Assembly: GCA_006384855.1 (NCBI GenBank)
Contig: VCJN01001147.1
Span: 310,001-374,000, forward strand
From: Tetraselmis striata
Lineage: Eukaryota; Chlorophyta; Chlorodendrophyceae; Chlorodendrales; Chlorodendraceae
DNA length: 64,000 nt
Reading direction: 5' to 3'
Part shown: positions 1 through 64,000 of the stretch, piece after piece
Position numbering within the stretch: position 1 is the stretch's first letter
Layout: each line of letters opens with the position of its first letter
Program-made: the position numbers and the translations under genes
The notes under the pieces: generated by a model
Seen by the model: only the letters and a program-made list of their open reading frames with translations
Databases searched by the model: none
Told to the model about the DNA's origin: nothing

Positions 1-750
1 AAGTGTTAGTTGTTGTGTGCGCACATCGTGACAACATTACACGGTGGCAATTGCAATTATTAGCGGTGGATAATGTGAAGGCGTTTTCGAAATCGACAAA
101 GAATGAGGCGGTGCTGGCGGAGTGCATTGGCGGTGCATAGAATAGCGTGGTGCTGGGGTTTTGGCTGCATCGGACACCGTATTCCCACCCATCCGGCACG
201 GAATGTCCGGTTTTCACACATTTGTGTGTTAATAAAGTGTGAATATTACGCGTCTTTTACGCCGGGTGGATGGGCATCCGGCGTCCGATGCACCCCAATT
301 ATTTGCAGCACGCTACTCTACGCACCCCCAACACACTCCGCAAGCCTCGCCTCCATCCGCGTCGGAACCGGTAGTAAGTGTTGTTGTGTGCGCACATCGT
401 GACAACATTACACGGTGGCAATTGCAATTAGCGGTGGATAATGTGAAGGCGTTTTCGAAATCGACAGAGAATGAGACGGTGCTGGCGGAGTGCATTGGCG
501 GTGCATAGAATAGCGTGGTGCTGGGGTTTTGGCTGCATCGGACGCCGTATTCCCACCCATCCGGCACGGAATGTCCGGTTTTCACACATTTGCGTGTGAA
601 TATATATAGTGTGAATATTACGTACGCGTCTTTTACGCTGGGTGGATGGGCATCCGGCGTCCGATGCACCCCGAATCTCACCAACACGCTACTCTACGCA
701 CCCCCAACGCACTCCGCCAGCCCCGCCTCTTTCCGCGCAGGTCCTACGTT
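1..750. repeat. Tandem array of ~375-bp units with internal inverted repeats
   Basis: Two near-identical units are visible, 1-375 and 376 to about 745; the second begins again with AAGTGTTGTTGTGTGCGCAC. The array probably continues left of the window. Each unit carries an imperfect inverted repeat of about 55 bp: the segment around 118-172 (GGCGGAGTGCATTGGCGG and onward) is the near reverse complement of the segment around 280-350, and the repeat recurs at 485-545 versus 655-715. Short open frames here are shadows of the repeat. It may be satellite-like DNA or an amplified foldback element; no transposase is seen. Confidence 0.75.
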
Positions 751-1232
751 CCATTGTATGTATATACATACGTACATGTACTGCTCCGAAACCAGCCCAA
801 ACTTAATGAGTGCACAAGTGTAAATGGGGGGGGGGGGGGGGGTGGGGGGGGGGGGTGTGGCGGCGGGGCATCCACTCACACATACCCCGGCGATGCATGA
901 CAGATATTACATGCCGTGGCGGGTCGGCGGGCCGACCCGGCGGGCCGACCCGGCGGGGGGGGGGGGGGGGGGGGGGGGCGTCTATTCAACTACACGTGCG
1001 ACAGTGTCGTTTCGTGGAGCAGTATATGTGCCCGGCCTCATTTATACCGCCCCCTACCTGCGCTGCATGGTCCACCCCTACGAATTACTTAGCACAAACC
1101 GCCATTACTTAATAGGAACCTAGCACAGCCAGGCTTATATGCCCGCTTTGCCGATCAACTTCTACGCACTTTCCGTCCCTTAACCGCCGGACATGGGGGT
1201 TAAGCCGCCAGCCTCGGCAGTTGCTTAGCCAG
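751..1232. other. Low-complexity spacer with long poly-G tracts
   Basis: The stretch holds two long G runs (about 825-858 and 954-979), a short repeat of GGCGGGCCGACCC around 926-955, and otherwise unremarkable sequence. No gene or element end is recognised. Open frames here encode polyglycine and are not credible. Confidence 0.6.
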
Positions 1233-1234
1233 AC

Positions 1235-1423
1235 TTGGCATCCCGTACCGTGTCCATGGCTTCGCAGCTCTGCCGCCGGCACACGCCGAGTCCGGCGCTT
1301 GCTGCCGCGGGGTTGCGCACGCATGCACGCACGGTAATACGCCGCCGACGCCGCCACGCTTATTTCCACCACCTTCGCCAGCCGCAGCTTCGCACGCCTT
1401 TCCGCCGACATACGAAACGCACG

Positions 1424-1460
<37 letters not shown>

Positions 1461-2362
1461 TCCCCGCGTCATGTATATTATATTCGAGGCGACTATGCGG
1501 GGCGCAGCACACGCCGCGGCTTGGGTCGGCGGAGCGGCAGGCGGCGGGAGCCCTAATGGCCGGGCAGTATTCACACCCACACAGGCACCGCCGCTCACCT
1601 CCGACGCGGATGAACCGCCTCCCAAAGGAAACATGCCGGTTGGTGGTAATCCCAGCAGGCGTGGGGTGCCGGCGCCGGTACTGGTGCGACGGAGCTGTCG
1701 CGTCAGGAACCGCACCGCATGTGGAGCAACACATGGCGGTGCCGGCCCCACCTATGTCTAGGGCCACCTCCTCACAACACCCCGCCACGACGGCGTCGGC
1801 CACCGCCGACGGCGCCGTTGCGGGGGGGGACGCCCTGCCAGGCGACGATGATGCGCCTGGTGCGCCGCGTCAGGAGGCGGAGGAGGCCGTGGTCGAGGCG
1901 ACTGATCGGGCTGAGGGGGTTGTCGAGGCGAGCGAGGCTGCGCTCGCGCCACCCGCCCCGCAGCCACCTGCGGGACATGCCGACTTGCTCGTCGCCATGT
2001 TGACCGGAGCACTACGAGCAGTGGCGGGAGGCGGCCACATGCACTATCATGTGCGTGTCCTGGCCGGACGCCCGTCATGCGTGGACTGCGGCCAACGGAC
2101 GGACTGGGAGTGTTGCTGCGACGGCACCCCGGCTTTGTGCGGCCCCAAGTACCCATGCATGGCGACCCATCAGCGGGCAGTCCTCTGCCCGACCACGGCC
2201 ACGGTGAGGGCGGAGTTCCGCCATGTCAGGGACGCGTTCCACGACGCGACTCGCGCCGCCGTGTGTGAGGCTTCCGAGAAGGCACGCGCGGCTGGTAGGG
2301 TGCGCAGGGTGAGGCGGCGGACGGCCCAGGAGCTGAAGGAGAGCGAGACATGCCGTCAGTGA
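1235..2362 (+). CDS. Unrecognised ORF, Cys-rich C-terminus; possible transposase remnant
   Basis: The frame is open for 375 codons, but its first ~165 codons cross a poly-C run (1432-1459) and look like chance. The credible part runs from about 1733: an Ala/Glu-rich linker followed at about 2068-2175 by a dense Cys cluster (CVDCGQRTDWECCC, then CGPKYPCMATH) and a basic Arg-rich tail. This spacing resembles the C-terminal zinc ribbon of some DDE transposases such as piggyBac types, but no catalytic domain is visible upstream. No function is assigned. It could be the last exon of an unrecognised gene or a transposon fragment. Confidence 0.3.
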
Positions 2363-2404
2363 GGTCGGGCGCAATGTCATTGGGTGGGGCACACGGACGT
2401 GTAA

Positions 2405-2900
2405 CACTTGCACTTTGCGCGTACTGCTGGGTTACATCCAAGCGGTGTCACACTATGCAACCGGAAAGGCTGCGTTGCTACTGCAAACGATGCTACGCCT
2501 CACTCGGTAGCAACCGCTGCCCCGCCTATCCCACAGCCGCTGCCCCCCCCCCCTCCCCCCCCCGCGCGCGGGATCCCCGCCATCAGCAGCTTGCACTTGC
2601 ACTTTGCGCGTACTGCTGGGTTACATCCAGGCGGCGTCACACCGGAAAGGCTGCGTTGCTACTGCAAACGATGCTACGCCTCACTCGGTAGCAACCGCTG
2701 CCCCGCCTACCCCACAGCCGCTGCCCCCCCCCCCCCCCCCCCCCCCGCGCGGGATCCCCGCCATCAGCAGCTTGCACTTGCACTTTGCGCGTACTGCTGG
2801 GTTACATCCAGGCGGCGTCACACCGGAAAGGCTGCGTTGCTACTGCAAACGATGCTACGCCTCACTCGGTAGCAACCGCTGCCCCGCCCATCCCACTCGG
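2405..2900. repeat. Three tandem units of ~181-189 bp
   Basis: Units begin at about 2405, 2594 and 2775 with CACTTGCACTTTGCGCG and share the block TACTGCTGGGTTACATCC, then CCGGAAAGGCTGCGTTGC and a poly-C run of variable length before GCGCGGGATCCCCGCC. Unit 1 carries an extra CACTATGCAA; units 2 and 3 are nearly identical. Open frames across the array are repeat artefacts. Confidence 0.85.
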
Positions 2901-3490
2901 GATGCTGAGAGCAGCTAAAGGGCACCGGGGGCGGGGCAAGAGGGAGCAGGGCCAATGATTGTGGAAGAGCGGGGACCCGCTTGCATGCCATCGTATTATA
3001 TCTTGCACAATATCTGTTGCTGCACTCATATCTCACATCACTAGCTTAGCTATAGTGATTCCCCCCCCCCCCCCCCCCCCCCCGCACCGCGGACGCACAA
3101 GCCTGGGTATACGCATCAACTGCCCGCCGGGATGAGAAACTGGTATTGGTAGTGTGTCTGTGGGGTGGAGGGGGGGCAAAAGAGCTGCCAATTGCTGCCA
3201 AGCTGGTGCGTTACATTGGGGCAGGCGCTGGGCAGACAATTGGGGCTCGCTTCAGAGCATTGTCTAGTGCCTATGCGGCTGCGCCGCCTCCGCCGCATGC
3301 AGACTCTCCGGGCTCACCAGCACCGCCACCTCAGTCATGCGGCCCTGCATCCCGCAGCCCGCCGCCGCCAGCCAGATCAGAGGTATCCAGAAGCCAGTGC
3401 TGGGGTTGTTGCGGCATGACCGCATAGTTTTCAGCGCCTGCCGTCCACAACTTGTAATGCATCCCTTTCCGCCGATTCCGCTGTATGCGC
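2901..3490. other. Intergenic stretch with poly-C tract
   Basis: The stretch holds a 23-bp C run at about 3061-3083 and no recognised gene. Several overlapping short frames on both strands (for example 3165-3419) have no domain or motif that I recognise. Confidence 0.5.
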
Positions 3491-3492
3491 TG

Positions 3493-3868
3493 TCTTGGCG
3501 CCGCGCTGCCCCGGCCGCCGCGCCTTGGCGCCGCGCTGCCCCGGCCGCCGCGCCTTGGCGCCGCGCTGCCCCGGCCGCCGCGCCTTGGCGCCGCGCTGCC
3601 CCGGCCGCCGCGCCTTGGCGCCGCGCTGCCCCGGCCGCCGCGCCTTGGCGCCGCGCTGCCCCGGCCGCCGCGCCTTGGCGCCGCGCTGCCCCGGCCGCCG
3701 CGCCTTGGCGCCGCGCTGCCCCGGCCGCCGCGCCTTGGCGCCGCGCTGCCCCGGCCGCCGCGCCTTGGCGCCGCGCTGCCCCGGCCGCCGCGCCTTGGCG
3801 CCGCGCTGCCCCGGCCGCCGCGCCTTGGCGCCGCGCTGCCCCGGCCGCCGCGCCTTGGCGCCGCGCTG
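3493..3868. repeat. 30-bp GC-rich minisatellite, ~12.5 copies
   Basis: The unit CTTGGCGCCGCGCTGCCCCG followed by GCCGCCGCGC repeats essentially without change about 12.5 times. Because 30 is divisible by three and the unit lacks stops, several frames on both strands stay open (for example WRRAAPAAAP repeats on +). That is a property of the unit, not evidence for a protein. The near-perfect identity suggests recent expansion. Confidence 0.95.
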
Positions 3869-3879
3869 GGTATCAAGTC

Positions 3880-5251
3880 CTCCCCTCCCTAGTGAGCGCG
3901 TCCACCTGCGCCTTGCGCTCGGGGCCGTCCTCCTCCGTCACCACATTCTGCAACCCCCACCGCGTGACGAACCACGCAGCTCCTTGCATGCGCTTGTACA
4001 TGTGCCCAAGCACCGCCTGGGGACGCGAAGCTCCTTCTCGGTCATGATCGCCTTCACCCGGGCCTCCTCGAGCAGCGGACCGGCGTTAAGAATGGAAAAC
4101 GTTTCCATGTGGTGCAAGCAGTCCTCCATGACCCAGCCGGACTGCACCGTCACCTTGCCTGACCCTGCAGTCATGGAGGGGAATGCCGTCACGCCCACGC
4201 CCACGCCCACGCCCGGGGGGGGGGGGGGGGGGGGTTACCTTTCGATTCTTGGACACTGCAAACGAAGGGCGCAACCCGCGTTCAAAGTTGCTGGGTATCG
4301 GGACTAAAGCATGGCGCCGGTCTTCCTGCTTCATAGCTCGGAATCCAATGTGGCCCTGCACGGTGACAAATTTCCTCCAGAAGTCCCTTCCCAAGCCAAA
4401 AAAAAACAGGTGGAACGGCGCGAGGGGGAAGAGGTTGACCATGCTGACATAGCCCAGGACCACATGCACATGGCACAGGCCATGGCAGCCAGTGTTCTGC
4501 TTGGCCTCCGCCAGCCGGGTTGTATTGAACGCACGCCGGGCAAGGTGCGTGATTCACTGGACAAGTCATCGCCTTCATGGACGGTTACCAAGCGAGCCTC
4601 CCCGTCCGCATCCACAGGGGGGTGCTCCTGGGCAGCCGCCATAGCCTCCACAACCTGCCACGCCGACCGGGCGGGTGCGTGTGATTCCATACAACCGCAG
4701 TTGAGTGGTGCCACCAGCACGCATGCCGGGCCCACTCACCTCTGAACGCAGAAGGCCCACAATGTCCCCGTCCGCGAAAACAGCGCGCCACTGGGTCGCC
4801 CCGCCGTAGTCCTCCAACACCCACTCGGTAACGACGCCGGTTATCACGCCGTAGTGCCATACTTCCCGGAACTTCTTGGCGATGACCTTCATGTAGAAGT
4901 CGCCGGGATCGCCTTTCCATATCACGCCCTCATCGCGGGTTCGACGCCCGCCGGCGGCCACGCAGGCGCGTCGATGTCCATACCGTCTTCGCCAACGGGG
5001 TCCTCCCCCACGCCCATCACATCGTCCACCTTCGAGCCGCCGTCGTCCGAGACCGGCGCCGGCGGGCCGTTTCCGACGGCTGCAGCTACTCCTGCTGCCG
5101 CCCCTGTTGTTGCTGCTGCTGCTGCTGCCGCCCCTGCTGCTGCTGCTTGTGATAAGGCGGCCTTGCGGCGCAACTTAGCCGCACGCTTCAACGAGTGGCT
5201 ACAGTTCGGGAATTTTAGGAAGTTAGTGCCGCTCTCGCGCCATCTTATCAC
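3880..5251 (-). pseudogene. Unrecognised coding segments, frame-broken, on the minus strand
   Basis: Several minus-strand segments look coding but do not lie in one frame: 4922-5251 (Ala-rich, then an acidic stretch GEDPVGEDGMDIDAP), 4740-4930 (KKFREVWHYGVITG and RAVFADGDIVGLL, resembling a Tudor-like beta barrel), 4240-4500 (FGLGRDFWRKFVTVQGHIGF) and 3938-4150 (NAGPLLEEARVKAIMTEKEL). GT/AG sites can be imagined between some, but I could not close one model. It may be a multi-exon gene, a decayed gene or a mobile-element ORF. The family is not recognised. Confidence 0.35.
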
Positions 5252-5918
5252 ATGTGCCCGTCACGTTGCCCCGGCAGTGCTTGCATGAGTACACGCCATC
5301 CTTTGACACACTCGCTATCCATCCCTTTGCCGGCATGCCTGCTGCCGCGCGCGGGGGCGGGGGGGGGGGGGGGGGGGGGTTGAGAGTTGGGGTGGATGTA
5401 ACCCACCACCGGCAACACAGATGCGAGTGCGCGGCTGTCCGCGCTTGATTCAACGGTGAGCGGCGGTGACCGTGAGGCGACCCCGTACTTCATGCGCATG
5501 CTGGGGCGTTACACAATCATCAGCAGTTAGGGCGGCTGCATTAAAACGCGCACCTACGAACACCACCTACCGCCTACCACCTACCGTACCACCTACATCC
5601 GCCCACACCTCCGCCCGTCGTGCCGCACATCGCCGCACACCGCGGGGTCAGCGGTCAGCGATGTGCGGTCAGCGATGTGCGGCGATGTGCAATGAGTGCG
5701 TACATCCGCCTGTACTTAGCCCGGGTGCTCCGCGTCGGCGGGCGACACGCGAGCCCGCGTGCGCATATCAATTTGATGAAATTATGGAAACGAGAAATTC
5801 ATATAGTACTTTACAGGTCGCGCGCGATAGTCGTCGCTACTGGGTATGAAATCTACGTCCCTCGTCCGTCCCGTATCGTCCCCGTATGTCGTCGTTCGTC
5901 ACCAGTAGGGCACATTTA
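5252..5918. other. Intergenic stretch without a recognised gene
   Basis: Contains a long G run at about 5355-5379, then short direct repeats of CACCTACC (5565-5600) and GCGATGTGCGGTCA (5655-5690). Nothing else is recognised. Confidence 0.5.
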
Positions 5919-6021
5919 CGTCACATCTGAATCTCACAGTACCCTGAATCAGGTACCCTAGACTTATGAAGTCTTGAGACCGCCGAAAAGGGACCCCAAA
6001 CTTATGTGCAGGGGTGTATAG
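5919..6021. mobile_element. One end of a TA-flanked inverted-repeat element
   Basis: The right edge reads CCCCAAACTTATGTGCAGGG, then GTGTA. Its reverse complement matches the terminal repeat of the element at 30102-31445 (CACATAAGTTTGGGGTCC, then a nearby CTAGGGTACCT in both). A partner end is not visible to the left, so this is probably a truncated copy of the same family. Confidence 0.6.
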
Positions 6022-6029
6022 CGGATCGT

Positions 6030-6085
6030 AGAGGCGCTGCAAGTAGGGTTTCACTGGTGCCAGTCCTGTCCCAGGGGCGAAAAAT
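6030..6085 (+). mobile_element. 3' end fragment of L1-like family B
   Basis: The segment GCTGCAAGTAGGGTTTCACT, then GGTGCCAGTCCTGTCCC and GGGGCGAAAAATAATAATA, matches the 3' terminus of family B seen in full context near 60170-60240 and reverse-complemented at 42236, 45466 and 57325. The A-rich tail after GGGGCG marks the 3' end. Only this end is present, as expected for a strongly 5'-truncated copy. Confidence 0.65.
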
Positions 6086-6228
6086 AATAATATTGGATCG
6101 GGCTGATGACGCGTGCGCTACGCGCCGCCGCCCGCTCCGAGCATTATCCGGATGTGGGGATAAATATATTATCCCCATATCCGTTTCGCCTACAGCAGGG
6201 TCAGTAGGTGAGGGTATCAGTACTTGTG

Positions 6229-8010
6229 TGAATTACGAAAAGGCCCGTGACACATCCGGAGCTAAAAGCCCGTACGTACTAAATAAAGATCCATACAAGC
6301 CGCTTAAAAGCGGCCCGAATCCCGCACGAGGCAGCATGGATGAGTGATGCGCTCCCGGTTTAGTCCGGCCACGTGTATGCGAGGGTGATCCACAGACGCG
6401 CCGTGCAGCTTCGGCAACGGGATGGCGGACGAATCTGCGCCGTTTGATGTGGCAGCGAGCACACTCTCGAGCCGCCACCAAGCCCGGGACCCCGAGGAAA
6501 TCTTGCGAGTAGCGTCTCTTGGAGCCCGGATGGTGCACCGAGTGACCGAGTGCCTTGCGATGAGAGGGCGCCCCGATCCGCGGCCAAGCATGCGACACCT
6601 TGCTCACATCACCTCACCCACTGTGCCGAACACCATGCTCGTGTATTCCGACATGTCTATGGTATCTCGAGGCGGGCCCTTCTATCCCGACTCGTCCGGG
6701 TTGTGCCACGCCGCATCATGCATTGCCAAACCCCGTTGCACGTCGCTTAATAACAAGGAGCGCTCAAACGTTCCACAGCCGTCGCCGGGGGCACCACTGC
6801 AGTGCACTTAACCCCATACCGCATAGTCTTGAACAACTCGTGCAACGTGGGCCTAAAAACTCCGGGAATGATAGCTCTCGGTCACGACGCTGAACGCCGG
6901 GAGGGCGCCGGAGAGCTCAGCGTCCGACACCATGTTCTTGAGTTTATCCAGCATGGGTACGATGTGCCAAGAGACACCGCCTGCTGGAATAAGTCATCTA
7001 CCTGCTCCTGGCGCACATTGATGCCCAGATTGCGAACACGGATATCGCAAAAATCACTTTGCGATAGCATCGTGTTGTGCACGCCGGCTATTTGCGTCTC
7101 CAAGTGCCGGGAGGTTCATGAGCGCATCGCCATAGGGGTCGACAGTGGCGGAATTGTACTATGTCGAGGGAAGATGGAACGATATTCTCCAAACCACCGG
7201 AGCCATGCATGGGCTAGGCATACATAAGCACTACCCAGCACCGTCAAACCTCCCGCAGCTCATGCGGAGTCATGACCGTCCGCGCATAGAGGATGGCCAC
7301 CGTCCACATCATGCTCCCCGATGCCGCGTCGAGCTGGCCGAGCAATGAAGCAGGACCTAAACGCAACTCGGCTTGGGCAATGGCGAACAAGTCGGCACGT
7401 TGTAATTCAATTTCAATTTTCAATTTCAATTTGGCCGAACAAGATCCGTTCCATGCATGTGATAGGGAGAGTGCCCACCTCATTCTTAAATTGAGACTAA
7501 TTGACCTGGTCTAAGAATGCCTACACCTCCTTGCTTGGCGCTACCCCCGCCTCGTCCCGTGGCGAGTAGTAGCCGCAGGAAGGCATCCCCACGCCTCGCG
7601 CACCGTCGTCGCAGCGTAGTTGGCCGACCACGAACGCATCGTTGAGGCAATAAGGATCATACAAGCGGCCGGAAGAAGTTGCGTTGAAGCTGCCGCGGCC
7701 AAGTACGGACTCAAGTTATGAGAGAAAGTAACCATGGGACCATAGTAGGTGGCTGGGGTGTTGGTGTCGGGGTTCCATGTGAGGAATCTCGGGAGGATGA
7801 TATCGTTCATGCAGCCGATGCATGCGGCATCACGGACGGTAGCCATGCGGCGGATGCCGGCAATCTAACCGAGTGGGGAGGTGAAGCCCGCTACGCGCCT
7901 TAGCCATTGCAGCCTCGCTCAAAGTAGTTGCCTCCGCTGCTGTGGGGTCGAAGTCGTATTGTCGTGCAATAGCTCCGCCAGAAAATCGGTGACTAGAACC
8001 GAGTACATGG
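6229..8010 (-). pseudogene. Family A retroelement copy 1, 5'-truncated and decayed
   Basis: Read on the minus strand, this matches the C-terminal two thirds of the family A protein intact at 55525-57258. The 3' end has the family signature (CGGGCCGCTTTTAAGCGGCT, then CCTTTTCGTAATTCACAC), and the conserved block encoding the MATVRDAAFIGCMN region lies near 7800-7850. Many stops and shifts break it. An 11-bp inverted pair (GGTATCAGTAC left, GTACTGATACC right) flanks the copy; no clear direct TSD was found. Confidence 0.75.
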
Positions 8011-8064
8011 TACTGATACCCCCCGGACTAGCTGCGAGTAGCGCTAATTATATGTGGTAGCTAC

Positions 8065-11000
8065 ATGCTAACTGTACACAGTTACAATAGTCTAGCAGCG
8101 AGGCGGGCGGCGACGGCAACAAGCCTTGGCGTGGCGCCTCCGCGCATTCGCCGAGCGGCGCATGACCGATATAGTGCGCTCATGGGACGACGCCCGCACC
8201 GAGGCGCTCTATGCCATATTTGCCCGCAAGCAAACAGCGGCAGGCGGACGCTGACCTCTTTGCGGCTCTGCGCGTGGGCACCGCGCACACGTGATATTAT
8301 TGGTGGAGGATGGAGAGTTCTCCCGAGGGGCGGGCCGGCTATATTCTAAGGGTAGGGGCGACCTATCCGATCCCGCTATCCTCGCCCAGCTGAGCGACAA
8401 GCATTCGTCCCGTGGACACTCAATCCCAGACGCCGCGTATTATATTCCGGTCGACGAGGCCGCGCGCCCCGACGGTGGACATGCGCGTGCCATACAACTC
8501 AAGCATAAAGTGGCGGCGGGGCCCTCAGACATGCGCAACGAGCATCTCCGCTGCTTGGTCCCGGATCCGCTGCTTGGTTGGCGAATACGCCCTAGCGTTG
8601 GGGCATGCGGCGGTCCGCGTCATGTTGGAGGTCGCCTTAATATACCTCCTAAGTCGCCTGCCCGGGTGGTTCAACCGGATCTTCGCTTCTACTAGACGTA
8701 TGAACCTTGTCAAGAAGCTAGGCGAAGGCGGGGCCCCGGACGTGCGGCATGTGGCAGTCGGGGAGGCGGAGCGGCGCTCAGCGGAGCGGGCGGTGGTGGA
8801 CAACATGAAGGATGCGTATGTTTCGGTGCTTGCGCCGTCTGCTCGGCGTCGGCATCTCCGCAGAGGACTCCGTGCTCACCCATGGTGCTCATCTCCGCCC
8901 CATCGCCGAGAAGCTTGGCCCGCGTATGTCGGCATCGTCCACACTGACCTTCGCAAGGCTTACAACGAGGCGTGGCGCCGCACCATCATCTAACTCCACA
9001 TCGATTGCCCTCCTCTACACCATGTCATCCATGCGCTCCGGGCCTCCCTTTCCCTTTCTACATCGAGGTTTGTCGTTCGCATGATCGTTACTCGTTCGGG
9101 CGGGCCTGCCGGGCGCCTGCACGCGGCGCGCCAAGGCGGGTGGGCGGTGCGCATAGATTCGCGCGCGCATGCGTAGACGATTCGGCCGCCCAGCGGGGTA
9201 CGAAATAATATAGAGGTTTATAGCCGATAATAATAACATAATAAGGATTCATGTCGCGCTACAGCGCTACTAATATTAATGTCCCCGCACTCGTACTAAC
9301 CGCGGTATGCGGAGGGGTTGATGGCCCGGTGCTACGGTAAGGGTAGTCCCCACCGGCATTACGGGTACATGTGTTCATCTTCATCCATCGATATTTCAAA
9401 TATCGAGACGAATGTGCACCGCCCACAGTCGTATATATGTGATTTATCTCCATAATCCTCGCTAAGTTTGCATTGGGTTTCGCGAAGTTTGCGAAGGGTT
9501 TCGCTACATTTATTATTGATCACTGGTGCAAACTTTTTTAAGAACGGATTCGTATTTGCTCGTGGACGATCGATTTGCCCCTATGCGGTCAGAGGACGGC
9601 GTGCAACATGGCGCGCCGTTGGCCACGACATCCTTCTGCGTCGCGATTCACCCCGAGGTGGAGGAGTGCGACAAGACGTTGGAGGACACAGACGGGGCGG
9701 CTGAGCGCTTCAAGCCGACGATGGCTATTTGGTGGGCAGGCCGGAACACGCTTGGCCGGCCCTTCACGCCTTCCGCACGTCCATCAATGAAGGTGCAGTC
9801 CGTGGGGCTTGAGGAGCGCTTCGACAAGATGTACGCGCACAACGCGGACATGGAGGCCGCGCAGTGTGAGGCCCCGGCCGACATCGAGTGGCCCGAGTTG
9901 GATGGCCACCACTGCATGCCGGTCCTCAACGTGCCGCTCGGATCGCCAGGGTATGTGCATGCCTACATGCGCGGCAAAGCGGAGGAGCTACAAGAGGAGG
10001 TGGAAGCCAGCCTGAGCAAACTCCTTTATGGCAATCCCAGACGTCGGTGCACGCACGCCATGTATCACCGCGCATGGGTCTGCTCAAGCATTGCATGCAA
10101 CACATTGCGGGGTATTGGCTCCATCCGCAACTGCCTCTCGTCCGATGAGCCGGAGGCCTTCACGGAGGCAGTGGATGCCACCATCCTTACGGAGGCCAAG
10201 GGGGTGCTCGGGTCTCTTTTAATCCCTACACGCACGGCACCGAGATAAATCCGGTGGTTACCGATTTCCCGGCGGAGCCTTTGTACGACCCAAACCCCAC
10301 TACGGCAGTAGGGGCGGCTACTTTGAGCAAGGATGTAGTGGCCAGAGCGCGCAACAGGTTGCACCTTCCCACTCGGTTGAAGGGCGCTGGCATCCGCCGC
10401 ATGGCTACCGTTATTCGTGATACCGCCTTCATCGGATGCATGAACGACATCCTCCCGAGGTTGCTCACTACGAACTCCGACACCAACATCCCCACCCCTA
10501 GTTGCTTTGACCCATAGTAGCGTGAGTCCGTACTTGGCTGATGCAGCTTCAACGCAACTTCTTCCGCCCGCCAGTATTACCACTCCCTCAACGATGCTCG
10601 TGGGTCGGTCAGCTATGACGCGGCGGTGCGCGAGGCGTGGGTCCGCCTTGTTGGTCCCCTCAGCGATGCGGATGCCCGCGTGACGGAACGGGAGGCTGAG
10701 GCTGCGTCGGGCTTGCGAAAGGAGTTGGCGGCATTTCTAGATCAAGCCAACAACTCTCGGCTTCGGGGTGAGGAGGGCACTCTCCCTATCACATGTTGGG
10801 AACGGATCTTGTTCGGCAAGCTCGACGCGGCGTCGGGCATGTGGACGGTGACCATCCCCACTGCGGTCATGACTCCACATGAGCTGCGGAAGGTCGCGCG
10901 GGCAACGCTGCCGGGTACTTTTCCGCCTAGCCCATGCCCGGCCCCGGAGGTTTGGAGCCATATACAATCCTGCCCTCGACAGAGCAACCCCCCCCCCCCC

Positions 11001-11683
11001 CCCCCCCCCCCCCCGTCACTGTCTAAGCCCTCATGCATGAATACCTCTATGGCGACGCCCTCATGAACCTTCGAGCACATGGAGACGTTCAACACTGGCG
11101 TATACAACACGACGCTATCGTCGACGCCTTCCGCGATCCCTGTGTTCACGGTCAAAGTACGCCGGGAGGTGGGTGACTTGTTCCTGCAGGCACTGCCTCT
11201 TGGCAAGACCCTACCCATGGATGAACTCAAGGACCTGGCGCCGGACGCAGAGCTCTCCCTCTTGGCGTTCAACGTCGTGACAGGGAGCTATGATCCCCGG
11301 AGCTTGAAGCCCACGTTGTTGGAGTTCAAGACTATGCGGTACCCCCGGCCACGCACGGCTGTGGATCAAGTACAATGCGGTGCCCCCGACCACGGCTGTG
11401 GATCGGTCCTTGTTGGGCTATATACAACATGGGTTGGCAGTGCAATGCGGGATGCATGGTAGCACAACACGGAGCCAAGACAGAAGGCCCCTCTTCGAGA
11501 CATCCTGGGCATGTCGGAGTACACGGGCATGGTCTTCGGCACAATGGCGGGTGAGGTGAGCGAGGGCTTACGCCGCACTGTGCGCGGTGTCGAATGCTTG
11601 GCCGCGAATAGGGGTGCCCTCTCATCGTCGCGGTGCGCTCGATGCACCACCTGTGCTCACCATGAGGCCTTACTCGCAAGAGA
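8065..11683 (+). pseudogene. Family A retroelement copy 2 with RT domain, decayed
   Basis: This is the only copy here that keeps the reverse-transcriptase half. Visible blocks: VEDGEFSRGAGRLYSKG (near 8300), KHKVAAGPSDMRNEHLRCL (near 8510), DLRKAYNEAWRRTI (motif A, near 8950), GVQHGAPLATTSFCVAI (motif B, near 9600) and, one frame over, ADDGYLVG (motif C, near 9720), so at least one frameshift lies around 9700. About 9090-9510 is unrelated AT-richer sequence that splits the RT. The C-terminal endonuclease-like region follows (PDAELSLLAFNVV near 11240), and the copy stops matching at about 11683, without the family 3' end. A poly-C tract (10987-11014) interrupts it. Confidence 0.8.
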
Positions 11684-12699
11684 TAAAGTCGGACAAGAAA
11701 ATGCCAAATCACCCGCTTATCTCGTCCCGGTACGATTACGGGTATCCGGTGGCGTATACAGGATTAATCCTTATATGGCTGATAGTACGAATGTATGCTG
11801 CTGGCGGAAATTCGACATTATCCACGATTTCACGCGAGTAATGTTCCCGAAGTAAATCAGACAGCAGCAGGGTACCCCTCAGAATAAGTTCCTAAAGTAT
11901 CACTGTCCGAACATCTACAGAATAATATCTGCTCAGCTGCTTGTGAAGTAAATGACAATCAATGAATGACAAACAATCAATCAATGAAAAAATCGCACGA
12001 AGTATATTACGAATCAAGGCGTATTGCACATCACGGCAGCAGGGGTCTCATGAGCATATCTGGAGGGAGCTACCAGTGTGCGCAGTACCTCGCAGAAAGC
12101 ATACATCACCACCCTCTGATCATGATGGCCGTATTGACCACAAAACTACGGTTTTCTCTGCATGGCTAGGCTGTGCAGCTTGCCTCAAGTGCAAAGTGGC
12201 AGAGCTGCTGTGATAATATGCATGCAATGGCAGGAGAGCGCACTGGATATGTGACAACTGCGGAGCAGATTGCATTTCGCTGAGAGGATTTCATACTGCT
12301 GCTGCATGGTGGCATAGGGATTTATCGTCGCCAATACCGTATTCATAGACGGCAGGCATGAGGGAGGGGCAAGTGCTGCGCAGGGCCTCATGCGAACACA
12401 ATTGCCAGGGATAGACGTGTGCAAGCACGCATGCGTATCTTTCGTGCCTTCGAGTGCTCAGATGCCGCAGAGGAAGCATCCGGCCTTTGCAGCCAGCCGG
12501 CCGACAGCTGCTATGGTCAGGGCGGCTCTTGACATAGTGCGACAGGAGATCGGGGACAGGTAGTATCGCCATTGCGCTTGGGCAAGTCCCCCCCCCACCC
12601 CCCCCCCCCCCCCCCCCCGCGGCCAGGCAAGCCCTGCCTGAATTCCTCACAGATTGCCAAGCTGCCTAGGCCCTAGCTAGGCGACACCATGACCAGCTC
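11684..12699. other. Intergenic stretch
   Basis: No gene recognised. It contains short ATCAATGAATGACAAAC-type repeats near 11955-11985 and a C-rich run at 12588-12618. The DNAAF4 3' UTR would lie at its right end. Confidence 0.5.
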
Positions 12700-15351
12700 T
12701 CAATCAAGCTCCTCCTCGGTCGGCCCGCCAGCCCCCGCCGCCAGCGCGGCGCCCGCCGCGTCCTCTCGTTCCATCAGCGCCCGCACGCGCACAGCATCCG
12801 CCTCCAGCGCGGCCGCCTGGTCGGCGTCGCCCGAAGCCGTGCACAGCGCCGCGGCAGCCGACAGGTCCGGCACCGCGTGCGCATAGCGTCGGAGGTGGCT
12901 GGCAGCGGCGCCGCGCCTGGCAAGCAGGCGCTGCAGGCTGGCGCGCTGCGCCCCGCCCAGCGCCCAGCCCTCCGGCAGCGCCCCCCCCTCGCCTGTCTGC
13001 ATGCACAGCGAGCACGGAAGGCATCACAAGTCAGGACACCAACAAGGGAATAGCATCCCGCCCTCACTGCCATGGCTGTTAGAGATGGGGTGCCCTCAGG
13101 GTCCTATCTATCTATGCCCCTGTGCCATTCATCTGATTTTGAACTGTAATCTTTATTATGTTCAGTTGTATATTGTATTGCATTTTCATCACTACATGCT
13201 TTCAGTTGCATGATTGGGATGACTGTTTCCGCACTTTATACTCTCATACATGTTTTGATAGCATCAATATATGAGTTTACAACCAACAAATCTCGTCACA
13301 GAAACAAAAAGAAGCAATAAAACAAAGAGTACATGTACCATCAAACACACCACATAATGTGCAAATGGAAAGCAACAACTTACCCATGCATACCCCCCCC
13401 CCCCCCCCCCACCACCATCACCAAAAATAACTTGACAAAATTTAACAGTATATACAATAACTATACCAGGGCAGTCACTGCGGCACTTTTGGCCGGAGCT
13501 AAAGGCAGACGCGGTTGGGATGGATGCAGGCGCCGTGATGTGCGCTGTGCGCGGGCAGAGCGTCCTGGCGTACCTCCGCAGACAGCAGCCGCTCCGACAC
13601 CCACACATGCAGCTGCTCCAGGCCCGCCACCCCCAGCCCCTCCAGCAGCATGACGAGCGCCGCGTTGCAGTCGTTGAGCGCGGGCTGGAAGTCGCCGGCC
13701 ATTAGGTAGCACACGGAGCGGTTGGAGAGGCCGGCGAGGCGCTCCGCAGGCGTGAGCCCCGTCAGGCCCAGCAGCATGCTGTATGCCTCGGCGCCGCCCA
13801 GAGGGTCGCCGGCCTTGACGCGCGCGTCTGCACGCCCGCGCAGGCTCGCCGCGTCTGCTGGCGACATCGCCGCGCGCACCTCCTCCACGTTGGCCGCCAG
13901 GGTTGCGTCGTCGGGCGACGCCGCAACCGCCGCCTCGTACGCCGCCAGCGCCTGCGGCAGCTCGTCCAGCTGGCAGTGGGCGGCGCCCTTGCGAGCCAGC
14001 AGACGCAAGCGCATGGTGGCCAGTTTGACGAGCTCGGCGCCGCCGACACCTCCGTCCGCGCCCGCCAGCTCCTGCAGGCGCCTCAGCATGGGCGCCAGCT
14101 GCTCCAGCCCGGCCTCGCAGTCCGCCACGCACGCCGCCACGTCCCCCAGCTTGAGGTGGCACGCAGAGCGGTTGGCCAGCGAGGGCAGGTGCTCCGGGTC
14201 GATGGCCAGCGCGCGGCTGTAGGCATTCAGCGCGCCCTGGAAGTTCCCCTTGGCGTACAGCGCGTCGCCCTTGTCCTTAAGGAACACCGGCTGACGCTCG
14301 CTCACGTCGGTCATGTCGTCCAGCGCCGCCAGCTCGCGCTGCTGGCGCTTGTACTCCTTCAGCTCCAGCTCTGCCAAGACCCGCCCAGACGCCCAGACAG
14401 CTGTCAGTGCCTCCCGTCCAAACAATCCAAGACGCAATTGAAAACTACCCTGACAAGCATGCCATGCACACCCAGATGCATATGCAAAAATATATGTCAT
14501 ACATGTTATTGGTATAAACAAACAATCCATCATACACTCACCCTCACACCTAGGAGGAGGGCGGGGGGGGACTGACCTCTATTCTCACGCGCCGGCAAGT
14601 GGCCCATCTCCAGTTTAGTGAACTCCACCTCCACCGCCTCCATCACCCGGCGCGGCGGCGGCATCGGGCGGAACGTGGTGGCCCTTGAGGCGCGCCCCTC
14701 GTCCTCGTCATCAGAGCCGCTGCTGCTACTGGCCGAATCAGCTCCGCCGTCCCCGTCCTCATCGCTGCTCGTGTTGTCAGCCTCCCACAGCGGTTTTTTC
14801 TCCTCTGTCTTGTCCGGCGTGGTACTGCCCTTTGCGGCTGCAGCTTCAGTAGGGGTGCCTCCATGCTCCTCCGCGCCGCGCCATCCCTTGCCGTGATAGT
14901 GCGGATGGTCTGGCATGGAGGCTGCCACAGCGGCCTCATCTACCGGCACATCATCTGCATCCTCACTCTCCGTGTCGCTGTCATTGGCTAGTCACCACAT
15001 CCAGGCAGCGGCGTCAGTAAGCACCTCCTCACCTCCCACTCCCCTTTACCCCACATACCCACATGTAATCGGATGGGCGGCGCATGCTCTGGGGCAGCAC
15101 TGGGTGGCATGAAGGCGGCGAGACCGGCCCAACGGCACACCTGCGGGGTCATCCAGCGACGCCTGCCAGCGCTTCAGCCCCTCCGCCTCTGCGCTGAACT
15201 CCTCTTTCTTGCGCTGCTCCACCAGCTGCCGCTTGGTGCACTCCAGCTCCAGCTGCCGGTCCGACAGTGCCCTGACGCACGTGCCAACAGGACGTGTGAT
15301 GCGTTACTTCGTGCGAGTAGCGATTACCACCTTGGACACTCAAAATGCAGG

Positions 15352-15388
<37 letters not shown>

Positions 15389-15914
15389 TGTGTGTGCGGG
15401 GCAAATGGGAGGCAGGGGGGGGGGGGGGGGGGGCAGCGGAGCGCACTTCTCGTCCTTCTGCTTTTTCTTTAGCGCCGCTTCGCGGGCCGCATTGGACCGT
15501 TGGTGGGCCGCGTCGATGGACGCCTCCCGACGGAGTGCAATCTCTTCCTTGCTGCCGTCCGCGCCCAGCTTTCCCCACAGCCCCGGCGCTTTCTGCGCAT
15601 CGACGCGGGCATGCGAGGCGGCATGTGAGGAGCCGCGGACGGGACTGCGCCTCTCGGCGGCACAAAGGGCAGCGCCGCGAACGTACCTTGACCAGCGTGA
15701 ATGTGACACCTCTCTCATCGACGGTGGCGGTGCTCTGGCTATCCTCGACGTCGTGCGCAAGGTCGACAGTGAGTAGGTACGGCGGCGCGTTGACTTTAAG
15801 CAGCGCCTCCGTCGCGAAGACGTCGAGCGCCTTGCGGCTCACTCCCGGCAGGCCGACCGTCACGCTCAGGCCCGCATCTGTCTCCTCCCAGCTGTACTGT
15901 GGCGTGATGGGCAT
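12700..15914 (-). CDS. DNAAF4: Dynein axonemal assembly factor 4 (DYX1C1/PF23)
   Basis: DNAAF4 is a cytoplasmic co-chaperone needed to pre-assemble axonemal dynein arms; PF23 is its Chlamydomonas counterpart. Model, six exons (minus): 15687-15914, 15447-15592, 15141-15271, 14577-14987, 13574-14370, 12700-12996; 2010 nt, 669 aa plus TGA. All junctions are GT-AG and phases agree. The N-terminus is a p23-like CS domain (starts MPITPQYSWEET; KVNAPPYLLTVDL), joined to the family's TLVKK...LW segment, then a charged helical linker (RQLELECTKRQLVEQRKKEE), a Ser/Asp/Glu-rich stretch (exon 4), and TPR repeats (LKDKGDALYAKGNFQGAL, LANRSACHLKLGDVAACV) as in animal DYX1C1. The start at 15914 matches the family start; an upstream ATG at 15962 is less likely. 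The acidic linker and C-terminal helices make it longer than the ~420-aa animal protein. Confidence 0.9.
15352..15397. repeat. (GT)n microsatellite in DNAAF4 intron 2
   Basis: About 20 GT repeats with one interruption, followed at 15415-15433 by a G run (C on the DNAAF4 sense strand) that sits just downstream of the intron's 5' splice site. Confidence 0.95.
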
Positions 15915-16348
15915 TATTCCCGGCGTTCTCGCGTGCCGCGAAAGTCCCCTCCTTGCGGCCACCCGTTCGGCTGGGCTGTCGGCGGTTGAGCGCGGGCCGC
16001 GGCGGCAACGGGAGGGGGTGTGTGGTGGTGGTAGGGGTAGGGAAGGGGGGGGGGGGGGGGGGGGGGGGAGCTCCCTCCTTCGAGCGACCCCGAAGCAAGA
16101 GGATGGAGCAGGAAAGAGCGGAAGTGGCTGTCAAATATGGTGCAGCAGTGGTCGGATCTCGTGTGGATTTGCGACAGGGGTGGTGCTGGTGGTGGTTGGT
16201 GAGTATGAGCTGATGTGGAGAGCGCTACTGTGCGGAGAGGTGGGAGTTGGGGGGGGGGGGGGGCTCGGCGCGGCTCATCGGCAAAGCCGTCGCGGAGGCC
16301 GGACTGACTTCGCGGCCCCATCGTGCCGATGATGGTATCTGCGGTACT

Positions 16349-16364
16349 ATTCTTACTATTAATT
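16349..16364. repeat. Target-site duplication, left copy (16 bp)
   Basis: ATTCTTACTATTAATT here is identical to 20778-20793. The two copies bracket the RT-encoding element, and the element's 3' A-rich end (TAATAAAAAA on the minus strand) abuts this copy. Confidence 0.85.
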
Positions 16365-19300
16365 TTTTATTACATAAGGGCTTTCACAAAAGCGCACTAC
16401 TAACAGAACTAACTTCAACTGTGAAAGGTTGCCAACAAAAGAGAGACATAAGCCTGAAACCAAGGTCGAGCAGGAGGACAGGGAGCCAAGAACCAAGAAG
16501 GAGCCAAGGGAACCACGAAGTCACTTAGCTGCCAGGGACCAAAGGGACCCCCGCCCCGGGGTAGGCTATCAGCCGCGGCGAGGACGCTTGCAGCCAATGA
16601 CCCGGGTCATAGCAACACATGCCGACGAGCGACGCGACGCAGGCGCAGGAGTACCATCACGTGCCGCACGCGCGGACGCGACCCCGCCAAGAACGTTGTC
16701 TGCATGTGCCATGTTGATGAGCAAGGAGAAACGGCGGCGCCACGCAGACAAGAGGTGGCCGATTTTTTTGCCAGTGTGTGTGTGGCTAGCTTTCGCGAGC
16801 TCCACCAAGAAAGCCTCGGCGTGCGGGGCCAGCGAGCCAAACTCGGAAACGGCGAAAGGAACAAAGCGAAGCATGCCGGCGGCGTTTCGGACACCCTCGT
16901 CATACTTCTGGATTTTGTGGCGCTCTGCAGCCCTCAAAGCAGTCGTTGGATCCGAGCTTGACACGCCGAGGATGGGGGCAATGGTGGTATCGATAGCAAC
17001 CGTGTTTCCGCGGATACCGCCATACCCGAAAAGCCCAACATCGGCCGGCCGGCCGTCGGTGCCCTTCGGGAGAGAAACAAGCACCGACGGGTCCGTGAGG
17101 ATCTGGACACCCACGCCCAGCGCGGACTTCACGTCGTGGCAAATGTCGGAAAGGCCATGTGCGGCCCACTCGTGTGCGGCGTGATTGGAGACACCCCCAG
17201 AGCAACGTGCCACGTGATCAGCGTATGCGACCGCCCAAGTTGAAGGAGTGAACTCCACGCCAGCGTCCTCAAAACGGGCCAGCATACCTTGTACCGAGAA
17301 GGAGCAAGAAGCACAAGGGCATGGCTCGCCAAGGGAGAGGACAGGAGCCGCCGGAAGGCCAAATGGGCGGCAAGCGGCAACACGGAACATGGAATCGTAG
17401 TACTCAGGGGAACGCTCACGGACTTCACCAAGGCGACCCTCGCTTGGAGGATCAGTCACCAGGAACGCTGTCGCAGCGCGTAAGAGGCGGCCTCGGAAGC
17501 GGTTGCTGTCAGGGCCACTTGTAGGCATACGCGCAACGAGCTTTGCGAAACGGACCGTGTGAATGCGGTGGCTCAGGGTTTCCTGTACTTTCCGCATGGA
17601 GTGCAAGGGGAAGTCCGAGTAATGCGGGATAGCTCGGAGGTCGGCTGCCGAGCGCATTGCAGACGCCGGCTCGGCCCCGGCGGCCGAGCAGCCGGCACGG
17701 GCAACGTGGGAGCGCTTGGAGGGGAGCAGCTTTAGGGCAGAGGCCAACGGCCCCGCTAGATCTTCGAGTACCGCGTCTCCACACTCCTCAACGACACGGG
17801 TATGGGCGGCGCGAAGCTCGACAGCCCACATCGGTGCCGACGCGTTGGCGCCGGCATCGAGCTCCAACGTTGGGGTGGCCATAGCCTGGTGGATCGAGGA
17901 CGCCCCAACAAGGTAGAGGCTATGAGGGCTGGATACGCCGGACGGGTCGGAAAAGAACGCCCCGGCGTCGCTCAGGGTGGCGTGTTGAGCACGGAGGAAA
18001 GTCACAGCTTGGCCAACCACGAGGGCGGCAGCGCCGATGTGGGAGGCATCTGCTATAACCACATTATCGCCGATGCCGAGGCCCCCAAATTGGACCGGGA
18101 GGGACAGCTGCGTGCGCATGGAGGGCGTATCCAAGAGGTCGGGGCTAACACCCCATATGCCGGCAAGCGTTGAAAATGCGGCGGCGTCTGCATCTTCGAG
18201 GAAAGACGTAATAGTGTCGCCATACCCCTCGGATCGACCCAAGCCCCGAGGCGTGGAGCGGAGATGGTGGCCAAAACGACGGCCGCAAACTTGCAGCAAG
18301 CGAGTAGCAGTGTGGGAGTGGAAGTGGTCTGCCAAACCGACAAGGCGGGAGCCGAATTGGTGAAATCTTTCGACCGTTTTGTCCAGCAGTTCCCGGGCGA
18401 AAGTGGCCGAGCCCACAGGGGCCCCAAGCACCTTGATTCCGGACGAGGAGACTGCAACACCATGCAACAAATGCCCAAATGGAAGGGCGCCGAACGGAGA
18501 CGAAGAGCCAAGCTGACAATACGCCTGTCGTTTGCGAATGGTGACGCTCAACCCAACGGCGGCAAAAGCGGAGGGGGCCACCCACGTAGCAAGCGCAAGT
18601 CCATCACCAGTGCCGACCAGGTTGACGTCGTCAGAGAAAGCCGCCAACACTGAGTGACTGGGGGCAGCCGCGCCGATGCGAGCGTACACTCGGGCAGCGA
18701 CGGCGGCGAACAGGATGAGGCCGAGGACGCAACCCTGGCGGGCCCCTCGACGGCTTGGAATCCGGAGAGAGGGACCGGGTTGGGAGCCGTCGAAAACGTA
18801 CAGATTGGACTCTTGACCATAAAGCATGATCGCCGAACGCAATAGAGGCTGCCAAACAGGGTCCTCGAGCAGTGTGCGGAACATTTCGGAGCGGTAGAAC
18901 GAATTGAACGCGTTTTCGGCGTCAAGCTGCACCAAGACGAGGGATGGGTCCGAGTCTAGGAGAGATCGCACAAGGAATTGAACTAGTTCCACGCCACCCT
19001 TAACGCCAAAACCGAACTGGCCGCGGGCGGCAAGCCATTGGGCGATGGGCTCGCCATGAGCGCGCAAGAGGACGCGCATAGCGAACCGGACAAGCACGCT
19101 GCCGATGCCAATGGGTCGAACGGACCCCTTCATGTCTCCGGCACTTAGTTCCAACGCATTGCGCTCCGCCGGCGTGAGCTTATCTAGGGGAACCAAGGTA
19201 GCGGAGGAAAGGAAATGGGCAACGCCAGCAGGGACCTCCGCATTCGCGATGGCCTCGGCTATGCCACGGAGGTGGGAGCGCGAGCAGAGGGCACGGAGAG

Positions 19301-20777
19301 CCTCAAAGCGGATGCCATCGAGGAATGGGGCAGAACCATTGGGGCTGCTGGACAACACCTCGCAAACGTCCACCGAAGCCTCAGGGAAAGTGAGGCGGTC
19401 CAACGAGAACGGGTCCGGGAGCGCGCAAGGAACAGGGTCCGGGGTCTGGGGATGCAAGCGAAGGAGCTCTTCGTGAAGCCGCGGGCCAGTGGGCGCGAGC
19501 GGGACTGAGTGAAGGGCGGCAGCTGCGCGGCTGTACTCGCCCACCGCGGCCAAAGCCGAGGCCCGAGCAGCTTGGCGTTTGCTTACCGGCGGTGGGTCCT
19601 CACAATTGGCCGACGCCGGAGCCGCGTAATCATGAGGAGTAGCCCGAACAGATGCATGCGTACGCGCGAGGGCGAACAACGCGTCTAGGTCACCACGCTC
19701 CCAATGGGACAGACGGTTGTCACGGTAGTCTGCCACCGGGTCGGGGGGTAAAGACCCTGGCGGGGAGTCAGCCATGGGCCGCAATATCAACCTGAAGAAC
19801 AAGAGGTAGGCGCTCCACGCAGCATGGGCAGCCTCAGATTGGCTCGCGCGGCCCTTGAACGAGAGAGCGTAGGTAAGGGCGGCGTCATGGTGGGGTTTGA
19901 CCAGGGCAACCACGGACTTAGGGCATCCATTGGCGCAAGTAGCAGACCGGAAGGACAGGAGGGTCGACTCAAAGAAATCAAGTTGCGAGGCGCCGCCGCG
20001 GGCACCACGATCGAAACACCAGCGAGCAGCCGGGGGCATATCGCCCAAACCCGCCGTAGTATGTAGTCCGCCCCCGGAGCGAGGGAGAAGGACGGACGCC
20101 GGCTGGGCCGCGCCCGCCGCACAAGAACGCAGGTGCCGACCAAGGCCGGAAGCGTGGAACCACAGGCCGCATCGCTGGCATGCCGACATCAAATGCCGAT
20201 CTGCGTCACGAACTGGACATCCGTCGGCCGGGCGGGCGGCTAGACATGCCGGCGAGGAGGTCATGTGGGCCCGCAAGTCATTTACGCGTGGATAGGGTTG
20301 AGCACACCCGACGCAATGGAGGGTCGCGGGCTGGCTCGGCTCAGCACCTTGTGGTAGCGACACCGGCGGGGCTGGCGGGGTCTCGGGAGGAGGGCTCGAG
20401 GGCAATGGGGGCATCGGAGTGACGACCAAGGGCCGGTGGTGAGCCGTGGTTGGCTGCGCTGGCTGGCTGTGGCCTGGCGATTCGGAGGGGGTGGAGACCG
20501 CGGGGGAAGGCCCAGAACTGCTGCCGCCACCGGAACAAGAAACCAAGCGAGCGCCGTCCGGTGTACGGGTACCAGCACCCGAAGTACCAGCTGCGGTAGG
20601 GGTACCAGTATGAGGACGAGTACTGGTACTCAAATAAGGACGGGGGCTGCCAAAAAAACGGGGGGGGGGTCGGTCCGCGAGACGCCAGGCGGGTGACGGG
20701 CAGGCGCAAGGCGCGGCGGCCGATCGGTCGGCTGGGGAATCGCAAAATAACCCACTAAATAATAGCTTAATTAATTA
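16365..20777 (-). mobile_element. Intact non-LTR retrotransposon, RLE-type (R2/NeSL-like layout)
   Basis: The element spans about 4.4 kb between 16-bp direct repeats. Read on the minus strand it has a ~144-bp 5' UTR, one long ORF (16569-20633), a ~200-bp 3' UTR and a short A-rich tail. Domain order (N-terminal C2H2 fingers, RT, C-terminal Cys/His motif and restriction-like endonuclease) is that of early-branching LINEs such as R2, NeSL and CRE. An unbroken ORF and a perfect TSD indicate a recent insertion. It lies about 435 bp upstream of the DNAAF4 start codon. Confidence 0.85.
16569..20633 (-). CDS. Retrotransposon polyprotein: zinc fingers, RT, RLE endonuclease
   Basis: A 1354-aa uninterrupted ORF. 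The N-terminus is Ser/Thr/Pro-rich, then two finger-like motifs (CVGCAQPYPRVNDLRAHM around residue 105; CQRCGLWFHASGLGRHLRSC around 150). The reverse transcriptase shows motif A (LDAENAFNSFYR), motif B (RQGCVLGLILFA) and motif C as AAFSDDVNLVG, an F-S-D-D variant of FxDD, then GIKVLGAPVGS. The C-terminus has CPCASC with a distal HVARC, and a PD-(D/E)xK-like endonuclease signature (RPADVGL, AIDTTIAP, HKIQKYDEG). It would nick target DNA and prime reverse transcription from the nick. Catalytic residues appear present, so it may be autonomous; activity is inference. It is the only complete RT gene in the window. Confidence 0.85.
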   Translation of the reverse strand: MSTSTRPHTGTPTAAGTSGAGTRTPDGARLVSCSGGGSSSGPSPAVSTPSESPGHSQPAQPTTAHHRPLVVTPMPPLPSSPPPETPPAPPVSLPQGAEPSQPATLHCVGCAQPYPRVNDLRAHMTSSPACLAARPADGCPVRDADRHLMSACQRCGLWFHASGLGRHLRSCAAGAAQPASVLLPRSGGGLHTTAGLGDMPPAARWCFDRGARGGASQLDFFESTLLSFRSATCANGCPKSVVALVKPHHDAALTYALSFKGRASQSEAAHAAWSAYLLFFRLILRPMADSPPGSLPPDPVADYRDNRLSHWERGDLDALFALARTHASVRATPHDYAAPASANCEDPPPVSKRQAARASALAAVGEYSRAAAALHSVPLAPTGPRLHEELLRLHPQTPDPVPCALPDPFSLDRLTFPEASVDVCEVLSSSPNGSAPFLDGIRFEALRALCSRSHLRGIAEAIANAEVPAGVAHFLSSATLVPLDKLTPAERNALELSAGDMKGSVRPIGIGSVLVRFAMRVLLRAHGEPIAQWLAARGQFGFGVKGGVELVQFLVRSLLDSDPSLVLVQLDAENAFNSFYRSEMFRTLLEDPVWQPLLRSAIMLYGQESNLYVFDGSQPGPSLRIPSRRGARQGCVLGLILFAAVAARVYARIGAAAPSHSVLAAFSDDVNLVGTGDGLALATWVAPSAFAAVGLSVTIRKRQAYCQLGSSSPFGALPFGHLLHGVAVSSSGIKVLGAPVGSATFARELLDKTVERFHQFGSRLVGLADHFHSHTATRLLQVCGRRFGHHLRSTPRGLGRSEGYGDTITSFLEDADAAAFSTLAGIWGVSPDLLDTPSMRTQLSLPVQFGGLGIGDNVVIADASHIGAAALVVGQAVTFLRAQHATLSDAGAFFSDPSGVSSPHSLYLVGASSIHQAMATPTLELDAGANASAPMWAVELRAAHTRVVEECGDAVLEDLAGPLASALKLLPSKRSHVARAGCSAAGAEPASAMRSAADLRAIPHYSDFPLHSMRKVQETLSHRIHTVRFAKLVARMPTSGPDSNRFRGRLLRAATAFLVTDPPSEGRLGEVRERSPEYYDSMFRVAACRPFGLPAAPVLSLGEPCPCASCSFSVQGMLARFEDAGVEFTPSTWAVAYADHVARCSGGVSNHAAHEWAAHGLSDICHDVKSALGVGVQILTDPSVLVSLPKGTDGRPADVGLFGYGGIRGNTVAIDTTIAPILGVSSSDPTTALRAAERHKIQKYDEGVRNAAGMLRFVPFAVSEFGSLAPHAEAFLVELAKASHTHTGKKIGHLLSAWRRRFSLLINMAHADNVLGGVASARAARDGTPAPASRRSSACVAMTRVIGCKRPRRG

Positions 20778-20816
20778 ATTCTTACTATTAATTAAGCTAT
20801 TATGCTGCGTGGGTTA
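20748..20816. repeat. AT-rich imperfect inverted repeat spanning the element's 5' junction
   Basis: AATAACCCAC and AATAATAGCTTAATTAAT left of the centre are mirrored by ATTAAGCTATTAT and GTGGGTTATT on the right. The axis lies at the TSD, so the first ~30 bases of the retrotransposon 5' end are the near reverse complement of flanking DNA. Confidence 0.7.
20778..20793. repeat. Target-site duplication, right copy (16 bp)
   Basis: Identical to 16349-16364; marks the 5' end of the minus-strand retrotransposon. Confidence 0.85.
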
Positions 20817-21218
20817 TTATAGAATGTTGCCATCGTCGATTAATGGCTATGCCAGACGACGACCAATTGAGCTACGGGTACGGGTACAACTGCAGTTGGC
20901 GCACGAGGTCGAGCGCTGGGGCTTCGGCTGATGACCCGGGTCGAACTTTATGAGCTCGCGCGACGAATTAATATTCCAATATGATGATGTCATTATGAGA
21001 CGCGGCGGCCGGGGGACAATCGCTGAGACAAAATCGGGAGGGCAAAGTATTTTCGTTGGTAATGCGTAATATAAACTACACTGTCTTACAAAGAAGCATT
21101 TTGCCGCCCGCCAAGAAAAAGTACAAGTTCGGGGCTTTGTTAACCGAGAGTCCGAGACGGAAATCCCAGCACCAAAACTACGTATGAACTACCCTGTATC
21201 GCCGTCTGACTACCCGTG
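20794..21218. other. Spacer between two mobile elements
   Basis: No gene is recognised. It carries the right arm of the inverted repeat above, and a GACCCGGGTC palindrome near 20934. Confidence 0.5.
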
Positions 21219-21604
21219 AATTTCAAAGTTGAGTCTGGTTTTGCCAAAAAGGTCGCGAAGGCTTATTTACACAGTCAAGAGCCGAAATTGGCAGGATGGT
21301 TTAGCGGAAGCGTGGAGGGAAAACGGAGTCAGGGGGGGCGCTGCGTGGAACGCAGCGAAAACTGGAAGATGGCAGGCTCAGCTGTTCTAGCTGCTTTTAT
21401 ATCTACTCGTGCTGCACCCAAAAAGGGCGCAACAACAGATGCCTAGTTCCCGTACCACTGAGCAGCACTTGTAGCTGAAAAGCGGTTAGGTCAAGGGAGG
21501 AAACCCCATAAACTAGTTTAAAACATTTCAAAGTTGAGTCTGGTTTTGCCAATCTTGAGCGAACGGAGAGAGCGGTGGATTGGCGGAGAAGAGGTAGCGC
21601 CAAG

Positions 21605-23142
21605 TCATGAAGGAGGCACTGGGAAGGCCACCGCTGCGGAGTCCTGTTGGACTTGGAAGTGGCGTAGGGGGGCGATGTGTCCAAAGAAGAACCATGCGCC
21701 AGGTGAAGGAACAGGGGTCGATGTAGTCCAGAACGACGTCAGAGTTAGTGGCCCAACCGCCTTGGTAGCGAATGTGGGACAATGGCACACCGATGGCGTT
21801 CGCTGCAGAGGCTGCGCCTTTGCGAAGACTGTGCGAGGTCCAGGAGGTGCCAGCAGGGGGGGCAACGTTGACTAGACGGATGGCTGTGGACAGCCAGTCT
21901 GACATCGTAGCCGCAGTCCAAGGTTTTGACTGCTCATCCGAACTGACAGCCCAGAAGTTTGACACAGCCAAGCCAACAGTAACCAGAGGGACTGACTGGA
22001 CGTGGTCGAGGAAGTGGTGCAGGAGACAGGCCACTCGGGGGTGCTCTGACACTGGGAGGAGAAGTACGCGTAGGTCGTCGGGTCCCCGTCGACCAGCGCG
22101 ACCCTTCTCTCGGTACACTTGCAGGGTGATGTTGTAGTCGTCGACATGCACGTCTCGGCGCACTCGACAGGACACGCCAGTAAGGCCCATGGCAAAGAAC
22201 ATAAAGTTGACAACCGAGGCCAGGAGGGCTCGGAAGTCGCGGTGGTACTCTGGGTAAAGAGCAAACACAATCAGCTCGGCCTTTGTGACGAAGCGGTAAG
22301 CTACATCCGCAGGCAGAGGGACACGCAAAGGGGCAGCGTCCAGTCGGCGCTGACGCAGCATCAGCCCACGCCTTGCTGAAGTTAGGTGTAGGCTGTCCTT
22401 GGCGATTGGGTCGAGGTTGTGCAGCTCGAAGAACGTGTTGATTGCAGACAGGTAAGGTTGCAGCGACTTAGCTGCGATGTGCCCCCGCTCGCCGATCCAA
22501 GCAACGAACATACCGAACGACAGCAGCAGTAGTCGCCTCCAGCGGGCTGATGTTCTCGGAGTCGTGGCAGAACTCCGCGAACTGAGACAGCCGGCCGGCG
22601 TAGCTCTTGAGTGTCTGAGCGCTGAGGGAGCTGGAGAGTAGGTCGAGCGTCCGCTGGCCCAGCTCGTCTGAGCCGAACGCGTCCTGCAGCCGAGATCGCA
22701 ATGAAGCAGCCCATGGAGCGACAGCTTCGGGCTCGTCAATCACGTAAGTGCGTCGTTTTACTGACAGAGTTCCACCGGTACGACTACTGTTCGCAAACTA
22801 CTCGGCAGCAGCAGTTAGGTTCCCGGCGGTTGGCCGGTAGCTGCTGGACGGGTTTGCAGTAGCATCGGTACGGGTCTGCGGGGCTAGGTTCAGGTAAGAG
22901 GGCCGCCCCGCGCGCCCTTCGCGCTCGTAGCGTCTGTCACGCGCGTAACGTACCCGCGCGAAACTTGGTCGTTGCGAACCAGTTGTAACACGTAGTGTAA
23001 CAACCGACGGACGCAGTGATGGAATGGTACGGGAGGCGGTTAGTTGAGCCGCCATGTGCAGGTGTGCGGATGGTTGAGCCGCACTCGGCTGTAGCTGTAA
23101 GAAGCGCCGCACCGAGGAAGGTCTAAAGGAAGTCTGTAAGGT
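21605..23142 (-). pseudogene. Tyrosine recombinase of YR element copy 1, broken
   Basis: The catalytic domain is recognisable: a box around the first Arg (GLTGVSCRVRRDV), then HSLRKGAASAANAIGVPL (HxxR), YQGGW and the Tyr in VLDYIDP. The upstream SAM-like domain reads SLSAQTLKSYAGRLSQFAEF. The gene is broken by a TAG near 22798 (TAC in copy 2), a 4-bp duplication near 22500 and a further shift near 21690. Such enzymes insert circular DNA without a target duplication. It is non-functional as it stands. Confidence 0.8.
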
Positions 23143-23268
23143 GGGGGGGTCAGGTCCTGACACGGGGCGCTCATCTCGCCGTTGAGTTGCAAGGGTGCGT
23201 CTTGCGGCGGTCACCGAAAGGTGGCCTCGCAAAGCTCCAGCAGCTCCGACGAAAGGCGGGCCACACCG

Positions 23269-24123
23269 TCACTCGTGCTCACCTTCGCGGCCACGCCCGC
23301 GTCCACCGCCACGTCCTCTCCCACGCCCGCGACCCGCAGCTGCAGCCGCCACTCGAGCAGTAGCGGTCGCTTTCGCGCTGCTGGCAACGGTCGCCTCGAA
23401 GACACGGCGCTCGTAGTCTCGCATGAGGTCCCCAAAAATCGCGGAACCCAGATGCTCCGAAGCAGGCTGAAAATGTTGGGCTCGCAGCACGTCCAGAACA
23501 CCTTGGTCACCGTGCACACGCTTGATCTCATTTAGCCTCCGCAGGAAGGCCAAACGAAACCGAAACGCCTTGTCGATGGCCTCGGCGTGGTTCCGAGCTC
23601 TAGCAAGGTAGGGGGTGAAGTCCTGGTTGGTGGCAGGGACGTAGGGCAACAGCTCGTCGAGAACCACGAAAAGCGCGGCCATGTGGGCCCCGAAACACGA
23701 CATCCACAAATACTCCTCCTGGGCCGGCAGACGCCGGTCATCCTGCTTGAGGTACTCGTTCGTTAGGTCGGTGCTCAAGGGAAAGAGTCCAGGCACTCGG
23801 TTGACCGGTCGAACGGCCTCGTAACCAGACTCTGCTCTCTGCAGTAGTTCTGGCACCGCGAGGTAGTCATCCTCGGCACTCACGGATTTTTCTCCGACAC
23901 GGCCGCTCTGGGCTAGCTCTAGCAAGTCGGGGCGCTCTGCGGCTCCCCCGCTGCCTGTCGGCTGTCCCGCGATGCGCTGCCCGAAGCCGGAGCCATGTGC
24001 CCCTTCTCCATCAACAACGCGCTCACGAGCCGTCAATTGAGCTACAGCTGTAGCTAGTGCCCGCACATCTGCTTGCAGCGACTTCAGCGTCGGCTCAGCG
24101 ACGGGTTCTTCTCCACCTGACAT
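23269..24123 (-). CDS. Gag-like ORF of YR element copy 1
   Basis: A 284-aa ORF starting MSGGEEPVAEPTLKSL, with a predicted helical N-terminus, a conserved central domain (VPELLQRAESGYEAVRPVNR, MSCFGAHMAALFVVLDELLP, KAFRFRLAFLRRLNEIKRVH) and an Arg/Gly-rich tail (GRGRGRGGGRGRG) typical of nucleic-acid-binding Gag tails. The copy at 31930 has the same domain with stops. The role as a capsid-like protein is inferred from position and layout. The start at 24123 was chosen because the element's conserved leader ends there; an ATG at 24156 is in frame but outside the homology. Confidence 0.65.
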   Translation of the reverse strand: MSGGEEPVAEPTLKSLQADVRALATAVAQLTARERVVDGEGAHGSGFGQRIAGQPTGSGGAAERPDLLELAQSGRVGEKSVSAEDDYLAVPELLQRAESGYEAVRPVNRVPGLFPLSTDLTNEYLKQDDRRLPAQEEYLWMSCFGAHMAALFVVLDELLPYVPATNQDFTPYLARARNHAEAIDKAFRFRLAFLRRLNEIKRVHGDQGVLDVLRAQHFQPASEHLGSAIFGDLMRDYERRVFEATVASSAKATATARVAAAAAGRGRGRGRGGGRGRGREGEHE

Positions 24124-24371
24124 GGTAACGCACGGACGTACGGACGAGAATATCACACTCGGATGGCGAGCCGGGTGTGGTCTTGAACAACCTGGGGTGA
24201 CCTTGCTCGCAACGGGTTACGAGACAGTTTTTACATCGCTGCGTGGAACGCAGCGAAAACTGGAAGATGGCAGGCTCAGCTGTTCTAGCTGCTTTTATAT
24301 CTACTCGTGCTGCACCCAAAAAGGGCGCAACAACAGATGCCTAGTTCCCGTACCACTGAGCAACACATGTA

Positions 24372-25190
24372 CAGTGACTATACCGATATAATAAACATTG
24401 CGTCCCCCCCCCCCCCGTTCACTATATCGGTATGTTCACTATATCGGTGTTCATTATAAGCAGGCCCACCCGACCGCTATAGTAAACGGTTTACTAAATC
24501 GGTACTATTATTTATTGTAACGGTGACCCCGTTCACTGTAGCAGTCTGTGCCCATGCAAGGCAACATGTGACTCTGGATTTGTGTTTCAAGAGTTCTTGA
24601 TTACTTTACATGGCTTTCTAAGGTGCCGGAGAGGGCAGGAGTGACTACGGTGCTGGGGGGCGGGGAGCGGGAGGGAAGAATTCACGGACGGAGGCCTGCC
24701 GTGTGCGGTTTGACGTGTGCATGGCAGCCAAGCCTTCACGCAGGATATCCACAGCAAAGAGACTGTTGTAGTCTCGGACCATCACTGATGCGTTCACTCG
24801 TTCCGCATTCTCAGTCACAAACAAGAAAACTTTCTCCACAAGCCCCCTAACCGCATTGTGCCGCAGTGTGCCGCCGCCGCCGCCGCCGCCGAGTGGCTGT
24901 AGTGGCTCTGCGCCCGTACTGGAACGGTACCGGCTATCGGAACACGCCAACGGCCGGGTTCGGCGTCGGCAACACTGCCGTTATGTAGAGAAGTTTACTA
25001 TATCGGTATAGTTTGGGGCATTGTGTCCCCCCCCCCCCGTTCACTATAGCGGTAAGTTTATTATATTGGTAAGTTTATTATAGGGGTATACATAGGGATT
25101 TTTCCCGGTGTTAAGAATCCGTCCCCCCCCCCCGTTCACTATATCGGTATGTTCACTATATCGGTATTCATTATATCGGTATAGTCACTG
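24372..25190 (-). mobile_element. pogo/Tigger-like non-autonomous transposon (819 bp)
   Basis: Terminal inverted repeats start CAGTGACTATACCGATATAA at both ends, flanked by the dinucleotide TA (24370-24371 and 25191-25192), as in Tc1/mariner-pogo insertions. Comparison with the intact A2 repeat shows the uninterrupted site CACTTGTAGCTG. Subterminal TTCACTATATCGGTA-type repeats alternate with C runs. An internal ORF preserves what looks like a pogo transposase tail. Confidence 0.85.
24645..24950 (-). pseudogene. Remnant of a pogo-type transposase C-terminus with PIP-box
   Basis: A 101-codon minus-strand frame ends in RQASVREFFPPAP. QASVREFF fits the PCNA-interaction consensus QxxhxxFF, and a PCNA-binding motif near the C-terminus is known from pogo transposase. 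The upstream part (VRDYNSLFAVDILREGLAAM) is consistent with the helical end of such enzymes. The catalytic DDE domain is absent, so the element is an internal-deletion derivative. Confidence 0.55.
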
Positions 25191-25416
25191 TAGCTGAAAT
25201 AAAGAGGTTAGGTCAAGGGAGGAAACCCCATAAACTAGTTTAAAACATATCCTTAGCTGCTGCAGTCGGTGAATGGGGCCCACGCAAAAGACCATACGGG
25301 TAGGGTCAAGGGCTACGAAGCAGCTTTACCCTCTCCCCATCCGTAACTCAAGCTGCCGAACCCCAAGCATACGGTGTTTGAGTCTAAAGACTCCGCTTCC
25401 TTCATGAGATAGCACC

Positions 25417-27787
25417 ATGCAGTCATTCTTGCGGCGCATATACGGGGACGTCGAGGGAGGAGACGATGCAGCCGCAGGGGCGGTGGATGCTGCGCTACCG
25501 CCAGTGGACACCGTCGACGATGCTTGCCAGCCACTTGCGGAATCGGCGCGTGCTGGGGATGGCCTCAGTCTGGTGGACGGGGAGGAAAGCGCCGCCGGAG
25601 AGGTAGGCTGTCCCTCAGCCGCGAGCCGAACCTCGCGTGTTTTCACCTGCGCACGGACGGCAAAGGAGGATGCACATCTATCGCATGCCAGGGGCGGGGG
25701 CGGGGGCGCGGAATGTTGCCGCTGTTGGTAGGGCGGATGCACTTGAAACGTCCTCTGCCGGCCGCCTTTGCAAGCGTGTCATTCGCTGCCGGACCCGCCG
25801 CACTCGTGCAATTGGCCCCCCTGGATTTATGCATCGGAGAACCGCTCGGGTCTGCCAGGAAGGCATCGTGGCGCGGGGCTTGCCTTGGGCCGAGTTGCTT
25901 TGTTCCGTGTGTTTTTGCAAGGTCTGCAAGCACTGGCGGCGACGCGGTTATTGCATCTTCGGGCGCACATGCAAGTTCGAGCACCCCGAAGAGGAGCGCG
26001 GCGCGTTGCTGCCGCCGCCGCCGGCGGACAGCAGCAACAAGGCCAGGCGGAAGGCCAACCGCGGGGTCGGGAAGCGGAATTCGGTGTGAGCAGCAGCCTC
26101 CGAGTTCCACACGCACGATACATTGTCTGGCTCGAGATTCGTTTGGCCCTTTGCCGCCGCTACTCTTACGGAATTTGAAGCATATCTGGTGCCCTTGGCA
26201 TTGAGTAACATAGTGTACCTCAGACCAACACACATCTGTGCCGTGTGACAGGTGAAGAATCGATTTAGAGCGTCGGCATTTCGAAGGCAACCCCCCCCCC
26301 CCCCCCCTTCCCCCTCTGCGGCTTGTCTTGCATTACAAACCAGCATCCTCTTGGTGCAGGTCACCTTGATGGGTCAAGCCACTCATCCATGCGAGCATGC
26401 GCCGTCTGCGCCTCAGGTTCCTGATCGACATTTTTGGTGAGGACACACTGCGCAGCGGGGCGGGCGTGCTGGACGTCGCAGGCGGCAAGGGCGAGCTGTC
26501 CTTCGAGTTTGTCAACCTGCATGGGCTTCAGAGCACTGTGGTGGATCCGCGCCCATTGCATCTGGCCAAGTACACCAAGTATCTCAAGGTGAGCTGCCCG
26601 TCAGCCGCCGGCACGCGCAGCACCATGACATAACCCCCCTCCTGAACCCTAAAAGACCCCCCTCCCCCCCCAATCCTCCGTTAATCATGTACAGAAAGGC
26701 CTGTACCATCGCAATGCAATCTTCTGTCAGACATTCTCCAGGAGTGTGGACAGCGCCCGGGAGGAGGAGGCCATCACCCCTCCGCACCTGCGGATGTGCC
26801 TGGAGCCGCGACTGGTGGAGCTCGTGCGCCAGAGCACAGTAGGCAATGCCCCGGAAGGCGACGAATCTGATCCCATGCTGGCGCTGCGGGCGGTCGTGGA
26901 GGGCGCGATGGCAGCGGCGGCGCACATGCGATGGACGCGCAAGGGGCTGCTGGGTGAGGGACACGAGGCGGAGGAACGGGGGCAGCCATCCGCCATGGGG
27001 GACTCGGACGAAACGGACAGCATTGCATCGTCGATTGTGGACGAGGAGGTACTCCCCCCCCCCCCCCCCCCCCCCTCCCAACCTGTCTGTCCCCTAGGTT
27101 GTACCGTTATAGCCAACCGACGCTGTATCAGCAATATGGAGAGGTTGTCGTGGAGGCTGCAGCTCTACAGCCCTCTACTGTCATGAGGCAAGCACCTTTT
27201 CTATTTTCTAAGGCCCGTGAGTTCAATCTGTCCCCGCAGAGGTGGGAGAGCCAACAGGTTGGCAGTGCTGAGGAGGCCATCCACCTGCTCCTCAACTGCT
27301 CCGCGCTGGTGGGGATGCACCCCGACCAGGTACCCCTTTCCCTGTCCCTGCAGACCAATTGGCCATGACGTGCCACCATGCTGGCACTTCCCGCACATGA
27401 TTTGTTGACGACTGCTTTAGAGTGGATGGTCTGAGGTGCGGCTGATTCTATGAGCATGCCTCACATGTGATGTACCACGACACCCCCACCCCCCAAATGC
27501 CGTCTTTGCCTTGTGTCGATACGCAGGCCACCGAGCCCATCGTGGACTTGGCGCTCTCGTTGGGAAAGCCCTTTGCTGTCGTGCCGTGCTGCGTGTACGG
27601 GCGGTGCTTTCCGCGACGAAAGACGGCGTCTGGCGAGCCTGTCAACACGTACGACGATTTCGTGGAGTACTTGCTCGCCAAGTCGCCATCATGCGCGTGC
27701 ATGGAGCTACCTTTTGAGGGGCGCAACAAGGTGGTCTACAGCACTGGCGCCGCAGCCACAAACGCATGCTCTCGACCTGACGAATAG
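25417..27787 (+). CDS. CCCH zinc finger plus SAM-methyltransferase-fold protein
   Basis: Six-exon model: 25417-25602, 25922-26085, 26417-26588, 26695-27048, 27240-27329, 27527-27787; 1227 nt, 408 aa plus TAG, phases consistent. Exon 2 carries one CCCH finger (CKHWRRRGYC, then CKFEH; C-x8-C-x5-C-x3-H), suggesting RNA binding. Exon 3 has a Rossmann-type motif I (GVLDVAGGKGELSFEF) and a following acidic strand end (TVVDPRP), as in Methyltransf_32-like proteins. Exon 6 has the conserved block KPFAVVPCCVYG with FEGRNKVVY, known from a poorly studied protein family. An RNA methyltransferase is plausible; the substrate is not known. The exon 2/3 junction (GT then G, using donor GTGAGC at 26086) is the least certain join. 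Introns hold poly-C tracts at 26291 and 27054. Confidence 0.75.
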
Positions 27788-28100
27788 AGGCTAGGTGGCG
27801 TGTCAATAGCGGATAGCCCTTGATAATGTGCATCCATCAGCGGGTCCTTGGAACAACTCTGCTTGCGCGGCAGAGCGTAGCTTCCAGGTCCTCCGCAGTT
27901 GGCACTCAGCGGACGATTTCATAGCTTGGACCCCGCCCCTCCTCTTAATGATTGTTACAAGTTTGACTGTTGTGCCGGGTGCCCAGGATATCTGGGTATC
28001 AAGGGAACCATGCAATTAGTTGGCCTTCATGTGCCCGGCTTGAAATAAAAGAGAGGTTGGGGTTGAGGGGGGGGGGGGGGGGGGGGGGGCTGACTTTTGG

Positions 28101-28170
28101 GGCGCATGCACGGTCATGTCAGCCACGCTCGATCGTTGCTTTAACGAGGTGGCGTCATTGGGACCGCGCC
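28101..28170 (-). promoter_or_regulatory. SECIS-like element in the 3' UTR
   Basis: On the minus strand, 61 nt after the TAG stop: helix I pairs GGCGC (28170-28166) with GCGCC and GGTC with GACC; then ATGA (28158-28155); helix II pairs GCCAC-CTCG with CGAG-C-GTGGC (one bulged C); the apical loop holds AAA (28142-28140) 12 nt after ATGA; TGA (28121-28119) closes the quartet opposite ATGA. These are the defining parts of a eukaryotic SECIS: the ATGA/TGA non-Watson-Crick quartet, an AA-containing loop and the expected spacing. SECIS elements recruit SBP2 and the Sec-specific elongation factor so that in-frame UGA is read as selenocysteine. Found by eye; not scored by a program. Confidence 0.78.
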
Positions 28171-28218
28171 AGGGCACCAGGGGGTCGCCGCTAGGGTATG
28201 CTTTGGATCGGCAGGCAG

Positions 28219-29714
28219 CTAGAGCTCGTCCGCAGCACCGTGGATCTGCTTGAGCACCGCGAGGCGGGCGTTGAGCCAAGCCGCCAGGTCGGGCTTCATG
28301 GTCGAGCCCTTCATGCCGGCGAGCCTCTCCGCCTCCGCCGCCACGTCGCCGGCCGAGCGGGTGCTCCACTTGGCGGCGTACGCAACCTCTCGCTCGCTGC
28401 AGCCTTTGCCGGTGGCGACGGTGCAGAGCGAGGTCCGACCCGCTTCCTGCACAAACTCCAGCAGGTAGGAGTGCTTGGGGCCCAGCTCGTCGCACACCGC
28501 CATGTCCGTCTTCTTTTGGTAGTGCGCGCCGCCGTAGCCGGTGGCCTTGTTAAAGTACTTCACGGTGGGCCAGCCGCCCATCCCGGGGTTGTGCTCCCCA
28601 CGGATGGGCGACTCCGACAGGTTGACGTCGCCAAAGGCCACGTCGGGGTTGTCTTTAAACAGAGCGGTCACCGAGTTCCAACTCGGCGACTGCTTCCGTC
28701 ATCAACCTCAGCCCTCGCTGGCAATCCAGCGAACAAAGAGAGTCTTGTCGCTGTCGACGGCCGCCTTCACGGTGGCGTCGAAGTTGTCGGGGGTCAGCTT
28801 GGTCACCTGCGTGCGCGAGCGGAAGGGGGGAGAAGGCTGGTTAGAACCCAAACATAAATGCCGTACAACGTACATGAGATGGTCTTTATAAACCGTGTTC
28901 TCCCATGTAGTCCTTTGTTCTTTGGCATATGGCACATGGTGCGGTTCCTACTTTCAGTTCTGCGCAGCAAGGAAGCTTCAGAGTTTCAATGGTTCGACCG
29001 TGATCGGGAGGTAAGGATGAGTAGAGATAACATCTCTTGGGAAGCACCGGATTCGTACACGACTTGCCACAAAGGTTTTTTGGAGACAAGTCGGAGCACT
29101 GGTAGTACCAGGGGTCAGGTAGTACGAGTGAGTGTTAGGGCTTTCACTACCAGAAAATTTCCCACGATAAATAGTGTGACTGTGGGGACTAGCGCCTGAT
29201 GACCTTCATACAACCGCATTGTGTCCCGACGTCCCGAACGCTTGCAAGCGGGCGGTGCGCGAGTTGTCGGCGGCACTCACCGGAATTCGTACCGGTACTA
29301 ACACAACTCGTAGCCGGTGTGCATGTCATTTTCGAAAAAAGCAACAGTTGCATAAACGTGCCGCGGGGCTGACTAGCCCGTCCGCGCCAGTGACGCGGGA
29401 GAGATAGACGGGAAAAAACGAGGCGGCGAAGAATAGGGCGGGGCAAAGAGGAGGCGCTGACGCCCACAGGTGGCACAAACCGCTTTTTGCGGCTGGAGCG
29501 TGGAGCAGTCATCAACAAGGGGTTTGGGTTTGGGGGGCTTGGGCGACGGGGTAGTTGGTGTGTGGCGGAAGAGAGGGGGGGGGGGGGGAGGGGGGGGGGG
29601 GGGGGGGGGGGGATAACGTACATAGGACCAGTGATCGGCGGTGTAGAAGGACTGGCCGGTGGCGCTGTACAGCAGCGCGCACAGGGTCGCGGCCACGAGG
29701 GCGCGGGCTGCCAT
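28219..29714 (-). CDS. Secretory thioredoxin/PDI-like selenoprotein, three Sec codons (UGUU)
   Basis: Two-exon model: 29622-29714 (signal peptide MAARALVAATLCALLYSATG) and 28219-28806; 681 nt, 226 residues counting TGA as Sec, ending TAG. Exon 2 opens VTKLTPDNFDATV, the usual first strand of a PDI-type thioredoxin domain. The active-site region reads ASEGUGUURKQSPSW: three in-frame TGA codons (28708-28710, 28702-28704 and 28699-28701). UGUU aligns with CGHC of PDI, and the downstream K-x-x-P-x-W spacing is kept. The frame stays open on both sides, with a cis-Pro motif (GGWPTVKYF) and a C-terminal helical region. It ends in ADEL, a possible weak ER-retrieval signal. A SECIS-like hairpin follows the stop. 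Probable role: ER redox chemistry. Without Sec decoding, annotation software would split it at 28710. Confidence 0.78.
28807..29621 (-). other. Long intron of the selenoprotein gene
   Basis: Donor GTACGT at 29621, acceptor GCACGCAG ending at 28807. A G run on the plus strand (29574-29612) is poly-C on the sense strand starting about 10 nt after the donor. Nothing else is recognised in it. Confidence 0.65.
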
Positions 29715-30101
29715 GGCGCTCGGCCTGGGGCGCCAGCTGCTGCTTGGCCCGGGCGAGTTGCACCGCGTGTCTGCAATAACAGGTACGCGCTGCGCGTTTG
29801 CCCCTCGTTGCGCCACCCCGACGACCCCCCTCGGGCGGCCTGGCCTGGCTGATGGACGACACCAGCATATCGGTTCGCAAGGATTGTAGCGGTTATATCG
29901 CGCGGACGACCATCATGATATAGTGCACGATCGTCTAGGCGCGCGCCACAATCGGTACGGGTACGGGTACTGCCCCGCCGACGCCAGTACTCGTTTATTT
30001 CATATACTAATCCTTATTATTTTTATTTTTATTATGTCGTAAAAATCGTAAAAATCGACAAAAGGTGCCCGCCTGGCCTGTAAGGAAGTAAGGATTACAT
30101 A
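29715..30101. other. Intergenic stretch upstream of the selenoprotein gene
   Basis: Would contain the promoter of the minus-strand selenoprotein gene. AT-rich beyond 29990 (TTATTTTTATTTTTATTATG). No specific motif is claimed. Confidence 0.4.
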
Positions 30102-31445
30102 CACCTCTCCACATAAGTTTGGGGTCCTTTTTTGGCTGAATCTGAAATGAAAAATACTAGGGTACCTAAACGTAGGGCTTTAGGGCTGGAACCCGGGAAT
30201 ATTTTAGGTTGTTATAAAACCTTCTGCTTAGGATATAACCTAGTACCCTAAGAATAGGGTATTGCGATCTGGCGCGGGGCTCAAAGGGCATGACGCAGTG
30301 ATGCACATACAACAATACATGTTATTGGCACGTATATGATGGCCCACATGCATAGAGCATTGTATGGTGCAATGGCCGTAGATGTGTGAGGAAACATAGT
30401 AGCTCGCGGGTTGGGTGGGTTTGGGTGGGCATAGTCACGTAAGGCTGAGTGGGCACACGTGCGTGTGACGATGCTAGGACCAGAGCAGTTTTGCCCACTG
30501 GAACCGACACCCCCTTGACTTCAAACGCTTATAGCGGCTCAGGGAGTGCTCCAACAATTCTAATAAAATGCGCAAAAAATCCTTGTGTCAAACGCCGGAG
30601 GTGAATAGTGATTTTGAAGCACCTAATTTGCACGTTTTGACCACTTTCTAGCGATGAACATAAAATACATCAATCACGGCATCATTTCGCAACACTCAGC
30701 CTCAACCTGGGGGCGTAGCTTTGCGCTATGAGTGTCCCCTTACTCCATACGCATTTGTGTGACAGTGTTATGAATGTAGATGCACACGGGCGGCGCAAAC
30801 TTGCCACATGCTCCCTCTCTAGCCATGTCCTCGAAGGCCAACAGCATTGTGCTGTTTTCAACATATTTTTTTTGCTGATATTCAAGCATTTAATAGCGCG
30901 TTGCTATGTGGCATTCTACTTGTGATTCGGCGCAATTGCCATGCGTGCACGTGACCCCCATTGATGCGCTCTCGCCTAAGCCAAGGAGGGCTCAATAAGC
31001 CTTTCATGCGTGAGTAGGCAACAATAACATCACCATTTTTGGCCGAAAATCACGCCATGTAGTGGTGAAACTGTAATTTAGGGCTTGTGCAATACCCTTA
31101 GTGGCCTATTCTTGGTGCCCCACACATGTTGTAGGTGAACCTTACACTAAAGACGGCAGCGTGTCAGTACGGCGTGGATTTGCGCGTTGGATGTATGCGT
31201 ACGAAGGGATGGCGCAACTTGTTATTTTCCAGTGCAAGTTTTACACGCATTGATTTGCCATTTCTCGAGGGGCGCAGAACGACGCATGCCATGTCGCACG
31301 GTTAGGCCTAGAGCGCGGCCCCATTTTTTCCCAAGTCGACCTCGCCCTTAGTCACTTGCATCCAAGCAATTGCCCACGCCGTATTTTCTACATGACATGC
31401 GCATGTCGAACAAAACTGCAAAACCCAAACTTATGTGGAGAGGTG
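30102..31445. mobile_element. Non-autonomous TA-flanked element with 22-bp perfect TIRs
   Basis: Left end CACCTCTCCACATAAGTTTG (30102 onward) is the exact reverse complement of the right end (22 bp in all), and both are flanked by TA (30100-30101, 31446-31447), the hallmark of Tc1/mariner-type insertion. The 1344-bp interior is AT-richer than host genes and has no ORF longer than about 70 codons. A related end lies at 5919-6021. Confidence 0.85.
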
Positions 31446-31929
31446 TATATCGCGTCCTCGCGCTTCGCAATGTACATTGTATACTACCGATCGATGGTCC
31501 CACTGGTACTAACTACTAATCTACCGCTTCGCGTGACTTACTAATGTATCATTTATACGGCTACTTGCGCGTCTATCCACGACTACTGGTAGTCTACTAT
31601 TTACATGAGCTAGCAGCAGAAGGCGATATGATCTAAACTAGTTTATGGGGTTTCCTCCCTTGACCTAACCGCTTTTCAGCTACAAGTGCTGCTCAGTGGT
31701 ACGGGAACTAGGCACCTGTCGTTGCGCCCTTTTTGGGTGCAGCACGAGTAGACATACAAGCAGCCACAACAGCTGAGCCTGCCATCTTCCAGTTTTCGCT
31801 GCGTTCCACGCAGCGATATAAAAACTGTCTCGTAACCTTTTGCGAGCAAGGTCACCCCAGGTTGTTCAAGACCACACCCGGCTCGCCATCCGTGTGTGAT
31901 ATTCTCATCCGTACGCCCGTGCGTTACCA

Positions 31930-32621
31930 TGCCAGATGGAGAAGAACCCGTCGTTGGGCCGACGCTCGAGTCGCTACACGCATAACTGCGAGGGCTGGCT
32001 AATGCGATGGCCCAACCGACGGCTCGTGAGCGCGTTGTTGATGGATAAGGAGCACATGGTTCCGGTTCCGGGCAGCGCATCGCGGGACAGCCGACAGGCA
32101 GCGAGGGAGCCGCAGAGCGCCCCGACTTGCTAGAGCTAGCCCAAGGCGGCCGTTTCGGAGCAAAATCCGTGAGTGACGAGGATGACTACCTCGCGGTGCC
32201 AGAACTACTGCAGAGAGCAGAGTCTGGTTACGAGGCCGTTCGACCGGTCAGCAGGGTGCCTGGGCTCTCCCCCTTGAGCACCGACCTAACGAACGAGTAC
32301 CTCAAGCGTCTGCCGGCCCAGGAGGAGTATCTATGGATGTCGTGTTTCGGCGCCCACATGGATGCACTTTTCGTGGCTCTCGACGAGCTGCTGCCTTACG
32401 CCCCTGCTACAAATCAGGACTTCACCGCCTACCTCGCGAGAGCTCGGAACCACGCCGAAGCCATCGACAAGGCGTTTCGTTTTCGTTTGACCTTCCTACG
32501 GAGGCTTAATGAGGTCAAGCGTGTACACGGTGACCAAGGTGTTCTGGACGTTCTGCGAGCTCAGCACTTTCAGCATGCTTCTGAGCATCTGGGTTCCGCA
32601 ATTTTTGGGGACTTCATTTAG
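31930..32621 (+). pseudogene. Gag-like region of YR element copy 2
   Basis: Homologous to 23269-24123. An in-frame TAA soon after the ATG (in GCATAACTG) and another near 32045 disrupt the N-terminus; the central domain from 32127 is open (LLQRAESGYEAVRPVSRVPG). It ends at a TAG at 32619-32621 just where the internal deletion joins the YR leader. Confidence 0.7.
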
Positions 32622-32624
32622 ACC

Positions 32625-34138
32625 TTCCTGGGTACGGCGCTTCTTACAGCTACAGCCGAGTGCGGGTCAACCATCCGCACACATGCACATGGCGGCTCAA
32701 CCAACCGCCTCCCGTGCCATTCCATCGCTGCGTCCGTCGGTTGTTACACTGCGTGTCACAACCGGTTCACAACGACCAAGCTTCGCACGTGTACGTTACG
32801 CGCATGACAGGCGCTACGAGCGCGAAGGGCGCGCGGGGCGGCCCTCCTACCTGAACCTAGCCCCGCAAACCCGTACTGGTGCTACTGCAAACCCGTCCAG
32901 CAACTACCGGCCAGCCGCCGGGAATCTAACCGATGCTGCCGAGTACTTTGCAAACAGTACTCCAACCTCTGGAACTCTGTCTGTAAAACGACGCACTTAC
33001 GTAATTGACGAGCCCGAAGCTGTCGCGCCATGGGCTGCCTCACTGCGATCTCGACTACAAGACGCTTTCGGCTCGGACAAGCTAGGACAAACAGACACTC
33101 GACCTGCTCTCCAGCTCCCTCACCGCTCAGACGCTCAAGAGCTACGCCGGCAGACTGTCTCAGTTCGCGGAGTTCTGCCACGACTCCGAGAACATCAGCC
33201 CGCTGGAGGCGACCACTGCAACTGTCGTCCGGTACGTTGCCTGGATTGGTGAACGAGGGCACATTGGAGCTAAGTCACTGCAACCCTACCTGTATGCAAT
33301 CAACTCGTTCTTCGAGCTGCACAACCTCGACCCAATCGCCAAAGACAGCCTACACCTCACTTCGGCAAGGCGTGGGCCGATGCTGCGGCAGCGCCGTCGG
33401 GAAGCAGCCCCTTTGCGAGTTCCTCTGCCTGCTGATGTAGCTTACCGCTTCGTCACAAAGGCCGAGCTGATTGTGCATGTTTCCACCCCAGAGTACCAAC
33501 ACGACTTTCGAGCCCTCGTGGCCTCGGTTGTCAACTTCATGTTCTTTGCCAGAGGGCTTGCTGGCGTCTCCTGCCGAGTTCGGGATGTGCATGTCGACGA
33601 TTACAACATTACCTTGCGGGTGTACCGCGAGAAAGGCCGCGCTGGACGACGGGGACGCGACGACTTGCGCGTACTCCTCCTTCAAGTGGCAGAGCACCCC
33701 CGGGTTGCACGTCTCTTGCACTACTTCATCGACACAGTACAGTCTCTCCCCCTGGTTACTGTTGCCTTGGCTGAAACAAACTTATGGGCGGTCACCCCGA
33801 GCGAGCAGTCAAAACCTTGGACTGCCGCTACAATGTCGGACTGGCTGTCTACAGCCGTCCGTCTTGTCGGTGCTGCCCCTCCCGCCGGCACTTCTTGGAC
33901 CTCACACAGCCTTCGCAAGGGAGCAGCGTCTGCGGCTAACGCCATCGGAGTACCATTGTCCCACATTCTCTACCAAGGTGGATGGGCCACTAACTCCGAT
34001 GTCGTTCTGGACTACATCGACCCCAACGTCCTTCCTTCGCATGGCGCGTGGTTCTTCTTTGGCCACATCGCCCCCCTCCGCCACTTCCAAGTCCAACAGG
34101 ACTCCGTAGCGGTGGCCTTCCCGGTGCCTCCTTCATGA
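32625..34138 (+). pseudogene. Tyrosine recombinase of YR element copy 2, frameshifted
   Basis: The N-terminal half is open to about 33090, where a one-base insertion shifts the frame (copy 1 reads GQRTLDLL at this point). The catalytic half is open from 33380 to the stop at 34138 with the Arg box, HSLRKGAASAANAIGVPL, YQGGW and VLDYIDP all present. It therefore has complete catalytic residues but a broken N-terminal domain. Confidence 0.8.
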
Positions 34139-34523
34139 CCTGGCGCTACCCCTTCTCCGTCAATCCACCGCTCTTTCCGTTCGCTCATGATTGGCAAAAC
34201 CAGACTCAACTTGAAATGATCTAAACTAGTTTATGGGGTTCCTCCCTTGACCTAACCACTTTTCAGCTGCAAGTGCCGCTCAGTGGTACGGGAACTAGAT
34301 AGGCATCTGTCGTTGCGCCCTTTTTGGTGCAGCACGAGTAGACATAAAAGCAGCCACAGTAGCTGAGCCTGCCATCTTCCAGTTTTCGCTGCGTTCCACG
34401 CAGCGCCCCCCCTGACTCCGTTTTCCCTCCACGCTTTCGCTACACCATCCTGCCAATTTCGGCTCTTGACCGTGTAAAACGGCCTGCGCGACCTTTTTGG
34501 CAAAACCAGACTCAACTTGAAAT

Positions 34524-36530
34524 CGGAAATCACCAAAAAAAGGACAATCAGAAAGGTAGTCCACTACAGTCTACCGGATGTGGACATCCATGTACTGTAC
34601 CATGAGCACAAAATACATTTAGTCGCTAATCCTTGCAAACCCGCCCCGTACATCCATATGTACTTAGATTTAAATGATAATAGTCTGACCCGCGCCGCGT
34701 CGCCGCCAGATGACTTGTCATGCTGCTGCTGATTGCTACGCGTATGTAGCAACCCGTGCTATGACTGCTGCCGAGGATGGTCCCGCGCGCTACGACGGCA
34801 ACTCGACGAGTGAGGGCAAGGCGTGCCCTTGCTTGGCGATATGATATTGTATAATTTATTTTGATGTTAGTTTGTCGATGGTTGCTGATGAGTATGACGA
34901 ATTGATCAACAACCCTCACCGGTGGTAAATTACTACGGTCGTTGATTGCAGGTTTCGAACCCTACTACCCTACCTGGCCTGGCACTGTCGGGCCCGTGAA
35001 GTTTACTTATATATAATATTTCCCGTTTCTTTGTTCCTTCCTGGGACAGCACGTGATGTTTCCGTGATGTTCATGCTCGTCAGTCATCAACCTTGTGTTC
35101 CCTGTGCCCTTTTTAAGGCTGCCTACGCGTTTCAAGGTTACTCTCTCCCTGTCTTGATCATCTCTACCTTGACGCAGCCCGTATACTGATGACAGATTCT
35201 GAGTTAATGAAGTTTTCATATCAATGCCCCCTCTCTTGCTCAATCAGGTTCAATGTTGAATAGTAAATTATAATTAGAAGCATGCCCTCCAACCGCCGCA
35301 GATTTGAAGCTGCTCTGTGCAAGGTTTCTCTCTTTCTAAGCAGCAGTATTGCCGCAATAGTTGTACAGTCTTCAAGGCGTGATTATAAAGGTGTTTGTCA
35401 CCGTTTCATTTGTGCATATACATGTGTATTCTATACATGCACGGCCACTGATGCCTCACACCCTGCATGCGCATGTTCTTCTGATGGCAGGCAGGACACG
35501 GCCTGAGGAAGTCACTTGCAGGCCGCACAGGATGGAGGCGCGCTGACTGCTATACATGTGCCTGCTGCAGCTACACGGCGCTTGCCGCACATGCAAAAAC
35601 ACACCTCCGATGCGCCCACCGCTGGTATGTGACTTGCATATGAATTGCGAGACAGCGTGGTCAATGATGACAGGCTGCATGCAGGCCTGAAGTGCTGCAC
35701 CGAAGTCGCCCTCAAGGAAATGCGCCTCCAGCACGGATTATGGTTGCTCTGATCCGCTGACATCAGGCACGCGTTGCTGGCGCGCGGGCCCACAGCAGCA
35801 CCGCTAGCACTAGAGTGACATAAAAAAAGAAATAATACTAGAGTGACATGACCTCTGCTAACGGATGTTGTCACTTTTGGGGATAGAAGTGTCAGTAGGG
35901 CGCGTGTATCGCGCGCCCTACCATCAGTTGTGTTCAATGTATCAATGCCCCCGTGCAGGTATTGATAAGGTCACTCTCGTATCAATGTCAGGTACGCCAA
36001 AATGGGATCACATCTGCGTACGCAGAGCTTATTGTCACATGCGGTACGGTAGTAGCGTAATTATCACAGCGACAGTAGCAGTGAAACAACTCAAATTATA
36101 TCGTACCGTTTGCTTGGATTAGTGAGTCTGAAAATAAGGAATTGTTTTGCAGGCCGAGTCAGCACATCCGTGTAGTTTTGTGGTCTATTCTGATAGCATT
36201 CAGTCTTTGCGAGGGGGGAAAATATACATAGCAGAAAAAATAATATACGTTGTTGTGAGGTGTGACCTGTTGCACGCATCAGAGGCGCAGGTCAAATCCC
36301 CGCTGAGCATGTCATTGAATGCATGCGAGGCGCAGTGGAGTGGGTCGACGTTTAACATCACCTTGTCTCGCTTTACTTAACAGCAGTTGAATCGGGCCCG
36401 TGGATTCACAGTCTACTCGAGGTGGCGTCGCACCCAGCAAAGCAAAAAAATGCGGTACAGTTCCCGGCACAGTGCGTCAACCAAGAGGGGGTAAGAGGGG
36501 AGGGGGTGAGGGTGAAGAGGGCGGAGGGGG
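34524..36530. other. Intergenic stretch without a recognised gene
   Basis: About 2 kb of lower-GC sequence. A short duplicated ACTAGAGTGACAT motif (35810-35850) is the only repeat noticed. No frame longer than about 140 codons and none with a recognised domain. Confidence 0.5.
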
Positions 36531-39500
36531 TCAATACGCTACTTCAAGTGGCTGCGGCCCTTCGATAGGTGAAAGATTCTCCTTTGCGGCTTCCGCTGTC
36601 GGCCGGCGCCCGGCGCTGCTCGGTGACGGCTCACAGTGCCGGTTGCTGGGCGCCAGCGGCGATGTGCGGCTGGGTTGGGATGCGCCGTGTCGGGCATCCT
36701 TCACGGCGCTCAGGTTGAGGGCGGGCATCGGCGGGCGCCCGTCCCCGGGCGTGGCGCCGGCTGCGCTGACCGTGTGTGCCGCGGGTGTGGGCAGCCCGCG
36801 AGGGGTTGAACCTGGCGCTGGTGACTTGGGTGGCAGTCCCGCCTGGCCAGGTGGGGGAAGGGACGCGCAATCAGCCGGGATGTGACAACCTCTACATGTG
36901 CATGTTGGGTGCAGTGCCAACCACTACTACCTCCGTTTGCCCGAGAAGATGGAGAGGATACGAAGTCAAGTGCGAGAGGCGTGGCTCCCGTGCGGGCCAG
37001 GATTATGGCAAGCAGCATGAAAAATAGTGTATCAAGAGACCCAATCATGCGGCCAGAGGACTTGGAGCTTGACTAGATGGCGGGAGGCTATTGGCAGAAG
37101 TGACTTGCTGCCGGTACATAGTATACATACGGGTGCCGACGCGCCCATAGGAACCCTTCTCATAACCCTCAACATGCAACGAAGAAGAACATCCGCTGTA
37201 GTTTTACTATACTTTCGTGTAAATCTGACCTCTGGCAGGCAGGACGGGTTCGTATTCGCAGTGTCGGCAACCGTACACATGAACGGATATGACATAACTG
37301 ACATACAATACAAATAATAAAGCGGGCAGGCAGAATGGACCTCCTATGATTTATAATATATACATGGAAGGAGGATAAAAAGGGGACGGCAAATAGGCAA
37401 GAGGTACTCTGGAGCAGTAAGGTCGAGTCCCTGGCGCCATTTGCCTCTCAGCCAAGGCCAGCTTACGAGCGTTGGTTGATGTTGATTATCGACCGCTCGC
37501 GATTATTGCGCAGCGTGGCAAACCGGGCCGGCTTGTCCATCCCGTGCACAGCATCGTTCATGCGGGTAGCACTCGCCCGGGGGTGCATGGCTTCAGATGT
37601 GGAGGTTCATCATCCGGGAGGTGAAACCAGGGGGTGAAGGAGGGCACGCACCCTGCCGCTCCCGCCACTGCGGCTGCGAGGCGTGGCGGCCTGAAAGAGG
37701 GCCGCCTTGAGCGTTTTCCAGTCCGGCACGCTGGCGCTCAGCGGGGACGATCGCTGGCGCGACAGAGAGGTACGGGCCGTGAGCGCGCCGCCGTCCGCCA
37801 GGCTGTCGACTGACTGCGAGGCGCTAAGCGGGGTGGCGGACGAAGGGGCGTGGCGGTCCGTCTGCGCGCCCGTGCGCGCCCCCGCGCTGGGCGGTGTGTC
37901 GGTGCTTCCGCCCCGGCGGAACTCGCGCTCCAGGTGGACGCGCGTCATCATCTTCAGGATGGCGCCCTTGAGCTCCGTGGCGGGGCAGGGCCGGATGAGA
38001 ATCTTGGCGAGCTGCGGCTTGTCTGCAACATGTTCGACGGTGTGCCCCAAACAGAACGAGCGTCAGGACTCCACGATGGCTGCCAGGCTGATACGCAGCT
38101 TGGCAAGCCTCTGTAGGCTTCTCGCAAAAACTGTGGAAATTTGAATGCAGTGTTCCCCCAAAACAGGTCGAATTTGAGGTATTACCGCAGCCGCAGTTTG
38201 GATTCGCTACCTGGTAGTTCGAGTACCTATATCACTGCGTTTGTGCCTCACCCCCCCCCCCCCCCCTCCCCCACACACACACACCACCAACGGAGAGGAA
38301 GAACTACATGTACCTGGAAATATATAAGAATAAACCACGAATATAGAACGGAATATCTTACTCCATGGCGCAAACCAATTCACAATTGTGTGACCCGTGA
38401 ACCCAATAACAGGCGACTGTTTCTACAGCGTGTGTCCCCCCCCCCCCCCCCCCCCCACGGCTCTCACCGCATTCCGCATCACTTGGGGGCAGGAGGTTCG
38501 CACCTGGGGAGCTGGTGTTGCCCGACTGAATGGGTGTCACACCAGGTGTCGCCACGCCGCCGCGCTGGCGGTGAAACTTGATCTCCAGCGTGCTGCCGCA
38601 CGGCTCCGACATGCGGAACTTGTTCAGCAGCGAGTAGACGTCCGCACTGGCGGGGTCGGGGCGGCGCTGGCTGCCGCGCGGCGTGAACAACGCGGGTATC
38701 CAGCCCGGCTTGCTGCTCTCCGCGCTTTTGGGCACCACGGACAGCTGCCCCTGTGGGGAGCGCAGCGGGAGGCATTGCTGTCAGCATTGCGACACCCAAC
38801 CGTGAGGAGCATTCCGTAGCAACGAATCATATGAATATCGGCATTCTCGCCAAGTAAGTGAGGAACCGTCATGTCCAGAGTGAATGACTTTGTCATTCAA
38901 TCAACAGAACATGTACCAGTTGCCTCGCTAAACTGTAATGGGGCAAATTTCTCGCTCACGAGAACCCCAGAGCCCAACAATAATAAACATCGACCTGAGA
39001 ACACTTTCTAAGAAAACAGAAGATACCAGAAAATCTGAAGTAATAAACAGCCTACCTACACGTTTCTTAGACTTAAGCAGCGAGAAACTTCTTATCAGCA
39101 TAAGGGTTGTAAGCGGTAAACGTGTAATTCAGTTTGCGGGTCAGAAGAATGATAGGTCATTTGGCACCATTGGGTCGGATATTGCGTGATGCATTAGTAG
39201 CTTATTCTGTCGTATTTCCCCCAAAATATAGCAGTTCTCTGTTCGCGCACGCGCGCGCGGGGGGGGGGGGGGGGGGGGGTCGAAAAGAAGGTATTTCTAT
39301 ATCGTGCTAAACTTGGGCAGCCAGCCACAGTGACGCAGGTTTGTTGCGCTCTCATTGGGATGCAGAGGAGAGGGCGGAAGGTAGAGGGGGGGGGGGGGGG
39401 GGGGGGGGATTACATAGGAGATGTCGAACCAGCAGATCGCCTCCTCCTGCGCGCCATCCGCTGAGACGGTCACGCACTCCCAGTAGCTCGCCAGGCGGTG

Positions 39501-41354
39501 CTGGCCCTTGGACAGCAGGCGCAGCAGCGGCTCCAGCCCGCCGGCGTCCAGGATGACCTGCGGTGAACACCCTCCTCAATCATCTTGCCCGGCAGCTGAC
39601 GGAACCCATCCTAGATGAGATGGTCAACCAAGTGTAGCTATCACTAACTGTGATCGTTCCTCCCAACACGACCAACACGTAAACGGGAGCACTATGGCGC
39701 GTTGAAGCCGTCAGATGCTGACATGACAATTCGCGATAAAGATGCGCGGCCACGTGCATGGTCAGTGCGCCGCGCTCTACCTGCCGATTCAGCTGGTTGC
39801 GCATCGAAAGGTTCCGGAGTGCCACCGCTGACAGCTCGGCCAGAATCTCGTCGCCATCCAGCAGCCGCACCAACGGGGCGATCGCTCCGGCGGAGCGAAG
39901 CCCGTTCTTCAGCGCCTGCGAGCCCGCTGCCAGGTTGCCGACCGCAGCAGTCGCGTTCTCGAGCACCTCCATCATGCTCTGAGCCACTGTGCGCCAAGGA
40001 AACCCAGAGCCAGTCAGCCGCCAACTGCCTCGCCAATGCACTACACTGCTAGAGCCAACTCCGATACAAGGGCCCCGCAAGTAAGCTTGGCATTGGGGCT
40101 GCATACATGCATGCTATCTAGAGGAGCACGCGTTGTAGCGTCGTCTATGTTTGACATCTGACAGGTTTGGCAGGTTGCTTATTCGCAGTGTTCTTGGTAC
40201 CGTGCGGCGCCCATACATGAGCACACAGCGGCGGAGGATGAGGTGGATGAATGATTGACAAAGTTTATCCAATATCATGTCAGCGTAATGGCGTGTTGCT
40301 TATTCCAACGGCATGCCCAGATCCTACTTAATCTTCTCCTCCCTCCCTCTTTTCCCCTGAGAAAGCCGCCGCCGCACCACTGGACTATCGCAAAGCACGA
40401 GAGATAAAGAGGCGGACAGTGCTTACCTTGGCGGGTTTCCGCCTTGGAGTGCTCTCCCATGAGAGCCACCAGCTTTGGCAGGCCGCCGCACAGCAGGACA
40501 GCCTGCCGGTCGATCTCGCGCTCCGTGAAGATGCGCACCGCCAGCACCGCCCGGTAATGCAGGTGTAGCGGCGCGTCCAGCATCGCCACGAGCGCCGGCA
40601 CGCCGCCCGCCCGGCGCAGCGCGTCCTTGTGCGGCCCGGTCTCCGCCGTCAGCAGCGCCAGCGTCTCCAGCGCGAGGCAGACCACGGGGTGGCGCAGGGC
40701 GTCGGGCCCCGACGTCGTAGCGACATCGAGCGCCTGGCGGAGCAGCCCCACCAGCAGCTCGATGGCGCCGAGCTGCCCCACCATCCTCGTGTTGCTTGGG
40801 TCGCGGCACACCTGCGTCGACAACTTCAATTTAGACAAAGCGATTGGGGCAATCATGCTGAAGTTTTCACTGGATGTAAGCTAGCAAAATGGCCAAATAA
40901 GTACGCCGCAGGATGTGGGATTTTTCGCCAAGCCGTGTCACGGTATCTTGTCCACCTGTCTCTCTGAAGTTGCTTGATGGGGCGGTGCAATGGGTCATAC
41001 CTTGAGCAAGAAGCCCATTGCGCGCAGCTGCTCGCGCCCGCTCTGGGGAAGCGAGATGAGCTGCAACACGGCCTGCAGCCCCTCCTTGCCCAGAGGGCCA
41101 CCGCGCGTGCTGCTGGTGCTGCTGGCGCTGCTGACGCTACCCCGGCTGCGGCTGCTTACGCTGCCATTCACCCGCTCCGCCTCGCTACCGGAGCTGGTGG
41201 TGCCGCTGTCGCTGCCGCTGTGGGCCGGCAGCTCGTCCATGCAGGGCCACGCGCCACAGCTTTCGCTCCGCGCTTGAGCGCGAGCCCGCCCGGTCATGTC
41301 TGTGAGATTCCAGGCGGCGACAGCGGCATAATCAGTTTTTATTGTGTGTGTGTG

Positions 41355-41385
<31 letters not shown>

Positions 41386-41960
41386 TTCAGACTACGACGA
41401 CTACGATGGCGCGCCGAAGCCGCTCAAAAAAACTTGTTCGCGGCGCGTCTTGCGAGACGTGCGGGCCGCGGACGTCACACCGCCGTCACACCATATTTAC
41501 TCGGCCGGGCTCAACGAGGCTACCCGTAGGGATTCGGCACAAAAGAGCCTCCACAAGATGTTCTGAGACGGCTATTTCCTGGGATCCTTCACCGTGACCA
41601 GGACTGGGTGGGCTAGGCAGTTAGCTGGGGGTGAGGTCAAAGGATGGAGGGCGACGAGACGGACAGGGCGCCGGGCAATGTTTGATGTTTTTCGGCAAGC
41701 TCAAATAAATAATCCCTGACGAACCTACCGGTTGTTTTGTTTGCGGAAGGGGCGCTGCTCCTCGCTTCCTGCAGCCGCGTGGCGACAAGCAGGAGAACCT
41801 GTGCCTGGACCCGCTCTTCCAGCGATGTTGGGAAGCCACGCCAGGGACGGGTTCGCGCCGCCAAATCGCTTTGTTTGTTTGCAAGCAGTCCATGCGAGGC
41901 TGTCCCCGGGTCGTTGCTGGGCGGTCGCGGGGCGACTGGAGGAGACGATTCAACGACTTT
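36531..41960 (-). CDS. Armadillo-repeat protein, 5' end incomplete
   Basis: Exons (minus): 41729 to about 41960 (start unresolved), 41001-41299, 40427-40811, 39781-39986, 39414-39557, 38468-38750, 37652-38022, 36531-36842 (stop TGA). Joins from 41001 onward keep phase. Three exons carry ARM motifs: QLGAIELLVGLLRQAL and AGGVPALVAMLDAPLHLHYR; SAGAIAPLVRLLDGD and AELSAVALRNLSMRNQ; AGGLEPLLRLLSKG. The rest is charged or Ser/Pro-rich (KPQLAKILIRPCPATELKGA). ARM repeats form a superhelical protein-binding surface; the partner is unknown. The first exon has no in-frame ATG, so more 5' sequence is expected. If the donor at 37652 is not used, translation would instead stop at 37610. The specific ARM family is not recognised. 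Confidence 0.65.
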
Positions 41961-42235
41961 TCCTGGATCGGCGCGCAGCAGCAGGCAGGCGCATGAGGCG
42001 GATTACCGCAGGAGCCACATCGGCGTTTCCGCAAGTCGAGATTTGGTCGAGTATCCAAGTACTTACCACAGTGTATCAAAGTAAATAGCAGGCTTAAATG
42101 CGATACGAAGTCCCCTACATGTCGTGGTCATGTAATCGTTATATATTGCAATTTGCGATCCTTGTTCCCCGCCCGTGCGGCGGTTCCTTTTGTAATTCTG
42201 TCTTACCTTTAGGCATGCCCCGTGCTTTTGTTTCC

Positions 42236-42345
42236 TCGCCCCCGGGCCGGGACAGGACTGGCACCAGTGAAACCCTTGCAGCGTCTCTACGACGGCCGTT
42301 ATTTAGGCAGCAATCCAGCTACGGAAAGCCCTGGGTAGGCCCTGT
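42236..42345 (-). mobile_element. 3' end fragment of L1-like family B
   Basis: Plus-strand GGGACAGGACTGGCACCAGT, then GAAACCCTTGCAGCG, ACGGCCGT and GGAAAGCCCTGGGTAGG, is the reverse complement of the family B 3' end. Only about 110 bp remain. Confidence 0.65.
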
Positions 42346-43439
42346 GCTCTTCCCTTTCCATCGTCGTCATTTACAACATAAAATACCTGCAACATTTTTA
42401 ATATTAACTTAGCATAGTTCGAAAAAATAGTTCGAGAGTTCGAAATATTATTGATTTCGAAAATATTGAAGATAGTGGCTACCGGTACTGGTAGTTCGAA
42501 AATATTGAAGATAGCGACTACGTGGAATAACCGTACAATTGTTGGCGTTGGCGGGGCCAAACATACCGAATTGTTTTGCACCTTCGCGTCGGAGGCATCG
42601 TGCTGTATTCGTTCTGTAATTTATATTCTCTTCCCGTTTTCATAATTTCCCCCCCTCTTACTCGATGGGGGGGGGGGGGGGGGGGGGGGGGAGGGAAGGG
42701 GTTGATAACGTTACACCCCATACCGTTATTCGTGTTTGCATGGTGCATGTAAAAGTAATATATTATTAACCATTTCACGTGATTTCCTACTATCGCCTTG
42801 AACAGCTAGCTCATGTAATAACTGTTATATAAACGTAAAAGTAAAGTTCGGCCGCGGTCATCGGCCGCAGCCGCCCCAGCACTTCGTGCGCCCAATGCAG
42901 TCGTAGATCTGGCCCTAGACCATTAGACCGTTGCCTCATTCAAACCTTGACGGGCTACTGATGCATGAACCGGGTAGACCCGAGACACTATGTGTCCGGA
43001 CGATATTGCCATGAAATGATAGAGCCGGGAACCGATATGGGGACCTCCTGAGTAGGTCACCACCTCTCTACCGAGCGAACAGACAGCGAATGAGGCATGG
43101 TGCGGATATTGATGCCCCTATACTGTATTAGTGTATATCTCGTTAGACAAATATAAATGGTTCGGCCGATGAGGTTCTACCTAGGGCAATCGCGACGCGA
43201 CGAGTTTTTTCGCCCCGGGCGGACGTGACGAGCAGTTATTTATACTCGTACAAGTAGTAATCGCACTACTACCAGTACTGGCGCTACGAGCACATTGCGC
43301 TACTGCGATGCGCTGACTCACTTGCCGCCGGTCGATGCCTCGCCGGTATACTTTTGCGTAGGCGCAGCAGCGCAACCCCGATGACGGTCAATTACGACTA
43401 GCATATTATCTACCTCACCGGTGCTAGACAGGTAGTATC
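42346..43439. other. Spacer with retroelement 3'-end motif and poly-G
   Basis: Contains a direct repeat of TTCGAAAATATTGAAGATAG (42456, 42497), a G run (42667-42690) and at 42781-42815 the motif GATTTCCTACTATCGCC with GCTAGCTCATGTA, which recurs at the 3' ends of the insertions at 57409-57480 and 57907-58737. No gene is recognised. Confidence 0.5.
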
Positions 43440-46000
43440 AGACACCGTCCTCACGCGGCGGTCGAGCGGGGGCTAGGGGTCTCTTTTGACTCCTCCGCCA
43501 CGTACGGCAGCGACACCAATTCGGTGGTCACCGTTGTTTCTTTTTGGCGGAGCTTTTCACGACCCTGACCCCTGGCAATAGAGGCGGCTACTTTGAGCGA
43601 AGATGCAGTGGCCAACTCTTGCAGGGCGCGCACTCATCACGCTTCACCTCCCCACTCGGTTGAAGGGCGCAGGCATCCGCTGCATGGCTACCGTTCGTGA
43701 CGCCGCCTTAATCGCGGCTGCATGAATGACATCCTCCCGAGGTTCCTCACTAGGAACTCCGACACCAACACCCCCAATATAACCCTGGTTTTCTTTGGCC
43801 ATAGCGTGAGTCCGTACTTGGCCGAGGCAGCTTCAACGCAACTTCTTCCGCCTGCCGGTATGACCACTTCCTCAACGATGCTCGTGGGTCGGCCATCAGC
43901 TACGCCGCGGCGGTAGCAGTGCGCGAGGCGTGTAGCCGCCTCTATGCGGCTTTATGCTGGCCACCTCAGAGACGCGGATGCCCGCGTGGTGGAGTGCGGG
44001 AAGCGGAGGCTGCGTCGTGCTCGCAAAAGGAATCGACGGCATTTCTAGACCCTGCCAACGGCTCTCGGCTTCAAAATTATGTGTGCGCTCTCCATGTCGT
44101 CACATACATGTAGGGAACGGATCTTGTTCGGCCAGTTCGACGCGGCGTCGGGCATGCATGTGGACGGCGGTGGATATCTCCACCGCGCGGCCAGTCATGA
44201 CTCCACATCAGCTGCGGGAGGTCGCTGCCAGGTAGCATTTCTTTCTGCCTAGTCCATACATGGCCCCGATGGTTGGGAGCCCGAACAGTTTGCCCTCGAT
44301 GGAGCACAATCCTGTCATTGTTGACATATATTGCGACGCACTCATGAACCTCCCGGCACATGGAGACGCTCACTGGCGTGTACAACACGACGCTATCGCA
44401 GTCGCCTTTCGCGCTCAGCGCCGTGTTCACGACCTGGGTATCGCTTTACGCTAGGAGGTAGATGACTTGTTCCAACGCGGGCAATGCCTCTTGGCAACAC
44501 CGTACCCATGCATGGATGAACTCAAGGACCTAGTGCCGGACGTAGAGCTCTCCTCCCGGCGTTCAACCTCGTGACCGGGAGCTGTGATCCCCGGAGCTTG
44601 AAGTCCTTGCCGTTGGAGTTCAAGACTGTGCGCGCGGTACGGAGTCAAGTACAATGCGGTGCCCGGGGCCACGGCTGTAGATCGGTTTGAGCGCTCCATG
44701 TTGGGCAACATACTATGGGGGTTGGCAGTGCGGGATGCGGCGTGGCACAACACGGAGCCGGGACAGAAGGGCCCTCTTCGAGACATCATATATATGTCGG
44801 AGTACACGGGCATGGTCTTTGGCACAGTGGGCGGTGAGGTGAGCAAGGGGGTGCGCCGCATTGTGCGCGGTGTCGCATGCCTGGCCGCGGATCGGGGTGC
44901 CCTCTGATCGCGGGGCACTCGGTGCACCACCCGTGTCATGCGCAACCTCCCCCGCCGCAACCGACGTGCTTGTCCATGTCGCACGTCCCGGCATGAGCCG
45001 GGGTTGGGAGGCGGAAGTAAGCCCATAGCCGGGAGAGTGTCTGGCTACATACAAGTGAGCATGCCCGGAGCGCCAAACGCCGACATGGCTGGCTCGATGC
45101 GGTGCCCGCGGCGCGTGCGTAGCGCGGTGCTCGTACCACTCAGATATGTGATGAAGTACTAATACGCATACCCTAGCTACAGTGTGGTGTACGACAGCAA
45201 TGACAACACTGCATTGTCAACAACCCGCCGGGCTCACCAAGAGGTAGGCGCAAGAGCTTAGTCGCAAGAGATTTCCTCGGGGTCCTGAGCTTGGTGGGGG
45301 CTCGAGGGCGTGCTCGCTGCCTCAATAGACGGCGCAGCAGATTCGTCCGCCGTCCCGTTGCCGAAGCTGCACAGCGCGTCCGGGGATCACCCTCACACCC
45401 AACACGCGTGGCCGCGTGGCCCAGACACTGAACCGTGCGCGCATGATCACTCATCCTTCCCGCCTTTTTTTTTCGCCCCCGGGACAGGACTAGCACCAGT
45501 GCAACCCTTGCAGCGTCTCTGCGACGGCCGTTTAGGCAGAAATCCAGTTACGGAAAGCCCTGGGTAGGCGACGCTCCGTTATAGTCATCAAGGAAATTGC
45601 CGAAGCATTCTGCAATACTAATTAGAGGCCAGTGACGGAATTTCCAACACTGTTGGATCACCGTCCAAATAAAACACTGCCATCAAGATACCCGGCACTG
45701 CCCACGAAAGGTCCGCCCTACCCGTTTGGGCGTCGGCCCATTCGAGTAATGCGAATTGGGGCAAGCCCCAACCCGCGGAGCAAAGCATTTTGGGAGCGCG
45801 ATACATGTGCAACAAAAAAGGCAATGAGACGGAGGGCCCGACGCCATAGCTGGAAAATTTTCCCATTCCCAGTAAAATCCAGGCCTTGTGCGGGATGCGG
45901 GCCGCTTTTAAGGATTATTCGGCGGCGCTTCCTGTGTTGATCTTTCAGTACTGCTTTTAAGGGGTGGGTGGATTTGTTAACTGGCCTTTTGTAATTCATA
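43440..46000 (+). pseudogene. Family A retroelement copy 3, 5'-truncated, split by family B
   Basis: Matches the family A C-terminal protein (LHLPTRLKGAGIRCMATVRDA near 43650; RFERSMLGNILWGLAVRDAA near 44690) with many frameshifts and stops. Its 3' end (GCGGGATGCGGGCCGCTTTT and later GGCCTTTTGTAATTCATACC) is separated from the body by the family B insertion at 45466-45888. Confidence 0.75.
45466..45888 (-). mobile_element. 5'-truncated family B insertion inside family A copy 3
   Basis: The plus strand reads a T run (45467-45474), GCCCCCGGGACAGGAC and then the reverse complement of the family B 3' region, including a coding remnant on the minus strand (LDFTGNGKIFQLWRRAL near 45860, RADLSWAVPGILMA near 45690). 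A continuous family A 3' end would read CCCGCCTTGTGCGGGATGCG; the insertion sits at the GCCTT. The T run is the poly(A) tail in reverse. Confidence 0.7.
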
Positions 46001-46498
46001 CCAGGACCGGCCGGCCCAAGGTGCGGAACTGCTTCCGCAGCAGCAGACGAGCGCGGGAGACCAAGGGCGGACATCTGATCGCATGAAGTGCCGGACGATG
46101 GCATCGCGTGCCGCACGGCAAGCAGTGGCAGCACGTGGCAACCGGGTCTCACTCCACCGCTCTATCTGACCCGCTGCTGTACTGCACTATCGTCGACATA
46201 TATACGCAGCGGCAGTCGTGGCCTCGTCGACGACTTTGTCGGTCGTCGAAGAGCGTTCTTCCCGAGCGTCTGGTCAAATACGAGTACGCGCCTTATCGCC
46301 CATCAGCAGTTGCCGGCCCCCGGCTGCAGCAATATAAAGGGGTGTGGCCTGTCGGCTGAGTATTCGACTACCGTACTCGCAGAAGCGCGCACATGCCGAG
46401 CGACGGCGCTCCCCCGCCGCCACTCCCCCCAAACGCGCCCCCGTGCCCCTCTGCCCCCCTTCATCGGCAGTGACCGGCTCTCTCTGGCGACGGGGGAG
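46001..46498. other. Upstream region of the CDK7-like gene
   Basis: No ORF or element is recognised. A TATAAA at 46334-46339 lies about 160 bp before the ATG, but no promoter is claimed. Confidence 0.35.
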
Positions 46499-49400
46499 AT
46501 GGACAGCTACCACAAGGGGGCGGTCATCGGGCAGGGCGGCTCCTCCAAGGTGTACCGCGGCGTGCACAAGCAGGTGAAGTCGTCGGCGCTTCGCCCACTC
46601 ACTCGGGCACTCAAGCTTTGTGTACTCGAGCACCCTCACCCCCCCCCCCCCCTTACCGCCTTTGGTTCCCTCGACCTCTCCCCGCCGGGCACGCTCCAGC
46701 CCCCATCAGGCTCACTGAGACCGCCACCCCCTTATTTTGCCAGACGCATCAGGTGGTGGCGCTGAAGAAGATCCGGCTCGGGCATGTGGACGACGTAAGT
46801 ACGGGGGCTCACCCAGTCGCTCATGCGAGCTCCACCCCCTCAGCGCCCCCCCCCCCCCCCTTCCCTGACACGGCCCCTGGCCTCCCCACACCTCCCCCAT
46901 GGCGCGTGACTCTGAGGGTTGGGCTCATGCCGCTGCATCGGGGGTTTTCCGTTCTGCGGGCTGCAAGGCACTTCCTACTGCAGCCCAGCCCAGCCCAGCT
47001 CTGGCAGGTGCCCTCATCTCCTGAACAGGCAGGCGGCGCCGCGCAGGGCGTGAACATGAGCGCGGTGCGAGAAATCAAGGCGCTGCGGGAGGTGGCGCAT
47101 CCACAGCTCATCCGGATGCTGGACGTCTTCCCGCACAAGCAGAACATCTTCGTGGTGCGAGCGAGCATACGGCGGATCCCATATGGTGCTGCCATGCTGG
47201 GGATAGAGAGGGGGGGGGGGGGGGGGGGGCGCATGTGAGCTGCCATGGAGCTGTACCTGGATTAAGGGGCATCAATGGCCCCCAAGCTGCTTGACTGCTT
47301 TATTCCTCCTCCAGTGCATGCCAAAAGAGGGGGGGGGGGGGGGGGGGGGGTGCCATCAGGCTGCCTGTAGTTAGCCGTGCCATGCTGGGGAATGGGCGGA
47401 GGCTCAGCTGGGCTGGGCGGGTGCCTGCAGGTGTACGAGTACATGGAGTCCAACCTGGAGGCGATGCTGCACAGCCATCGCAGGGCGCCGTGCGTGCCTA
47501 TTACCCCCCCCCCCCCCCCCCCATCTGCTTTTCACTACCCCCATTGAAAGCCTCCATTTCACCTGAGCGCGCCATCCTGGCCTGCGGCAGCGCGCCGGCC
47601 CGCCCAAGCTCTTAGCCCAAGCTATACCCCACCCCCCTCCACGCAGGCTGACGGAGGCTGTTGTGAAAGCTTACCTGAAGGCGGTGCTCGAGCCGCTGGC
47701 GCTGTGCCATGGCGCGGAGCCCGCGCTGCTGCACCGCGATATCAAGCCGAACAACCTGCTAGTCGCGGCGGACGGTACCCCCCTGGCGCTGTCCCCCCCC
47801 CCCCCCCCCCCTTATATCCTCCCCCCCCCCCCCCCCCCCCCCTTGCGCTGCTTCTGAGTGTGTCACCCTCACGTGCGGACAGGGAGCCTCCGCCTGACCG
47901 ACTTTGGGCTGTCGCGGGTGGTGCCGGCGGCGTCGGCGTCGCCCAAGACGGTGCAGATTGGGCACCTGTGGTACCGCGCGCCGGAGGTGCTGCTGGGGGA
48001 CGCGCACTACGGCCCGGGCGTCGACGTCTGGGCACTCGGCTGCGTGTTTGCGGGTGCGCTGCAACCCCCCCCCCCCCCCCCCCCCTTCACCCCATCCACC
48101 CTCCGCGGCGCCATGGCCGGGTCCTTCTGGGTGGGGGGGGGGGGGGGGGGAGCTGATGGGGCATGGCACGCCCGCAGAGCTCATGCTGGGGCGGCCGCTG
48201 TTCCGCGGGCGCAGCGACCTGGACCAGCTCACCCAGGTCTTCCAGCAGCTGGGGCCCCCGCCCGCCGCGGCGCTGCAGGTCCTCACCGGCCATGTCACCC
48301 CTCCCCTCCCCACCGCTTTCCGCCATGGCGGCACATGTACGCGAAGTGATCATTGGGTGCTGCATGTCGTAATTGGGCGTGAGGAACAGTTGTGCCCTGC
48401 AGGGCCTGCGCCTCAGCGACTGCCTCGTGATGTTCCAAGGCGCCGCGGGGGTGCCGCTGCCGGAGACGTTTTCTGGCGCAGCGGGCGCGACGGCGGAGGC
48501 GCTGGCGCTGCTGGGCGCCATGCTGGCGGTGGACCCCGCGCAGCGCATCTCCGCCGCCGCCGCGCTCGCGCACCCCTTCTTCCGCACCGGGCAGCCGCCG
48601 GCGGGCGAGGCGCAGCTGCCCAAGCCCTGCAGCTGGTGCCTCCCCCCACCCCAAATCCCTCCTGGACTCGGCAGCAGAGACTGGATATGTTGGCGACGGT
48701 GTGATACTCGGTGGATATGTGACGCCGTTGTGCAGTGAGCACCAACCCGGTGTCTGACTCATATCAAGTTCTTGATAGCCATCAGACCATGTATGTAAAC
48801 CTATGCATGTATGTATGTATATATTACCGGGTAAGCATAAGCATACATAGACACATATAAGCATATATACAAATATGCATAACTACAAATATGTAAATAT
48901 AACTATATATACATACGTACATATATATATATATATATATATGTATAAGTACATATATGTATATGTACTATATGTATGTATGTATATATAGTTATATTTA
49001 TATATTTGTTGGTATATTTTATATTTGTAGTTATGCATACTTGTATATATGCTTATATGTACACGTCTGTGTGTGTGTGTTGGGGTGGGTGGGGAAGGGG
49101 GGGGGGGGGGGGGGGCTATAGGATATGAGCCATGGCGTGCGACGCTTCCTGCGTGCCCCTGTCAGTGCGTCTCTGGCAGTGCAAGCATTCTAATTTCGGA
49201 TCATCTGCTGAAGTTTGAGCTTGCGACTCTGCTGTTTGGTTATGGTGATGGTGATATGTGAATGTTGTCTCGGCCAGCTGCCATGCCCTCAGCCCCCCCC
49301 CCCCCCCCTCTCCCTTCCCGGCCGCCTTGCGCACTGCAATGAGAGGAGCTTATGTTATCGGTTTGATCGCAGGGCGCCGCCCGCAGAGGGGACAGCGGCC

Positions 49401-50269
49401 AATCAAGGGCATGGCGAGCCGGGTCGCCGCACGGTGCTGTTCAAGGCAACCATGGGCTTCAGGACGCCGTCGGCAGGTCCCCCCCTCCTTTCCCCCTTGC
49501 CCAACAGCCTCTGTGTTGTCTCGTTATGTCCCATCCTTACCCGGGATGCCCGGTAGACGCCACTTCTGAGGGCGTGGCACGCATCCCGCGCCCGGCCCGT
49601 TGATCCCTCAGCTCCCCCGAATGAGCAGCCGACGGGCGCCACGACCACCGGAGGCAGCGTAAATGGGGAGGGCCGTCCGCCCGAGGTGTGTGCCTGGCTG
49701 AATGGCGTAGTCTCCAGCAGGCGCGCTAGTCGCTGGCTCGATATGTTTATGTCTGTGGATAGGATATACTGTACTCGTATTGCCGTTCGAAGCCCTACTC
49801 GTACAACGGCGTGAGCTACGGGCACGGCTGGTGATGGCAGGCGACCCCGGCGTCGGAGCAGCCACCGGTGACGCTCTCCCGGCTGCGCTTCTCGACGGGC
49901 AAGAAGGAGTCGCCGCCGAGGGCGCCGCCTAGTGCGGGCACGCCCGGACCGGGCGCCGACGGCGGCGGCGGCAGCGACGGCAGGTCGCCGGTTCGAGCCG
50001 GCACAGTGACGCCCACCGGCGAGGATGCCCGCGTGGTGTCTAATCTCTTCGTCGGCGACACCAGCGGCCCCCGCAGCCCGCGTGGCTTCCCGCACCCGCA
50101 GCTGATGGCGCTGCTCGACGGCGACCTCGAGGACGCCGAGGTGGTGCCCACCGGGCTCACGCCGCCGCCGCTGCCGGACGACTCCCACGGCGGGACGTCC
50201 TCGGCGCGGAAAAGAAAGATCGGCGAGCTTGGCGGCGACGACGACGGCGCCGCGCGAAGTTTGTTTTGA
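46499..50269 (+). CDS. CDK7: Cyclin-dependent kinase, CDK7/CDKD type
   Basis: CDK7 is the CDK-activating kinase and, in TFIIH, phosphorylates the RNA polymerase II C-terminal domain. Eleven exons: 46499-46573, 46744-46794, 47029-47154, 47431-47489, 47647-47774, 47883-48053, 48178-48278, 48403-48635, 49373-49476, 49612-49685, 49841-50269; 1551 nt, 516 aa, stop TGA; phases close throughout. Motifs: Gly loop [11 protein letters not shown], catalytic Lys in [26 protein letters not shown] as in [59 protein letters not shown], and [11 protein letters not shown] with LPKP as in CDK7. The T-loop is shorter and divergent ([20 protein letters not shown]). The C-terminal tail ([10 protein letters not shown]) resembles the basic CDK7 tail but is longer. 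The exon 3 acceptor could alternatively lie 18 nt downstream. Confidence 0.88.
48845..49066. repeat. AT-rich ~220-bp foldback in CDK7 intron 8
   Basis: The left arm (ACATATAAGCATATATACAA, GCATAACTACAAATAT, ATATAACTATATATACATAC) is the near reverse complement of the right arm (GTATGTATATATAGTTATAT, ATATTTGTAGTTATGCAT, TTGTATATATGCTTATATGT), with an (AT)n centre at about 48923-48942. Predicted to fold as one long hairpin in the pre-mRNA. Confidence 0.85.
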
Positions 50270-50935
50270 GCGCGCCGCCTACTAGGTTCTGCCTCTCCAG
50301 CAGTGAGCAAGCGAGGGGCAGCAGTCCGGCATTCTGTCGTATTTAAGCGCGTAGCCCTCTCCCAACGCAGAGGTCGTCGAGCGTCTTCCGAAAGTGGGGG
50401 ATAAGTTGATGACCGGCCACGAGCTGGTTTATGTGTCGTGCTGTAAAAGTCGGTCTCCCCCATCACACCTGCGCGCTGGCAAGCGCGCGAAGGGAAGTCG
50501 CTCGGAGCGCTTCGCCCGACTCGCGAATTCGCGATCGCGAGATCGTAGTAGGTCGCTCTTACAAACAAGCAGGAGAAATCGTCTTTTTACGAATAGAATC
50601 ACGCCTCGCTGGCGGTGGCGACTACGCATACGGTAGGGGCTCTCGGGCGGTGGCACGCGTGCGGTGATACTAGCTGCGCCGGAAAACAAAACTGTGACGC
50701 GACTGCGACTGCGGGGTTTTCTTGTCTTGGGATTTTCGCCTGTATCATCCGCCCCGTCGCGCGGATCCCAGGGCGCCGCTTCCCGCACGGGAGGGCGGGC
50801 AAGCTGACCAGTTTGAGGCACATCACTCGAATGGCTCCTGGTGCGGGTTAGGCTTTTATGCCCTTTGCCTGCTTGTAGGAGACCATTACGTGGTTGAACA
50901 TCCGTGGGCCGACGCTGCGATTGTGGATGGCGAGG

Positions 50936-51379
50936 TTAGGTGTTGGCAGCAGGTTCGGGGGGGCGGGGGGGGGGGGGGGGGCAGCACAGCAGACCGTCAG
51001 CACTGTGCGGCCGCAGCAATCGGTCCCACAGCTTGGCTGCAGCCACGCAGCTGACGGGGCACACCGACCTGGAAATCATGGAGTTGCGCAGCCAGCTGGG
51101 CATCCAGCCCATGAACGCCTCCTGCAGCATGACGACGGTGGACCGGTCCGGGTCGTCGGGGTGCGGTCGAGCCAGGATGGTGCGGACCTGGAGAGGGGGG
51201 GGGGGGGGGGGGGGTGCAGCGGCGGATGCTGGCCTCAGTACGCGAAATGACAACCCATGGGCTTGTCGCGTCACTACACACACACACACACACACACATA
51301 CACCGGAGGGTCTGAAGCAGCAATATACTCCGACTTCAAAGCGCAGTTTAAGTATATCAAAGCACACACACCCACAAAC

Positions 51380-51426
<47 letters not shown>

Positions 51427-52831
51427 TTGATGTCCTTGAACTTGTCCTTTGATGTCCTTGAACTGCGCTTTGAGGTCGCAGTATATTGCTGCTTCAGACC
51501 CTCCGCAGAGAGAAAAACTATGCATATCCATCAAAATGAGTCATAAATACAGAATGGAATCTCCGACTTGATGGCTCAATAACATTCAGTCTTTTTGTGA
51601 CACGAGAACAAATCATGCTGCTACAAGATGTATAACATGATACTTCAGGTATATATACACAGGTGCCAACGCACCAAGAAGGGTCCTATTGGGCTTGCAT
51701 GCAACGTATCAGAACATTCGCTTGAGTTCCGTGATAGTTTCGCCTATGTCTGACCTCTGGCAGGCAGGGTAGGTTCTTATCCGCAGTGCTCTTCTTACCT
51801 CGTCGGCACACACACACATAGATAGATACACATCTATAGGTTTTCCTCCCCATCCCCGGGACCCATATATGTAAATGTGAAATACGTATACATGTAACTA
51901 TGTATACATATATAATAAAAATATATGCCTAGTACCTGATCACCTATATGTATACTACCGCTGCTGCTATATATGCTGAGTTTGACGTTTAACACATATG
52001 TGTGCCCATCTCTGTCTCATTGGGGAGGGGAGGAGGGGGATCCCATGCCACAGTACAACTCGCCTTAAATATCTTGGTCGCCTTCACCTGCTCCGTGTCA
52101 ATGTCCCAGCCAAGCTGCCCCAAGCACGTGCATCCCTACGTGAGCAGGCAGCAGCAGTGAGCCGCTGGGCCAGGAACATGCACGCGCTGTGTGGCATGTG
52201 GCGGTGGCAGACTTGTATGCGCTCTCTGTAGGTCCGGGGGGGGGGGGGGGGGGGGGGGCTGACCTCCTCGGGGAAGTCCGGCCGGCTGATGACGCGCACG
52301 TCAAAGTGGCTCGGCATTCCTGACACCATCCTGGCGAGGCAAAGAGACACATTCATTGGCAGATAGGCTACATTTACAAGAGCACACAGACCAAACGGGG
52401 CGGGGGGGGGGGGGGGGGGGGCATGAGGATGGCATCTGCGCCGGCAACACACCCCATAAAGCGCTCCATCGACGTGTGTACTCGCGCCACACGGTCCGAG
52501 GGGCTGTACTCCTGCACGTCACACCCGCCCGAGGCATATTGGCGGGCATATCAACATGGGCGCCGCGACTCAGGCAGGCCGTGGTGGCACGCAGGCAGCG
52601 GCGCAAGCGGGGGCGCACCTTGAGGATCTCGCAGCTCTTCATGATGGGAAACCACTCGGCGGCCGCGGGGTTGTCAAGCCGGAAGGCGTCCATGACTTGC
52701 TCGGGCTTGAGGTCCATCACAGCGGTGAAGCGGGAGTACTGCTTGTCCGCAATCTGGTGCGGCAGGCCGGCAACAACGTGTGTTAGATGGCATCCGGCGC
52801 GAATCTGTACACCCTCCATATATATGCGTGT

Positions 52832-52877
<46 letters not shown>

Positions 52878-55328
52878 AAAACATACATACATGTACATAT
52901 ACATATGTACATATATATGTAGCTTTCATGATGGTCTATTGACAATGGGCTGGCATCTGCAAGTATGTATGGTTATATACTTGCAGGGGGCCGGCCCGCT
53001 CCCCGGGGGGGGGGGGGGGGGGGGGGGGGGGTTCCTTGTCAACCAATCAACTAATCAACCAGCGGCACGCGCTCGCCTCCCCAGATTTGCCTCCCCAACG
53101 ACGAGACCACCAGCACCACGGGAGGACATATGCACTCCCAGCTCCTTTACGGAAGAGCTGACCGCCACAGAGGCCCTGCCTTGGGGTACGGCCTGACGCT
53201 AGGGTACCGATATCCACACGGGACGCTCACCTGCGTCGCGTCTCCAACATGGCACCGCATCGTGCACAGCCACTTGCGCCTTCAACGTGTCATCCCGCAC
53301 GTATTTGCTTGTTCTCTGATATTGCTCTCACGTAGTATCATAAAGTGACCCACAAACAATCCGGCCGCATTACAGATCCACAGGTTTACGCGGCCGCACA
53401 TCTAGGTTTCGAGCATTTTCTGCACCCCAGTGCGCACAGACAGGTACAGACAGGCAGCCTGACAGACTGACAGACTGACTGACTGACTGACTGACTGACT
53501 GACTGACTGACGCTGCGTTTACTATAATGGAGTGGCGATTATGAATTATGGAATTAATGAAGTTCCAAGGGGAAAGGTGCTCTGTCCGACAAGCTGTCAC
53601 AGGCTGAGGGGTGGTGGTCTGCCGGCCGAAGGATATGACAGAGCTCCAAGGACTGTGTATGCACATAAACAAATACAAATATGTATATATGTATGTATTT
53701 AGTTATGTTTGTAAGTATGTATGTATGTGAGCATGGGTACAGATGCAGGGCAGAGTGCATGCACAATGCACATCAAACATCATCAGGGATCCCCGTGCGT
53801 GCATTCCTACGCCTCCAGGGATCCCCCACCTTCTTGTCCTCTATGCGGAACCAGCTCTTCTCTGAGACCGTCTTCCAGCCGCCGCTGTCGTCGCCGTGTT
53901 GCTTCATCTCCTCAAACATAAAGTCGTACTCCGCGATGCCAAAGCCGGTGACGCCTTTGCTGCCAGTCATGTCCTCGTCTGCCAGGGAGCCCTCTCGCTT
54001 GGACGTGAGCATCATGTCCTTGAAGAACTGAGGTGGGGGTGTGTGTTGGCGGGGGGGGGTGGGGGGGGGGGGGGGGGGCATTGCTTTTTGTCATTACCCC
54101 CCCCCCCCCCCCCCCCCCCCAGCCTGTGCGCCCTCCCTCTTATCCTCCGGAGCAATGCTGGACAAGTCACGCATGCAGGGATTGCATCGCACCTCAAAGT
54201 CCGACACGGCATGCAGCACATCAATCGATTCGCTCACGTTGCGGTCGATGTCGACGGCATTGTCCTGCAGGCTCGCGCGCAATGCTCTCGGTCAGCGATG
54301 CCGTTTGCTGGCATGCCCCACCCAGGTCAGCTCTTCCAGACGCTTCCAATGGTATTTTATATACATTAGTGCCTACCGCGCTCATGATGGTCGACATGCC
54401 GGTCATGACTGCCTCAATCTCGCTGTCTGAGAGGTTGGAGGACAGCAAGTCCTCCACCTGCTCCTGGTACCTGAGGCAAGGCGACACCACCCCAGCGCGC
54501 CCGAATCAGATGTCAAAGCGCTGCGGTCCTCGCTTCTGTCCGCGCCCACAGCGTGATGTGCAGCCAAACAACTGCAGCCCACTCGCGTCCGACGTGCCCC
54601 ACACCCCGCGCAGGCGGCCTCACTTGGCGTGGATGTCCGTGTACTCCAGCTTGTTCTCATCCGTGAACTCAAATATCCCGTTGTGCTCGCTCACGAAGGC
54701 CTTGGTCGCGGCCTGGAACTCCTCCCCGCGCACCTGGGAGCGCCCAGGAATGCGAAACAACGTCAGAGCAAATTAGTTTGTCAGAGTGATCGCGTCTCTT
54801 GCGCACACGCCGGTCGACGCGAACTCTCGCACTGCGGCCGACACCTGCCCGGGTTCCCAGTCGTAGCATATGATCGCCCTGTCCCACAATATGTATCTCC
54901 CCACCAGGATGGCGAGTTCCTGCGCACAGTTAGGGACTATCGACTAGTCGCTATGCCTGTGTCGTGAGCTCCGCCGGAAGCTTGCCGGAAGCTTGCCTGC
55001 TGCCGGCGCGAGCCTGGTATGGGAGTGGATGAGTGCCACGGGGCGGGACTTGCCGCTCTCAGGAGATATGCTGCTGGACTGATGATATGCTACTTGACCG
55101 GAAAAATCAGCTGAATGGCGCTGTCTCGTGGACGCCGGGGACTCGGGTGTAACGTGCGCGAGCGCCATATGGTGGCATTGGGTTGCGTCGCCCCGCCTGC
55201 CGCCGTCGTTTTCCCGCGCCTCGCCGGCGATGGAACTACTCGCACTATTCGCGGGGCGCAGAATGGCGAGAACGTACCACTGTGTCGAGCTTCAACAAAG
55301 CATCCCGCACCTCTTCCGCGGATGCCAT
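50936..55328 (-). CDS. BART-domain plus START-domain protein
   Basis: Exons (minus): 55278-55328 (start MASAEEVRDALL), an uncertain exon near 54845-54919, 54624-54733, 54377-54470, 54193-54264, 53830-54027, 52619-52753, 52453-52511, 52264-52330, then 51187 to a stop near 50936. Phases agree from 54733 down. The N-terminus is a BART domain as in ARL2BP and CFAP36 (IFEFTDENKLEYTDIH, then YQEQVEDLLSSNL and LHAVSDFEFFKDMM). The C-terminus is a START lipid-binding domain (FTAVMDLKPEQVMDAF, EWFPIMKSCEILKEYSPSDR, FDVRVISRPDFPEE, GWMPSWLRNSMI). BART domains bind ARL2/ARL3-type GTPases, so an ARL-regulated lipid carrier, possibly ciliary, is inferred. The 3' end is uncertain because the last frame crosses a poly-C run. 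Confidence 0.75.
51305..51504. repeat. ~200-bp foldback with dinucleotide-repeat centre, BART-START intron
   Basis: GGAGGGTCTGAAGCAGCAAT near 51305 pairs with ATTGCTGCTTCAGACCCTCC ending at 51504; CAAAGCGCAGTT pairs with AACTGCGCTTTG, and the (CA) stretch with the (TG)n at 51384-51424. The right arm contains a small duplication of TTTGATGTCCTTGAAC. An (AC)n microsatellite (51274-51298) lies just outside. Confidence 0.85.
52833..52873. repeat. (AT)n/(GT)n compound microsatellite
   Basis: ATATATATATAT followed by about 14 GT units, within the BART-START intron between the exons at 52753 and 53830. Confidence 0.95.
53457..53511. repeat. (GACT)n tetranucleotide microsatellite
   Basis: About a dozen GACT/GACA units, nine consecutive and perfect, in a BART-START intron. 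Confidence 0.95.
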
Positions 55329-55469
55329 GCTGACGTCGTGGTCTGACGGGTCTGAAAACTTGTCGGTCGCGGCGCCTTTGCGGACAGGTCACGGGGCTCG
55401 CTGTTTTGCTGCCCTCTGCCGTTTTGGCTTGCCGAGTTGTCCAACTGGCATGCGCCCAGCACTACTGGT

Positions 55470-57258
55470 GTGAATTACAAAAAGGGCAGTTCCCCAGAAT
55501 TAGAAAATCAACACAGCAAGCCGCCTAAAAGCGGCCCGCATCCCGCATAAGGCGGGATGGATGAGTGATGCGCACACGGTTCAGAGTCCGGGCCACGCGA
55601 GCACGTGTGTGTGTGGGTGATCCTCGGACGTGCTGTGCAGCTTCAGCAACGGGATGGGAGACGAATTTGCGCCGTCTGATGAGGCAGCGAGCACGCTCTC
55701 GAGCGGCCACCAAGCTCAGGACCCCGAGGAAATCTCTTGCGAGCAAGGCCTCCTGGTGAGCCCGGGTGATGCACCGAGTGCCCCGCGATGAGAGGGCACC
55801 CCGATCCGCAGCCAAGCATGCGATACCACGCACTGTGCGGTGCACCCCCTTGCTCACCTCACCCACTGTGCCGAAGACCATGCCCGTGTACTCCGACATA
55901 TCCAGGATGTCTCGAAGAGGACCCTTGTGTCCGGGCTCTGTGTTGTGCCACGCCGCGTCCCGCGCAGCCAACCCCCGTTGTATGTCGCCCAACAGGGAGC
56001 GCTCAAACCGATCCACAGCTGTGGCCCGGGGCACTGAAGTGTACTTGACCCCGTACCGCATAGTCTTGAACTCCAACAGCGTGGACTTCAAGCTCCGGGG
56101 ATCATAGCTCCCGGTCACGACGTTGAACGCCGGAAGGGAGAGCTCTGCGTCGGGCACTAGGTCCTTGAGTTCATCCCGGGGTACGGTGTTGCCGAGAGGC
56201 ACTGCCTGCTGGAACAAGTCATCCACCTCCCGCCGTACCGCGATACCTAGGTCGTGAACACAGTGTTCGCGGAAGGCATCTGCGATAGCGTCGTGCTGTA
56301 CACGCCAGTGAGCGTCTCCAGGCGCCGGGAGGTTCATGAGCGCGTCGCCGTATAGATCAACAATGACGGGGTTGTGCTCCGTCGAGGGCAGAATAATCTG
56401 GCACCCAACCACCGGGGCCAAGCACGGGCTAGGCAGAAAGAAGTACCCGGCAGCGACCTCCCGCAGCTCATGCGGAGTCATGGCTGTCCGTGCGGTGGGG
56501 ATGGCCACTGTCCACATGCCTGACGCCGCGTCGAGCTGGTTGAACAAGATCCATTCCCTACATGTGGCAGGGAGAGCGCACACCTCATTTCGAAGCCGAG
56601 AGTTGTTGGCCTGGTCTAGAAATGCCGTCAGCTCCTTTTGCGAGCCCGACGCAGCCTCCACTTCCCGCTCCATCTGGCGTGCATCTGCGTCACCGAGATG
56701 GCCAGCAGTAGCCGCTTGGAGGCGGCTCCACGCCTCGCGCATCTCCGCGGCGTAGCTGTCCGACCCATGAGCATCGTTGAGGAAGTGGTCATACTGGCGG
56801 GCGGAAGAATTTGCGTTGAAGCTGCCTCGGCCAAGTACGGACCCGAGCTGTGGGTCAAAGAAACCAGGGGTGGGGGTGTTGGTGCCGGAGTTCTTGGTCA
56901 GGAACCTTGGGAGGATGGCGTTCATGCAGCCAATGAAGGCGGCATCACGAACGGTAGCCATGCGGCGGATGCCAGCTCCCTTCAATCGAGTGGGGAGGTG
57001 AAGCCTGCTGCGCGCCCTGGCCACTGCATCCTCGCTCAAGGTAGCCACCTCCGCTGCCATGGGGTCGGGGTCGTGCAAAAGCTCCGCCAAGAAATCGGTG
57101 ACCACCGGATTGGTGTCGGTGCCGTACGTGGAGGGGTCAAAAGAGACCCCTAGCACCCGTTCGACCGCCGCGAGGATGGTGGCATCCACCGCCTCCGCAA
57201 AGGCCTCCACCTCAGACGGAAGACAATTGCGGAGCCAATACCCCGCCTTGTGTTGCAT
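55470..57258 (-). mobile_element. Family A retroelement copy 4, 5'-truncated with 11-bp TSD
   Basis: GCACTACTGGT occurs at 55459-55469 and 57259-57269, directly abutting both ends. On the minus strand the 3' end reads CTTTTTGTAATTCACACC as in the other copies. The RT half is missing, as expected when target-primed reverse transcription stops early. The insertion lies about 140 bp upstream of the BART-START start codon. Confidence 0.88.
55525..57258 (-). CDS. Family A C-terminal protein with PD-(D/E)xK-like endonuclease motif
   Basis: A 577-codon open frame whose first ATG lies exactly at the truncation point, so that start is fortuitous. The family is recognised from copy 2, where the same region follows an RT with ADDGYLVG. 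Segments: LHLPTRLKGAGIRRMATVRD (thumb or post-RT region), then VPDAELSLPAFNVV and STLLEFKTM, which fit PD...ExK of restriction-like endonucleases, and a C-terminal block YTGMVFGTVGEVSKGVHRTV. The frame is still fully open, so the insertion is recent. Without the RT it cannot retrotranspose itself; whether it is expressed is unknown. Confidence 0.75.
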   Translation of the reverse strand: MQHKAGYWLRNCLPSEVEAFAEAVDATILAAVERVLGVSFDPSTYGTDTNPVVTDFLAELLHDPDPMAAEVATLSEDAVARARSRLHLPTRLKGAGIRRMATVRDAAFIGCMNAILPRFLTKNSGTNTPTPGFFDPQLGSVLGRGSFNANSSARQYDHFLNDAHGSDSYAAEMREAWSRLQAATAGHLGDADARQMEREVEAASGSQKELTAFLDQANNSRLRNEVCALPATCREWILFNQLDAASGMWTVAIPTARTAMTPHELREVAAGYFFLPSPCLAPVVGCQIILPSTEHNPVIVDLYGDALMNLPAPGDAHWRVQHDAIADAFREHCVHDLGIAVRREVDDLFQQAVPLGNTVPRDELKDLVPDAELSLPAFNVVTGSYDPRSLKSTLLEFKTMRYGVKYTSVPRATAVDRFERSLLGDIQRGLAARDAAWHNTEPGHKGPLRDILDMSEYTGMVFGTVGEVSKGVHRTVRGIACLAADRGALSSRGTRCITRAHQEALLARDFLGVLSLVAARERARCLIRRRKFVSHPVAEAAQHVRGSPTHTRARVARTLNRVRITHPSRLMRDAGRF

Positions 57259-57309
57259 GCACTACTGGTACATCGAGCAGCGCAGGTGGGAATACAGCAG
57301 CAAGTTTTA

Positions 57310-57600
57310 AAGTCATTTCCCGCTCCCGGTACAGGACTGGCAACAGTGAAACCCTTGCAGCGTCTCTACGGCCGCAGTTTACTTTGGCAGCGATCCAGTT
57401 ACGACGGACGTGTCATATTCCCTTTTCGGATGGTTTCCTGATTGCATCTTGCAGCTAGCCTATGTAACTAATACATGTACTTACGACGGAAGCCCTGGGT
57501 AGACCCTGGGTTGGCGATGCTCCGTCAAGAAGAAAATTGCCGAAGCATTCTTCGAAACTAATTGAAGGCTACTAAATTTTCCAACAGCTTGTTCCATGAT
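57310..57600 (-). mobile_element. Family B 3' end fragment carrying a smaller insertion
   Basis: The reverse complement of the family B 3' end (ACAGGACTGGCAACAGTGAA, CCCTTGCAGCGTCTCTACGG) is interrupted at 57409-57480 and continues with GAAGCCCTGGGTAGACC and TTGCCGAAGCATTCTTCGAA. It lies next to the oppositely oriented family B body that begins near 57600. Confidence 0.65.
57409..57480 (+). mobile_element. 72-bp retroelement 3' end with 10-bp TSD
   Basis: TTACGACGGA occurs at 57399-57408 and 57481-57490 and brackets 72 bp that ends with the motif GCTAGCCTATGTAACTAATA. The same terminal motif ends the 831-bp insertion at 57907-58737. It is therefore an extremely 5'-truncated copy of that element family. 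Confidence 0.75.
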
Positions 57601-60240
57601 ATATCACGGCTCGTCACCAAGCGTTAGGTCTACCCATGTATGTACGCGGGATTTATTGAGGTTAGGAAGGCATATGACACCGTAACTCATCCCTTTCTTT
57701 CCCCTGAAACTTCAAGCCACGGGAGTCACGGGTCATATGCTTACCTTCATTTACACTTTATATGGGGATAGTATGGTACGGGTTAACACATGGGTGGCCC
57801 CGGGAACTCTATCAGACCCCATATCAGAACCATAGAGCGTGCGTGGCCTCCGACAGAAGTGCCCCGCTGCCCCCATACTATTTAACATATTCATCGACGA
57901 TATATTACATTTCATCGTGGATCATCTACCCATATGCCCCGTAGCGAACTACAAGCACCCGCATGCATACCGCTTTGAAGAATCTGTGGGCATCTGTGGC
58001 AATTGATGCGGGGGCGGTGCTTGACCGGGACCGTTCGGGAGCCGGAGACTTGACCCTTGAGACGAGTGGGCTGCGCCTAGCGGACCGCTCGCGGCCGTCG
58101 GTCTTGACGCTGGCGGGGTGGGGGGGGGGGCGGCGTGCGATTACATGATCGACTTCGCGTGCGTGTCCTCCACGACCCCCACTTGGAGCAACGACCCCCG
58201 CTGGTGCACCCCGGGAATCGCGGCGACCGAGGCGGAGCATGGTAAGTTGGCAGCGGACCGGGCGTCTTCCGCCCCAGTGCAGGGTGTTCACCGGTACTAC
58301 CCTTTTGGGGTTGAGGACCGCGGCCGTCTCGGGAAGTCCGCTTTGACGGTGGTCTACATCTGCTGTGCTGTTGGGTGTGCGCAACTTCCCTGGCGGTCCT
58401 TCCGCCCCGACCTCATGCTTCCTTCGTGGTCAATCCGTTTCAGGCACTTCGGAACTTTGTCGCCAGTCAACCTGCTGAGTTTTGCCGTCACCTGTCGCGC
58501 ACACGGCGGGGGCTGTTGCAGCGGGTCTCGGCTTGCGTGCATGGTACCCTGGGCGGCATTCTCTCTGCCGGTGTGCAGATGGCCAAGTCTGATGCGTGGG
58601 TTCGTGCCCATTCTGTGTCTTCTCATGTTGCTGCTTCTACCTCGCAGTCGCTGTAGAGGAGCTTTCTGATTGTCCCTTTTTTTTGGTGATTCCCTGATAT
58701 CGCCTTCTGTTGCTAGCTCATGTAGCGACTAATTATTGACGATATATTCGATGGGCTAGTGAGACCATATAGGGTGTGAGGTACCGGGGTGCACCGACAC
58801 AGTAGCGGCAAGGCAACCACAGACTACAGGTGCCATGCCAGTTATACGCGGACGACGTTGTTGGTATCAATGCTCGTTCGATAACCTGCAAGCCGCCATC
58901 ATGTTCGCCCACTTCTCGCGATGGGTGGAGGACTATTTCATGGGGTGTGGGGTGATGGCATTAGGCCGATATCCCGACGAGACCGTGTTGCACGACCAAG
59001 CTGCCCGATGGCAGCTTGGGGGGGGACTACGGGTACCGGTTGTAAATGAATATGGGTCGGTCATTAACTCGCATTTAGGTATGCGATGCGGCACATAGTA
59101 GACGACCGGGTTTAGGGTAAACGCGCCATTGAGGCGCTCGATTCGGTATTAGTCGGCGAACGGGACATAATTTCTATTATAATGTACGTGTGTATGTCTT
59201 TAAAACATGTATACTACCGGTTCTAACTTACGGCAGCTGTGAAGTATGGGGTATGATAGAACTAGCGGTGCAAATTAGTTACAAACCGTACTAACTCCAT
59301 CACTGCCTCAATAGTACCTTGGGTGGGTAAAAACTCCCATGGGATGGCCAGTGCACCGATGATGCGGAAATTGGACGTTGCGTCCATATTGCGCTACGGC
59401 GGCTGCAGCACGGGCTCGGGCGTTCCTGAAAGCATCTGACTTGCATACAACTATAACTCATTTAGTAGATCACCTTTCACTTGAGTGCAGGTCACTAGCC
59501 GGGCGCGATGCCGCTAACTAAAACTAGAAAATGCATCGGTGTGGGCGCGTTACGAATCGTTAGCCCGTTCGTACCGACCAGTCGACTGATATACACCGAT
59601 CGCGTTGCTGCACGTCTGCATGCGGCGACTAAACATTGTCCTACATTTGTGGCGGAAGACAGTGCATTTGAGACTCACTTTCGAACATATGTTGGTGGAG
59701 TGCCCGCGGTGGGGTATCACTGTCATAATTTGGGGATGTTCGTTCCGGAGTTAAGGCATTTTATCAGTTGTCGGGTTATTATTGAGTCAGCACATGAGGA
59801 CTGAACTGTCTTTAATTTATTTAATTTGGGCGGGGTTCCCCCTCCCCTCACGGCGCCTTGGATTTTATTGGGAATGTTAATTTTCATGTTATGGCGTCGG
59901 GCCCTCTGTCATATTGCCTTTTTGGGTTGCTCATGTATCGCACTCCCGAAATGCGTTGCTCCGCGCGGGATGGTTGCCCCAACTCGAATTCCACGAATGG
60001 GCCGACCCAAACGAGTAGGGCGGACCTTTCGTGGCCAGTGCCGGGTATTATGATGGCATTGTTATAGACGGTGATTCAACAGTGTTGGAAACGCCATCAC
60101 TGGCCTCTAATTACTCTTGCAGAATGCTTCGGCAATGTGCTTGTTGCTTGACTTACACCGTCGCCTCCCGAGGGCTTTCCGTAAGTGGATCGCTCCCTAA
60201 ACGGCCGTCGTAAAGACGCTACAAGGGCGGTTTCACTAAT
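57600..60240 (+). pseudogene. L1-like retroelement family B, RT remnant with nested insertion
   Basis: Frame-broken translation gives RT motif A (FIEVRKAYDTV near 57655; L1-type DVRKAYDTV), RGLRQ with CP-APILFNIFIDDIL near 57855-57910, then after the insertion the YADDVVGI motif C near 58845 and YGSVINSHLGM near 59050. The C-terminal region continues to a conserved block near 59870 shared with 45466-45888. The 3' end (GGGCTTTCCGTAAGTGGATC onward) matches the isolated fragments at 6030, 42236, 45466 and 57310. Multiple stops make it non-functional. Confidence 0.75.
57907..58737 (+). mobile_element. 5'-truncated RLE retroelement fragment inside family B RT
   Basis: GACGATATATT (11 bp; encodes the IDDI of the L1 RT) is duplicated at 57896-57906 and 58738-58748. 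The 831-bp insert encodes the C-terminus of a third RT family: DYMIDFACVSSTTPTW, TPGIAATEAEHGKLAADRAS and YYPFGVEDRGRLGKSAL fit a restriction-like endonuclease (D, then E/K, then the downstream FGVE block). It ends in GCTAGCTCATGTAGCGACTA without a poly(A) tail. Confidence 0.78.
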
Positions 60241-61217
60241 GATGCCCAATCCCATCCCGGAGACGAAAAAAAACAGGCTGGCGGGGTTGCTATAAAGATG
60301 CAGGATCCCACTAACCTAAAACCGCCCTTTTACAAAATAACTATATAAGGTTATGTAATCCCTAAGCCGAAAGTGGGCCGACGTCACGGGATAGTCGATG
60401 GAGCGCAGCGCAGCATGCCGCCAAACGAACTCGATGGATGGGGTGGGGTAGGAGCGCGACACACCTGCCCGCTCCCACCTACCCCGCACCTCGGACCAGC
60501 CAGCGCGTAACGAAAGAGCCCCAGTTCCCGTGCACTGTGTGCACAGTCCCTCTGCAGAAGATAGCCGCCTCCGAGACGGTGAGTGGTGCCGGCGGGGCTA
60601 GGCGAGGCGAGAGGAGGCGGGGCGGGGCCGCGGGGCCGCGAGGGGATCGAGCCGGCATGTCTCGCCGCGGCGCTAGGCGGACGAGGTTCCCGCGGCGCTG
60701 GGCTGCGGGGGGTGGGCAGAGCGGCAGATCCGCCTAGTAGGAGAGCGTGAATGCGGGCTGGGATGGGTACGGAATGCAGGGACGCGTGGGTGCTGTGCCG
60801 GCTGGCGGTGCCCGTCGCTCGCAAGCGGCCCCCGACCTGGCGAACTCATGTATCACAGAAGTTGCGGGGGCAAAGCCGAAGGCGTGACCGCCTGACACCC
60901 GCACTGGGTGTTTTTCCTCCTTACCTCGGATCGTCTGGTTGCGCAGTACTGCCTGGCGCTAGTTCGGAGGTCTGATAGGCTTGCCACGTTGGCCGTGAGG
61001 TGGTACTGTGAGTGGGGCAGGGGGGAGCTGTTGCAGCCGCGCCTAGGTGCCCTGAACAAGGTAGACCCCATCCAGGTTGCGACGTCCGGGCTCCGACGTG
61101 CGCTGTGCTCTTCTGCCATTGATATCTCGGAATGAGCCACCCCTTCCTCACGGGTGTGCGCGCAGACAGCGGCGCGGGAGCTGACAGCGGCGCGGCGGAG
61201 CGGGCGGTCCAGCAAAG
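60241..61217. other. Upstream region of the kinesin-2 gene
   Basis: Carries an imperfect inverted repeat (GGGGTAGGAGCG near 60450 versus CGCTCCCACCTACCCC near 60470). The kinesin promoter and 5' UTR must lie here; no element is assigned. Open frames on both strands lack recognisable domains. Confidence 0.4.
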
Positions 61218-64000
61218 ATGGCGCACCTCGCACCCAAGCAGGAGGATGAGTGCGTCAAGGTGGTGGTGCGCTGCCGGCCGATGAACACCAAGGAGATCAA
61301 CGATGGGCGGCAGCGCATCGTGGATATGGACCTCACGCTGGGGCAGGTGTCGGTGCGCAACCCCAAGCTGGACGCGCGCGAGCCGCCCAAGACGTTCACC
61401 TTTGACCAGGTGTACAACTGGGACGCGATCCAGATCGACATCTTCAACAACGCCGCCAAGCCGATCGTGGACAGCGTGATTGGCGGCTATAACGGCACCA
61501 TGTTTGCGTACGGCCAGACAGGCACCGGCAAGTCGTTCACTATGGACGGCGGCCCGGGCGAGCTGCAGGGCATCATCCCCAACGCCTTCAAGCACATTTT
61601 CAACCACATCGACAGCAGCGAGAACACGCAGTTTCTGGTTCGCGCCAGCTACCTGGAGATTTACAACGAGGAAATCCGGGACCTGCTCTCGCGAGACCCC
61701 AAGCACCGGCTGGAGCTGAAGGAGAACTTGGATAGCGGCGTCTACGTCAAGGGGCTGAACTCGTTTGTTGTGAAGAGTGTGCCCGAGATCCAGAACGTCA
61801 TGGACGTGGGCGCCCCCCTCACGTTTACCTCTCCCGGCGCGCGTTCTGTGCCATGCCGCACCCAGCCGTATGACTCTGTGCTGGCGATGCGCCTGCAGGT
61901 GGGCAAGAAGAACCGCTCCGTGGGCGCAACTCTCATGAACCAGGACTCGTCGCGCTCGCACTCCATCTTTGCCATCACCGTGGAGACAAGTGAGATCGCC
62001 GGCGGCGCTGAGGCCCACATCCGGTGCGCAGACTGGGCCCCCCCCTCCTCCCTCTCCTGGCTACTACCCCCGCTGGCATGCCGACTGTCAGCGTCGCAGC
62101 ATCAAGAGCGGCGCCCAATCATGCCCCGCAGCACGCCTCTGCCCTCTGCCCTTTGCGCCGGGTCTGAGCACAGGCATGGCATGTCTCGGGGGAACTCGCG
62201 CGCAGGGTGGGCAAGCTCAACCTGGTTGATCTGGCGGGCAGCGAGCGGCAGTCGAAGACCGGCGCCACGGGCGATCGCCTCAAGGAGGCCACCAAGATCA
62301 ACCTATCACTGTCAGCGCTGGGCAACGTCATCAGCGCCCTGGTGGACGGCAAGAGCGGTGCGGCAAGAGCTGGGTGCTTTGTCGCTTGAGCGGCAGCTGG
62401 CATGCCTGGCTGTGCGCCGGGGGCGAGGTTGGCAGCGCTGACACCGTTTCCCCGGTGCATCCCCACCGATGCTGCAGGCCACATCCCCTACCGCGACTCC
62501 AAGCTGACGCGGCTGCTGCAGGACTCGCTGGGCGGCAACACCAAGACCGTGATGATTGCCAACATGGGGCCGGCGGACTACAACTTTGACGAGACGATGA
62601 GCACACTGCGCTACGCCAACCGCGCCAAGAACATCAAGAACAAGCCCAAGATCAATGAGGACCCCAAGGACGCGATGCTCCGCGAGTTTCAGGACGAAAT
62701 CAACAGGCTCAAGGCTGAGCTGGACAACGCAGCGGCTGCGGGCGACACGTACGGGCAGGACGAGGAGCGGGTTGTGGAGAAGGTGATCGAGAAAGAAAAG
62801 GAGCTGGGCGAGAGTGAGATCGAGGCGATGAAGGCTGCGATTGAGGACGAGCTGAAGGCGGCTATGAACACCACCGAAATCGACGAGGCGGAGATGGCGC
62901 GGGTATGGCTGCTGTTCTGAGTGCGCCCTACTGGCTTGCCTTTCGGCTGCGCTGGGCTTGGTTCTATGGCGTCGATACCTGCCAGGAGCTGGCTGCGTCG
63001 GGGCAGCTATGCCGTTTTCATGCCGTCCGCCCCAGCGCGCATACTGCCTGGCTGGTGAGAGAACTGATCCGCTCGCCCGCCGCATGTAGATCCGCGAAGA
63101 GGCTGCAAAGCAGGCCAAGGATGAGCTGGATCGCCGCGCCGAGGAGACCAGGCGTGCAGCGGAGGAGGCGGAGAAGCTTAAGCGTGCCGCAATGACCAAG
63201 GAGCAGGAGGCCAGCCTCGCGCATGAGCAGGCGCAGAAGGCGGCGGAGGCCAGGTGGGGCAACCTGCTGTGTGGTTGTGTGAGCTGCCTTATACGCTGGC
63301 TCGGAGGAGTGCTGAAACGCGGCTGCGTGGCGGGCAGGGCGGCACTAGAGAAAAAGCTTGAGGCAATGCAGTCGAAGATCCGCATGGTGCGCTACTCACT
63401 CTCCTGGTTGTACACTCGCCGGAGCTTGCTGCAGGGCACACGAGGAATCCATTGCATTAGAGGACTGGGCGGCAGGGGTGCCTGAACTGGCAGTGACACC
63501 TGTGGAGCCCTGGGTTGCTGCAGGGCGAGTCCAAAACGGGCGGGCTGCAGGAGGTTGTACAGGAGACGGCTGAGGAGATTGAGAAAAAGCGGCGTGAGCT
63601 GGAGGAGAGGTGCGTGGATGATCCCCCCCCCCCATGTGTGTTTACAAGCTGGGCCTTGTAGGTGTGCGGGGGGAGAGGCTGACGCTGCTGATGTGGTATT
63701 GGGTGAGCCAGGCAGGCGAAGGCGCGCGAGGCGCAGGAGAAGCTGGCAAAGCTGGAGGAGGCGCAGCTGGCGAGCGAGGGCACGTACAGCAGCCTGCAAC
63801 AGGAGGCGGAGGCCAAGGGCAAGAAGCTGAAGAAGCTGTGGGGCCGGTACAAGGAGGTGCAGCAGGAGGTGGAGGATCTCAACGCAGAGCTGCAGCGGGA
63901 GCGGGAGGACATGCTGGACTCCATCCGCATGCTCACCCACCAGGCACGCCGCCGGAGGCGCCTCACCCGCTGTAGCTTCCCCCGCACGCACGCCGTTGAG
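61218..64000 (+). CDS. KIF3B: Kinesin-2 motor subunit, KIF3B-like (partial, runs off window)
   Basis: Kinesin-2 drives anterograde intraflagellar transport. Exons: 61218-61805, 61899-62023, 62206-62357, 62478-62902, 63090-63253, 63338-63386, 63524-63609, 63712 to about 63940 (end unresolved). Every join keeps phase. Motor motifs: [12 protein letters not shown]-loop [13 protein letters not shown], switch [12 protein letters not shown], switch [21 protein letters not shown], then [17 protein letters not shown] and [20 protein letters not shown]. The [16 protein letters not shown] and [20 protein letters not shown] segments resemble KIF3B more than KIF3A, which would make it the FLA8-type subunit by the Chlamydomonas scheme; I am not certain of the paralogue. 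An acidic stretch and charged coiled coil follow the motor. Introns 61806-61898 and others have GTGCG/GTGGG donors; the first has no in-frame stop and could be mistaken for coding. Confidence 0.9.

Follow-up and report, generated by a model that had tools for sequence, protein, structure and literature searches.

A Tetraselmis striata gene with three in-frame TGA codons at its thioredoxin-fold active site, a likely UGUU member of the algal selenoprotein family PDI_e

The window, i.e., the 64,000-nucleotide stretch of a Tetraselmis striata contig that was analyzed here, contains a two-exon gene on its minus strand (Table 1). Its second exon reads from 28806 to 28219 as 195 codons followed by TAG when TGA is translated as selenocysteine (U). 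This is the interval for which an earlier note, made on the DNA letters and leaving the strand unstated, had proposed a selenoprotein, and its coordinates are correct for the minus strand. At the thioredoxin-fold active site the minus strand carries TGA-GGT-TGA-TGA, with the frame otherwise open to the TAG, and the exon translates as VTKLTPDNF...FVRWIASEGUGUURKQSPSWN...GGWPTVKYF...HGAADEL*. The claim that three TGAs lie in a single frame, giving UGUU at such a site, is borne out both by this translation and by a second copy of the gene bearing the same TGAs (see below). Measured between the stops on either side and counting TGA as sense, the frame spans 242 codons and contains exactly three TGAs (28219-28947).

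Joining the two exons yields a protein of 226 residues before removal of the signal peptide, and the exon junction, ADHWSY/VTKLT, matches the uninterrupted DDHWNYSTKLT of the relatives. Inspection by eye, rather than a systematic search, found no GT-AG pair fitting around the active site that could excise the TGAs, and the relatives read straight through this region. The gene is overlapped by a plus-strand open frame of 220 codons (28195-28857), which resembles the by-products that GC-rich coding sequence leaves on its antisense strand. Additionally, long poly-G/poly-C runs are present in the intron and the 3' flank, at about 29575-29612, 28067-28089 and 27054-27075, and their lengths differ between the two copies. 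In what follows, P0002 denotes the exon 2 translation with Cys letters standing for the three TGAs.

Table 1. Elements of the gene, in window coordinates
Feature	Position	Strand	Details and basis
Exon 1	29622..29714	-	ATG, hydrophobic signal peptide and N-terminus, MAARALVAATLCALLYSATGQSFYTADHWSY, 31 codons; read by eye; in phase with exon 2
Intron	28807..29621	-	815 bases, donor GTACGT, acceptor CAG; read by eye and from two-copy comparison
Exon 2	28219..28806	-	Thioredoxin-fold domain and helical C-terminal domain, end -AADEL then TAG; translation, relatives, Pfam, predicted fold
TGA 1, putative Sec	28708..28710	-	First CxxC position, residue 33 of P0002; Cys in Corethron P0125/P0126
TGA 2, putative Sec	28702..28704	-	Third position, residue 35; Cys in Corethron P0125/P0126
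TGA 3, putative Sec	28699..28701	-	Fourth position, residue 36; Cys in Corethron P0125/P0126; 10 relatives start at the next residue
SECIS-like hairpin after the stop	28108..28169	-	Helix I 8 pairs, ATGA/TGAC quartet, helix II 9 pairs, apical-loop AAA 12 nt after ATGA

P0002, in which Cys stands for each TGA, matches the Pfam Thioredoxin profile at 4.5e-6 and, in a single-sequence search, PDI structures with a best value of 1.2e-8; the same Pfam profile matches only three of 18 relatives at E <= 1, with 0.026 as the best value. The CxxC and cis-proline of a classical PDI are both in place, with Sec codons at both CxxC positions. In the predicted fold, the thioredoxin domain is followed by a tail with -ADEL at its end, which is weakly ERp29-like and helical, with helices modeled between residues 138 and 193; the VIA-align fold comparison barely covers this tail (about residues 128-195). 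This predicted layout resembles that of the PDI-D/ERp29 type, which combines a thioredoxin domain with a C-domain made of helices and a terminal ER-retention signal. However, ERp29 is not known to carry a redox CxxC, and the match to its C-domain is weak here, with four of the 18 members reaching E <= 1 (best 1.4e-4) and the match falling under the Pfam cut-off in the two members with a cut-off shown. The best explanation of these features is an ER-resident protein with a single thioredoxin domain. Elsewhere, at locus L011 (G000:C1234:7258-10437), an FKBP-type prolyl isomerase (PF00254, 1.6e-23) ending in -KEEL has a C-terminal domain (match at 1501-1680) that resembles that of the protein described here (39% over 59 residues, pairwise E 9.8e-14); to judge by this similarity, it is the same ER tail domain carried on an unrelated enzyme.

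A search of the protein database with the joined 226-residue protein returned 158 matches at E <= 1e-3, the best at 2.1e-71. The counts given below are for 127 listed relatives, comprising the best 120 of these 158 and 7 others obtained at E <= 1 with residues 22-75 as query. No fewer than 98 of the 127 begin at P0002 residues 37-61, just after the active site (10 exactly at residue 37), and 29 begin at or before residue 32. The active site reads W-G-W-W in 23 and C-G-C-C in two (P0125 and P0126, from the SAR diatom Corethron pennatum, taxid 218684); two further relatives (P0024, P0040) have R-G-W-W with an unrelated 5' end, and another two (P0128, P0129) end at ..WIASEG, just before the first site. 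Of the listed relatives whose sequence crosses the site and whose upstream flank is homologous (n=25), 23 show W-G-W-W and two C-G-C-C, with no mixed pattern and with His at the third position in none. These patterns are explicable because a gene caller using code 4 gives W at TGA, and because one using the standard code breaks at TGA, producing the starts just after the site and the ends just before it. The Trp residues in the relatives would hence represent TGA read as Trp, TGA being seen directly in the two copies of this genome only. With TGA so presumed outside these two copies, the in-frame TGAs of the gene are kept as TGA or Cys in its relatives, as is required of a selenoprotein gene.

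The open frames of the relatives cross the active site and show no decay downstream, so that orthologues with stops and decay, which the earlier note had named as grounds for abandoning its proposal, are not what was found. In alignment A2, which is dominated by rows starting after the active site, C105 is present in 69 of 69 rows, and C128 and C136 each in 67 of 68; the cis-Pro loop is GGWPT in all 69, and GGWPS or GGWPM in four relatives outside this alignment (P0123-P0126). A PDB search with the A2 profile, whose 151 positions derive mostly from such rows, found nothing at 0.01. As for relatives at the DNA level, pattern scans yielded 29 matches in viral_contigs and 56 in genome_contigs, with none confirmed in either.

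The Corethron C-G-C-C proteins have Cys not just at the first and fourth sites but at the third as well, and, as far as their sequences go, they are the key control: the three sites are Cys when they are not Sec. A search for another non-Sec form with region 28-110 of the Corethron protein returned just the two Corethron proteins. This control bears on the alternative that the first and fourth TGAs alone matter as Sec, the third being a former TGG (CGWC) with no chemistry of its own, which is close to the earlier note's suggestion of a tolerated TGG-to-TGA change. Trp is common at the third active-site position of thioredoxins, TGG becomes TGA by one substitution, and some of the W-G-W-W rows, seen as protein sequences only, may have TGG there. 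However, the Cys at the third site in both Corethron proteins argues against such a slip, and with neither a mixed pattern nor a third-position His among the 25 site-spanning relatives, this alternative appears improbable and the suggestion loses its footing.

A survey of the assembly (224 Mb, 2903 contigs) recovered a second, haplotype-like copy of the gene on contig C1122 (L010), which is 97% identical and carries the same three TGAs; a sequence correction removing the TGAs, another outcome that the earlier note had considered damaging, is thereby not in evidence. The two copies agree fully in exon 1, at the two splice sites and over codons 1-123 of exon 2, and their introns have diverged through numerous substitutions and gaps. 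The copies differ in exon 2 by ten substitutions, eight synonymous and two changing an amino acid, all of them downstream of the TGAs, corresponding to a two-copy dN/dS of ~0.08 across the exon (140.2 synonymous and 435.8 nonsynonymous sites; binomial p 3.4e-4). Given this synonymous bias, the part of the protein that would be useless if the TGAs were true stops is under protein-level selection.

The SECIS-like hairpin was recognized with our own pattern, which on both strands of the 64-kb window finds 7 cores, 3 of them with helix I. Dinucleotide shuffling of the 420-base 3' flank, repeated 2000 times, produced the core in 39 cases and the complete pattern in 13. An Rfam search of the slice 27400-29900 at E <= 10 gave no SECIS and three sub-threshold, unrelated matches; the Rfam SECIS_1 model (RF00031) gave no match genome-wide, which says little, as the controls were also without a match. 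The hairpin of the second copy has one helix II mismatch and is missed by our scan. The 3' UTR SECIS expected of a selenoprotein gene is indicated by our pattern and a fold test, with the SECIS_1 and second-copy results speaking against it.

The weaker hairpin of the second copy, and the occurrence of three in-frame stops within four codons, could be taken to indicate a pseudogene or an assembly error, in which the TGAs are true stops and the frame beyond them is decaying. This is very improbable in view of the same TGAs in the second copy, the low dN/dS with every change downstream of them, the 98 of 127 listed relatives that are broken at the same point yet conserved downstream, and the near-complete retention of C105, C128 and C136 in A2.

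The genome further encodes components of a Sec machinery. The tRNA-Sec family has matches at six loci, two of them (L014, L015) above the cut-off; ARAGORN classifies the latter as tRNA-Sec with anticodon TCA and the two ranking behind them (L016, L017) as tRNA-Ser. SepSecS stretches lie on contigs C1906 and C1529, with 10 matches of which four contain an internal stop (two TGA and two TAA) that probably reflects introns. Two of 11 glutathione peroxidase (GPX) matches (L020, L021) contain one TGA and have a SECIS-like element downstream. Additionally, a UGHC PDI, W-TGA-G-H-C with one TGA, is present at L012/L013 (G000:C730, C1306), with a signal peptide and a -KTEL end, and with the active-site Trp codon split by an intron (all by eye). 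It too has a SECIS-like element downstream (ATGATGC..CCAAGG), and the start of its C-terminal domain resembles that of the three-TGA protein (36% over 33 residues, exons joined by eye). In these controls SECIS were sought with a less strict pattern, which accepts every NTGA other than TTGA and either AA or CC as loop bases and for which chance occurrence was left unestimated; it finds a second, weaker match at L012.

An internal stop occurs in none of the 48 thioredoxin-family matches listed for the genome, and therefore TGA is not a general sense codon here. This, together with TGA at the GPX Sec site and, in the UGHC PDI, in place of the first active-site Cys, the tRNA-Sec in the genome and the Cys forms of the family, leaves hardly any room for UGA as a Trp codon as in code 4, with a WGWW motif, for which the WGWW that database gene callers appear to give in the relatives might be cited.

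The proposal of a PDI/thioredoxin-like selenoprotein in which U-G-U-U replaces C-G-H-C consequently stands, on the combined account of the sites kept in relatives, the purifying selection downstream, the SECIS-like hairpin and the Sec machinery. Its novelty does not: such a family was described in 2020 as PDI_e, defined by Jiang et al. by three neighboring Sec residues in a GUGUU motif and reported, with SECIS elements, from 10 algae (12 genes) that belong mainly to Haptophyceae and SAR (PMC7539508). By the same account PDI_e contains the first consecutive Sec residues, and the GUGUU motif has been lost in Fistulifera solaris; Corethron is absent from the main text of that paper (PMC7539508). 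The gene described here has GUGUU with three neighboring Sec codons (EGUGUURK), a thioredoxin-like fold and, with Cys letters, a PDI-like sequence, and no difference emerged from a comparison with the motif and fold as described (PMC7539508). It is accordingly regarded, with a probability of roughly 0.88, as a three-Sec member of PDI_e, assigned by described motif and fold and not by published sequences. As compared to the reported range of mainly haptophytes and SAR, two of the relatives found here, the Corethron proteins, come from a SAR alga, but in the Cys form. What is added to PDI_e is the exon-intron structure, the two-copy comparison, the ER signals, the ERp29-like tail and the C-G-C-C relatives.

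EhSEP2 of Emiliania huxleyi, a UGHC PDI reported as the most abundant selenoprotein found in that alga, shares the single thioredoxin domain, the Sec at the first active-site position and the PDI-like character, but has one Sec as against three here (PMC6254913). L012/L013 is an EhSEP2-like paralogue of similar build in the T. striata genome. Amphioxus 3NSelP likewise has several Sec residues in a protein with thioredoxin-like domains; however, as described, its three N-terminal Sec fall within a region that contains three Trx-like domain repeats, and not in one active site (PMC3473315). Among the papers found, a triple-Sec PDI is described in PMC7539508 only, as far as the text available of these sources goes, and no biochemical work on a three-chalcogen active site of the thioredoxin type turned up among them.

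On the reading of the gene as a three-Sec PDI_e, the tRNA-Sec(TCA)/SECIS system would decode all three UGAs as Sec, and the resulting U-G-U-U protein could function as a selenol/disulfide oxidoreductase in the ER. U33, at the N-terminus of a helix, would attack the substrate disulfide and U36 would resolve the intermediate as in CxxC enzymes. U35 might supply a second chalcogen beside U36, able to form a diselenide with its neighbor U36 (vicinal) or alternatively with U33, and as a second resolving partner might shift the enzyme toward ER disulfide reduction/isomerization or peroxide clearance; this role for U35 is a conjecture that is somewhat more likely to fail than to hold. It is likewise only tentatively suggested for PDI_e as a whole that the third position is catalytic, because U or C is kept there in the selenium and sulfur forms (UGUU or CGCC), and that a second, vicinal diselenide/disulfide might make the protein an ER relay or a soft-metal/peroxide scavenger and not a plain isomerase.

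Three UGAs within four codons, two of them adjacent, would constitute a test of the processivity of eukaryotic Sec insertion. The all-Cys Corethron relatives offer a natural sulfur control for the selenium form, allowing the role of the third site to be tested with ordinary recombinant protein. Further, the relatives are numerous in metagenome/transcriptome collections (158 clusters at E <= 1e-3), and so the protein may matter for algal selenium demand.

The rest of the window contains several unrelated coding stretches. A minus-strand open frame of 1401 codons (16572-20774) has a reverse-transcriptase match at 2e-6, slightly under the Pfam cut-off (28.1 versus 29.6 bits), and is probably a retroelement, and a plus-strand frame of 350 codons (33086-34135) matches tyrosine-recombinase (phage integrase) domains (best 3.2e-5) in this eukaryotic genome. 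Additionally, a kinesin motor exon (2.3e-63) lies at 61185-62438 on the plus strand and a TPR-repeat exon (1.3e-16) at 13502-14578 on the minus strand.
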